Origin: Arenicola marina
Taxonomy: Eukaryota; Annelida; Polychaeta; Arenicolidae
Length of the DNA stretch: 64,000 nt
Direction of reading: 5' to 3'
Assembly (NCBI GenBank): GCA_964019135.1
Contig: OZ025248.1
Location: forward strand, 51,639,670-51,703,669
Below are positions 1 through 64,000 of the stretch, in pieces (position 1 is the stretch's first letter; every line of letters starts with the position of its first letter). The position numbers were made by a program, and so were the translations under genes. The notes beneath the pieces are model-generated. The model was given only the letters and a program-made list of their open reading frames with translations, made no database searches and was not told the origin of the DNA.

Positions 1-65
1 TGGTGGTGTGGTTGGTCACACACCAGTCATGGCATTCCAAGAAGATACTCTGGACCGCCGTCTCT

Positions 66-520
66 CATACTCCAGCCCCTACCACCACCCCCATCTCATC
101 CCCTCCCCTCCACTTCTCTAACACCTACTCATCCCGACCTACCCCTACCAATCACCAAATTGGTCGCTCTCACCCTGACACTATCGCTACCCCGTCTCTC
201 ACCCCCACACCCCCAACGGGGCAATTCCCTCCTCCCCCCTGCCCCCCTCCCTGGCTGACAGTACCATGCCTCTCCCCTCCGCACGCTGCTTCCTCCCTCC
301 CTCCTTCACCCCCTCCCCTCCATCCCTCCCTCCCTCATCCCCTCCCCCCCTCCCTGGCTGACACTACCGTGCCTCTCCCCTCCACAGTCTTTCCTTTGCC
401 CCCTCTCTCCATCCGTCCCTCCCTCAATCACTCTCTCCCTACCTCCCTCGCCCCTTCCACCTCACCCACCCCACCCATCCCCACAGCAGCCACCCAACCC
501 CCCCCCCCCCGTCCCCGTCA
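66..520. repeat. CT-rich low-complexity tract
   Basis: This stretch is almost entirely C and T on the plus strand, with irregular CCCTCC and CCCCTCC motifs and two loosely similar blocks containing 'tccctggctgaca' (near 250 and 350). A proline/serine-rich open frame runs through it, but the composition alone explains that. No coding signal was recognised. Confidence 0.8.
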
Positions 521-905
521 ACACATTGTTCCCGCTCAGTGCAGTGGCGATAAGGACGTCCGGAGAATCCTTATCCATCAGCTGTCAGCGGGAGATAAGG
601 GACGCGCCACTGACTCAGGATCCGGGAGTATCGGGAGTCCGATAAAGTGAACCGGAGGGGGGTTCTGGACCCCGCAATGAGGGCGAACCACTCGCCACCT
701 GGCCATCCGTTCACCTCCTGGTTTCTTCTTGTTTAAGTCGGGAGATTCCTTGTGTGCATCCCGCAGCGCAAGCCTTTAAGGAGTGATTGCTGTGGTGGTA
801 TATGGGAACTGTGTGTTCTGTAGATGGTGAGCCGTGTCGTGACACGTGACAGTCTAGGCCGTCAAGGTGGCGCCGCGTCACCAATGACGTCACCAATGAC
901 CCAAT
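521..905. other. Unique sequence, no gene seen
   Basis: Mixed-composition DNA between the CT-rich tract and the first minisatellite. The last 60 bases carry a short duplication of 'tgacgtcaccaatgac', which contains a CRE-like TGACGTCA palindrome. No gene or RNA was recognised. Confidence 0.6.
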
Positions 906-1796
906 CGCAAAGGAACGCAGCCGTGTCACCGTGTTTGCTAAGGAACGTAGCCATATCACGTGGTTGTTAAAGAACGTAGCCATGTCACGTGGTTGTTAAA
1001 GAACGCCGCCATGTCACGTGGTTGTTAAAGAACGCAGCCATGTCACGTGGTTGTTAAAGAACGCAGCCATGTCACGTGGTTGTTAAAGAACGCAGCCATG
1101 TCACGTGGTTGTTAAAGAACGCAGCCATGTCACGTGGTTGTTAAAGAACGCAGCCATGTCACGTGGTTGTTAAAGAACGCAGTCATGTCACGTGGTTGTT
1201 AAAGAACGCAGCCATGTCACGTGGTTGTCAAGAAACGCAGCCATGTCACGTGGTTGTTAAAGAACGCAGCCATGTCACGTGGTTGTTAAAGAACGCAGCC
1301 ATGTCACGTGGTTGGTAAAGAACGTAACCATGTCACGTGGTTGTTAAAGAACGCAGCCAGGTCACGTGGTTGTTAAAGAACGTAACCATGTCACGTGGTT
1401 GTTAAAGAACGCAGCCATGTCACGTGGTTGTTAAAGAACGCAGCCATGTCACGTGGTCGTTAAAGAACGCACCCATGTCACGTGGTTGTTAAAGAACGCA
1501 GCCATATCACGTGGTTGTTAAAGAACGCAGCCATGTCACGTGGTCGTTAAAGAACGCAGCTGTGTCAAGTGGTCGTTAAAGAACGCAGCCGTGTCAAGTG
1601 GTCGTTAAAGAACGCAGCCAAATCACGTGGCCGTTAAAGAACGCAGCCATGTCATGTGGTCGTTAAAGAACGCAGCCGTGTCAAGTGGTCGTTAAAGAAC
1701 GCAGCCAAATCACGTGGTCGTTAAAGAACGCAGCCATGTCACGTGGTCGTTAAAGAACGCAGCCATGTCACGTGGTCCTTAAAAACGTTGTTAAAA
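906..1796. repeat. 29-bp minisatellite with an E-box in most units (about 30 copies)
   Basis: The unit reads approximately AACGCAGCCATGTCACGTGG followed by TTGTTAAAG (29 bp). The CACGTG position recurs at 957, 986, 1015 and so on to 1769, exactly 28 x 29 bp, so there is no net insertion or deletion. Twenty-five of these 29 positions hold a perfect CACGTG; four units (1566, 1595, 1653, 1682) are mutated there. Later copies prefer 'gtcgttaaag' over 'gttgttaaag', so variants are grouped locally. CACGTG is the class B E-box bound by bHLH factors of the USF/MITF/Myc group; any binding here is inference. Confidence 0.95.
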
Positions 1797-4520
1797 TGGA
1801 TTTTTAAGAGATATAATCACATCGCATCGTCGCAATGAAGTCAGCTCAACAACGCTACAAACACCACACCATCAGCAAGTCGGCTATGACCTGATCAGTA
1901 AAGACATGCGAGTTAATTAACCACGATAAAGGCCGAAGAAAATTTTATTCACGACGACGCTGTATATGACATGAAATTTAACGGACTATTACGTCAGGTC
2001 CGGGGAGCAGTGGCATTGCAGCCATAAGTCTGCAGTGCCAGGCCAGCCACCCAACGACCCACACACCCACCCACTCTCCCACCCACCTCTCCCCCTGCTT
2101 GGCGTTGTAAATTAGGCGTCGGGTGAGTGCGGATCGCTAGGTTCGTCGGCCGAGCGAGCGATGCTGGCAAGACGGACCATGGTGTGAACAGCTGTCGACA
2201 GGGGGCGCCCCGATGGACGATTCACGTGGCCGCCACGTCGTTCGTCATTGGTGAGGATTGGGTGGCGTGGAAGAGCCTTGAGCTCCTCCACTAGGGAATC
2301 CTGGGATAGCGGAAGTTCCGTCTGGTGTCACTCGGTATCGCCACATAATTGCCATATATTGACTCACTGGATGTAACTGCGCTGACAGACAAACGTTAGT
2401 TTCGATAATGTTTCAAGCTGGACACTTTTTATTTTGCTTGACCAGCATTCTCTTCATAGCAGGCAATTCACAATGATTTTGCCATGCTGGAGCTAGATCT
2501 AACTGAAGAGTCCCGGAGGGTTGGTCGGAGAGCACTCATGACCCCCTACCCTCAGCCCCCGCCCCCCCCCCCCAGCCCCATTCCCTAATACTTCGGCTCT
2601 ATCAATTTATGTGTGAAACCCCTCGTTATTGAGAATACAATACCAGGAGACAAGTGGAAGGGGGGTAGCTATGCTGCATCTTCGATTGACCAGGAATTTT
2701 TATGTCTTGATCGTCAACCTTGGACCGACGCTCGGCTGCAATTTAAGCTTCTTCTGTATATATGGGCTTTGAGGTATGACTTAAAATCATTCTCCTTCTG
2801 TAAGTAAGACATCCCTGACAGTCAGCAAGGAAAACCAAGAAGGCGCCAAATAATGTTTTCCTGCCTGTTCGTGATAGTGATAACATATTTTGGTCTTTCT
2901 TGTGTTCCCTCGAGTGTAATGACGACCTTGTAATTACCGCCACGACAGGATAAACAGGCGCCCCCTGTCGGGCAGAGCCAGGCGACGAGATTGCTCCCAG
3001 GCTGGTACCCCGATCCATCACACGCTGGCAGTCTTCAGTGACGGGTGCTTCACTCCGTCTGCCCCGGATACCAGGAACAATCCTACCCCTGGCAAGCCCC
3101 CACCCCCCACCATCTCCCACCCCCTCCTATCTATCCCCACCTTCATACACTCACCTTGAGGTCACGAGAAGTGGGACCCCTCTGCGTCTTGGGTATCTTA
3201 AAAAAATGATAAAAACAGCCACGTGGCCAAAAAAGACCAGTCAGTGCTGTGGAGAAGTCCTGGACCGCAGGCTCTGATTAGATGAGGATGTATTATGTAG
3301 GATGTTGTAGCCATGACCGATACAGAGGAGCCGAAACGAGCAAATTGTGATTAATGTATCTTCCACGCGTAATAAACCTGCCAGTTACGGCCTGAGAATG
3401 GACCTTTTTGGTGCCGTGCGCTTTGATAGAGTAACCTTACTCGGTAACCCTGTCACACTGTATTTCTCCGCATGGCATTATATGTTAACCATCGCCATTT
3501 GGATGTTGTTAGCGGGAGTGGTGGCTTACTGCACAGCATCAGCTGTTAAAACGGGATTTCCGGTACCAGGATCAAGCCAACGCAGTTATGTCGTTCCTTT
3601 GTTTATTCCCTCTGATTGATTTGTTCAGTCTGTCGTAAGGGTGTGCGACCGAGATGTCTCTCAGGGAAAAGCTCCCGATCTCTCGTGTCGCACTTCCTTT
3701 TATCCGTCCAGTCCGTCACCGTGAGCTGACTAGTCCTCAGCCCACGGTTCGCAGCGTGTTAAGGTTGGCCGCGCTTCCGTTTACACGGAATCGGTGCTTT
3801 ACTGAGAACGGGTTCCTTATTTAGGGAAACCGCACATTAATTATAGCTTAGGGATCCAGAAGTTCTATGAAATGGGAGAGGGAAGGGTACAGCTTCCGGA
3901 TGGGAAGACTGATTATTGTGGATAAGGGGAAAAGGTGACTCATCAGCTTTCAGCGAGGGGACAGGGAGTTAGGTCGGCCAACCGTACACGAGAGTCGTCA
4001 GTGTGACAAATACATCCGTACCAGTTCTGAGAAATACAGATCCTGGTGAATTCCGACTTAAGTAAAGAAATCTAATATTATATGTAAGTTAAAAATAGCC
4101 CAATGTGGCTTATCAAGAGTGGGGAATTACCACTATAACACAGCACGTCGTTGCTAGGTTACCCGATTGATTGACATTTTGGGGGGTAATTTGCAGTTAA
4201 ATAAAGACGACATAAAAGCCTCAGAAATCGTTATATTCGATCAAAAGGTCAACTGTCGCTCTGTTTATATCTCTATATATTATCGTGAATGTAACCCACA
4301 GGTACCACGTGATAATATCATTTTCATGTTTGCAAAATATCGTCCGGCTGCCGTAAATTAGAGAATGTTCAATGCTCAAACACTATATAATAGAGAGTAT
4401 ATATGCGAGCTAAACGCGCTTACATGATCTCACATTGTTAAGGAATATAAAAGCTCATTCGTTCGCCATCAATTTGCGATGAGTACAGTGCATTAATATC
4501 CTGCAACACAGTGATTCTTA
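1797..4520. other. Unique intergenic sequence
   Basis: About 2.7 kb without a recognisable gene. It holds a C-run near 2,563-2,574 and short open frames on both strands (for example 3,347-3,619 plus) with no family motif. Composition shifts from GC-rich near 2.1 kb to AT-rich near 4.1-4.5 kb. Exons of an unrecognised gene cannot be excluded. Confidence 0.5.
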
Positions 4521-4632
<112 letters not shown>

Positions 4633-4633
4633 G

Positions 4634-4670
4634 CCTAAATCTAACCCCTAACCTTAACTATAACCCTAAC
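4634..4670. repeat. Short telomere-like CCCTAA-type run
   Basis: Immediately after the microsatellite the sequence contains 'ctaacccctaacc' and 'taaccctaac', which are degenerate copies of TAACCC (TTAGGG on the minus strand). At about 37 bp and imperfect, this could be an interstitial telomeric trace or chance AT/C-rich sequence. Confidence 0.4.
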
Positions 4671-4757
4671 ATTGCGGCCGTGGCGGACAGATTCCTGAAT
4701 AATTTTGAAAAAAGGTTCCAAAAAAAGCCATACAAGAAAACGACGATAAGATCTGAC

Positions 4758-7700
4758 AATGCCCCACTGAGTCCCCAGGCAGACGGGGGCGGGGGGGGGG
4801 TGTAACTACCCACTGAGTCCCCAGACAGACGGGGCGACAGCACCGGACTACCCACTGATTCCCCAGACAGACGGGGGACAGCACCGGACTACCCACTGAT
4901 TCCCCAGACAGACGGGGGACAGCGCCGGACTACCCATTGAGTCCCCAGACAGACGGGGCAACAGCACCGGACTACCCACTGATTCCCCAGACAGACGGGG
5001 GACAGCGCCGGACTACCCACTGATTCCCCAGGCAGACGGGGCGATAGCACCGGACTACCCACTGATTCCCCAGACAGACGGGGGCACAGCGCCGGACTAC
5101 CCACTGAGTCCCCAGACAGACGGGGGGACAGCGCCGGACTACCCACTGAGTCCCCAAACAGACGGGGGGACAGCGCCGGACTACCCACTGAGTCCCCAGA
5201 CAGACGGGGGGACAGCACCGGACTACCCACTGATTCCCCAGACAGACGGGGGGACAGCACCGGACTACCCACTGATTCCCCAGACAGACGGGGGACAGCG
5301 CCGGACTACCCATTGAGTCCCCAGACAGACGGGGCAACAGCACCGGACTACCCACTGATTCCCCAGACAGACGGGGGACAGCGCCGGACTACCCACTGAT
5401 TCCCCAGGCAGACGGGGCGATTGCACCGGACTACCCACTGATTCCCCAGACAGACGGGGGCACAGCGCCGGACTACCCACTGAGTACCCAGACAGACGGG
5501 GGGACAGCGCCGGACTACCCACTGAGTCCCCAGACAGACGGGGGGACAGCGCCGGACTACCCACTGAGTCCCCAAACAGACGGGGGGACAGCGCCGGACT
5601 ACCCACTGAGTCCCCAGACAGACGGGGGCACAGCGCCGGACTACCCACTGAGTCCCCAGACAGACGGGGGGACAGCGCCGGACTACCCACTGAGTCCCCA
5701 GACAGACGGGTGACAGCGCCGGACTACCCACTGAGTCCCCAGACAGACGGGTGACAGCGCCGGACTACCCACTGAGTCCCCAGACAGACGGGGGCACAGC
5801 GCCGGACTACCCGCTGAGTACCCAGACAGACGGGGGGACAGCGCCGGACTACCCACTGAGTCCCCAGACAGACGGGGGAACAGCGCCGTGACTACCCACT
5901 GAGTCCCCAGACAGACGGGGGACAGCGCCGGACTACCCACTGAGTCCCCAAACAGACGGGGGACAGCGCCGGACTTCCCACTGAGTCCCCAGACAGACGG
6001 GGGGGCAGCGCCGGACTACCCACTGAGTCCCCAGACAGACGGGGGACAGCGCCGGACTACCCACTGAGTCCCCAAACAGACGGGGGACAGCGCCGGACTA
6101 CCCACTGAGTCCCCAAACAGACGGGGGACAGCGCCGGACTTCCCACTGAGTCCCCAGACAGCCGGGGGGACAGCGCCGGACTACCCACTGAGTCCCCAGA
6201 CAGACGGGGGGACAGCGCCGGACTACCCACTGAGTACCCAGACAGACGGGGGGGCAGCGCCGGACTACCCATTGAGTCCCCAGACCGACGGGGGGCCAGC
6301 GCCGGACTACCCACTGAGTCCTCTCACAGACGGTGGGACAGCGCCGTGACTACCCACTGAGTCCCCAGACAGACGGGGGGACAGCGCCGGACTACCCACT
6401 GGGTCCCCAGCCAGACGGGGGCACAGCGCCGGACTACCCACTGGGTCCCCAGACAGACGGGGGGACAGCGCCGGACTACCCACTGAGTCCTCTCACAGAC
6501 GGTGGGACAGCGCCGTGACTACCCACTGAGTCCCCAGACAGACGGGGGGCCAGCGCCGGACTACCCATTGAGTCCCCAGGCAGACGGGGGGACAGCGCCG
6601 GACTACCCACTGCATCCCCAGACAGACGGGGGACAGCACCGGACTATCCACTGAGTCCCCAGGCAGACGGGGGGACAGCGCCGGACTACCCACTGAGTCC
6701 CCGGACAGACGGGGGACAGCGCCGGACTTCCCACTGAGTCCCCGGACAGACGGGGGACAGCGCCGGACTTCCCACTGAGTCCCCAGACAGCCGGGGGGGC
6801 AGCGCCGGACTACCCACTGAGTCCTCTCACAGACGGTGGGACAGCGCCGGACTACCCACTGAGTCCCCAGACAGACGGGGGCACAGCGCCGGACTACCCA
6901 CTGAGTCCCCAGACAGACGGGGGGAGAGCGCCGGACTACCCACTGAGTCCCCAGACAGACGGGGGGCCAGCGCCGGACTACCCACTGAGTCCCCAGACAG
7001 ACGGGGGAACAGCGCCGTGACTACCCACTGAGTCCCCAGACAGACGGGGGGGCAGCGCCGGACTACCCACTGAGTCCTCTCACAGACGGGGGAACAGCGC
7101 CGGACTACCCACTGAGTCCCCAGACAGCCGGGGGGGCAGCGCCGGACTACCCACTGAGTCCCCAGACAGACGGGGGACAGCGCCGTGACTACCCACTGAG
7201 TCCCCGGACAGACGGGGGACAGCGCCGGACTACCCACTGAGTCCCCAGGCAGACGGGGGGACAGCGCCGTGACTATCCACTGAGTCCCCAGGCAGACGGG
7301 GGGACAGCGCCGGACTACCCACTGAGTCCCCAGACAGCCGGGGGGGCAGCGCCGGACTACCCACTGAGTCCCCAGACAGACGGGGGGGCAGCGCCGGACT
7401 ACCCACTGAGTTCCCAGACAGACGGGGGGACAGCGCCGGACTACCCACTGGGTCCCCAGCCAGACGGGGGCACAGCGCCGGACTACCCACTGGGTCCCCA
7501 GACAGACGGGGGGACAGCGCCGGACTACCCACTGAGTCCCCAGACAGACGGGGGGACAGCGCCGGACTACCAACTGAGTCCCCAGGCAGACCGGGGGACA
7601 GCGCCGGACTACCCACTGGGTCCCCAGCCAGACGGGGGCACAGCGCCGGACTACCCACTGGGTCCCCAGACAGACGGGGGGACAGCGCCGGACTACCCAC

Positions 7701-7990
7701 TGAGTCCCCAGACCGACGGGGGCACAGCGCCGGACTACCAACTGAGTCCCCAGACAGACGGGGGGACACCGCCGGACTACCAACTGAGTCCCCAGACAGA
7801 CGGGGGGACAGCGCCGGACTACCCACTGAGTACCCAGACAGACGGGGGGACAGCGCCGGGCTACCCACTGAGTACCCAGACAGACGGGGGGACAGCGCCG
7901 GACTACCCACTGAGTCCCCAGACAGACGGAGGGACAGCACCGGACTACCCACTGAGTCCCCAGACAGACGGGGGGACAGCGCCGGACTAC
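4758..7990. repeat. 42-bp minisatellite, about 77 copies, length-variable
   Basis: The unit is approximately GACTACCCACTGAGTCCCCA then GACAGACGGGGGGACAGCGC then CG. Lengths vary by one or two bases, mainly in the G-run (3 to about 9 G), with occasional variants such as 'gtgactaccc' and 'cctctcacagacggtggg'. Because 42 is a multiple of three, the minus strand shows frames of up to 318 residues built from a 14-residue GSPALSPRLSGDSV-like repeat. They are repeatedly broken by the G-run changes, which argues against coding use. The variants are intermixed, consistent with slippage plus unequal exchange. Confidence 0.95.
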
Positions 7991-8181
7991 ACTCGGTCGT
8001 TTCGGTAATCAGTCAGCCTGACACTGTGCCTGCCGAGCAACGTTTAACATTGATGGATCGTTGTCACTGGCCGAACACGGGGCGTGCTGCGTGTTACCGA
8101 ACCCCCGACACCCTGTGTCCTCCATGCCTTGTCCCCCCAGGGGTGGATGTTGGGAGTGGGGGGGGGGTTGTAGATGCAATA
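7991..8181. other. Unique spacer after the 42-bp array
   Basis: A short spacer with a G-run at about 8,157-8,167. It separates the array from a possible MITE. Nothing else was recognised. Confidence 0.5.
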
Positions 8182-8384
8182 CAGAGGCGGATCCAAGGAG
8201 GGGAGGGAGGGGGTTGTTTAAGGGGATGTTAAGGCTGTCAAAGTCTAAATCCCCGCGGTCATCCCCCCCCCTCCCATTTATCAATGTTTTAAGATACCCA
8301 TGACGCAGAGCGGTCCCACCTTTAGAGGACCTCCCCACCCCCCGTCGCAACCCCCCCTTTCCACAGTCCTAGATCCGTCCCGTC
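8182..8384. mobile_element. Possible hAT-like MITE remnant
   Basis: The left end reads CAGAGGCGGATCCAAGGAGG and the right end, read on the opposite strand, gives ACGGATCTAGGACTGTGG followed by a G-run. The two ends form an imperfect terminal inverted repeat around GGATC. hAT elements commonly begin CAGNGGCG, and many non-autonomous copies carry G-runs just inside the ends. No matching 8-bp target duplication was seen, so the outer limits are uncertain and there is no transposase. A second element with the same first eight bases lies at 60,779. Confidence 0.35.
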
Positions 8385-8411
8385 CCCCCCCCCCTCCCAG
8401 CTCCTCCTCTA

Positions 8412-9663
8412 GGCCTGAGCATCTACTAGATAAGGCACGAATATGCCTGAGCAGCTATTAGACAAGGTACGAATATGCCTGGGCATCTATTAGATAAGGT
8501 ACGAATATGCCTGGGCATCTATTAGATAAGGTACGAATATGCCTGGGCATCTATTAGATAAGCTACGAATATGCCTCGGCATCTATTAGATAAGGTACGA
8601 ATATGCCTTGGCATCTATTAGATAAGGTACGAATATGCCTTGGCATCTATTAGATAAGCTACGAATATGCCTGGGCATCTATTAGATAAGGTACGAATAT
8701 GCCTGGGCATCTATTAGATAAGGTACGAATATGCCTGGGCATCTATTAGATAAGGTACGAATACGCCTGGGCATCTATTAGATAAGGTACGAATATGCCT
8801 GGGCATCTATTAGATAAGCTACGAATATGCCTGGGCATCTATTAGATAAGGTACGAATATGCCTGGGCATCTATTAGATAAGGTACGAATATGCCTGGGC
8901 ATCTATTAGATAAGGTACGAATATGCCTGGGCATCTATTAGATAAGGTACGAATATGCCTAGGCATCTATTAGATAAGGTACGAATATGCCTGGGCATCT
9001 ATTAGATAAGGTACGAATATGCCTGGGCATCTATTAGATAAGGTACGAATATGCCTGGGCATCTATTAGATAAGGTACGAATATGCCTGGGCATCTATTA
9101 GATAAGCTACGAATATGCCTCGGCATCTATTAGATAAGGTACGAATATGTCTGAGCATCTATTAGATAAGGTACGAATATGCCTGGGCATCTATTAGATA
9201 AGGTACGAATATGCCTGAGCATCTATTAGATAAGGTACGAATATGCCTGGGCATCTATTAGATAAGGTACGAATATGCCTGGGCATCTATTAGATAAGGT
9301 ACGAATATGCCTGGGCATCTATTAGATAAGGTACGAATATGCCTGGGCATCTATTAGATAAGGTACGAATATGCCTGGGCATCTATTAGATAAGGTACGA
9401 ATATGCCTGAGCATCTATTAGATAAGGTACGAATATGCCTGGGCATCTATTAGATAAGGTACGAATATGCCTGGGCATCTATTAGATAAGGTACGAATAT
9501 GCCTGGGAATCTATTAGATAAGGTACGAATATGCCTGGGCATCTATTAGATAAGGTACGAATATGCCTGGGCATCTATTAGATAAGGTACGAATATGCCT
9601 GGGCATCTATTAGATAAGGTACGAATATGCCTGGGCATCTATTAGATAAGGTACGAATATGCC
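8412..9663. repeat. 32-bp minisatellite, 39 copies, constant length
   Basis: The unit is TATTAGATAAGGTACGAATA then TGCCTGGGCATC. The GCCT start recurs from 8,413 to 9,629, exactly 38 x 32 bp, so net length change is zero. Differences are single substitutions (GGGCATC, GAGCATC or CGGCATC; GGTACG or GCTACG). Nearly every unit holds AGATAAG, which fits the GATA-factor consensus WGATAR; function is unproven. The core GGTACGAATA is shared with the degenerate array that follows. Confidence 0.95.
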
Positions 9664-9721
9664 AACATGCCGGACGAGGCACTCATTGCCTCCAGTACAA
9701 ACACACAACCTGCGGGTGTCC

Positions 9722-10190
9722 GTTAGGGGAAGGTACCAAATAGATACCAGTAGGTGGCCACGTGGCCGTCACTTCAGTTACCAATAGGCCTGTCTCTTAG
9801 TTACGGTAGGTACGAATAGACCCGTGTCTCTCTATCAGATTAGGTACGAATAGATCCGTGTCTCTTTGTCACATTAGGTACAAATAGGCCTGTCTCTTCG
9901 TACCATAGGTACCATAGGTACCATAGGTACGTTTACACCTGTGTGTCTTCGTCACCTCAGGTACGAGTAGGTCCATGTCTCTTCGTTACAGTAGGTACGA
10001 ATAGACCCGTGTCTCTCTGTCAGATTAGGTACGAATAGGTGCCTTGTCTCGTCGCTACAGTAGGTGCGAATAGACCCGTGTCTCTATCAGATTGGGTACG
10101 AATAGGTGCGTTGTCTCTTCGTTACAGTAGGTACGAATAGACCCGTGTCTCCTTGTCACATTATGTACGAATAGACCCGTGCCTCTTCGT
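9722..10190. repeat. Degenerate 34-bp repeats sharing the core of the 32-bp array
   Basis: The repeating theme is GGTACGAATAGACCCGTGTC then TCTCTGTCAGATTA, about 34 bp, with many substitutions and length changes. A triplication of 'cataggtac' lies near 9,903-9,930. The GGTACGAATA core is identical to that of the neighbouring 32-bp array, which suggests common origin followed by divergence here and homogenisation next door. Confidence 0.8.
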
Positions 10191-11059
10191 CTTCTATTCC
10201 ATCTTATCCTGGCCCATCCTGCACTATCTTGACCTATATTGCACCACGTTCCCCTGAACTACCGTACCTAGACTGCGCCACCCGTCCCCAGCCGGCCGGG
10301 GCGAGGTACGAGTCGAACCCCACTGACTCGTACTCGGCCGGTGATCGATGTCGGCCTGTGATAAGGTCAATCTCCCAATTCATCACGGATAACAATAGAG
10401 ACCCATTGATTGTCACTGTGTGGAGTTCATCCCGTAAAAACCCGCGCGGAATAAAGAACAATTTTCCATTCAACAGATATTCAACCCAGTCGGTAGCGGT
10501 CTCAAAGGCTCCTCCTTTGCTGGGGGCACGGGAAGCCCTTTGTGCGGTTTCATCAAGCGTTCGTGCAGGGAATGATGGCCTATATATTATATAAATAACA
10601 GACGAGCCATTTGGTTGCGGCACCAATGTTAACGACAAAGCACTCGGTACCCCCTTTAAGCCATATTTATTAATATGTATATTTATTCTATTTATTATGT
10701 GTTATTTGTCATAGGCAAGCAGTCTGGCATCGCTGTGAACTTAACTCAATCGATCTTTTTGATTACTTGGGCAGGTCGAATTATAATTAACCTTTCATGC
10801 GAAACACGCTTCAATGCAGATGCAAATTTGCATCGCATCGTAGATCAGGATGTGATATAAACAATGGAACACCGGGACCGTATGCTAGCACTCATTTCAA
10901 ATACAATACATTTCGTCTAAGGCGGGATAAAAACTAACCAAAATCGCCTCCATAGAGATGATTGGAACTAGCTGGAAGACTACAAAGCGTCACCTTTGCC
11001 GATTTTCTTGCCGAGCCGCGAAGAATTCCCCGCGACTCTGTCAGCCGAGCAGCGTCTCA
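10191..11059. other. Unique sequence with overlapping short frames on both strands
   Basis: Open frames of about 120-134 residues lie on both strands over 10,229-10,638 with no recognised domain and no splice context that favours either strand. The remainder is AT-rich. No gene is called. Confidence 0.5.
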
Positions 11060-11655
11060 CTTTGTGACGACCATAGGAACCAGACAGATGTCGTCTGATG
11101 GGCACATCAGTCTGCTGATCAGACCCACAAAGATTTGATCGTCTGGGTATATCATTCTGTCAAACGTGTTCTCGTCTGGGCATATCGACCCACAAACGTC
11201 TTTTTCTCTGATTGGCTGATTAGACCCACAAAGGTCCAATCTTCTTGGTATATCAGCCAGACAGACGTCTACTTGTATGATCGCTATATCAACCCACAAA
11301 CGTCTTCTTTCTGATTAGCTGATCAGACTCGCAAAGGTCCAATACTCTGGGTATATCAGCCAGTCTTCTTGTTTCGCTATACTAGCCAGACAAACGTCTT
11401 CTTGTATGATCGCTATCAGCCAGACAAACGTCTTCTTGTATGATCGCTATCAGCCAGACAAACGTCTTCTTGTATGATCGCTATCAGCCAGACAAACGTC
11501 TTCTTGTATGATCGCTATCAGCCAGACAAACGTCTTCTTGTATGATCGCTATCAGCCAGACAAACGTCTTCTTGTATGATCGCTATCAGCCAGACAAACG
11601 TCTTCTTGTATGATCGCTATCAGCCGGACAAACGTCTTCTTGTCCAATCGCTATG
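11060..11655. repeat. 34-bp minisatellite, degenerate left half and uniform right half
   Basis: The right half (about 11,383-11,652) is about eight near-identical copies of ATCAGCCAGACAAACGTCTT then CTTGTATGATCGCT. The left part (11,060-11,382) has diverged relatives such as 'atcagacccacaaagatttgatcgtctgggtat'. The gradient from degenerate edge to uniform core is typical of unequal exchange acting mainly inside an array. Two more copies lie at 12,391-12,520. Confidence 0.9.
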
Positions 11656-12390
11656 TACTAGTTAAAAAAAATGAGCTGGAGCTGTCGCGTGGTTTATTTG
11701 GGGAATGCACGACAGCTCTTTAACGAGTTCTTTAACGTACTTATAAAATTAAATTGTTTTACCAAAGCATTTAATTTGCTCACATTTGGACACAGGAAAT
11801 TGACTATTGTGTCAATTGCACTGCCCGATTAATACGTGAGCGTGAATTATGGAAACAACGGTTCGTCATAGTGAAGCCCTAGGGGGGAGGGTAGGGGTGG
11901 GAAGGCGTGGAGGAAGTAGACATTTTGGAAATCTTGTTTTCTAAATCACCACACAAGGGTCAAGTCATTACGTCTAAGTTTCCTGAAAACATCGCCCCCT
12001 GCTTAGCGATATGAGAGAGCAACACTTCTGCTTTAAAATACATCATCCATAAAATAATTTATGTCGTGTCTTTTGTAATACTTATCCTGCACCATTAAAC
12101 ACATATGTGACACCTGCTGTAGTAATGACATGACGTGACAATGTCAGACGGCCCCCCATTTATAGACGGCATGAGAAATGTATGCAATCGATAACTGTCG
12201 AATTTCCATATATGTTGAGCTTGACAACATCAGCCTGCTCGCTTCCGCTCAGGTCAGCTCGATTCATTACACCGTGACACTATCAAGATAATGCTCAGTT
12301 TTTTCCATACATTATTAAAATAAAGCACTGTTTTGTCGTTCTTTATTTAAATAACGTACACTTACTTTAGGAACGCACGGCTAGCGGCTA
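11656..12390. other. AT-rich block splitting the 34-bp array
   Basis: About 735 bp of AT-rich unique sequence interrupts two parts of the same 34-bp family. No terminal inverted repeats, target duplication or transposase frame was seen at its edges ('ctatgtactagtt' on the left and 'ctagcggctagcgac' on the right). It may be an insertion or simply original flanking DNA between separate expansions. Confidence 0.5.
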
Positions 12391-12520
12391 GCGACAAACG
12401 CCTTCTTGTATGATCGCTATATCAGCCAGACAAACGTGATCATGTATGATCGCTATATCAGCCAGACAAACGTGATCTTGTTTGAATGCTATGGCAGCAA
12501 GACAAACGTCTTTTCAAGCT
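12391..12520. repeat. Outlying copies of the 34-bp repeat
   Basis: Three to four diverged copies of the same unit as 11,383-11,652, recognised by 'gacaaacg', 'gtatgatcgctat' and 'atcagccagacaaacg'. Similar words fade out by about 12,520. Confidence 0.8.
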
Positions 12521-14083
12521 ATAACCTTAGCAGTAAAATAGTACATCTTCTCTCTTGAGGGCGTTCAAGACAAAGTCATCTTATTTAAATACCTAGCTAT
12601 GTGAGACACCGTTTGCCCTGTCTGCTTTTCTAGCGAGGCCAGAGTAGTTTCGTTTAGCGGATATTCTAACTACCTTAGATATCGTCTCTTCTGTCAGCTA
12701 TACCAGCCAAATGACACGTGTTATCTGTTGACGGCTTTGTTATGCGTCTTCTGCTTTGGCGTTAGCGCTAACTCTACCAACCGGCTTGCCTCTTGGCGTC
12801 TTGACTATCCGCACAAAGGGTTGTTTCTGTTTGATGCACTTACTGCCCAGCCTTGGCCTGTTGACAAACGTCACGATCCTGAATGCCTGTCGTGGCTTTT
12901 GACAAGCTTTATCATCCTGACTGACCGTCGTGGTGTTAATAGCTGAAATGTTAGTTTTTGACCGTCATGCCAGCTGAGCTGCAATCTTGGGATGGGCCGG
13001 CTATGTCAGCTCAGTCCCGATGTAAACCCCAGCTCCACAAGGACGGTAGCTATACCCTGGCAGCGCAGACAATCAGGCCACCTTCTGTCCGGGGTGGCAT
13101 TAATCTCTGGTAGAGGGGGCTGAGCGGAGCCAAGCCAGTCTGATTACTCAAGGCCCGGGTGAAGTAGAGGCCTGCCTTGCAGCGCTACATGGAGATGGAG
13201 TTCTCGTACTTTACATATATATATAGCTATATTTTATAGAAAAAAGTGTTGGTGACTGGTCTTCATTGTGAAATTGTCCCGCACATTTGCGGTTACGACT
13301 CCGAACTATCGCTCATCGGGAATCGTGCATCGTTGGCAACGATGGGCATTGGGTGTGGAGGATGGGAGAGGGGCTAGGAGGAGGGTGGGGGTAGATAGGG
13401 TAAGGGGCTGATGGTCGACACTAATCTTGAATCCGATCCCAAGCGAAGAAGAAGAAATGATCAACTCCTTTTTTCGCTACAATGAAGACCAGCCGTCTGA
13501 CAAGCAAATACCGCCGTACCGCGGAGGTGCGAGACTTACTTTATCGTCATACCGCGTTATTACGAAGCATAAATGTCTGTCGCCATGGCAACGCCAGGAG
13601 TAATGTCGTACAAGGCGAAGAGATAACCCCCTCGTGATGATGTTCGCTGGTTGGGTGGCTGGCTGGCTGGCTTGCTGGCTGGCTGGCTGGCTGGCTGGCT
13701 GCCTGGGCCGGCACGAATCAAGTCATCAATTATTTTATAAACCTAATTTCCTTCCCATCGATAAAGTCTAAGTATTGGTCAAGGTGACATGAAGCGCCAA
13801 CTTCATCCGGATGTCCCACGCCGCGGTTACCGGCTTATTACTCGGTCATTGTTGTCCTGTGTAACAGCCATATAATAGCCATATAGCCATATAATAGTCA
13901 TACAGCCGTATAATGGCCCCAGCAAATCCCACGAACAGCCCTCGGCGGAATGTCAAAGGGACGTGAAACCATGTGATATGTAAGACGCGTTATGCCTTTG
14001 GACTTGCGTTTCGGGTTTTACGAAGGGTCGTTAATCTCCGTTCGTGTAAGTGAAGTGGAAGTCTAGCTCTGTCTGGCACTAAT
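12521..14083. other. Unique sequence with small simple repeats
   Basis: No gene was recognised. Small repeats include a (GGCT)n run at about 13,656-13,702 and several 'gccatataatag'-like copies at 13,867-13,915. A 72-residue plus-strand frame at 12,728-12,946 has no recognisable motif. Confidence 0.5.
13656..13702. repeat. (GGCT)n microsatellite
   Basis: About eleven GGCT units with one interruption (GGCTTGCT). Confidence 0.9.
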
Positions 14084-14475
14084 ATGGCTATCAATGTCGC
14101 CTGGCAGGGAGATGCCGTGGCACCCGATGCGGTGGAAATTACACTAACTGGAAAGAGAGCAGCAAAAAGTAGCAAACAGAGCGTCCAACAACCTCGTGAA
14201 TTAGACGGAGAAGGTATAACTCATAATATATTACATTTGATAACATTATTTACTCATGACATTATTTGGAATGAATCTTTTTGTTTTAAGCAATGGTGGG
14301 TCTGTTGTATTATCAACTGATACATCACGGAATACAGCGAGAAATGTGCTGTTTTAACTGCGGAAAGTCGAAAGTGAATGATACTTTCCAATCGGAGCCG
14401 GATTTACAAGAAACTGTCCCACATGACGATCGTATGTTCGACGTATCAACTACACAAGAAAAATACTGGTATTAG
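14084..14475 (+). CDS. Candidate two-exon small gene of unknown function
   Basis: Not recognised by family. An ATG at 14,084 opens a frame starting MAINVAWQGDAVAPDAVEIT. A GTATAA donor follows at 14,214, then a 77-base, strongly AT-rich stretch with a branch-like CTCAT and a pyrimidine-rich 'tttttgttttaag' acceptor ending at 14,290. Removing it leaves one base from exon 1 plus two from exon 2, which keeps the frame and joins it to a second open segment containing CCFNCGKSK and ending at the stop at 14,473-14,475. The predicted product is about 104 residues with no signal peptide, membrane segment or known domain visible. The exon/intron composition contrast is the main support. A GTATTA at 14,469 is an alternative donor, so further exons are possible. 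It could still be a chance arrangement. Confidence 0.25.
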
Positions 14476-15735
14476 TCGAACTTGTATTTAACATAGCTAA
14501 CAGTACTTATCAACCTGTTACTATCGACTGCATCATTTTATTTGTGATGACTTACAGGCCATGAGGAGATGGGTGAGAATGTTCTGTCGGACGGCCAAAC
14601 CAACAAATTGCTTTATGGTTGTTCTTTTCGGACGATTGAATGGTAAAGGTGTTCTTACCAGTTATATTGCAGACGGAATGTAGTTTTTATTTTCGATCGA
14701 TCAACTTTTTTGAGCTTTTGTTCGGGTGATTGAATAAGTTGATTGAAGTGTTATTTGGTTGTATTATTTTAACATCGAACCATAGGCCGTTTTTTTTCTT
14801 TTCTGCTGATGTTTGGTGGGTTTTTTTGGACGCATGAATCATCAGGTGTGTTTGGTTGCGCCTTACATGTCCACCTACTACTCTTAGCTTACGGTAAAGT
14901 TCATAATTCGTCACATGACAGACAGTACCACTGCATCGTATATAAAGCTATCCGGACCCACCCTATGTCACCTCAGCGCCCCACCCCCCCTTCAGCGACC
15001 CCCCCCCCCCCCTTGGGCTCTGTACCAGAGTAGTATGCCACACTGCGTCCGATCGGCATAAAGCTAGACTCCAATATCACGGTCGCGTGCTTATCTTGAG
15101 GCATTCTCACTCTGGTATATGGGTCCATAGATTATCGGGCGCAAGTTGCGCTGTTGCATAAAAATGACAATATGATGCGAGTTTAGTACCGTGTCGGACC
15201 AGTTATACGCGCACTGAGGGTCCATAACATTGACCTTTTGGATAGTAAGATTCGGCAAAGATATACCCCCGCCCCTCTCCTGTTTACAACCAGGCCAAAC
15301 CCCAGCGCCCAACCTCGAACGCCCTGCCTTAGAAAGAATTCTCTAAAAACCGTTGCCTTCTTCTTGAACAAAAAGCAATTTTTCGCGGGTCATGTGTAGT
15401 ACATGTTGCTAGAATCGACATAAATGCAAAGTACATTTTCCATATTGCAACAACACATCACTGTCCCGCTCAAGTTCAGTAATTATGGCTTCCGCATCTG
15501 TTGCCCGCTAACGCTCATGATCATGTACTTTGATGACGGGGTTATGACATAGAATATTATAGGTTTTAGAAGACCTAGACCAAGAGTCAATGGGTGCAGA
15601 CAACTGCTCCTTAAGCCAGTATCTCACTGACCTCGCCAGCGGACATAATGGTAAACGAATTCCGGGAATACTGACAAAACGTGCTAAGAGGGTGTATTAT
15701 GGATCCCGAAGGCGTGTGTATTCTTACGCTGTATA
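14476..15735. other. Unique sequence, no gene seen
   Basis: AT-rich to mixed DNA with a long C-run at about 15,000-15,012. Short frames occur on both strands without motifs. Confidence 0.5.
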
Positions 15736-16800
15736 GCGGGCGAGGTCTTCCCCACCACAACCCCTCCCCCTTCCCAAATCCCCGTCCGCTCACTCCACCT
15801 CCACCCCGCTCCCTCCCCCGACCCCCCCCCCGCACCGTGCCCCCCGGGGGAAACCTCTTCTGGGCAGCTGGAGTGGGGCTTATTATTCATCGTGAGATCT
15901 CCCGATGTCCGATCTCCTTCTTTCCTTACCCCCCCCCCCTCCCCCCTCCCACTCCACACTCCGACTCTACCCCTAACCACAGCGCCCTGACCTTGGCCCC
16001 CTCCGAGTTAAAACCCTGCTTTAGACCACGTGTCACTTTAAAATTGAATGTCCCTGCCCCCCCCCCCCCCCCCCACCGTCAGAGGGCGCGCTATAAGGCT
16101 GTCGCACGCGGCTGACCGAGGCACCAGCAGAGTCCAATTCCCACCCCGAGCGCGGGGGCGAATTAAGACCCCGGAGGAAGAAATCACGAATCTCTTATCC
16201 CACAATTCCTCGCGTTTCTTCCCCTCCAGTGAGCCTTTCAGTGCCTCGTATTTTGTATGACCTCTGAAGTTCATGACGTGGTTCTGCGGAACCCAATGTC
16301 TAAAGCCAGCCCATTACTCCTTGCCGAGATCACGTGACCTCACCCCCTCCCGCTCTCACTACCGCCGCCCGCCCACCTCCACCCACTATACTGCCCTCTG
16401 GCTCTCAGTATTATCTCTTTACTTTCCCTCCCGACGACTGCCTCCCTAATTTCTTCTTCGACCGACCTTTCTTCGTATCGCTGACCTCTCCTTTCACCTC
16501 TCACATCATGTTGCGCTTCGCTCTATCTCTGTCGCAGTGGCCCTCAAACAAATACGTCCACCAGCACCAACACCCTCTCACATCCACCCCGTTCACCCAC
16601 GCCCATCCTTCACCCCCCCCACCCCTCCCCCGAACCCGCCATTTCCAGCACCCCCCCCCCCTTCCTTTCTCCATACCCTTTCCACCCCCTCAACTCTGGT
16701 CCCCACTCCCTTTTTTCGCCCCCCCCCCCCCCTCCACTGGCCTCATTCCCCTAGCCAACTTCTTCTCCACCCGAGCCGCCAGCAATCCGACACACACCTT
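15736..16800. repeat. CT-rich low-complexity blocks
   Basis: Two pyrimidine-rich blocks (about 15,745-16,078 and 16,330-16,800), separated by a mixed 250-bp piece, contain several C-runs of 10 or more (near 15,931, 16,057, 16,651 and 16,720). Proline-rich frames here reflect composition only. Confidence 0.75.
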
Positions 16801-19678
16801 TCCCTATCCCCTTGAATTCCCCGTCATGGGTGTCGGTATAATTCCATTGCCGACGACAAGGGTATCTCCACCAGTGGTCCTACGTTATTCCAGACACGCC
16901 GACCTCGGCCCGCCGACCTGAGACCGGCTACTGGAGACAGGCCAAGGGCCCGTGGGAGTCCCACACAGGCCAAGGGGCCGTGGGGGTCCGGGGGAGTCCG
17001 TGGTGGTCGCCGGCAGGCCAATGGGAAGGATAAGGGTGGGAGGGGGGGGGGGGTCTAACACCTCGATGACCGGGCAGCACCCTCTAACCCCTACCTAAGC
17101 CCTCTCACCCACACGCCAAGCTCTCTCCCCCACACCCCAACTGTCACATACACACTCCTTCACCCTTCACCCTACTCCCCTATCCACCCACTTCAAGAAA
17201 AGCGATAGCTGCTAACATGAAAAAATACCCCCAAGCCGCATCCAGCCGTGGACATGTGAGATATTTGTCCTTGTACGTGTAGTTATCAGGACTAATGCCT
17301 TGTGGTTCGTCTTCTGAAAGGTAGATGGTTTGGGCACCCTGTTGACCGCATAGAGGAAAACAAGCGGAGTAAAGGACATATAATGCTACCAACTGCATAG
17401 AGGTTTCCTTTTTGTTTCTTGCTTTCATGTTACTTCACCATCTGTTCGGTTATTATGGGGCAAAATGGGGTCAACTGCAAGGGGGCTCGAACCACGCATG
17501 GCCGCTTGGGCTGATTTAGCAGAGCTGATAAAGCTGATAAATGATCGCATATGTAAATACGGGCTTTTGGTTTATACAGGGAAGGGGTCATGTGTTGATG
17601 CACCTTCATTTATCGGTTATAAATTAATTAGTGCCTCTAGCTGATGTATCATTGGAATTTGACTGAAATTTTTGTTGGATAATGCATTTAAATTGAACGC
17701 TGAAAGCGATCCGAGGAAAATAATTCTCATGAGAAACGGCATATCACTTATTTCATGAACCTTGACACTAGTCTTCATATCAATTTCACTCTCGATGACG
17801 CCCGTACGGGACCTAGAACCCGCCCTTCCCCCACCCCTGCCAAAAAGGCTAATTAAATTGATCTCCTCCGAAATCTCTTGCTGGAGAGACGGGGATGTTA
17901 AAATGTCGACGTTAAAATGGCCCGTGGGCAAAACGTAATCACTTTTTTTCCATCCGGTCAAACAGACAAATATGTCATAAGTATGACGGACAGAGAGCCA
18001 TAAAGCCACAAAGGATGGGCGAGATGTCAAGATTTACTGGATCCCCTATCCTCCCTTGCTGTGAAGAAACAACATACTGTGATATTAAGCGAAGCAAGAT
18101 GACAACATATCGACTTTAAGATAATCATATAGTGGCGAAAGCCGTTGTTCACCGAGACCAAGGTCAAGGACATTTCAATTTGCTCTTTGTCAAGTCTGAC
18201 CTTTGTCTACCTCCCCAAGGACAATCGACTAGCGACTTATGTCTACTTCAGACGCCTGGTTCAGAATCTAGTTGTCGTGACAACCGTTGCTAAGCAGGTC
18301 ACGCAACTCCATCAGGAAAGCAGTCATGGTTTCCCGGGGTGTGAGGCGTGATGGGGGTGTAGTCACAGGAAGAGATAGGATGGGAAGAAGGAGGAGGTGG
18401 GGCGGTCGGAAAAGACGTCCGAGGGTTAACCGAGGCCTGTGGACGACTCTATTGCCCTAGGATAAATGATAACTTACAGCCGTGCCAAATACTTCCAGAC
18501 TTGACCCGGCACATAAATTTGCTTTGCTACCTCGTTTGCTACTTGGGGAATGGACCTAAATCGCTGAGAACAACGAGCGAGGGGGAATTTGATGAAGACA
18601 GTGATGTGATACCTTAAGCCAAGTACAATATACGCGGAAATCTCGATGAATTTGGTGTTGCAATACCTCCTGCATGCCAATGGAAAAGTAAAAACTAAAT
18701 TAAAGAGCCGCGTTACCTGCATCGATCGCTAGCGTAGAACATTGTCAGTCTACCAATGTTCCCCAAAGCATGTCAGATGTGAACCCACGATATATAGTAT
18801 TCATCAGTGGGTATTTGTGGTAACTACCAGTTAAAGCGACTTATTAAGCAATGTTCCACCGACATCATGATTTTCCAGATGTTTTCTAGACCGGTCTTTG
18901 ATTAACCGACACTGTGAGTGTTAACTCTGTATGGAATAGCTATACTAGCATATTGATAAAGGCACACAACAGCAGCGAGGCCTGAACATCGATGACGTGC
19001 TTCTCAAGATTGGTTGGGTTCGACCAAAAAAGTGGCTTAACAACATGCTCTATTACTGAGTGCGCACTATGCCTATGTTCTGAAACCCTAAGAACATAAA
19101 TATATAGTTTCCATTCAAAACATTTAAAACGTTTAAAACAGGGAAAATATAGCTGTAATTTAATAGAATGATCGAAGACACGAATTATGGCTCCGTATTT
19201 TTAAAGGTTATGCATTGTTTAAAGTGGGCATTAATGTTCAATAAGGTATGGGTATAGCAAGCTGAAAATTGAGGGTATTATCCATGAAATGTCAGGAGTA
19301 TTGGTGCCTATGGCAGGCGTGAGTCATACGTGAGCTATTCATTCATTTATTCGAAACAATAATATGGAAGAACGCTCTTTGCATGTACATTAGTCTGCAA
19401 TGTAGTTGACTACTGGAAAGCGTTACCAACAACCCCTGACACTAATGATCTGGTTAGTTTAGTCTTCGTGGCAGCCGCGTATTACGATGCCGGTGCCTTA
19501 TGACAACATAAGAACATAAACAAGTAAACAAAGGACCAGTCACCAGCGCGTACGTACCATTTAAACAAGTAACAATTACCCCAGCTTGGGCACCTAGGTT
19601 ACTTTGATCTCCCCCCGAATACATCCCCAACTAAGGTAGTGGGCAGACCAATCGACCATATAATATATAGATATAAGG
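16801..19678. other. Unique sequence, no supported gene
   Basis: A 137-residue minus-strand frame (17,617-18,030) and shorter frames show no recognisable domain. A B-box-like GGTTCGAGCCCCC is present on the minus strand near 17,482-17,495, but no matching A-box or cloverleaf was found. The rest is AT-rich and unremarkable. Confidence 0.45.
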
Positions 19679-19875
19679 TGGTTGGTTGGTTGGTTGTATA
19701 TTCAGGAAGGAAGGGAAAGTGGAGCAATGTCTCCGGGGGTAACCTACGCTTTGCGAGGAAGGACACAAGCTCTTTATCCTGCGACCACAATAACCGATCC
19801 ACGTGCCGTTAGGCTCTCGGGTGACCAGAGCACTCTAGGCGAGAGCTCTAACCCACTAATCTACCGAGGCGGTCC
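19679..19875 (-). mobile_element. tRNA-type SINE copy with (AACC)n tail, internally deleted
   Basis: Read on the minus strand, this copy has GAGAGCCTAACGGCACGTGG, GTGGTCGCAGGATAAAGA, a GGAGACAT block, 'ctcccttccttc'-like sequence and a terminal (AACC)4-type tail (GGTT repeats at 19,679-19,696 on the plus strand). The same blocks, in the same order, occur in the plus-strand copy at 61,777-62,011. This copy retains more of the 5' head (GGTTAGAGCTCTCGCC, A-box-like) but has a damaged B-box. It also lacks about 40 bases before the tail that the other copy has. No clear target duplication was found. Confidence 0.75.
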
Positions 19876-22424
19876 TGTGATACAAAAGGGAGGGGGTGTT
19901 GGGAAGGAGGTGGGAGGAGGTGCTGAGAGGGCGAGGGAGGCCTCGCGGCGAATCCCCCCAAATGGACCATGAAACAGTGGGCGAAGTTAAACCCCTTTAA
20001 ATGACAGCCGTTGTGTATAAGTCCTCCACATTGGCGTTAATCAAGGCCTATCTGGCGTGCCAAGGAGGTGGAGACAAAGTACCTTCACCTACACCCCGAA
20101 CGCTCAACCCCTTCCCACAAGAAGAGTGGTTGCAAGACGAATGAAATACGGAAACATGGATATTAATAATTTACGGTACAAAAACTGTTTTGCCAACAAA
20201 CAAAAATTGCGGCCATTACATATTTGACCGAAACGAAGGCGTTGAAGATATAACATTCCCCGGGTCTTAGGTTGGTGCATTTCCCTTTTTTGTAATTATC
20301 AATTAAGTAGCGTTGTTAATGAAAATAAATAATCGGCCATTATTTTAAATCTGGTAAATCCGGGCTGCATTTGTCAGTACGTTGACAACAAAAACATGCA
20401 AATCCCACATTACGTTTCACCAGATTCGGGAGTAAAAGGGTTTCGGACGAACACCATGGAAATAAATATAAAAATCGATTTTGCAGCTACGAATGCGGAA
20501 AAATGACGCAACCGTTTTTTAGAGCACGTTTATCTGAGGAATAATAACAGAACGGCGTTAGCTTCATACCCCACATTATCTATGCGAACGGAAATCAAAT
20601 TTATCGGTATGCAGCGTTAATGACCCGTTTCTAATTAGTGAGGACTGACATCGTACCGGCAAGTCAATGGGGTAGCAATAAGTCAAAGACGGTGGGCCGT
20701 ACCACCGGGGAGAAGGGACCTGAACACGATTCCATCAGGGATCAGACAGGGGAAAACGTCGTCTTTTAGGAAGACTGACAAACGAGGAAATCCTCAGAGA
20801 CTGAGTGCCCGAAAGGGGTCACGGTTGAAAGGAAGTTATTGCGTTGGGCAACATCTGGTTAAGCTGAGTAATTGATCAAGCTTGCGACCGTGGGCGCAGT
20901 GGCTGCCTTAACCATGCCCACTGTGCGTCTGTCTGGGGAATGATTTTTTTCACTCTGTTTTTTCTGGGATTTTTTTGTTTTTTGCTTTAATATGCAACTG
21001 GTTTTCTGACACGACTTATCACTTGTCATCATGCATCGTCCATTTTTTGGCTATTGTAAGCCAGAAGCTACGACGCATGCGCATTCTCTGGTAGCCATCC
21101 AAGATAATGTGCCCGCATTCGGCCTGAATATTTACCAAGAAGGTTAAAGCCTTGATACACGAGAACCACAATGCAGGACTTCGTGATTGCAAAACATCGG
21201 CTAGGTAATGATTGCGAAAACGGGACGACTCAAAAGCCTTTTCCAGGAAGCAAATATTGTGGCCTCAGCTTATAAACTTATGAGTAAGAGGCATGGAGAT
21301 AGCCACAATAAATTTAACCATGTCGAGTACACGACTTATAGAAGTCGCTTCAAAGCACACCACTTGAAAGGAACATACCTTTAAGGGTCAAAGAATAATT
21401 TTAAAGCTGCTTTGGCACGATGTGTTCTATGGCCGCTGGACTGTGGAGGTCCGCCTGCACCGTCAAGTCCCTTTGATAGCCACATTTGTCAAGTGGCTGA
21501 TTTTAGATTTGCCCCTCCTATTTCGGGGAGTGAACCGGCTATAAAGCAGTGTCTATTGCTGGTGACAAGGTGAAATATAAAGACAATATTGTCCTTTAAC
21601 TGTTTTAGTAATGAATCTTATAAGCGACCAACGTCTATTTGTAAACACATCCAAAATTATAATGTATAATGTATTTAATAAATAGGTGAATCTAAACTAC
21701 ACACCATTTCTAGTCTAGCCTTCCCGATATAATAGTTCAACCCATTTAATCGCCTTGACTTACCAAGAACTACATTAAATTCTCAGCCTATTTGTTACCT
21801 GGAACGACTGGGATTTTTTCGTTTCATAAGATAAATCTTTGCGAGGAAAACATCCTGTGCCGAGGAGCTGTGAAGCAACCGTTCCAGCTTGATAAAGCCT
21901 GTTATAATTACTTCATTTCTGCTTGTCAATGAGTAGAGTCCACTTTTCCTGACATGACTCACTTTTGACGGCGGCACTTTGCCATGTTATGACTATAATA
22001 ATATTATTCTATGCTGTGTTTTTATGCAGCGTTCTTCCTGATTCCTCCTGTTTCTTTACGGCGTCGATAAATCTTCCCGAGATTCCCTCACGTTCAATGT
22101 AGATACTTTTTTGACAAACTTCTGTTCATCGCAACACGAAGCCAAGAAAAATCACTTGAGTAACGCTAAGAAAAAAAAAGTCGATTTGGGATTGTGATAA
22201 GCAGGGGAGAGGCAACCAGATTGGCCTCTGTTGACATAAACCCATTGGGTACCGGGTGGAGGAATTTATGAGCGGGGCCAAAGGTGTGGCAGCGACCCGT
22301 ATAGCTGGGCTTATCAGGGGCAGCAGTGGCCAGACCAAACAAGGTTACTGACCCGCCACCCGCCAGAGAGGAAGACACCGCTGCTAGCCTTGGCCTCGTC
22401 TTCCTCTGTGCCGGACGGCGGAAG
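19876..22424. other. Unique AT-rich sequence, no gene seen
   Basis: About 2.5 kb without long open frames or recognised repeats. Isolated short frames (for example 21,795-21,977 minus) have no motif. It could be intergenic or intronic. Confidence 0.5.
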
Positions 22425-23065
22425 GAAAGGGCGGTGGAGGGAAGGGTGTGGAGGGTGGGGGAGGGAGGGGGAAGGGTGTGGAGGGTGGGGGAGGGAGGGG
22501 GAGGGAGAGGGTGGTATGGGGGAAAGGGGGGTAGGGGAATGACGAAGAAGAGGTTGAGGAATGAGTGAGGGACGAAGTAGAGAAATGGGAGAGACGGATG
22601 TGGATGAAGGAATTGGGGAAGGAGGAAGGAAAAAGATGAATGGGGGAGGGAGGAAGGATATATAGGAATGGGGGAGGGAGGAATGGGGTAGATGATTGAG
22701 GGCGAGACAAAGGGAAGAAGGAATGGAGGAGGGATGAAAGAAATTGAGGAATGAGGAGTAAGAGGATAGAGGAACGGGGGAGGGTGTGGGAGACAAAGGA
22801 CGAGTTAGAGGTGGACGGAGAGACGGAGGAATGAGAGAAAGAGGACTGAGTAGGGGTGGTGGAGGAGGAGGAGGGGAAGTTTATGGAAAGGAGGGGGAGG
22901 GCGCATTGGATTTTGAGGACGAGTGACATCGATCGTGAGATGTGGATGGGGGCTACAAATAGCGGTAGCAGGGTGTGTAAGGGAGTGGCCAGCTGATGAT
23001 GGCGTTAGCAGGGTAGGGGGGGGGGTGGGGGCAGATATAAGGGAGGGGAGGGGAGGGGTGAGACA
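22425..23065. repeat. Purine-rich low-complexity tract
   Basis: The plus strand is dominated by G and A with repeated 'gggtggggga' and 'ggagggagg' motifs. A direct repeat of 'gtgtggagggtgggggaggg' lies at about 22,446 and 22,477. Many G-runs make quadruplex formation possible by sequence. Serine/proline-rich minus-strand frames here follow from composition. Confidence 0.75.
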
Positions 23066-23905
23066 CATTGAGGCGGTAAAAAAGTGGTAATTGTCGAGCA
23101 GCTGCGACGCTAACTTGAGCAAAGGACTAAATCACCCTACGTCTGGATGGTCCTTAAAAGGATTTCACCTTCTTGGAGTTTTCAGTGCCGGCCTTTTTTT
23201 GCCGCCTACAGCCTATCTATCTCCGCTCAAGGATAGGATGTTTTCCTAGTCCATTTTTCTGTGTTTGATACAATTAGGCGGTGAGTTATTTACTGGGTAT
23301 CGGCCCTAGCTGTGCCAGGGCAAAACGCCGCGCAGGGAACCAGCTCAAGGAATCGTAGTTGCCGCGCCAGCCTCGTTCAAATATGAACGTATTCATTTAC
23401 GGCACTGAAATATGGCGCCATTGCTCGCGCGGTCGTAAAGAAGGCAAGACAAAGGAAAACTTCCGTTCGTTAAGTCGTACAAGTTACGTGCGATCGATGT
23501 TTTATTAGCCAGCCGGCTTTCCCTGAAAGGAATTCGTGTCCATTACAAACGTGTTTTGCCCTCGTTGCCGCGAACAAGTTCCTAAATCAGCCACTTCCTC
23601 CAATAACACGCTGGCCTTTCTACTCTGTCGCGCAAAGTCATTCCACAGAGTTGGCGTTTTTTCCTTGAGAAGGCAGGGTTTTGCTTGGAAGGAAAATTAA
23701 CGGGTAACAGACCGTGTGGGCAATTGTGAATGATTCTTCTTGTCCTTATCGTTTTTTTTTGTGTGAATGAAGGGTCACCGAGGGCCCATTTTAATTAAAT
23801 GTGTGCCAGAAGAAATTAGTCTCCGTGAAAATAATTGTAATGAGGGTCCAGTATAATTGACCGCAGTAAATTTACTGCAGCTGATAAAGACATGTACGAG
23901 AAAAT
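23066..23905. other. Unique sequence, no gene seen
   Basis: Mixed DNA with no open frame of note, RNA gene or repeat recognised. Confidence 0.5.
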
Positions 23906-24180
23906 GGTTCGCGCCCCACTCTGCCCCAATGATCTTCGGGAGCACACGAGTGGTCTGGTGGTCAACAGGCTCTGATGTGGTAGAGTGAGCTGTACCAGGT
24001 CAGCCATGGTGCAGGAGTTCCGGGGGTTACGGCGTTCGTTCCCCAGTCTGCCCCATTATTCTTCGGGAACGCTCGAGTGGTTTGGTGGTCAGCAGGCTCG
24101 GATGTAGGGGAAGAGGTAGAGTGGTAGAGTGAGCTGTACCAGATCAGCCATGGTGCAGGAGTTCGCGCCCTACTCTGCCC
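23906..24180. repeat. Diverged tandem duplication of about 130 bp
   Basis: The block from 'gttcgcgccccactctgcccc' through 'gagctgtaccaggtcagccatggtgcaggag' is repeated with about 10-15 percent divergence and a small insertion ('aggggaagaggtagagtgg'). A third start, 'gttcgcgccctactctgccc', is at the right end. The motifs 'gtggtctggtggtcaacaggctc' and 'gagttcgcgccc' are loosely tRNA-like, so a SINE dimer is possible. The following sequence resembles the 3' part of the SINE at 61,777. Confidence 0.6.
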
Positions 24181-24182
24181 TA

Positions 24183-24413
24183 TTGATGTTCTCCATTGAC
24201 GCAATATAACCTTCAGGTGTTAAAATGTTTTTCTCAGCCCCACAAAACATCTTCTTTCGATATGAATATGTGAGTTCACGGAGTTTACACCCCACAGTGT
24301 ACCACTGATTTTCCCCCGTGGGAGAGATATGACCTTCACATGTCAAAATGCGACAGTGTTCATTGGTTAATGTGTCCATCTCAAACAAACAAAAAAACAT
24401 CTGCTTTCGATAT
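24183..24413 (+). mobile_element. SINE-like 3' fragments; inner insertion bounded by 18-bp direct repeats
   Basis: The piece at 24,191-24,215 (CTCCATTGACGCAATATAAC) closely matches the 3' region of the SINE at 61,777 (CTCCCATTGACGCGATATGA). A similar piece, 'gagatatgaccttcacatgtcaaaatg', follows at about 24,323-24,350. The inner segment 24,264-24,395 ends in CAAACAAACAAAAAA. It is bracketed by AACATCTTCTTTCGATAT (24,246-24,263) and AACATCTGCTTTCGATAT (24,396-24,413), which differ at one base. That is the form expected of a retroposed insertion with a target-site duplication. Confidence 0.55.
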
Positions 24414-24915
24414 CAATTAAGTCACAATTCGCCCCACCCGCCGACCTTCTCCCCCATTCTCTATCGTTACCCCATTTCTCCACCCGCTACAACGCTTTAT
24501 ACAATTCATCTGGTCGATGACCAAAACAGATGGAGCATGGGTATTTAAATCACCCTGCTGTGGCTCTCTCACAGGGAGCTCGAGGGACAGCTTTAAACAT
24601 GGCCGCGCACAGCTGCCGACTCCATTCTCGGCTACATATCACTGGCTGGGTGATGTACTGGTGGTGGCTGGCTGGTGCTGGTGCTGGACCTGGTGCTGGA
24701 GTCACGAGATGGGCGGGAGGGTGGGGGGCTGGCTGCACCGGCCATATGACGTATGCCGCCTGGGAATGCCACCCTCGAGGTGCCAGAGTGCGGGAACGCG
24801 GACTAGGGGTAACAGGTACTCCCGTAGCTGTTTTAGGGGGTGGGGAGCCGATGGAGCGAGGGACGGACGGAGGGAGGTGGGGCAGAGGAGGGGGGGGGGG
24901 GGTCAGTCCCCCGTG

Positions 24916-24947
<32 letters not shown>

Positions 24948-25306
24948 GCACTGACAGACGCACTGACAGACAGATGGAAGTGACAGCCATGAAACCGGAT
25001 GTTGTCATCTGCTTTAACAGAGCAGATCGCGGAGCCAGCCAGCCACGCGTAAAACCAAAGGTTAGAGCATTTATTGGTGAATTAGGACCATTAAATACAG
25101 CTTAAATTGTGCATGCATCCGATGACCTTATGTGTTCATACCCATAGCGTAAGTGGAAGAGAATGGTAAACGGCAACCCATAATTCGCAAAACACAAAGA
25201 AACGATCAAGGAACCATAAATTGAACGAAACGACCGTCAGGTCAATTTCACCTAACGATGCCATGACGTTACAGCCTTGACGTTGCAATGACGTTGCGTC
25301 AATATT
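24414..25306. other. Unique sequence with a CAGA microsatellite
   Basis: GC-rich at 24.55-24.9 kb with a G-run at about 24,890-24,902, then a (CAGA)n microsatellite at about 24,916-24,972. Open frames on both strands over 24,517-25,008 have low-complexity composition and no motif. Confidence 0.5.
24916..24972. repeat. (CAGA)n microsatellite
   Basis: Consecutive CAGA units, then 'cgcactgacaga' twice. An imperfect tetranucleotide repeat. Confidence 0.85.
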
Positions 25307-26992
25307 GGGTGTCTATATCAAGTGGGTGTCTATATCAAGTGGGTGTCTATATATCAAGTGGTTGTCTATATCAAGTGGATGTCTATATCAAGTGGGTGTC
25401 TATATCAAGTGGGTGTCTATATCAAGTTGGTGTCTATATATCAAGTGGTTGTCTATATCAAGTGGGTGTCAATATCAAGTGGGTGTCTATATCAAGTGGG
25501 TGTCTATATCAAGTGGGTGTCTATATCAAGTGGGTGTCTATATCAAGTGGGTGTCTATATCAAGTGGGTGGCTATATCAAGTGGGTGGCTATATCAAGTT
25601 GGTGTCTATATCAAGTGAGTGTCTATATCAAGTTGGTGTCTATATATCAAGTGGTTGTCTATATCAAGTGGGTGTCTATATCAAGTGGGTGTCTATATCA
25701 AGTGGGTGTCTATATCAAGTTGGTGTCTATATCAAGTGGGTGTCTATATCAAGTGGGTGTCTATATCAAGTGGGTGTCTATATCAAGTGGGTGTCTATAT
25801 CAAGTGGGTGTCTATATCAAGTTGGTGTCTATATATCAAGTGGGTGTCTATATCAAGTGGGTGTCTATATCAAGTTGGTGTCTATATCAAGTGGGTGTCT
25901 ATATCAAGTTGGTGTCTATATCAAGTGGGTGTCTATATCAAGTTGGTGTCTATATTAAGTGGGTGTCTATATCAAGTGGGTGTCTATATCAAGTGGGTGT
26001 TATTATCAAGTTGGTGTCTATATCAAGTGAGTGTCTATATCAAGTTGGTGTCTATATATCAAGTGGTTGTCTATATCAAGTGGGTGTCTATATCAAGTGG
26101 GTGTCTATATCAAGTGGGTGTCTATATCAAGTGGGTGGCTATATCAAGTTGGTGTCTATATCAAGTGAGTGTCTATATCAAGTTGGTGTCTATATATCAA
26201 GTGGTTGTCTATATCAAGTGGGTGTCTATATCAAGTGGGTGTCTATATCAAGTGGGTGTCTATATCAAGTTGGTGTCTATATCAAGTGGGTGTCTATATC
26301 AAGTGGGTGTCTATATCAAGTGGGTGTCTATATCAAGTGGGTGTCTATATCAAGTGGGTGTCTATATCAAGTTGGTGTCTATATATCAAGTGGGTGTCTA
26401 TATCAAGTGGGTGTCTATATCAAGTTGGTGTCTATATCAAGTGGGTGTCTATATCAAGTTGGTGTCTATATCAAGTGGGTGTCTATATCAAGTTGGTGTC
26501 TATATTAAGTGGGTGTCTATATCAAGTGGGTGTCTATATCAAGTGGGTGTTATTATCAAGTTGGTGTCTATATCAAGTGAGTGTCTATATCAAGTTGGTG
26601 TCTATATATCAAGTGGTTGTCTATATCAAGTGGGTGTCTATATCAAGTGGGTGTCTATATCAAGTGGGTGTCTATATCAAGTTGGTGTCTATATCAAGTG
26701 GGTGTCTATATCAAGTGGGTGTCTATATCAAGTGGGTGTCTATATCAAGTGGGTGGCTTTTTCAAGTTGGTGTCTATATCAAGTTGGTGTCTATATACCA
26801 AGTGGGTGTCTATATCAAGTGGGTGTCTATATCAAGTTGGTGTCTATATCAAGTGGGTGTCTATATCAAGTGGGTGTCTATATCGAGTGGGTGTCTATAT
26901 CAAGTGGGTGTCTATATCAAGTGGGTGTCTATATCAAGTGGGTGTTTATATCAAGTGGGTGTCTATATCAAGCAGGTGTCTACATCAAGTGG
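25307..26992. repeat. 17-bp minisatellite with 19-bp variants, about 98 copies, higher-order
   Basis: The unit is TATATCAAGTGGGTGTC (17 bp). A 19-bp form carries an extra TA (tatatatcaag), and GTTGGTGTC and GTGAGTGTC variants recur. The marker TCAAGTGAGT occurs at 25,611, 26,023, 26,161 and 26,573, spaced 412, 138 and 412 bp. A rarer variant, 'tattatcaag', recurs at 26,001 and 26,551, 550 bp apart. A 550-bp block has therefore been duplicated as a whole. The unit has no stop codon in three plus-strand frames, which produces long repetitive frames (up to 486 residues) that are not credible genes. Confidence 0.95.
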
Positions 26993-27163
26993 AACTCTGA
27001 TCTTCTAATGCCTGCGAATCATGATACTAAGAACTTTGCCGTCCAGATATACGCACTAAACAGAGTAGATTTGATCTAATGGGCCCAGGGCTTTATCAGT
27101 TTCTTTTGGTAGTAACGTGAGCAAAGGCTAATGCAATTAATACCAACCGCAAGGCACTGAATC

Positions 27164-29875
27164 GGTGGTGGCTGTAGAGCCCGGTGCCTAGGGAGGCCAG
27201 GGGTGTTTGTAGAGCACGGTGCCTAGGGAGGCCAGGGGTGGTTGTAGAGCCCGGTGCCTAGGGAGGCCAGGGGTGTTTGTAGAGCCCGGTGCCTAGGGTG
27301 GCCAGGGGTGGTTGTAGAGCCCGGTGCCTAGGGAGGCCAGGGGTGGTTGTAGAGCACGGTGCCTAGGGAGGCCAGGGGTGGTTGTAGAGCACGGTGCCTA
27401 GGGAGGCCAGGGGTGATTGTAGTGCACGGTGCCTGGGGAGGCCAGGGGTGGTTGTAGAGCACGGTGCCTAGGGAGGCCAGGGGTGATTGTAGTGCACGGT
27501 GTCTGGGGAGGCCAGGGGTGGTTGTAGAGCATGGTGCCTAGGGAGACCAGGGGTGGTTGTAGAGCACGGTGCCTAGGGAGGCCAGGGGTGATTGTAGTGC
27601 ACGGTGTCTGGGGAGGCCAGGGGTGGTTGTAGAGCATGGTGCCCAGGGAGACCAGGGGTGGTTATAGAGCACGGTGCCTAGGGAGGCCAGAGGTGGTTGT
27701 AGAGCACGGTGCCTAAGGAGGCCAGGGGTGGTTGTAGAGCACGGTGCCCAGGGAGGCCAGGGGTGGTTGTAGAGCACGGTGCCTAGGGAAGCCAGGGTTG
27801 GTTGTAGAGCACGGTGACAAGGGAGGCCAGGGGTGGTTGTAGAGCACGGTGCCTATGGAGGCTAGGGGTGGTTGTAGTGCACGGTTCCTAAGGAGGCCAG
27901 GGGTAGTTGTAGAGCACGGTGCCCATGGAGGCCAGGGATGGTTGTAGAGCACGGTGCCTAAGGAGGCCAGGGGTGGTTGTAGAGTACGGTGTCTAGGGAG
28001 GCCAGGGATGGTTGTAGAGTTCGGTGCCTAGGGAGGACAGGGGTGGGTGTAGAGCACGGTGCCTAGGGAGGCCAGGGGTGTTTGTATAGCACGGTGCCTA
28101 GGGAGGCCAGGGATGGTTGTAGAGCACGGTGCCTAAGGAGGCCAGGGGTGGTTGTAGTGCACGGTGCCTAAGGAGGCCAGGGGTGGTTGTAGAGCACGGT
28201 ACCTAAGGAGGCCAGGGGTGGTTGTAGTGCACGGTGCCTATGGAGGCTAGGGGTGGTTGTAGTGCACGGTTCCTAAGGAGGCCAGGGGTGGTTGTAGAGC
28301 ACGGTGCCTATGGAGGCCAGGGGTGGTTGTAGAGCACGGTGCCTAAGGAGGCCAGGGGTGGTTGTAGAATACGGTGTCTAGGGAGGCCAGGGGTGGTTGT
28401 AGAGCACGGTGCCTAAGGAGGCCAGGGTTGGTTGTAGAGTACGGTGACAAGGGAGGCCAGGGGTGGTTGTAGAGCACGGTGCCTAAGGAGGCCAGGGGTG
28501 GTTTTAGAGCACGGTGCCTAGGGAGGCTAGGGGTGGTTGTAGAGCACGGTGTCTGGGGAGGCCAGGGGTGGTTGTAGAGTACGGTGCCTAGGGAGGCCAG
28601 GGGTGGTTGTATGACACGGTACCTATGGAGGCCAGGGGTGGTTGTAGAGCACGGTGCCTATGGAGGCCAGGGGTGGTTGTAGAGCACGGTGCCTAGGGAG
28701 GCCAGGGTTGGTTGTAGAGCACGGTGACAAGGGAGGCCAGGGGTGGTTGTAGAGTACGGTGTCTAGGGAGGCCAGGGGTGGTTGTAGAGCACGGTGCCTA
28801 GGGAGGACAGGGGTGGGTGTAGAGTACGGTGCCTAGGTAGGCCAGGGATGGTTGTAGAGCACGGTGCCTAAGGAGGCCAGGGGTGGTTGTAGAGCACGGT
28901 GCCTAAGGAGGCCAGGGTTGGCTGTAGAGCACGGTGACAAGAGAGGCCAGGGGTGGTTGTAGAGCACGGTGCCTAAGGAGGCCAGGGGTGGTTGTAGAGC
29001 ACGGTGCCTAGGGAGGCTAGGGGTGGTTGTAGAGCACGGTGCCTAGGGAGGCCAGGGTTGGCTGTAGAGCACGGTGACAAGAGAGGCCAGGGGTGGTTGT
29101 AGAGCACGGTGCCTAAAGAGGCCAGGGGTGGTTGTAGAGCACGGTACCTATGGAGGCCAGGGGTGGTTGTAGAGCACGGTGCCTATGGAGGCTAGGGGTG
29201 GTTGTAGAGCACGGTGCCTAGGGAGGCTAGGGGTGGTTGTAGAGCACGGTGCCTAGGGAGGACAGGGGTGGTTGTAGAGCACGGTGCCTAAGGAGGCCAG
29301 GGTTGGTTGTAGAGTACGGTGACAAGGGAGGCCAGGGGTGGTTGTAGAGCACGGTGCCTAGGGAGGCCAGGGATGGTTGTAGAGCACGGTGCCTAAGGAG
29401 GCCAGGGGTGGTTGTAGAGCACGGTGCCTAGGGAGGCCAGGGTTGGCTGTAGAGCACGGTGACAAGAGAGGCCAGGGGTGGTTGTAGAGCACGGTGCCTA
29501 AAGAGGCCAGGGGTGGTTGTAGAGCACGGTACCTATGGAGGCCAGGGGTGGTTGTAGAGCACGGTGCCTAGGGAGGCCAGGGATGGTTGTAGAGCACGGT
29601 GCCTAAGGAGGCCAGGGGTGGTTGTAGAGCACGGTGCCTAAAGAGGCCAGGGGTGGTTGTAGAGCACGGTACCTATGGAGGCCAGGGGTGGTTGTAGAGC
29701 ACGTAGCCTATGGAGGCCAGGGGTGGTTGTAGAGCACGGTGCCTAGGGAGGCTAGGGGTGGTTGTAGAGCACGGTGCCTAAGGAGGCCAGGGATGGTTGT
29801 AGAGCACGGTGCCTAGGGAGGCTAGGGGTGGTTGTAGAGCACGGTGCCTAAGGAGGCCACGGGTGGTTGTAGAAC
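27164..29875. repeat. 35-bp minisatellite, about 77 copies, constant length
   Basis: The unit is GGTTGTAGAGCACGGTGCCT then AGGGAGGCCAGGGGT. The GCCTA position falls at 27,186, 27,221, 28,026, 29,811 and 29,846, all separated by exact multiples of 35 (27,186 to 29,846 is 76 x 35). Variation is by substitution only: AGGGAGG, AAGGAGG or ATGGAGG; the 'gacaagg' variant; GGGT or GGAT. Variants recur in clusters, pointing to multi-unit exchange. Confidence 0.95.
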
Positions 29876-30873
29876 AGACAAGCCATGGGTGTAGTGACTA
29901 CGGAGTATTCAAGAGGATAACAGCCTGCATTACTGCCATGCGTCTTGGAGCAGCTGCCGGAGCGCCTTTTTGCTGCGCCCAACCTCTGAACATTTTTCTC
30001 CCTGAGACAATACGACGATTATCACATCATCTAAATGAGGGTGCCGACAGTAATGAAACCGCAACCCATACTAATATACGCGACTCATGTCGCTTGCATT
30101 CTCAACACGCAGCGGTCTATGGACATCCACAAAAGGAGTTCTCGTGACCTTTTGCGCACTGTACGAGACACAAAAAGCACGTGACAGCCCTTGAGAAATC
30201 CGCACCTTTTTCCCCCGCTACACAAGTTTCAAAGCGTAAACACGCTGGTGCGTAGGATGCATATAAGCAGGAGGAGGTGACGATCGGGCGCAGCAGTTGG
30301 CATTAAATATGAATGGTCTGCGCGGTGGCTGTGTGAAAACTTCGACCTGACGACACTCGGTAGATAACGTGGACTGTGTTCGATACTCATCCCACGCTGT
30401 TTCCGTTTTGTCGCCGAGGGGCTATTTGGGAGACAAGTCATTTTGGCGGATAATGAAACGATGCTTATAGCAGGTTAGGAGAACCTTTGTTATAAGGCGG
30501 TGTGATAATGAATGGGAGGGAAGGGTGGGGTGATGGAGGGGAGTGGGAGGGCGAGAGGTAGAAGGAGTCAAAGATAAGAAGAGATGAAACAATATGCAGG
30601 CGAGAAAAGTGCAATAAGGATATGGGAAGGAAAGAAAGATACAGAAGGGAAAAGCATCAATGATGGGATATTGGATCATTAGGAGGAGAACGAAATGGGA
30701 GAGGAGGACCCGATACGAATAGGAAGAATAGGAAAATGGGGAAAGGAGCTGAAAGGAATGGAATAACACGTCATGAAGGGTGAAGAGGGGAATGCTCGCA
30801 ATTCTTTCCCCCATCACACTCGCTTCGGTCCTGTGGTATTCCAACGCGACACACTCACATAGATATATGTATA
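29876..30873. other. Unique sequence, no supported gene
   Basis: A 140-residue minus-strand frame (30,422-30,844) is rich in S, F, P and L because the plus strand is purine-rich; no motif is visible. A TA-rich run at 30,860-30,876 precedes the transposase remnant. Confidence 0.45.
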
Positions 30874-31115
30874 TACATCGAAGCCGCTGCAGAGAACGAG
30901 CTAGCCGTGGATGAAGACGATGATGAAGAAGACGATAACATTCCCCTTGCTGAGTTCCGCCTCCGATGATGTCATGTTACATAGTCAATAAACGCATTCA
31001 CTAAGAAAATTTCTTGTCAAAACCGTCCCAAAAAAATATTAAGCGCCCGGGTTCGAATAAGCGCCCGTTTGAATAAACGCCCGGGGAATTGTATGCTCGA
31101 AACAATAACCCCCCG
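30874..31115 (+). mobile_element. pogo/Tigger-like DNA transposon 3' remnant
   Basis: A short open segment at 30,874-30,969 ends in an acidic run and DDNIPLAEFRLR just before a stop. Acidic tails followed by NIPLA-type sequence are characteristic of pogo/Tigger (CENP-B-like) transposases. An AATAAA lies at 30,987-30,992. Downstream, 'aagcgcccgggttcgaat', 'aagcgcccgtttgaat' and 'aaacgcccgggg' form short direct repeats, answered by CCCGGGCG in inverted sense at about 31,113-31,120, resembling the repetitive subterminal region of such elements. The catalytic DDE domain, the left end and the TA target duplication were not found, so this is an end fragment at most. The assignment rests on a short motif. 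Confidence 0.4.
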
Positions 31116-33685
31116 GGCGTTTTCTCAAGCAACTACGGTAACAAATAAACAGCCATTAAATGAGAATGGAACACACTCTAATAATGTTAGTCGAATATTG
31201 CGCAGAACATCACCGATCCCACATTCTATACCTTATACACAAGCGTTATTTCTACGCATGGAATAAGGTTCTGGTACAAAAATGTGTCTTTGTCAAACAG
31301 GCAGCATACAAACTTCCGAAAGCAAAAGGGAAACTTCTATCCTGTACCCCGTCGCAAAAAGAACCCGGGGAGCTCATCAGTAGGCAGTTCCAGTTATAGT
31401 TCGACTTGAGTCCTTTGAACTCGCGATGCCAAACTGTCCGACAGAATCCAAAACCGTACCACTCAAACAGAAACCCCATCATATCCGTTAAAATTTAATT
31501 ATTTGCGCTTTGAGGATGAATGTGGGTAGCGTAGCGCCCCTCCCCCCCCCACCCCCCACCACGATTTCCCCAATCGTCGCCGACCCCCCCCCCCCCCAAA
31601 CACCACCCCTAGCTACGTGCCCAAGCCTCACCCCAGGAGAGTGGGTCACAATAAAACGTGAATACATCAGTGTGACACAGAGACAGCCACATGGGGATTG
31701 AGCTCGCCATGATCTAATTTCCGCCCAGCGGCCTCTGAGGTCAGGTGACAAGTTTGGTCTATGGCGTAGTTTTCATTCTTTAGCACCGCGATCGGTAAGA
31801 CACTTCATCGCTCGATATGGTACTGGGGATCACGTGGGAGGGTGGAGGGTGAGGTGGCGGGGGGGGGCAGTCATCGCATGATATCCTCCAAGTCCGGACG
31901 TAGGAGGAAATTATATTTAGCTGGTCATATCATGAGGTATTGATCTTTAGATTAGAGACACTATCTCCAATTATGTGTCGCAGTGTGAAAAGCCATAGCT
32001 CTGTTGCACATATATATATAATATATCTTCAAACGTTTTCATCTCACACCCTCTATTTACTTTGCTGCTTTGCTCGCCTCTTTATAGTTTGCACACTTTT
32101 TTGCTTCTTTCCAGTTCCATTCTCTGCCTTTCTATCACTTAATTTTCACTCGTTTTCCATAACAATCAACCAGAAATTGCTGACATCACCCACACCTTTT
32201 ATAGCCCCCCAGGTAGGGAACCATTATTATAATGTCCACATTTGGTTAAGTCATCAGCACCAGACTTACCTCGCTCATAAAACAATTCTGTTTCATCAGC
32301 TGTAGTCTCACTGCGGCCACGCACCTGCCGGTATCCAAACACCGCTGGTCAATGATGGGTCGATGGCTGCTGCACACAGCCGTTGAAACGCAAAAGCCTG
32401 CGCCGTTGACTCCATGCTGGGTGGGTCGGTGGAGGGTGCAGCAGTATCCGGAGTGAGGCTGGGGTAATGATGATCGCGCCGCCGTAACCACATCAGTGAT
32501 GTGAAAGATCTTAACGACTTATCTCAGTGCATGCCCTGTGAGTGGCTATCACGCTGCGTCGAATCATCGTTGTCTCTGATGGTCGCATGATGTCGCTAGT
32601 GTCGATAAACCGGCTTTCCTTCCTTCCTTCCTTCCTCCTATCCTTCCTTTCTTTTCTTCTTTTTTTCTTTCTTTCTTTCCACGCGGGTTTGGTAGAGACC
32701 CAGGTCGATAGGTATCTAGCACCCTCCCCGCTCGGGTACTTTTATTCTTTTCGTTCTTTCCTTACCCCTGTAGCCAGTACGAGCGTGGCTGGTTGCATGT
32801 ACGGCAATCCCACAGATGAGACGCTATAGCCGCTATAATATCAGTTGGGCGAATCCCACTCCCTCTCTCTCCCTCTCTCTCGCTCTCCCTATACACAGGA
32901 CTGAGTTGCATGCATTTCACGGGCCCATGAGGCAGCAGCCTGGAGACGCGTTCGGATGGCCTCGTCCAGCGTGGGGCGGGGGGGGGGGGGGGTCCGCCGC
33001 CGCCACTGGCCATTCCTCAGCCCATGCAGGAAAATTGCCGCCATGTAACAACTCCCGCGGCAGCTGTCACCGCGAGCAGTGGCTCTACCCTGTGGGCGCC
33101 CGGGAAACTATCGATGCTGTCCGGTCGCTTCCTTTCTCGATTCACACCCCGCGTACTCCCCCTTTTCCCTCCCTCCGTCACCCACCACCCACCCACCCAC
33201 CCACCCCGCTCCGCTTCGCCAGCGGGATGTGTTGAGAAAGGAAATTCTCATATATGTATGTATATATATATATAAATAAAGTTAATTAAGGAATCTGGTA
33301 GGATTCCATAAGGGTGGGGATAATGACACGCGGGGCTTGCCTGTCGCTCGGAATTACGGCGTGAAGCTGAGAGATCTCTGGCCGCGTGTGTGGGTCCCCG
33401 ATTGGCAATACATATATAATGGGGGTCATGACCCCGGTATCTGGCTATCTTCCTGTCATATTGTGTCCGGGCGTTGCAGGACAGAGCGGCTTGTTCGCCA
33501 TAATTTTTAACGGTTATTTATTCCAATGGCGAGAGGTGTATCCACTCTCAGTATGGTATAGCTGCTCGCTGGCATCGGGGTTTGAAATGTGGCTGTTCGT
33601 CCACGTCTCGTAATGTAGTTGGTCGTATTTTTATCGTAATCAGTTGTTAAGCTAGGTATTTATTGCGGCTGTCCCTCTATGTATT
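31116..33685. other. Unique sequence with simple repeats and C-runs
   Basis: No gene was recognised. Contents include C-runs near 31,541-31,600, a G-run at about 31,860, TA-rich runs at 32,010-32,026 and 33,250-33,276, CCTT/CTTT repeats at about 32,618-32,680, CT repeats at about 32,860-32,888 and an ACCC run at about 33,180-33,210. Frames over 32,762-33,279 on both strands reflect low complexity. Confidence 0.5.
32618..32680. repeat. (CCTT)n/(CTTT)n microsatellite
   Basis: An imperfect pyrimidine tetranucleotide repeat. Confidence 0.85.
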
Positions 33686-36600
33686 GTCGTTTGGTTGTTA
33701 GTCTATGTATAGTACTCTGGTTGTTAGTCTATGCATAGTATTCTAGTTGTTAGTCTATGCATAGTACTCTGGTTGTTAGTCTATGTATAGTACTCTGGTT
33801 GTTAGTCTATGCATAGTACTCTGGTTGTTTGTCTATGTATAGTACTCTGGTTGTTCGTCTATGTACAGTACTCTGGTTGTTAGTCTATGTATAGTACTCT
33901 GGTTGTTAGTCTATGTGTAGTACTCTGGTTGTTAGTTTATGTATAGTACTCTGGTTGTTAGTCTATGCATAATACTCTGGTTGTTAGTTTATGTATAGTA
34001 CTCTGTTTGTTCGTCTATGTATAATACTCTGGTTGTTAGCCTATGTATAGTACTCTGGTTGTTAGTCTATGTATAGTACTCTGGTTGTTCGTCTATGTAT
34101 AGTACACTGGTTGTTAGTCTATGTATAGTACTCTGGTTGTTCGTCTATGTATAGTACACTGGTTGTTCGTCTATGTATAGTACTCTGGTTGTTAGTCTAT
34201 GTATAGTACTCTGGTTGTTCGTCTATGTACAATACTCTGGTTGTTAGTCTATGTATAGTACTCTGGTTGTTAGTCTATGTATAGTACTCTGGTTGTTAGT
34301 CTATGTATAGTACTCTGGTTGTTAGTTTATGTATAGTACTCTGTTTGTTAGTCTATGTATAGTACTCTGGTTGTTAGTCTATGCATGGTACTCTGGTTGT
34401 TTGTCTATGTATAGTACTCTGGTTGTTCGTCTATGTATAGTACTCTGGTTGTTAGTCTATGTATAGTACTTTGGTTGTTAGTCTATGTATAGTACTCTGG
34501 TTGTTAGTTTATGTATAGTACTCTGGTTGTTAGTCTATGTATGGTACTCTGGTTGTTAGTCTATGTATAGTACTCTGGTTGTTAGTCTATGTATAGTACT
34601 CTGGTTGTTAGTCTATGTATAGTACTCTGGTTGTTAGTTTATGTATAGTACTCTGGTTGTTAGTGTATATATAGTACTCTGGTTGTTCATCTATGTATAG
34701 TACTCTGGTTGTTAGTCTATGTATAGTACTCTGGTTGTTAGTTTATGTATAGTACTCTGGTTGTTAGTGTATGTATAGTACTCTGGTTGTTCGTCTATGT
34801 ATAGTACTCTGGTTGTTAGTCTATGTATAGTACTCTGGTTGTTCGTCTATGTATGGTACTCTGGTTGTTCGTCTATGTATAGTACACTGGTTGTTAGTCT
34901 ATGTATAGTACTCTGGTTGTTAGTCTATGTATAGTACTCTGGCTGTTAGTCTATGTATAGTACTCTGGTTGTTAGTCTTTGTATAGTACTCTGGTTGTTA
35001 GTCTATGTATAGTACTCTGGTTGTTCGTCTATGTATAGTACTCTGGTTGTTAGTCTATGTATAGTACTCTGGTTGTTAGTCTATGTATAGTACTCTGGTT
35101 GTTAGTCTATGTATAGTACTCTGGTTGTTAGTCTTTGTATAGTACTCTGGTTGTTAGTCTATGTATAGTACTCTGGTTGTTCGTCTATGTATAGTACTCT
35201 GGTTGTTAGTCTATGTATAGTACTCTGGTTGTTAGTCTTTGTATAGTACTCTGGTTGTTAGTCTATGTATAGTACTCTGGTTGTTCGTCTATGTATAGTA
35301 CTCTGGTTGTTAGTCTATGTATAGTACTCTGGTTGTTAGTCTATGTATAGTACTCTGGTTGTTAGTCTATGTATAGTACTCTGGTTGTTAGTCTTTGTAT
35401 AGTACTCTGGTTGTTAGTCTATGTATAGTACTCTGGTTGTTCGTCTATGTATGGTACTCTGGTTGTTCGTCTATGTATAGTACACTGGTTGTTAGTCTAT
35501 GTATAGTACTCTGGTTGTTCGTCTATGTATAGTACTCTGGTTGTTCGTCTATGTATAGTACTCTGGTTGTTAGTCTATGTATAGTACTCTGGTTGTTAGT
35601 CTATGTATAGTACTCTGGTTGTTAGTCTATGTATAGTACTCTGGTTGTTAGTCTATGTATAGTACTCTGGTTGTTAGTCTTTGTATAGTACTCTGGTTGT
35701 TAGTCTATGTATAGTACACTGGTTGTTAGTCTATGTATAGTACTCTGGTTGTTCGTCTATGTATAGTACACTGGTTGTTAGTCTATGTATAGTACTCTGG
35801 TTGTTAGTCTATGTATAGTACTCTGGTTGTTAGTCTATGTATAGTACTCTGGTTGTTAGTCTATGTATAGTACTCTGGTTGTTAGTCTTTGTATAGTACT
35901 CTGGTTGTTAGTTTATGTATAGTACTCTGGTTGTTAGTCTATGCATAATACTCTGGTTGTTAGTTTATGTATAGTACTATGTTTGTTAGTCTATGTATAG
36001 TATTTTGGTTGTGAGTCTATGTATAGTACTCTGGTTGTTAGTCTATGTATAGTACTCTGGTTGTTAGTCTTTGTATAGTACTCTGGTTGTTAGTCTATGT
36101 ATAGTAGTCTAGTTGTTAGTTTATGTATAGTACTATGTTTGTTAGTCTATGTATAGTATTTTGGTTGTTAGTCTATGTGTAGTACTCTGGTTGTTAGTCT
36201 ATGTATAGTACTCTGGTTGTTAGTCTATGTATAGTACTCTGGTTGTTAGTCTATGTATAGTAGTCTAGTTGTTAGTTTATGTATAGTACTCTGGTTGTTA
36301 GTGTATGTATAGTACTCTGGATGTTAGTTTATGTATAGTACTCTGGTTGTTCGTCTATGTATAGTACTCTGGTTGTTAGTCTATGTATAGTACTCTGGTT
36401 GTTAGTTTATGTATAGTACTCTGGTTGTTCGTCTATGTATAGTACTCTGGTTGTTAGTCTATGTATAGTACTCTGGTTGTTAGTTTATGTATAGTACTCT
36501 GGTTGTTAGTGTATGTATAGTACTCTGGTTGTTCGTCTATGTATAGTACTCTGGTTGTTAGTCTATGTATAGTACTCTGGTTGTTCGTCTATGTATGGTA

Positions 36601-37388
36601 CTCTGGTTGTTCGTCTATGTATAGTACACTGGTTGTTAGTCTATGTATAGTACTCTGGTTGTTAGTCTATGTATAGTACTCTGGTTGTTAGTCTATGTAT
36701 AGTACTCTGGTTGTTAGTCTTTGTATAGTACTCTGGTTGTTAGTTTATGTATAGTACTCTGGTTGTTAGTCTATGCATAATACTCTGGTTGTTAGTTTAT
36801 GTATAGTACTATGTTTGTTAGTCTATGTATAGTACTCTGGTTGTTAGTCTATGTATAGTACTCTGGTTGTTAGTCTTTGTATAGTACTCTGGTTGTTAGT
36901 TTATGTATAGTACTCTGGTTGTTAGTCTATGCATAATACTCTGGTTGTTAGTTTATGTATAGTACTATGTTTGTTAGTCTATGTATAGTACTCTGGTTGT
37001 TCGTCTATGTATAGTACTCTGGTTGTTAGTCTATGTATAGTACTCTGGTTGTTAGTCTATGTATAGTACTCTGGTTGTTAGTCTTTGTATAGTACTCTGG
37101 TTGTTAGTCTATGTATGGTACTCTGGTTGTTTGTCTATGTATAGTACTCTGGTTGTTAGTCTATGTATAGTACTCTGGTTGTTAGTCTATGTATAGTACT
37201 CTGGTTGTTAGTCTATGTATAGTACTCTGGTTGTTTGTCTATGCATAGTACTCTGGTTGTTAGTCTATGCATAGTACTCTGGTTGTTAGTCTATGTATAG
37301 TACTCTGGTTATTAGTCTATGTATAGTACTCTGGTTGTTCGTCTATGTATAGCACTCTGGTTGTTCGTCTATGTATAGTACTCTGGTC
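33686..37388. repeat. 26-bp minisatellite, 142 copies, exact register
   Basis: The unit is TATGTATAGTACTCTGGTTG then TTAGTC. The GTCT start falls at 33,701, 33,727 and on to 37,341 and 37,367; 33,701 to 37,367 is exactly 141 x 26 bp. A GTCTTT variant occurs at 34,975, 35,131, 35,235, 35,391, 35,677, 35,885, 36,067, 36,717, 36,873 and 37,081, every spacing a multiple of 26. The 156/104/156 spacing of the first four shows a 260-bp (10-unit) duplication. Other common variants are TTCGTC, GTTTATG, TGCATAG and TACACTG. No coding frame spans it. Confidence 0.97.
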
Positions 37389-37399
37389 GCTGCTTGGTG

Positions 37400-37587
37400 C
37401 TGTTATGACGTTGTGCAATGTGTTGCCTTGTATCGCGTTTCTGCCCTGTTATCGCGTTGTGCAACGCTTTGTTGCATCTCTGTTTTTTGCTGTTAGCGAG
37501 TTGTGTAACGTATTGTCTTGTTGTATCGCTGTTTGTTGCTGTGATGGCGTTGTGAAAGGCATTGCTTTATTGTGTTTCTGTTTAGTG
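37400..37587. repeat. Degenerate repeat of about 47 bp, four copies
   Basis: Four successive blocks of 46, 44, 49 and 49 bp each begin CTGTTAT/CTGTTAG/CTGTGAT, followed by 'gcgttgtg(c/t)aa', and end in 'cgttt' or 'ctgttt'. It abuts the 26-bp array directly but its unit is unrelated. Confidence 0.7.
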
Positions 37588-37949
37588 CCAAAGTCTCCTG
37601 GCCCTTTGATGTAACGGGGAATCCACACCCGTCTATTGAACATATTTTGATCAGTTCGGCATTGAACATAGTTTTATCTGTTTACATTGGCGCTGGTAGT
37701 CCTGGTGTTTCGCCGTTTCCGGAGTTTGTACTCTAGGCTGGCCTCCACCCAAGGTATATAAACAAAACAAAAGAACGAAAACACAGTCATGACAGTACAT
37801 ACAAACGATATGAAAAGTGAATTTGGGAAACCTCAGTAACCACTCTGGTATTTTCTTTGGAGAGCCAAACTTACAAATTTACATAACTTACACATAACTT
37901 GTTGTTTGTGGACATCAACTCTACAAAGTCATCCATTGTTGGGAATGTA
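37588..37949. other. Unique spacer between array and LINE 3' end
   Basis: No gene was seen. The sequence becomes AT-rich toward the inferred 3' end of the minus-strand LINE. Confidence 0.5.
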
Positions 37950-38129
37950 TAATAAGATAAGATAAAGTTTTATTTAACGTCGGTATATAAAAGTCAACAA
38001 TAAATATTAGCACAAGTGCTATTGACCGACAATGATAAAATGACAGGAGTTGAAGTGATAAATGTACATATGATAATGAAAAAATACCAACCATTCTATG
38101 ATCTATATAAACCTTACCCGTTGGCTTCG

Positions 38130-39222
38130 TTGCACAATGTGCACGAATTACAGTGACACATAAAAACATCCCAGGTGGACAGCATTTTGAATTCCTCAGC
38201 ATTTCATTAACTTTGTTTTTTCATTGTTGAGCATATTCCATAACTTGCTGCTATGATACTTTACTGAATTGTGTCCATAGGCTGTTGTCTTAACGCGTGG
38301 CATACCTAGAGCCCGGTCCATTTTTCAACACGTGATTGCATGTCATGAAGGTAACTGGGCCCAATCTCGATGATACTCTTGTAAACTCCTAAAACTATAC
38401 CGCGCAACCGCTCAACATATAGCAAAGGTCTACCCGCTTTCTTCCCCAATTCTGTGTATGCTGATCTAAAATCATTATAAACAAATCTCAATGCACGCTC
38501 CTGTATCTTTTAAATCTTACGCATGTTTTTCATATCACAGAAATGCCACGCAACGGGACAATAATTAAAATGTGAAACGATGAATGAATGAAATAATGTA
38601 AGTTTGCTATCAACATCCATGGATTTAGACACCCTAGCTAACACATTGAGACTTTTGCCAGCCTTTTTGCCCAAACTTGACATATGGCTGCCGAAATTTA
38701 ATCTGGAATCCAGTTGAATACCTAGTAATGTTACTTCCTGTTCCGCTGCCAGTTCTGTACCAGAAACGAAAAACATCTAGCCTCACCTATTTCGTTTCGC
38801 TTCTCAAATACGATTGCTTGGTAGTTACTTGAATTGCCCTTCGTGTAATTATCGGTGAACCACGTTGTTATTTCCGATAATGTCTTCTCTAGTATTACTT
38901 TTACCATGTTAAACTTCTTACGTTGTGCCGCCACAGTGTTATCATCAGCATAGTTATACTTATCGGTTTCCGGTAAGGTAGATACTAGCAGGTCTTTCGC
39001 AAATATATTATACAGATGTGGGCCTAAATCAGAACCCTGTGGTGCTCCTTTCTTGAGAGAAAGCCATTCGCTCCGATTATGTCCTAGTTTCACCCTCTGT
39101 TCGCGGTTCGTAAGATAACTTGCAACAAGCGAACAAGATTGTTTACTGATGCCATAAGCGTTCATCTCGGTAATTAATAATCTTTGTGGAAGACAATCGA
39201 ATGCTTTGGAGAGGTCCATGAG
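38130..39222 (-). pseudogene. LINE reverse transcriptase, catalytic and C-terminal part
   Basis: From its minus-strand start the segment reads DLSKAFDCLP (RT motif A), then KKGAPQGSDLGP (motif B region), then YADDNTV (motif C, the catalytic DD pair intact), then LLGIQLDSRLNF and a thumb-like FNYCPVAWHFC. A frameshift occurs near 38,760 and an in-frame TAA at 38,510-38,512, just before KIQERALRFVYNDF. Beyond about 38,320 the frame shifts again, and related sequence including VKTTAYGHNSVKYHSSKLW continues in another frame to near 38,130. An intact element would copy its RNA at a nicked target; this copy cannot. Confidence 0.85.
39218..39222. repeat. Target-site duplication ATGAG, left copy
   Basis: ATGAG abuts the left end (TGTCA) of the LTR-like insertion and is matched by ATGAG at 41,032-41,036 after its right end. 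Removing the insertion and one copy makes the reverse transcriptase frame continuous into motif A, which confirms the junction independently. Confidence 0.85.
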
Positions 39223-39440
39223 TGTCAAGGGGCCAACGTCAGTAGTGCTTTGCCATCTCCCGTTCCTGGGCTTTGGGGATGATTAACTCACCCAGCGAGC
39301 TGCTCTCGCACCTTGGAGCGCGAGGGGCCCCGACAATTAGTTGGCAGTGACACTGGTTTACCTGGCCCTCCCTTGCTCGGGGGGTTTAAATGGAACAAGA
39401 CGCGACAGGGAAAAAGAGATGGTGACCGGAGACGAAGCCT

Positions 39441-40868
39441 GCGGCGTCCTGCTCCGTGCTGTATGCTGTGTGCTGTATGCTGTTAGCTCGTCCTGCTCCG
39501 TGCTGTGTGCTGTCAGCTCGTCCTGCTCCGTGCTGTCAGCTCGTCCTGCTCCGTGCTGTGTGCTGTTTGCTGTCAGCTCGTCTTGCTCCGTGCTGTGTGT
39601 TGTGTGCTGTCAGCGCGTCCTGCTCCGTGCTGTGTGCTGTGTGCTGTAAACTCGTCCTGCTCCGTGCTGTGTGCTGTGTGCTGTCAGCGCGTCCTGCTCC
39701 TTGCTGTGTGCTCCGTGCTGTCAGCTCGTCCTGCTCCGTGCTGTGTGCTGTGTGCTGTCAGCGCGTCCTGCTCCGTGCTGTGTGCTGTCAGCGCGTCCTG
39801 CTCCGTGCTGTGTGCTGTGTGCTGTTAGCGCGTCCTGCTCCGTGCTGTGTGCTGTGTGCTGTCAACTCGTCCTGCTCCGCGCTGTGTGCTGTGTGCTGTC
39901 AACTCATCTTGCTCCGTGCTCTGTGCTCCGTGCTGTCAGCTCGTCCTGCTCCGTGCTGTGTGCTGTGTGCTGTCAGCTCGTCCTGCTCCGTGCTGTGTGC
40001 TGTGTGCTGTCAGCGCGTCCTGCTCCGTGCTGTGTGCTGTGTGCTGTCAGCGCGTCCTGCTCCGTGCTGTGTGCTGTGTGCTGTCAGCTCGTCCTGCTCC
40101 GTGCTGTGTGCTGTGTGCTGTCAGCTCGTCCTGTTCCGTGCTGCGTGCTGTCAGCGTGTCCTGCTCCGTGCTGTGTGCTGTGTGCTGTTAGCGCGTCCTG
40201 CTCCGTGCTGTGTGCTGTGTGCTGTCAACTCGTCCTGCTCCGCGCTGTGTGCTGTGTGCTGTCAACTCATCTTGCTCCGTGCTGTCAGCTCGTCCTGCTC
40301 CGTGCTGTGTGCTGTGTGCTGTCAGCGCGTCCTGCTCCGTGCTGTGTGCTGTGTGCTGTCAGCTCGTCCTGCTCCGTGCTGTGTGCTGTGTGCTGTCAGC
40401 TCGTCCTGTTCCGTGCTGCGTGCTGTCAGCGTGTCCTGCTCCGTGCTGTGTGCTGTGTGCTGTCAGCGCGTCCTGCTCCGTGCTGTGTGCTGTGTGCTGT
40501 CAACTCGTCCTGCTCCGTGCTGTGTGCTGTCAGCGAGTCCTGCTCTGTGCTGTGTGCTGTGTGCTGTCAGCGAGTCCTGCTCCGTGCTGTGTGCTGTGTG
40601 CTGTCAGCTCGTCCTGCTCCGTGCTGTGTGCTGTGTGCTGTCAACTCGTCCTGCACCGTGCGGTGTGCGGTGTGCTGTCAGCTCGTCCTGCTTCGTGTTG
40701 CATGCGGTGTGCTGTCAGCTCGTCCTGCTTCGTGTTGCATGCGGTGTGCTGTGTGCTGTGTGCGTTTTTCTGCTGCGTGCTGTATGCTGCGTGCTGGCTA
40801 CTGTCCCGCGTCCTTCTGCGTGCTGTTTGCTGTAAAGTGGCCCGCGTCCTTCTGCGTGCTGGCCCGCA
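39441..40868. repeat. 37-bp minisatellite inside the LTR-like insertion, about 38 copies
   Basis: The unit is GCTCCGTGCTGTGTGCTGTG then TGCTGTCAGCGCGTCCT, itself built from CTGTGTG subrepeats. Units lacking one 'tgtgctg' block are common, so length varies. A block containing 'gctgttagcg' recurs at 39,821 and 40,184 (363 bp apart) and one containing 'tcgtcctgtt' at 40,126 and 40,401 (275 bp apart), showing multi-unit duplications. Long cysteine-rich plus-strand frames (up to 459 residues) are by-products of the repeat. Confidence 0.95.
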
Positions 40869-40948
40869 TCCCTGCGTGAACTCTCATCGTGTTGACTCAA
40901 GGAACAGACCGGATCTAAGCTGGCCCTTGGAATATGTAAATATCTTGG

Positions 40949-40956
40949 TATATAAA
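40949..40956 (+). promoter_or_regulatory. TATA box of the LTR-like element
   Basis: TATATAAA lies about 75 bp before the right end of the insertion, downstream of the minisatellite. The spacing would put a start site near 40,980, leaving about 50 bp of R-U5. This is inferred from position and sequence only. Confidence 0.4.
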
Positions 40957-41031
40957 TTGTCTGCAGAGTTCATAATCTGATGCGTTAGTTGTCATTCTAC
41001 CTACTCTGATCCCGACCTTGTCTGTGTGACA

Positions 41032-41036
41032 ATGAG
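41032..41036. repeat. Target-site duplication ATGAG, right copy
   Basis: The partner of 39,218-39,222, directly after the terminal TGACA of the insertion. Confidence 0.85.
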
Positions 41037-42110
41037 TATAACTCCCATAACTTGATTATTACCTAATGCTTTTTTGGAATCTTCAACGAAACGCGTCAGT
41101 AAACTTTGACAGCTGTGTCCCTTTCTAAACCCAGAGAGTCTGGGTGATAACCTGGGTTCCATATAGGACATAAGCTGATCACACAATATCGGTTCATAAA
41201 GCTTGGAAATGCAGGGGAGAACACTTACCGGCCTGTAGTTTTCTTTATCTAAGTTGTCCTTTTTCTTGAAAATATGTGTAACTTCAGCGTATTCAGATCT
41301 TTTGGAAACGCCTTACCTTTAATCGTCATATTTAAAACATACCTTAATGGCTCACGCAGGATGGCAGCTCCCAGCTTGATAAGCTTCGGAGGTATCTTGT
41401 CGTAGCCACTAGCCTTCGAAACATCAATGCACTTAATTGCTGTGTATATTTCGTTACTGCCTTAAAGTTAAAAGCTTCTACCGTGTCTTGGTTGCCTTCC
41501 TTTATAGCCATAACGGACTTATGGTCTTCGTGATAAAGTAGGGTTTCGTCTATTAGCTGGTCATATGGTGTGTCGTCTTGTTGCCCTATATCTTTGGCAA
41601 CGTCTATTAGGTATTTATTAAATATATCACTTACCTTTGATGGATCTGATATAATTTCATCTCCCTCTTTCAGAATAACGTTTCTGCTGCTTGCATTTTT
41701 TCTTGATATTAATGGTTTTACGACTTTCCAGAATTCCTTACCGTAAGTCCACATTTCCCCTTGATGTACTTTTGCACACTTACTTTTCGTACACGTCCTA
41801 TCAGACTCCTCTGCTTTCTGTATTTTTCCCAGTTCTCTTCGCTACTCACTTTCTTATACTTACGCCTCAACAGATTTTTTATCTTTATGGCTTTGCGACG
41901 ATGGCTAGTCATACAAGGCACACAGTTATTCTTACCAACCCATTGCTTGGTTGGTGCATGTCTATCAACGACCTCTTTGATCAATGTGCTACAGAACCAA
42001 TATGAATCGTCAACATCGTCAAGCACTTGACTTACATGGAAGCGTACCGATGCCAGACCATCTTTGTATTTCACCTCATCAAAATGTTTAAAACTTAGAT
42101 AATAAACACG
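41037..42110 (-). pseudogene. LINE linker and reverse transcriptase N-terminal half
   Basis: Reading from the 5' side on the minus strand: VYYLSFKHFDEVKYKDGL, then a basic linker rich in K and R (41,718-42,074), then WTYGKEFWKVVKPLISRKN and ILKEGDEIISDPSKVSDIFN (41,344-41,754), typical of the region preceding RT fingers. The frame breaks after about 41,470. RT sequence resumes in other frames and finally as GFRKGHSCQSLLTRFVEDSK (41,001-41,186), followed at once by the LTR junction. Several frameshifts make this non-functional. Confidence 0.8.
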
Positions 42111-42177
42111 CTTCCGCTGTTTAATAGGAACTTCTAAATGCGTTTCTTAGTTTCGGTTGCTTGTAATATATATGTTT

Positions 42178-42612
42178 TCATTTCGATGGACCTTGTAACC
42201 ATTTATAACAAATTGGCCTGCCGGGAAAGCCATCATCTAACTTAGACTCTTGAATGAACAGTGTATATAGTGCCTCTTCCGCCAGTGCTTGGCTTAGTGG
42301 TCCGAATTTGTGCCGTACGCTGTTTATGCTAATGTTAATGTTAAGGGCTACCTTAAGGTTCTTAACATTTCGCTGATGAAATGGGGTAAGTACAGATAAT
42401 TCTTCGTCCGATTCCATAGTTTTGCCATCATTCATGGGCCCTTTACTTACCGTCTCATCGGTTCCGCAGTTATCCTCAAAGCCAACTTCTTTATCTGTTT
42501 CGTTGCTTACCTCAGTGATCTTTTGGTTAGGTTCTCCTTCGGTTCTCTTACATGCAGGATTCTCATCAGGCATAAAATATTGAACAGGTCCATTTACATG
42601 TTGCAACATCAC
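42178..42612 (-). pseudogene. LINE endonuclease N-terminal fragment
   Basis: A 144-residue frame whose last third reads LKVALNINISINSVRHKFGP and LFIQESKLDDGFPG, matching the start of the endonuclease/exonuclease/phosphatase domain of LINE ORF2 (N then QE-S/T-K catalytic positions). The domain should continue for about 180 more residues but sequence passes within about 70 bases to the post-endonuclease linker, so most of the nuclease has been deleted. The acidic N-terminal stretch (EGEPNQKITEVSNETDKEVG) is of unknown role. Confidence 0.7.
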
Positions 42613-42946
42613 CAGTTTTTGTAGAATTGCTTAAAATATTGACCGGACATTTAATTATGTTACACCGGCCCTGACCCGCCCGTCCAACCACCTGTTGTTG
42701 CTTGCCCAACCCATCGATTATGCGCCAACCATAACCAAGACGCACCCAACATGACCCAACAGACCAGCCTCAACATCCTGGTCTGGGGAAGCGGGAAGCA
42801 ATTACGGCTGGCCAGGATGGGGCCAAATGCGCATTGCATGATGGGATTGTATGGGGGACGCTGGTATTGATGGCCCCTATATTTTCTGCCACCAGGCGTC
42901 GCTCTGTCTGGATGTTGGTGGCGGGGTATAGAACCACTGCCATCAA
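42613..42946. other. Sequence upstream of the LINE, no gene seen
   Basis: The 5' part of the LINE may extend into this stretch but no ORF1-type sequence is recognisable. Confidence 0.4.
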
Positions 42947-43025
42947 GCGACCTACAATGTTCCCTAGCGACCTACAATGTTCCCTAGCGACCTACAATGT
43001 TCCCTAGCGACCTACAATGTTCCCT
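42947..43025. repeat. 20-bp tandem repeat, four perfect copies
   Basis: GCGACCTACAATGTTCCCTA repeated four times without a mismatch until the last few bases. A very young or small expansion. Confidence 0.95.
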
Positions 43026-43320
43026 CTCACACACACACACACTTCTTTTCTCCTCTTTCCCTCTCCATCTGACCTTCACTCCCTCGCCATGTTCTCCACA
43101 TGTTCTCTCTGCAACTCATCCTTCCGTTCTTTTCCTTTCCTTCGCCTCTGTACCTATAATTCAATCTCTATGTATTTATCTCTCTTCATGTCTATCTCTG
43201 TCCATATTCTCATCCCATCTCTCTCTATTCTCATCCGTTTATCTCACTATTATTTACTCTTTTTATTTCTCTCGTCCCAATACGACTCCATTTCTGTTTT
43301 TCCTCTTCTAGATATACATC
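43020..43320. repeat. CT-rich low-complexity tract
   Basis: Begins with a (CA)7 run, then long TCTCT/CCTCTT pyrimidine sequence. No coding support. Confidence 0.75.
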
Positions 43321-43764
43321 GAGCGTTGTCAAACTGTGCTGTGACCAGGGTCAGCGAAAAACGAAGATTAAGGGGGGGGGGTCACCGGGTGCGGGGGCGG
43401 GGATGGCGGGGTCATTGACACAGCAGTCCCGTCGCTTCCCCAACGAGGTCCCTTGGTGGGGGGGGGGGGGCAGGTGTGCGTCAACATCGTCATTCGAACC
43501 TTCTCCCACCCCATTCTCTCTCTCCCACTCACCCTACTCTCATCCTCCCCTCACTCCCACCCCAACAGCGCCTGTGTTCCCTCGCGGTGGTTTCACACTG
43601 ACAACAGTATTAGATCAGATTCAATTATTCCAGCTAAGCAACTGAAATGGCCGGAGCGGAAATGTATTTCAATCAGCCTGTTTCAGGGTGCCAGTCCTTG
43701 GCCAGTGGGGGGTGGCAGAGTCATATTAGTGGTGATTGGGGGAGGCTGTCACTGACTTTGCATG
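43321..43764. other. Unique sequence with G-runs
   Basis: Two G-runs (near 43,373 and 43,457) and CT-rich sequence. No gene was recognised. Confidence 0.5.
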
Positions 43765-43985
43765 AACAACAGACCATGGGGCACAAGGTCACACTGACAC
43801 ATTGCCCAAAACAATAGGTCACCGCGTCACAGGACGCTGAAAATGAGGTCGGCGTTAAATTAGAGAAAACACAAGGTCAAAATATGCGCATATTGAACAG
43901 AACCGAAGGTCACGAAGTCACACCGCACAAGACCACATGGTCACATTGCACAAAAGAAAAGGTCGTAATGTCACATTTTACAAAA
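43765..43985. repeat. Degenerate repeats rich in AGGTCA half-sites
   Basis: About eight imperfect blocks with the pattern CACAAGGTCACA...TGCACAAAA are spaced roughly 30-45 bp apart. Half-site-like words include AAGGTCACA (43,783), TAGGTCACC (43,817), GAGGTCG, CAAGGTCAAAATATG, GAAGGTCACG, ATGGTCACAT and AAGGTCGT. AGGTCA is the nuclear-receptor half-site. A decayed minisatellite is the simplest explanation; regulatory use is speculative. Confidence 0.5.
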
Positions 43986-46691
43986 TGATGTCAGCCGTAT
44001 ACATTGCTTCGTTCGGACGCGACGGCCCGCGCTGCCCGAGGGAATAGAGTGCTCATTTCTCTCAGGGACTCAACAAATCGGCCCGAGATTAATGGCCACT
44101 AGGAATGCCCATAATTTTTCCCTAATTTTCGCCTAATTATGCCTTACAATTATATCATATGGCTATTCCGCCTCCTGGAACAATTTGTCGCTTTAGAAGG
44201 TTATATAGAAATTAGGTTTTTTATCGCTTCCCTGGCTACCGCCTGGCGGGTTTTAACGTTGGACGCACACAGCCAGTTAACTAGACAATTAACTAACGAA
44301 CCGAAATAAATATGATAATGATCAGATACTTTAAGCAATGATTTATACAAACAGTAACGCTCAAGAACGGACATCGTCGGAAAGGTCATTCCCCTGTCGG
44401 AAGTGTACCGTAAACCATGTGATTGGCGCCTAACACCCACCCCCCAGTCCACCCACCCACCCAGCCTTGCGGTGCCTGCCCCCCCCCCCCCCCACGACAG
44501 TGTCATCTCTATTCCCGTCCTAGTCCCGTGCCGTGGACATCGATACCCCTCCCACCACCCCGATATTCCCCAGGGGACCCTGCCCCATTCTGCACCCAGC
44601 CGCCCCCCCCCCTCCATCCTGTCCCCCATAACAGGGGGGGGGGGTGTTGGTGGAGGAGGGGGGGAAACGAGGTGGGAGCGGTGACAGGAACTGGCCGCAG
44701 AGGGAAGGGTTAACAGGAACGACATCTGACAAAAGGGGGAAACAGCGGGGAAGGCCTGGGGGAGGGTGGGCGCCAGGGGGGGGGGGGGGTGGGTGAGGAG
44801 ACTGCTTCTAGTGGTAGACCGACAGGGGTAGCAATGTCTGGGGTGATCGGGTGGGAGTTGTTTAGGGAAATTACGTCCGCCTAAAGTATCCCTGTGACGT
44901 GGCTCATGGCGGGAGATTTCATTTTGCGCGGGAAGGGTGACGTGGTGAGACGTGGACATGACAGGGCGCAATGGGCCATTTGGGTTGATAGAGGTCACAG
45001 GGTCAGAAACGTGCCGAGTGGGGGTGGGTGGCGAATGGGGGGCCAGAGGGAGGAGGGGGGGGGGGGTATCGGGGCCGGAGGAGGGGGCGAGTATCCTATG
45101 GTTATGTATGAGACGTTTGGGGATGTACATTTCGAGGTCCTGTCTGGAGTCTGTTGAAGGCATTGTTGTGATGATAACACACAATGGCCGTGTGGCGAAG
45201 AAAGAGTCGCTGCCGCGGAAGAAAGCATAACATATGACAGCGACAATGGCGCGGAAAAATGTTGAGGGACTGGAAGAGACTTGTAGATTGCAAGGCGGGG
45301 GCGGTGGAAGCAACAGGCGACGTACTCGGCGCCCAAATAGTCAATGTGACACTTGAGACACAGACGACACAAGTTTATCGACCAACGATGGCAGGTTTTT
45401 TGCAAAACAAATACAAATGGTCCATTATTGCCCTCGGTGTCACCTTCCGCATGATTCGACGCTATCTTTCTAGCCCCATGGGGTCAATCTGTTAGATGGT
45501 AGGCCTACCATGCTGGAGCCCGCGAAATGGATTAATATATTAATTGGTAAGCGTGAGTTATACGTGAGCTTTGATAAAACAATGATTTGCCTTAACATGG
45601 AAGAACGACCCCTCCTTGGACACTCACGTGTACCCATTAAACTGTACTATAAACAGAGCAAAAGGGATAAATGGTTAAGTTTATATCATTGAAACCAAGA
45701 TAAAAAAACTAAAACAATAAACAGTAAATATTTGTATTATATTACATTTGCAGAACATGTACCAGTAACTGCAGATGATAACTGGGTTGTTTATTATGTA
45801 GATACAAGTGTGGATGCAAAATCACATGCAGATATCCGAATATGTGTCAAATACATTGCTACCTTGGTAATATATTATTCAGAAACCATTGAAGTTTGGG
45901 AAGACAGTAGCGAACCCACGGTAAAGTCAGCAAGTAAGAATTGAGTTATTTATATGCTGGAAAACGGTCATGATAGTAAATAACTACGGTTACTCGGAAT
46001 ATAACACGAATATGTATGTAACTGGAATACATGCACGCAAAATGTCAGCAGTGCATGACCTTGTCTTAAAATATGACATTGCTTTGGGCGGCAGCCAAAC
46101 TTTTCAAAACAAACGAAAAATGTTTTCACTCTGTTTGAATTTTTTTTATCTTATTCATTACTGAAAATATACACTTAAACACAGTGACAGTTGCATAGAA
46201 TACCAGAAATGTGACGACAAATTCTAAGGCAAAACACCTTAATTCATTACACCTTCATTTGTTTTTTGTTCTGTATAAGCTAGCCCAATTCATGCAGTTA
46301 AAACGTACCAGCACATGATTTCTAGCGCGTGTTAATGCAAACACGTGCTGTGGATAATGGGATATGTGTATGTATCTTCCTAATCGGATACTTGTAGAAA
46401 CCAAACGCTATATAATTTGCGGGTGAAGAATAGCTTTATTGCAGTGAAGACTCTCCGAAAGTAGCCACCTACTCTATGAATAGCCACCAACTGTATGAGA
46501 ATCCAACAAAGGAATAATTGTCTTAGGCTGGGAACCGGCCTAGTATGCTGCGAGCAGCTCTAGGCCGGTAACTAGTAATTTTTAAGCCTCCGTGATTGGT
46601 CGAGCGCCAGTTGTCGTGCAGATGCTATGGCAAGCCAAAATTAATTTTTATATCTTCAAGAAATTAACCGTAAAAACTTGTTTGCGTAAAA
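43986..46691. other. Unique sequence; G/C-run region 44.4-45.1 kb; AT-rich 45.5-46.7 kb
   Basis: From 44,440 to 45,080 there are at least six homopolymer G or C tracts of eight or more. The open frames there (up to 370 residues on the minus strand) have biased composition and no domain. From 45,490 to 46,190 three short plus-strand frames (45,510-45,692, 45,732-45,944, 45,970-46,164) have ordinary amino-acid content but no recognised family. No gene is called. Confidence 0.45.
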
Positions 46692-48718
46692 ATGTGTCTG
46701 CCCAAGGGCGATAAGCCGCGAGAATATTTAAAGAATTGGCGCCCCATCTCTCTTCTTAACGCTGATTATAAAATATTATCAGGTATTTTCGCTCACAGAT
46801 TAAAAAATGTGCTCCCGGAAATAATCAGTTCGGATCAGAAAGGTTTTATTCAAAATAGATTTATAGGAGAAAACACTAGATTGATCTATGATATCATGCA
46901 CTATTTAATTCAGAATAGAAAATCTTGTATGCTTCTGCTTATAGATTTTGAAAAAGTGTTTGATACGTTAAGTTGGAGTATTACGGTCATATGGCTTCGG
47001 AGAATCTTTTATGAGGTGGTTCAATATTTTATATGGATGTCCTGAGAGTTGTGTCATTAATAATGGGAATTTTTCACAGTTTTTTGCTCTCGGAAGAGGC
47101 TGTAGACAGGGCGACCCATTACCGCCATATTTATTTATATTGTCCATTGAGCCTTTGGCAATGGCTATTAAGCAAGATAATAATATTAAGGGCATAATTG
47201 TTGGAAAGAAAGAATATAAGATTAGACAGTACGCGGATGATACGTTTCTTTTATTAGATGGTAGTGAGTCATCCGTTAGAAATGCTTTACGGAAACTGAA
47301 GGCCTTCCATTACTGCTCTGGACTGAAAATTAATGTTGCAAAACTAATGCTATATGGCTTGGGAAGTTTGAACAAGAAAAACAGAACATATGTCCAGATT
47401 TGCCATTGACTTGGGTAAAGGAGTTTCGGTTGTTAGGAATAAATTTTCATGTTGACTTAAAGAAGATGGTAATGATAAGTTATGAGTCCAAAATTGCCGA
47501 ATTTGAAAAGATATTGAATGCATACAGTAAACGAAGGCTTTTGCTCCGTGGTCGGGTCACAGTAGTAAAAACTCTTGCCTTGCCGAAACTGATACATGTG
47601 ATGTCTGCTCTACCTATGCCGGAAAAGCGTTATCTAGACAAAATTGACGGTGCCATTCGAAATTTTGTTTGGAACAAGAAAAAACCTAAGCTCTCGTTAA
47701 ATAGAATGGCCCAGTCAATAGAAGAGGGGGGCGTTAACCTTACGCATACAAAATCTATGTTGCATGCTTTGAAATTGACTTGGATTCAAAAACTTATCCG
47801 GCAAGATGGAGCATGGCAAGATTTGTTCTGTGACACTATTTGTGGTGAAAAAGTACATTGTTGGGAATTAGGTTTGCATTCATTAAGAAATTTTATTAAA
47901 GTAGAAAACCCTTTTTGGGCTGATGTTTTTAATTCCTGGTACTGCTACCGGCAAGTGAGCAAGGATATTGAGATTACCCGTAATGTGTTGGAGTATCCTT
48001 TGTGGAATACTTATTTATGACTAATGAAAATTTTATATGTGGAAAGACCGAATTTATCAAGAAAGGCATAGTTTTTGCTAATGATTTTATTAACGAACAA
48101 GGGGAGTTCATGGGCTGGAATGAATTTTGCATAAAGTTTGATATCCGCATAAATTTTGCGGATTTCTACGGGCTGATCCATTCTATTCCCAGAGAATGGA
48201 AATATGAAATCTTAAGAGGAGGTATAAAGCTAAAATCAGTTGTTTGTAAATTCACGAATCATATAAAGCAGATGAAGCGTGTGTGCAACGAAACTTATAA
48301 AACATTAGTCAAATCACTGATATACGGACGGAATAATGAGCGTAAATGGTCAGATATTTTAGGTGTACAAATAGAAGGGGATACGTGGAAAACATTATAT
48401 AAATTACCGGTGAACGCTACTACGGATGAGAGAATGAGAAGTTTTCAGTTCATGATTTTACACAGAACAACCGTAACGAATTGGTTGTTATACATGAGTA
48501 AAATAGTTAACTCTGATATGTGTGGCTTTTGCGGTAACGAGTGTAAAACGATAGAACATCTATTTTATTATTGTCAACCAGTGAAGTCATTATGGTCAGA
48601 ATTTATATCTTTGTTTAGAAGTGTCACTGAAGAAGACATTGGCACATTCATTTCGGCTCAGACTGTGATGCTGTCAGATGATTTAAATCTGACTCGACAC
48701 TTAACTAAATTTGATTAG
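46692..48718 (+). pseudogene. 5'-truncated L1/Tx1-like LINE reverse transcriptase
   Basis: Sequence starts abruptly at CLPKGDKPREYLKNWRPISL (RT finger region) and runs through LLIDFEKVFDTLSW (motif A, with V for the usual A), GCRQGDPLPPYLF (motif B), YADDTFLLLDGS (motif C, catalytic DD intact) and EFRLLGINFH. It closes with a zf-RVT-type zinc knuckle, CGFCGNECKTIEHLFYYC, and a stop at 48,718. Frame changes near 46,990, 47,340 and 48,015 break it into four parts but no in-frame stop lies within the parts. ORF1 and the endonuclease are missing, consistent with 5' truncation during target-primed insertion. The 3' end and target duplications were not identified. It is unrelated to the minus-strand LINE at 38-42.6 kb. 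Confidence 0.85.
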
Positions 48719-49385
48719 ACATGAATTTCTAACATGTGAGCCAAATTTCATCCTTGTACCCCAAAATGACATGACATCCTGTAGTACCATTCGGTAATAC
48801 TCCATGTGTTTAATGGGCAGCTAGAAAGATCTAAAACACACGTTCATTATTGAAATGTAGTATTGCAAATGAGGGAAGACGGACGCGCACGCACGTACAA
48901 ACGTATGTAACTGTTTTCTTTCTTTTTCATAATTTAAAACACGTGGTAAGGCGTCTGACACCTACCCGCAATCTCGATCCAACTTGATCATGTTCATACT
49001 TTCCGCAAGGTCTCACGATCACTTGCATTCATCAGTCGATTAAATTCCACGTTGGCTTTCCATGGTTTCGAGGTCAGACCCCCGTCTTATAAGTCAGCAT
49101 ATGTCGTAATTAGATATTTCCTTAAATAAATTACAATGCGAGGTTTCGTGAAGGTATATAGAAACACTTATGAGGTGCAGTATGGGAAAATCAGTCATGT
49201 TTTTTAAATTAGGCGACTAAGGAAACAGGCCGGAATTCCGGCCCTTTCTAAAATGGAGGATACCCGTTACCAGCGGTCTGTTTCGGATAGGCAGGCTGGT
49301 TCCCAGCGAATAATTGTCTATCATAACGCACTCCCAGCATGACGTCATCTTGATTACGTCATAACAACCAGTGGCGAGATCCTGT
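48719..49385. other. Unique AT-rich sequence, no gene seen
   Basis: Includes the presumed 3' untranslated part of the LINE and then unique DNA up to the 21-bp array. No poly(A) or short-repeat tail was seen that would mark the LINE end. Confidence 0.45.
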
Positions 49386-50752
49386 GGTAACCCCTTACCC
49401 TCAAAGAGTAACCCCCAACCCTCAGGGAGTAACCCCCAACCCTGCGGGAGTAACCCCCTACTCTCTGGGAGTAACCCCCTAATCACCGGGAGTAACCCCC
49501 TACTCTCCGGGAGTAACCCCCAACCCTGCGGGAGTAACCCCCTACTCTCTGAGAGTAACCCCCTACTCTCCGGGAGTAACCCCCTACTCTCCGGGAGTAA
49601 CCCCCAACCCCGCGGGAGTAACCCCCTACTCTCCGGGAGCAATCCCCTGCTCTCCGGGAGTAATCCCCTACTCTCTGGGAATAATCCCCTACTCTCCGGG
49701 AGCAATCCCCTGCTCTCCGGGAGTAATCCCCTACTCTCTGGGAGTAATCCCCTATTCTCTGGGAATATTCCCCTACTCTCCGGGAGCAATCCCCTGCTCT
49801 CCGGGTATAATCCCCTACTCTCTGGGAGTAATCCCCTATTCTCTGGGAATATTCCCCTACTCTCCGGGAGTAACCCCCTGCTCTCCGGGAGTAATCCCCT
49901 ACTCTCCGGGAGTAACCCCCAACCCTGCGGGAGTAACCCCCTACTCTCCGGGAGCAATCCCCTGCTCTCCGGGAGTAATCCCCTACTCTCTGGGAATAAT
50001 CCCCTACTCTCCGGGAGCAATCCCCTGCTCTCCGGGAGTAATCCCCTACTCTCTGGGAGTAATCCCCTATTCTCTGGGAATATTCCCCTACTCTCCGGGA
50101 GCAATCCCCTGCTCTCCGGGTATAATCCCCTACTCTCTGGGAGTAATCCCCTATTCTCTGGGAATATTCCCCTACTCTCCGGGAGTAACCCCCTGCTCTC
50201 CGGGAGTAATCCCCTACTCTCTGGGAGTAATCCCCTATTCTCTGGGAATATTCCCCTACTCTCCGGGAGTAACCCCCTGCTCTCCGGGAGTAATCCCCTA
50301 CTCTCTGGGAGTAATCCCCTATTCTCTGGGAATAATCCCCTACTCTCCGGGAGTAACCCCCTACTCTCCGGAAGAAACCCCCTACTCTCTGGGAGTAATC
50401 CCCTACTCTCCGGGAGCAATCCCCTGCTCTCCGGGAGTAATCCTCTACTCTCTGGGAGTAATCCCCTACTCTCCGGGAGTAACCCCCTGCTCTCCGGGAG
50501 TAACCCCCTACTCTCCGGGAGTAACCCCCTACTCTCCGGGAGTAACCCCCCACTCTCCGGGAGTAACCCCCTATTCTCTGGGAGTAATCCACTACTCTCC
50601 GGAAGAAACCCCCTACTCTCTGAGAGTAATCCCCTACTCTCCGGGAGCAATCCCCTGCTCTCCGGGAGTAATCCCCTACTCTCCGGAAGTAACCCCCTAC
50701 TCTCTGAGAGTAATCTTCTACTCTCCGGGAGTAACCCCCCACTCTCCGGAAG
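49386..50752. repeat. 21-bp minisatellite, at least 65 copies, constant length, cut by a gap
   Basis: The unit is GGAGTAACCCCCTACTCTCC then G. The GTAA position is at 49,387, 49,408 and finally 50,731, exactly 64 x 21 bp, so net length change is zero. Variants include CAACCCTGCGG, GGAATAATCCCC and GGAATATTCCCC, and recur in shared blocks. Because 21 is a multiple of three and the unit lacks stops, frames of over 400 residues occur on both strands (GSNPLLS on plus, GLLPESR on minus), which is why neither is called a gene. The array runs into the assembly gap. Confidence 0.95.
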
Positions 50753-50952
50753 NNNNNNNNNNNNNNNNNNNNNNNNNNNNNNNNNNNNNNNNNNNNNNNN
50801 NNNNNNNNNNNNNNNNNNNNNNNNNNNNNNNNNNNNNNNNNNNNNNNNNNNNNNNNNNNNNNNNNNNNNNNNNNNNNNNNNNNNNNNNNNNNNNNNNNNN
50901 NNNNNNNNNNNNNNNNNNNNNNNNNNNNNNNNNNNNNNNNNNNNNNNNNNNN
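50753..50952. other. Assembly gap (200 N)
   Basis: Exactly 200 N. The round size suggests a placeholder rather than a measured distance. Left flank is 21-bp array; right flank is unique GC-rich DNA, so the array may be longer than shown and the join may not be physically adjacent. Confidence 0.98.
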
Positions 50953-51174
50953 CCCCACGCCATGGCTAGGTGTTGATAAATACTGAAATAATTACCACGC
51001 GAACGAGATTTATTTCCATCTCAATCCCCCCCACCCCCCAACCCGCCAACCCCGGGGTGCGGGGTAAGGTAGAGATTATGGAGGTCTTGTGGTAGGGTGG
51101 TGGTGGAGGTGCGGTACAGCCCCGAAGGTCACAGAAGAGGTTTCAGAACCTTGTGGGTAACTTTATCTCCACTG

Positions 51175-54100
51175 ACTAGCATAGTGCCATCAGACATAGT
51201 GTCATCAGACATAGTGACACCATCCATGGTGACATCAGACATAGTGACACCAGACATAGTGTCATCAGACATAGTGACACCAGACATGGTGACATCAGAC
51301 ATAGTGACACCAGACATAGTGACACTAGACATAGTGACAGTGCCCTCAGACATAATGCCATCAGACATAGTGACATCAGACATAGCGCCATCAGACATAG
51401 TGACAGTGCCATCAGACATAGTGCCCATCAGACATAGCGCCATCAGACATAGCGCCATCAGACATAGTGCCATCAGACATAGTGCCATCAGACATAGTGA
51501 TATCAGACATAGTGACAGTGCCATCAGACATAGTGCCATCAGACATAGCGCCATCAGACATAGCGCCATCAGACATAGTGACACCAGACATAGTGACAGT
51601 GCCATCAGACATAGTGCCATCAGACATAGTGCCATCAGACATAGTGCCATCAGACATAGCGCATCAGACAATGTGACAGTGCCATCAGACATAGTGCCAT
51701 CAGACATAGCGCCATCAGACATAGTGCCATCAGACATAATGCCATCAAACATAATGCCATCAAACATAGTGACAGTACCATCAGACATAGTGCCATCAGA
51801 CATAGTGCCACCAGACATAGTGACAGTACCATCAGACATAGTGCCATCAGACATAGTGCCCATCAGACCATGTGACAGTGCCATCAGACATAGTGCCATC
51901 AGACATAGCGCCATCAGACAATGTGACAGTGCCATCAGACATAGTGCCATCAGACATAGCGCCATCAGACATAGTGCCATCAGACATAATGCCATCAAAC
52001 ATAATGCCATCAAACATAGTGACAGTACCATCAGACATAGTGCCATCAGACATAGTGCCATCAGACATAGTGACAGTGCCATCAGACATAGTGACAGTGC
52101 CATCAGACATAGTGACACCAGACATAGTGACAGTGCCATCAGACATAGTGCCATCAGACATAGTGACAGTGCCATCAGACATAGTGACAGTGCCATCAGA
52201 CATAGTGACACCAGACATAGTGACACTATACATAGTGACACCAGACATAGCGCCATCAGACATAGTGCCATCAGACATAGCGCCATCAGACAATGTGACA
52301 GTGCCATCAGACATAGTGCCATCAGACATAGTGCCATCAGACATAGTGCCATCAGACATAGTAACACCAGACATAGTGACACTATACATAGTGACACCAG
52401 ACATAGTGCCATCAGACATAGTGCCATCAGACATAGTGACACCAGACATAGTGACACTATACATAGTGACACTATACATAGTGACACTATACATAGTGCC
52501 ATCAGACATACTGCCATCATAGTGCCATCCGACATAGTGACACCAGACATAGTGACACTATACATAGTGACACTATACATAGTGCCAGCAGACATAGTGC
52601 CATCAGACATAGTGCCATCAGACATACTGCCATCATAGTGCCATCAGACATAGTGACACCAGACATAGTGACACTATACATAGTGACACCAGACATAGTG
52701 ACACCAGACATAGTGCCATCAGACATAGTGCCATCAGACATAGTGACACCAGACATAGTGACACTATACATAGTGACACCAGACATAGTGCCAGCAGACA
52801 TAGTGCCATCAGACATAGTGACACCAGACATAGTGACACTATACATAGTGACACCAGACATAGTGCCATCAGACACAGTGCCATCAGACATAGTGCCATC
52901 AGACATAGTGCCATCAGACATAGTGCCATCAGACATAGTGACACCAGACATAGTGCCATCAGGCATAGTGACACCAGACATAGTACCATCAGTCATAGTG
53001 ACACCAGACATAGTGCCATCAGACATAGTGACACCAGACAGTGCCATCAGACATAGTGCCATCAGACATAGTGCCATCAGACATAGTGCCATCAGACATA
53101 GTGCCATCAGACATAGTGACACCAGACAGTGCCATCAGACATAGTGACACCAGACATAGTGCCATCAGACATAGTGACACCAGACATAGTGACACCAGAC
53201 ATAGTGCCATCAGACATAGTGACACCAGACAGTGCCATCAGACATAGTGCCATCAGACATAGTGCCATCAGACATAGTGACACCAGACAGTGCCATCAGA
53301 CATAGTGACACCAGACATAGTGCCATCAGACATAGTGACACCAGACACAGTGCCATCAGACATAGTGACACCAGACATAGTGACACCAGACAGTGCCATC
53401 AGACATAGTGACACCAGACATAGTGCCATCAGACATAGTGACACCAGACACAGTGCCATCAGACATAGTGCCATCAGACATAGTGCCATCAGACATAGTG
53501 ACACCAGACAGTGCCATCAGACATAGTGACACCAGACATAGTGCCATCAGACATAGTGACACCAGACATAGTGCCATCAGACATAGTGACACCAGACACA
53601 GTGCCATCAGACATAGTGCCATCAGACATAGTGCCATCAGACATAGTGACACCAGACATAGTGCCATCAGACATAGTGCCATCAGACATAGTGCCATCAG
53701 ACATAGTGATATCATAGTGCCATCAGACATAGTGCCATCAGACATAGTGCCATCAGACATAGTGACACCAGACATAGTGACACCAGACATAGTGCCATCA
53801 GACATAGTGCCATCAGACATAGTGCCATCAGACATAGTGCCATCAGACATAGTGATATCATAGTGCCATCAGACATAGTGCCATCAGACATATTGCCATC
53901 AGACATAGTGATATCATAGTGCCATCAGACATAGTGATATCATAGTGCCATCAGACACAGTGCCATCAGACATAGTGCCATCAGACACAGTGCCATCAGA
54001 CATAGTGCCATCAGACATAGTGCCATCAGACATAGTGCCATCAGACATAGTGACACCAGACATAGTGCCATCAGACATAGTGACACAAGACATGGTACCA

Positions 54101-55591
54101 TCAGTCATGGTGACACCAGACATAGTGCCATCAGACATAGTGACACCAGACAGTGCCATCAGACATAGTGCCATCAGACATAGTGCCATCAGACATAGTG
54201 ACACCAGACAGTGCCATCAGACATAGTGACACCAGACATAGTGCCATCAGACATAGTGACACCAGACATAGTGACACCAGACAGTGCCATCAGACATAGT
54301 GACACCAGACATAGTGCCATCAGACATAGTGACACCAGACACAGTGCCATCAGACATAGTGCCATCAGACATAGTGCCATCAGACATAGTGACACCAGAC
54401 ATAGTGCCATCAGACATAGTGACACCAGACATAGTGCCATCAGACATAGTGCCATCAGACATAGTGCCATCAGACATAGTGACACCAGACAGTGCCATCA
54501 GACATAGTGACACCAGACATAGTGCCATCAGACATAGTGACACCAGACATAGTGACACCAGACAGTGCCATCAGACATAGTGACACCAGACATAGTGCCA
54601 TCAGACATAGTGACACCAGACACAGTGCCATCAGACATAGTGCCATCAGACATAGTGCCATCAGACATAGTGACACCAGACATAGTGCCATCAGACATAG
54701 TGCCATCAGACATAGTGCCATCAGACATAGTGATATCATAGTGCCATCAGACATAGTGCCATCAGACATAGTGCCATCAGACATAGTGATATCATAGTGC
54801 CATCAGACATAGTGCCATCAGACATATTGCCATCAGACATAGTGATATCATAGTGCCATCAGACATAGTGATATCATAGTGCCATCAGACACAGTGCCAT
54901 CAGACATAGTGCCATCAGACATAGTGCCATCAGACATAGTGCCATCAGACATAGTGACACCAGACATATTGCCATCAGACACAGTGCCATCAGACATAGT
55001 GCCATCAGACATAGTGCCACCAGACATAGTGCCATCAGACATAGTGCCATCAGACATAGTGCCATCAGACATAGTGACACCAGACATAGTGCCATCAGAC
55101 ATAGTGCCATCAGACATAGTGCCATCAGACATAGTGACAGTGATATCAGACATAGTGACACCAGACATAGTGCCATCAGACATAGTGCCATCAGACAGAG
55201 TGACAGTGCCATCAGACATAGTGCCATCAGACATAGTGCCATCAGACATAGTGACACCAGACAGTGCCATCAGACATAGTGACACCAGACATAGTGCCAT
55301 CAGACATAGTGCCATCAGACATAGTGCCACCAGACATAGTGCCATCAGACATAGTGCCATCAGACATAGTGCCATCAGACATAGTGACACCAGACATAGT
55401 GCCACCAGACATAGTGCCATCAGACATAGTGCCATCAGACCTAGTGACACCAGACATAGTGCCATCAGACATAGTGCCATCAGACATAGTGACACCAGAC
55501 ATAGTGCCACCAGACATAGTGCCATCAGACATAGTGCCATCAGACATAGTGATATCATAGTGCCAGCAGACATAGTGACATCAGAAATAGT
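51175..55591. repeat. 15-bp minisatellite, about 290 copies, with length variants and large blocks
   Basis: The two main units are GCCATCAGACATAGT and GACACCAGACATAGT. Shortened joins ('gacagtgcc', 'gatatcatagtgcc', 'gacactatacatagt') are common. Rare markers show large duplications: TATTGCC at 53,891 and 54,825 (934 bp apart, with matching flanks) and TACCATCAGTCAT at 52,983 and 54,096 (1,113 bp apart). Because 15 is a multiple of three, both strands carry long frames (PSDIV on plus, MSDGT/MALCL on minus); frame jumps at the shortened joins argue against coding. Confidence 0.95.
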
Positions 55592-57723
55592 GTGAGGAAG
55601 CTCGTTCCTCGCATCCCCTCTGCCCCACGTAACCGACAACCTCACTGTTGACCTCAACGGTGCTGAGCTGAAGAATGGTTTTAGAGCGCTGTTTAGTTTG
55701 AATGTATTTTTTGTGCAGATTTTGAAAAATATAGACGTTCCGTTGTCTTACGATCACAATGAAAGATTTAAGCGACAGATTATTTCAAAATAACACGGTG
55801 TCAAAGTTTAAACCGCTTCACGCCTCTGATTTCGATCGAACTCGAAAACATAGTTCGAATATAGCATGAGGCTTTTAATGAATCAAAATCTAATCAATTC
55901 GTCCGGTACAGTACCAGCAGCCCAGTAAATGCCAAACAGTGGTGTATTTGATGCCAAACTGCGAATATATCTTTGATTAGATTCATTTTCAATTTTCGCG
56001 TATGAAGGATGATTTTGATGCTTGAATTTGAAGTGGGGGCTGAGGGACTATAGCGTAAGCGAAACGCCCTCTGCCGGGAGATCGATCGAAAATAGTGCCA
56101 TCATGCAAAATGCCATTAAGCATATACTTAAGAGCAAGCAGATACTGGCAACAATGATCATTATTGGCGTGACCTTCTGTGTACGATGTAACCAATGCCA
56201 TAAGTAGTTACGGTTTATTTTGCATATTATGTTTGCTTCGCCAAGCGATAATCCCATCCAGAGCACTGACTGATGTTGTTGTCTTTAGTCTGGTGCAGAC
56301 GGATTAGTGAGGGACAAATGCAGACAAATGTTATAGGGAACCGCCAACGTGCTTACCAACGATTGCTAATTTTGCTGATCTTGCGGTAAGATTAAATTGG
56401 AGTGAACAAGACTACTGCAGGCATTTGACCATTACCGAAGACAGCTATTGGCCTAGTGTTGGTGGTGCAATCCACTGTCTGGCAACAAACGATGGGCGAC
56501 TGATGGCTGTCTCGGGATCTGGTTCCCCACTTTAATTCCCTGGACGAATTACTCTTGGCCAAGCGGCCAAAACACCCTTATATGGATATGTACGGTCCTT
56601 GTCTCTGTCAACATTTGTGGCTGACTGCAACTCACATCCTAAAGTCTTTCCCTCTTTGCTCTGCCCGCTTCGCAAACCATTTCGATGAATAATTGAAGTC
56701 ACCACTCATTAAAAAGGCGAGTTGAAAAGTTGTTATTGCTTCCGAAAAGCGCATGTCAATTGCAGGACAGATTCGTGGCGCATTTTATTCATCAAACTGT
56801 TTATTCCGTGACTGTTTATTCCGGGCCCTTCGTCAAAATGATGGGTTTATGAAAGTTTATCGCCCGAGGGTCTAGTTCGCTGCCCCGAAATAAATCTCAT
56901 ACTACATTTCTAAATCGCTCAGCTGCAAGAAGCGGCCATGCATATATGTATGGGACTTTCATATGCGGGATCAAATTGTGAAGTATCGGCACGTTTCTAC
57001 AATGATGAGGTCCTATTTTCTTCCTGTATAAATTTTTTAGCAAAGCCATATGGGAGCTAAAGACCGCTTAGCTACTTGAGATCGTTTTATATGTGGAGGA
57101 TTAGCGGGCATGGTTTGGTGCCGTGTAGCTCGTGTGATATTAATAATGGGGAAAAAAACGATGATTCGTAGATACAGATTCATGGAACTGAAATTATGAG
57201 GGTCGGCATTCGAGATTTTGAGAAGCGTTTCAGTCCAGACATGACCGGCTTGCCTCTTTTTCCGGCCCATCCATGCTATTCAGACCGGAGTACGCTTAAC
57301 AACGGTTGGTCGACCCCCCCCCCCACCCCCACCGCCATCTCTCGTGACTCTCGTGATCCGAAGCTATGATGTATGCTTGCAAACGTTGTATCCCACACCA
57401 CAGATATCAAGCGGGAGCATTTTAAAGGCATATCGACTCTGGCAGTGATCGCGTAACCTGTATGTTTGCGTTATGATCAAGTTAAAATTTAGCTTTTTGT
57501 CCCCAGTGGCGAGAGCACCCCTGGGCGAGCACCGGATTGGGCGACCTGCATACGCAACTGATGGGTGCAGGTTGGGGTAATTTATTTCATGTAGACACAG
57601 ACACAGCTGATGGGTGCTGGCTGGTAGCCTGCATGAAGCGCGCGACGCGGGCGAATGCACCCATAGGTGTAAACATAAACACGGGAGAATGGTTGCAATG
57701 TTCGTTAGAACAAATGTTTTGTG
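55592..57723. other. Unique sequence, no gene seen
   Basis: AT-rich to mixed DNA with short frames of 60-98 residues on both strands and no recognisable domain. A C-run occurs near 57,316-57,325. Confidence 0.5.
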
Positions 57724-58128
57724 GCGTGTGATCAGTAGGACAGTCGTGTGATCAGCAGGACTGTCGTGTGATCAGCAGGACTGCCGTGTGATCAGCAGGA
57801 CTGTCGTGTGATCAGCAAGACTGTCGTGTGACCAGTAGGACTGTCGTGTGATCAGCAGGACTGTCGTGTGATCAGCAGGACTGTCGTGTGATCAGCAGGA
57901 CTGTCGTGTGACCAGCAGGACTGTCGTGTGATCAGCAGGACTGTCGTGTGATCAGCACGACTGTCGTGTGATCTGCAGGACTGTCGTGTGATCAGCAGGA
58001 CTGTCGTGTGATCAGTAGGACTGTCGTGTGATCAGCAGGACTGTCGTGTGATCAGCAGGACTGTCGTGTGATCAGCAGGACTGTCGTGTGATCAGCAGGA
58101 CCAGCGTGTAATCAGCAGGACTGTCGTT
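57724..58128. repeat. 20-bp minisatellite, 20 copies, constant length
   Basis: The unit is CTGTCGTGTGATCAGCAGGA. The ATCAG position runs from 57,731 to 58,111, exactly 19 x 20 bp. Most copies are identical, and several hold the palindrome TGATCA. Substitutions are isolated (ATCAGTAGGA, ACCAGCAGGA, ATCTGCAGGA). Confidence 0.95.
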
Positions 58129-58399
58129 GTGGCAGTGAGTGACCTGACACTTGAGAGAGACGCGACGCACAGGCGACACGTGATACGCAGGAGCCGCGGT
58201 CTAGCGAGTTGGACCGACTTGGCCATTCCTCATGGCCGCCTCTCGTGTCATAACGTAACCCATCAATCCCTTAACAGTATGAAATCCTCAACCGAATAGC
58301 TGGCGCTGGGTATACGAGGTTTCACGGTTGCTGATTGGGTATCATGAAGTCTACGTCCTTAGCGGGACTAAACTTCACCTAGATATGGACGAATATTTC

Positions 58400-60215
58400 T
58401 CGGGATCGGCCACAATATAGCCATAGCAAACAGTCAGATCCCCCCCCCCCCAAGGATCCGCCACAGTGTACCCATAGCAGACAGTCAGATACCCGCCACC
58501 CCCAGGATCCGCCACAGTGTACCCATAACAAACAGTCAGCTACCCACCCCCCACAGGATCTGCCACAGTGTAGCCATAGCAAACCGTCAGATACCCGCCA
58601 CCCCCGGGATCCGCCACAGTGTACCCATAGTAAACAGTCAGATACCCGCCGCCCCCGGGATCCGCCACAGTGTACCCACAGCAAACAGTCAGATACCCGC
58701 CACCCCCAGGATCTGCCACAGTGTAGCCATAGCAAACCGTCAGATACCCGCCACCCCAGGGATCCGCAACAGAGTAACCATAGCAAACAGTTAGATACCC
58801 GCCACCCCCGGGATCCGCCACAGTGTAACCATAGCAAACAGTCAGATACCCGCCACCCCGGGATCCGCCTCAGTGTACCCACAGCAAACAGTCAGATACC
58901 CGCCAGCCCGGGATCCGCCACAGTGTAACTATAGCAAACAGTTAGATACCCGCCACCCCAAGGATCCGCCATAGTGTAACCATAAAAAAACAGTCAGATG
59001 CCCATAGCAAACAGTCAGATAACCGCCACCCCGGGATCCGCCACAGTGTACCCACAGCAAACAGTCAGATACCCGCCACCCCCGGGATCCGCCACAGTGT
59101 ACCCATAGCAAACAGTCAGACACCCGCCACCCCCGGGATCCGCCACAGTGTACCCATAGCAAACAGTCAGATGCCCATAGCAAACAGTCAGATACCCGCC
59201 ACCCCCGGGATCCGCCACAGTGTACCCACAGCAAACAGTCAGATACCCGCCACCCCCGAGATCCGCCACAGTGTAACCATGGCAAACAGTCAGATGCCCA
59301 TAGCAAACAGTCAGATACCCGCCACCCCCGGGATCCGCCACAGTGTACCCACAGCAAACAGTCAGATACCCGCCACCCCCGAGATCCGCCACAGTGTACC
59401 CATAGCAAACAGTCAGATACCCGCCACCCCCGGGATCCGCCACAGTGTACCCATAGCAAACAGTCAGATACCCATAGCAAACAGTCAGATACCCGCCACC
59501 CCCGGGATCCGCCAGGGTGTACCCATAGCAAACAGTCAGATACCCGCCACCCCCGGGATCCGCCACAGTGTACCCATGGCAAAAAGTCAGATACCCTCCA
59601 CCCCCGAGATCCGCCACAGTGTAACCATGGCAAACAGTCAGATGCCCATAGCAAACAGTCAGATACCCGCCACCCCCGGGATCCGCCACAGTGTACCCAT
59701 AGCAAACAGTCAGATACCCGCCACCCCCGGGATCCGCCAGGGTGTACCCATAGCAAACAGTCAGATACCCGCCACCCCCGGGATCCGCTACAGTGTACCC
59801 ATGGCAAAAAGTCAGATACCCTCCACCCCCGAGATCCGCCACAGTGTAACCATGGCAAACAGTCAGATGCCCATAGCAAACAGTCAGATACCCGCCACCC
59901 CCGGGATCCGCCACAGTGTACCCACAGCAAACAGTCAGATACCCGCCACCCCCGAGATCCGCCACAGTGTACCCATAGCAAACAGTCAGATACCCGCCAC
60001 CCCCGGGATCCGCCACAGTGTACCCATAGCAAACAGTCAGATACCCGCCACCCCCGGGATCCGCCACAGTGTACCCATTGCAAACAGTCAGATACCCGCC
60101 ACCCCCGGGATCCGCCACAGTGTATCCATAGCAAACAGTCTGATACCCATGGCAAACAGTCAGATACCCGCCTACCCCGGAATCCGCCAGGGTGTACCCA
60201 TAGCAAACAGTCAGT
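58400..60215. repeat. 51-bp minisatellite with 21-bp partial units, about 36 copies
   Basis: The unit is CAGTCAGATACCCGCCACCC then CCGGGATCCGCCACAGTGTA then CCCATAGCAAA (51 bp). A 21-bp partial unit, 'gatgcccatagcaaacagtca', is inserted at intervals (for example 58,997, 59,170, 59,292, 59,641, 59,866). The rare variant GGCAAAAAGTCAGATACCCT starts at 59,579 and 59,804, 225 bp apart (4 x 51 + 21), so a composite block was duplicated. Frames of 358-433 residues on both strands are by-products of a multiple-of-three unit. The left end (58,400-58,900) is more divergent. Confidence 0.95.
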
Positions 60216-60778
60216 CCCCCCTTTGGACACCTCTGACTGTTTCTTAGGTTGATGTGAGGCGTACCCTCATACGTGTATGCTACCTACCTCACCGGTCTGC
60301 GTCTTGTGTCTTTTTTTTTGTGGAATGGTAAATGAAAAGATAAGGGATTGTTAAACAGGCTACATATACCTCTTTGGCCAGGTCGTTCATCATATTATGC
60401 CTATTACTATTTCCAATTTCTATTTCTTGTTCCTTAATAAGTCAATTACATCCCGCATCCTACATCCCATATCTGACTGTCCCAAATCCATGTGCATGTG
60501 GGCGCGGAACTAGGATTTCGCCAAGGGGCGGTCCGGGGGAGTGGGGGGGGGGAGAGATGAGGGTGGTTTCTAACACCAACATTTCAATTCTTTCTTGTCA
60601 GCAATTCTTGCCGGAAGAGGCCCAGTGGGTTTAGACCCCCCCCCCCCCCACCCACTCACCGCACTAAATTTGTCTTATAACATATGACTATTTGACTTCA
60701 GAACATTATTAATATTATTATTATTTTATATTTAATAATATATTTTATTATCATAACCCTTATCGTTATCACAAATCT
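60216..60778. other. Unique sequence with a possible MITE scrap
   Basis: At 60,493-60,545 the sequence GGGCGCGGAACTAGGATTTC with a following G-run resembles the end of a hAT-type MITE but no partner end is clear. The remainder is AT-rich (TTATTATTATT near 60,712-60,750) and holds a C-run near 60,636. Confidence 0.4.
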
Positions 60779-61178
60779 CAGAGGCGTGTGCAGGAATTCG
60801 TGAAAGGGGGGGGGGTGGCACAATAAACTGTTCCACAAAAACATGAATCAAATTCGTAGTTAAAGCCTGAGACGTTCGTGATGCACGTTAAGCCTAATAG
60901 TATGTACTATTTGCACACTCTATAATGGTTAGTAAGATAAGAAAAGAACACATAAACTACGAAGCTTTATGCATTGTAATATATAAGGGAATGCCAGGGG
61001 GCACAGCATTATGAAAAGGGGGGAGGGCACAGCTTTATGAAAAGGGAGGCGGGGCACAGCATTATGGAAAGGGGAGGGGCACAGCATTATGAAAAGGGGA
61101 GGGGCACAGGTATATATGAGGGCCTGAAAGGGGGGGCACGTGCCCCTGTGCCCCCCCCCCCCCCTTAACACGCCCATG
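60779..61178. mobile_element. hAT-like non-autonomous element (MITE), 400 bp
   Basis: The left end reads CAGAGGCGTGTGCAGGAATT and the right end, read on the opposite strand, CATGGGCGTGTTAAGGGGGG. They match at 12 of the first 16 positions, with a G-run inside each end. No transposase is encoded. Internal sequence at about 61,000-61,100 has four 'ggggcacagcattatgaaaagg'-type repeats. Flanks ('acaaatct' left, 'acaatgat' right) agree at only five of eight bases, so the expected 8-bp duplication is weak. The same eight first bases occur at 8,182. Confidence 0.55.
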
Positions 61179-61764
61179 ACAATGATTTTTACCATAACTA
61201 TTACCATTCTAAATATTATTGTGCTATTATTGCATCAATTATTATTTGTGTAAAAAAAATCAATTATTAATATTATTTAGAACAATAAGTGAAGAGCATT
61301 ACCTTAGCTTCGCCGACCCTGCATCGCCCTTTCGTGGGTCACGTGACACCCATGCATAGCGAGCGAGCGAGCAAGCAAATAGTTTCAGATCCCTTGTGAA
61401 TGCCAGTCATCTTTGAAATTGAGGGTGTTAATTAAATCGTTATTTCAGTATTGTAAGGCGCATGCGCAATGCTACTCAGAATGTTAATATAAGTTAAAAA
61501 CTCACCTTTGTTTCATTTGATCGCATTGAGTGTAAAACATAATTACAATGTACAGTATACACATATATATAAGTTTATTTCATATAAAAACATGTAAAAT
61601 ACAGAAATTACATCACAAACTGAGCAAAGAAAAAGCACACAGGCATGATACAACTGTTGGCTCATTCCCATAACATTCTTCGACAAAAGCAATACATACT
61701 AGATCTGTACACGCTCACAAGGCTGTCTCAATTATCAATCAAATACGTTTCCAACTAACTTTTT
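61179..61764. other. AT-rich unique sequence, no gene seen
   Basis: Contains a short GAGC run (61,358-61,375) and TA-rich stretches. No gene or RNA was recognised. Confidence 0.5.
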
Positions 61765-62023
61765 CCGCTTCTATTGGGGGCCGGCGCATTGAGTGCTATG
61801 GTCACCTGAGAGCCTAACGGCACGTGGGTTGGTGGTTCGAGCCCTGCTATGGCCATGTCTGTGTGGTCGCAGGATAAAGATCCCATGTCTTTCTTCGTAA
61901 AGAGTAGGGGGTTACCCCGGGAGACATGGCTCCACTCTCCCTTCCTTCTCCCATTGACGCGATATGACCAAAAGTGGTTAAAGCGTCCTGAATAACCAAC
62001 CAACCAACCAACCGCTTCTATTG
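61765..62023 (+). mobile_element. tRNA-type SINE with 12-bp target duplication and (AACC)n tail
   Basis: The element (61,777-62,011) carries GAGAGCCTAACGGCACGTGG, a B-box-like GGTTCGAGCCC at about 61,833-61,843, GTGGTCGCAGGATAAAGA, CTCCCATTGACGCGATATGA and a terminal (AACC)4 tail. It is bracketed by CCGCTTCTATTG at 61,765-61,776 and 62,012-62,023, a perfect 12-bp duplication that fixes both ends. The 5' head is shorter than in the relative at 19,679-19,875, so this copy is probably 5'-truncated. SINEs of this kind are transcribed by RNA polymerase III from the internal boxes and moved by a LINE partner; the partner is not identified here. Confidence 0.85.
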
Positions 62024-64000
62024 AAAACATGAACGCAGAACACGGACAGTCAATCATAGCAAACCACTTATCGAATATGCTCCTATATTCCTGATGGAAA
62101 TTATTATACAATTATTTCTGTTTTATATTAGGGTGCGCATAAGTTATTGGATGAACGTGTTGCATGCCTGTTATCTTTATATATTATTAATTTTCGTTTG
62201 TTATAATTTATGGATGAATATCGTGATATTGTTTGACATAAAAAATGACATGTTATATTAATAATATTCATAACATTATAAGAGAGAGGCTTGGAGCCTG
62301 ATTTCCCGGATTCAGGGGTAGCCTATGAACCTTCACGCACCGCCCATCTCTGAAACCACTACTCCCTCACCCTCTCCCCACACAACACCGCAGCACCATT
62401 AGGTGGATTCATACACCCCCCCCCCCCCCTCTCCCGCTGTTCAAAGCCTGCCCGGTCCGTTTACTTTTGGATCAGCCCCCCCTCCCCCCCGCCCCGACCC
62501 CCTTGTCAGATGCAGGCATGCGGTCTCCGCCTGGTCATCAGTAAGCTTAATCAACCCGACCCCCTCCCCTATCCCCGTGAAAACGAAGCTGTCGACGTAC
62601 TACTATATAATTGGTTCGTTATAATCTTCTGGCTTGATCGTCGCTATCCACCCCATATTTCGCTGCGGCCATGGCCTGGCACGTCACAGCCAAGCTGCCT
62701 GCCTCCAGTTCATCAGTACTTGTTCAACCTCCATATATTGGTCGTTTATAAATTGTGATATTCACCCCCTAAATCTGAAGAAAACAGTTTTCATTGAAAT
62801 AAAATATGAATTGGAAATTAAAATATTTCTCATTGATATTTATCGCCTAATTTCTGATAGCCTACATCTGTTCATTTTACTTTGTTAGTATTAATTTGAA
62901 GAAAATTAGTTTTGAACTGTACACGATAAAAGAGAAATGGGTTTCACAAATGCAAATTGCCATAAAAGGAATTCCATGTAGGATCTCCACAAAAAGTTGA
63001 AGGGAAAACAATCCGTTATAATTGGGCAAGTGTTTGTGTTAGGGACCTCCCCCGGGCAGAAGTTCTTTAGGCATAACACTCATACCGGGCATCCCATAAT
63101 TCCACCATTTTCTCATAGAGAACGCCTTCGGTAAGCCGCCCGTGGCGTCCCTGGCATTTGGCGGGAAACAGCAGACGACATTTACATCGCGGCCCGTGAC
63201 TAAGACGCTTCTTCGCGGAGATCTTGCGGGACTGCCCCGAGGGTCTCCGTGACGAGCCCTGGGCTGAAACTTGAAGAGCTGTAGCTGCAACTACGGGCAA
63301 GAAGGCCAGTTAAATGGGTGGGTGGAGGTGGCGGAGGGGCACTGATGAAACATGTACGTGCCATGTGTGAAGAGGTTAGCGTGGGAGGTGAACGGGAGCG
63401 GTGGTTAAGAGGGAGATGGTGAGGGGGAGGGAGGCGTGGAAATAACTGCTTGGCGGCCCCCCTTTCTGGCTGCTCCTAGGTACCCCCCCCCCCCAGTAGC
63501 CTCCTCCCATGCCCACCTCCCCCTGACCACCCCCCCCCGCTCCCCCCCTTGCCCGCCCCGCCCCGCCCCGCTCAGCCCTGAGGGGGCCGGCGCCAACCCA
63601 TTCCGCCTGGCTGGCCCGCCCACCTGCCCGAGTTCCCGCGCCGACAAACGAGCCGGGCCGTCATAAGGCGCGATGCTAATTGGAAAGCTTTAATGTCGCT
63701 GGACGATCGATCGACAAGCAACTTAAAACTTTTTACTTTCAGCGACAAATTGAATCCCCCCCCCCCCTCTTCTACCCCCGCCCCAATCCCTTTGGCATTG
63801 GATGACGAATTCCGCTGAAGAGACGAATGGATGCCACGGGGGGAGTAGGGCAGGGGAGGGGAGGGGGGGGGCAGGGGTGGCCTTCCCTTAGTAGTGGTGG
63901 GCTTTGTGCCGTGAGAGCGGCTGGTGGGTTGCGAGGGGAGGAGGGAGGAGGGGTGGGGGTGAATGCTGGGGAGGAGCGTTATATGGGTCGGGTGGAAGGT
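62024..64000. other. Unique sequence; C/G-run and CT-rich DNA toward the end
   Basis: AT-rich DNA to about 63,000, then GC-rich. C-runs lie near 62,416, 62,478, 63,486, 63,531 and 63,755, and G-rich sequence lies at 63,840-63,960. Two overlapping minus-strand frames near 63,039-63,300 have no recognised domain. No gene is called. Confidence 0.45.

Follow-up and report, generated by a model that had tools for sequence, protein, structure and literature searches.

The window analysed covered 64,000 nucleotides of the 867-Mb Arenicola marina genome (contig C1, 51,639,670-51,703,669), and it contained at 39,223-41,031 on the plus strand a 1,809-bp solo long terminal repeat (LTR) of an LTR retrotransposon: a single LTR was present, the interior was absent, a target-site duplication was found on both sides, and the end blocks recurred genome-wide and had paired-LTR relatives. 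The TGTCA/TGACA ends and the perfect ATGAG duplication (39,218-39,222 and 41,032-41,036) were found where the first-pass annotation of this DNA had placed them. The insert was antisense relative to the LINE reverse transcriptase that it interrupted on the minus strand: RVT_1 profile positions 2-67 were matched before the insertion (41,037-41,312; E 7.7e-8) and positions 73-180 after it (38,731-39,222; E 1.2e-13), and in the Pfam comparison both pieces reached the junction at a codon boundary once the insert and one ATGAG were removed. A query of 226 bases of joined LINE flanks, aligned over the junction, matched an empty site, at 90-96% identity, in all 40 LINE copies scored out of 414 candidates; an ordinary LINE copy had thus served as the target, and the junction was exact. 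The resumption of the reverse transcriptase frame and the order of LINE first, LTR second, both proposed beforehand, were borne out by these joined profile matches and by the empty sites of the LINE copies.

The LTR displayed a plus-strand organization of (i) a conserved left block at 39,223-39,440, representing the start of U3, with 40 scored matches including itself (85-100% identity; 66 candidates in the genome search), (ii) a tandem array at about 39,445-40,861, degenerate at its right end, and (iii) a conserved right block at 40,869-41,031, again with 40 scored matches including itself (88-100% identity; 74 candidates). The TATA box anticipated near the right end was present as TATATAAA (40,949-40,956), which could be read either as a downstream TATA box or as TATAAA, a variant poly(A) signal; another TATA-like box, TTTAAAT (39,385-39,391), lay before the array, had positional counterparts in sister families (see below), and was absent from the first-pass annotation. 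Depending on how these boxes are read, the right block would comprise the poly(A) region plus U5 or the core promoter plus R plus U5.

The array made up 1,417/1,809 bp (78%) of the LTR, as against the roughly 79% given previously, and long open frames were present over it but were repeat-driven. Its units consisted of a 10-mer resembling GTCCTGCTCC, a 7-mer resembling GTGCTGT that was repeated n times, and a 6-mer, with resulting lengths of about 10 + 7n + 6 (23, 30, 37, or 44 bp); the 37-bp unit described earlier accounted for 28/36 units, but unit length proved to be modular. In the repeat analysis, a run of variant units within 39,795-40,433 recurred in order, starting at 39,795 and again at 40,158, 363 bp apart. 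Eighteen of the 20 unit types of the window LTR, including all six recurring ones, were absent from 23 other LTRs of the family even as substrings, the six recurring types were likewise missing at five partial LTR loci, and the two shared types were 30-bp units found in 6/23 and 2/23 of the other LTRs. The window array was thus amplified in its own lineage, and its large expansion was private to this copy. A structured RNA encoded by the array was considered and rejected, the folding z scores of three stretches (-2.4, -3.0, and +0.5) being inconsistent.

The search with the end blocks recovered paired-LTR relatives, as the first-pass annotation had foreseen: L039, which carried gag and pol, and the shorter L049, a 2.4-kb LTR pair with a truncated 5′ LTR and an exact duplication. 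L039 had LTRs of 732 and 886 bp, the first being followed by the spacer AGGAAA and the primer site TGGGGGCTCGTCCGGGAT and the second being preceded by a G-rich tract; the complement of TGGGGGCTCGTCCGGGAT minus CCA was identical to the final 15 bases of a tRNA-Pro(TGG) gene of the host, located on C18. A dense cluster of tRNA-Pro 3′-end matches was located at 6.29-6.44 Mb of C18 (L073), with four tRNA-Pro genes in the 3.7 kb read. The 15-base tRNA-Pro 3′-end core also occurred in a different dispersed repeat at L059, L060, L061, L065, and L068, and in four of these a 23-bp array stood some 180-250 bp upstream; there was no TGG before the primer core in this repeat, and these five were rejected as LTRs of the family, as was L062, which was not recognisable as an LTR.

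The coding domains of L039, taken in pieces from open frames as they stand, included a SCAN-type gag (PF02023, E 4.6e-9), an integrase zinc finger (2.6e-20) and integrase core (2.3e-5, under Pfam's own cut-off), reverse transcriptase (8.1e-26), and RNase H (8.5e-32). The integrase pieces (3,371-4,653 of L039) were upstream of the reverse transcriptase and RNase H (6,934-7,938), with the 3′ LTR starting at 8,437; this order came from one full copy, L039, in which a LINE with its own reverse transcriptase (4,597-6,562, minus strand; RVT_1 5.6e-19) was inserted between the two parts. The family is Ty3/gypsy and, judged by the integrase-reverse transcriptase order and the SCAN-type gag, probably of the Gmr1 type, a comparison made with Gmr1 by description rather than by tree. 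A second reverse transcriptase copy ended 889 bp ahead of a 3′ LTR. Two reverse transcriptase copies with at least 98% identity were found among 40 scored (49 candidates), compared to at least 40 left and at least 40 right LTR ends, and therefore most family copies were solo or partial. Among the 10 loci with both outer ends, which leaves out the C4 and C19 clusters and the one-ended L040, L047, L048, and L052, an exact 5-bp duplication was found at seven (the window, L044, L045, L049, L050, L053, and L054) and a match at 4/5 bases at two (L039 and L051), while L046 had none; the C4 and C19 cluster copies read were likewise without duplication.

It is extremely improbable that the window insert arose instead from a DNA transposon or from insertion of an unrelated satellite. 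The short terminal inversion TGTCA/TGACA and the 5-bp duplication would, alone, fit some DNA transposons, but paired copies enclosed gag and pol, the primer site for tRNA-Pro, and a G-rich tract ahead of the 3′ LTR, and this possibility was contradicted by the paired-LTR element L039. The search with the array gave 270 matches, distributed over the 40 places scored among 82 candidates; among the matches listed and as far as checked, these fell at LTR loci, which argues against a satellite insertion, and they coincided by eye with LTR-end matches, so that a free satellite moved into the LTR was also rejected. Two unfamiliar places among the array matches, L074 and L075, contained LTR pieces.

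The array was present in 24/24 measured LTRs of the family, which were 570-6,755 bp in length; this set excluded L002 (truncated), L055-L058 and L074-L076 (one LTR end lacking or beyond the stretch), and the truncated 5′ LTR of L049, and one further LTR from L055 and L077 was 4,172 bp. Array size ranged from about one recognisable unit to more than 6 kb, as exemplified by (i) L045, with an array of about 6 kb composed mostly of a 22-bp unit, and (ii) L044, with a 37-bp unit plus a 125-bp period. A short array was thus ancestral to the LTR family. The sequence of insertion, interior loss, and array growth given in the first-pass annotation held insofar as the large expansion was private to the window copy, but the short array was already ancestral, and the expansion may have preceded or followed the loss of the interior.

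The two LTRs of one element are identical at birth as a consequence of the reverse-transcription mechanism. Those of L039 had 11/368 core mismatches (97% identity) and arrays differing by 154 bp (a 147-bp block plus one 7-bp unit), and this array difference therefore arose later. The C4 cluster contained twelve copies about 22-36 kb apart with eight LTR lengths (790-1,253 bp); the four copies read, duplicates of a single insertion, had homologous flanks, 0-3 core mismatches, and arrays of 601, 617, 825, and 885 bp. In two other near-identical pairs of duplicates, no array change was seen between L041_b and L042_b (both 787 bp, one core mismatch), and no real one between L051_a and L051_b (692 and 691 bp, one core mismatch). 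Array length can thus change after insertion while the remainder of the LTR hardly changes, although conversion or assembly error could account for part of the length differences among the duplicates. In the same C4 cluster, L004 and L008 had left flanks identical over 1,500 bases and right flanks differing at 18/729 positions, which suggests a recombination or conversion boundary within or near the LTR.

The reverse transcriptase search also gave copies at 74% identity (n = 9), which led to sister family 2, composed of L079, L080, and L081 together with L064 from the primer-core search. The family 2 LTR shared the TGTCACGGGG start, a similar tail, the spacer, and the primer site with the window family and harbored an array of 7-10 copies of a 34-bp unit in 4/4 LTRs; the L064 gag was 77% identical to that of L040. 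Family 3 (L063, L066, L067, and L082-L085) had a gag with 43-46% identity across three compared copies; it had the primer site in common with the window family and carried, in 7/7 LTRs, an array made of 4-10 units of 20 bp. Three families with a common tRNA-Pro primer site thus harbored arrays at one LTR position in all copies examined (24/24, 4/4, and 7/7), while similarity between their array units was no greater than that of shuffles; a tandem array may be a recurring feature of this LTR group. L063, L066, and L067 contained a second tandem repeat, with units around GTCATCGCCGCATCGAGA, in the untranslated leader just after the primer site. L085 carried the array, intron, and tail of family 3 behind a different front sequence, a pattern suggestive of exchange or loss of the LTR front.

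Directly after the array, 5/7 family 3 LTRs contained a GT-AG intron (GTAAGT...TTTGTAG) of 131-163 bp (donor TTAAGT in L082), which was precisely missing in L063 and L084. These two differed at 13 positions in the segment before the array, and neither was the nearest copy of the other; the simplest reading would be two separate reverse transcriptions of spliced RNA. In both, the TATATAAG of the intron was gone, while the upstream box and AATAAA were kept. Transcription of the 3′ LTR covers U3-R whichever placement is correct, and so the intron loss alone cannot place the array in U3 or R. Among the best 10 of 1,576 papers matched in a literature search, none carried the phrase "intron in the LTR" or "LTR intron".

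The first-pass annotation had put the array in U3, and this placement was not established, since a TATA-like box also lay upstream of the array and a canonical AATAAA poly(A) signal lay downstream of it in family 3; the downstream TATATAAA keeps a U3 location in play. The upstream box was located (i) at about LTR position 163 in the window family, as exact TTTAAAT in 14/24 LTRs, (ii) at position 247 in family 2, as TATATATA in 3/4 LTRs and altered to ATATATAT in L081, and (iii) at position 240-247 in family 3, as TATAAATA in 6/7 LTRs, with none in L085. CAGAT was found 33 bases past this box in 6/6 family 3 LTRs, and an initiator-like CAGAT followed it in 8/24 window-family LTRs, the window LTR not among them; in 7/7 family 3 LTRs, AATAAA lay 52-58 bases ahead of the primer core or the end of the LTR. 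The surroundings of the upstream box aligned weakly between families 2 and 3 (4/300 shuffles as good), and the pre-array segment of the window family was no more similar to its counterparts in families 2 and 3 than many shuffles (146/300 and 284/300 as good, respectively). With an upstream TATA-like box in three families and the family 3 AATAAA after the array, the array may well be transcribed, and on these sequence features its location in R appears somewhat likelier than one in U3. The downstream box would favor a different arrangement, in which a TATATAAA promoter would be preceded by the array as a putative U3 enhancer whose copy number would tune promoter strength, as envisaged in the first-pass annotation and as in ERV-9/LTR12. 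This arrangement is plausible but rather doubtful. In its favor, TATATAAA was found 83-93 bp before the LTR end in 14/24 window-family LTRs, with TATAAA kept in 23/24 (the exception being L008), and its segment aligned with the TATATATA segment of family 2 better than all 300 shuffles. TATAAA also serves as a variant poly(A) signal. LTR12 is described as having 5-17 repeats in U3, each about 41 bp long and with factor binding sites (PMC11853044), which speaks for an enhancer; against it, the array varied from about one unit to more than 6 kb without any apparent optimum, the units of the sister families were unrelated, and the family 3 TATATAAG downstream of the array was within the intron lost by two copies.

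There is about an even chance that the array has no function at all, the host expanding tandem repeats widely and the LTRs being swept along. Minisatellite covered 24,749/64,000 window bases (about 39%), with arrays of up to 4.4 kb (e.g., 51,180-55,592), and 8,457/52,962 non-LTR bases of 16 other loci; an array comparable to that of the LTR was found in 123/300 random 500-bp windows from the 64-kb window outside the LTR and in 41/300 from non-LTR parts of the other loci. Comparable arrays being this common in host DNA, passive growth is a serious rival, but it has to contend with three related families carrying arrays at one LTR position in every copy examined, with unrelated units. It competes with functional readings only and is compatible with the account of a solo LTR with a family-wide array, which claims no function. 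Another functional proposal, which we regard as unlikely, is that the LTR group keeps an array in R, its presence conserved and its sequence arbitrary; first strand transfer in multiple registers would then shift array length at each transposition, and the LTRs would be prone to recombination and to quick conversion into solo LTRs.

Comparison with known systems was applied to Gmr1, ERV-9/LTR12, and Retrosat2, in each case from the part of the source available. Gmr1 elements have integrase upstream of reverse transcriptase (PMC8220671), and the SCAN domain has been linked to Gmr1-like gag (PMC4592553); the window family shared this gene order and a SCAN-like gag but differed in its long variable LTR arrays, none being mentioned for Gmr1 in those parts. 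ERV-9/LTR12 of primates, with a variable number of about 40-bp LTR tandem repeats and several subtypes (PMC11853044), was the nearest precedent as an LTR of variable tandem-repeat number, and the earlier description of the array as unusual for an LTR thus applies in degree, a precedent being already known. ERV-9/LTR12 is retrovirus-like and has its 5-17 repeats in U3, whereas the window family had modular units, one LTR with an array of more than 6 kb, and TATA-like boxes flanking the array. The rice element Retrosat2 was similar in its very long LTR with tandem repeats, R being located at 245-2266 between U3 and U5 (PMC3485330), but it is a plant element whose R repeats consist of a 6-bp motif present seven times. 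In the titles and abstract openings covered by the literature search, with subscription papers mostly outside its scope, no description of the window LTR family or of variable Gmr1 LTR arrays was found.

Taken as a whole, it is probable that the insert is a Gmr1-type Ty3/gypsy solo LTR with a family-wide variable array between an upstream TATA-like box and a poly(A)/U5 tail. The element inserted antisense into the LINE reverse transcriptase, and its interior was lost, most simply via LTR-LTR recombination. The upstream TATA-like box would act as the promoter, and the array would thus be in R and at both RNA ends. It would be copied along with the element and then, as ordinary minisatellites do, grow or shrink in place within a minisatellite-rich host.

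The intron of the family 3 LTR, exactly lost in two copies, is good evidence for reverse transcription of spliced RNA. The family provides a natural series for gauging minisatellite growth on datable insertions, and it makes testable whether an LTR array is regulatory, a strand-transfer device, or passive.
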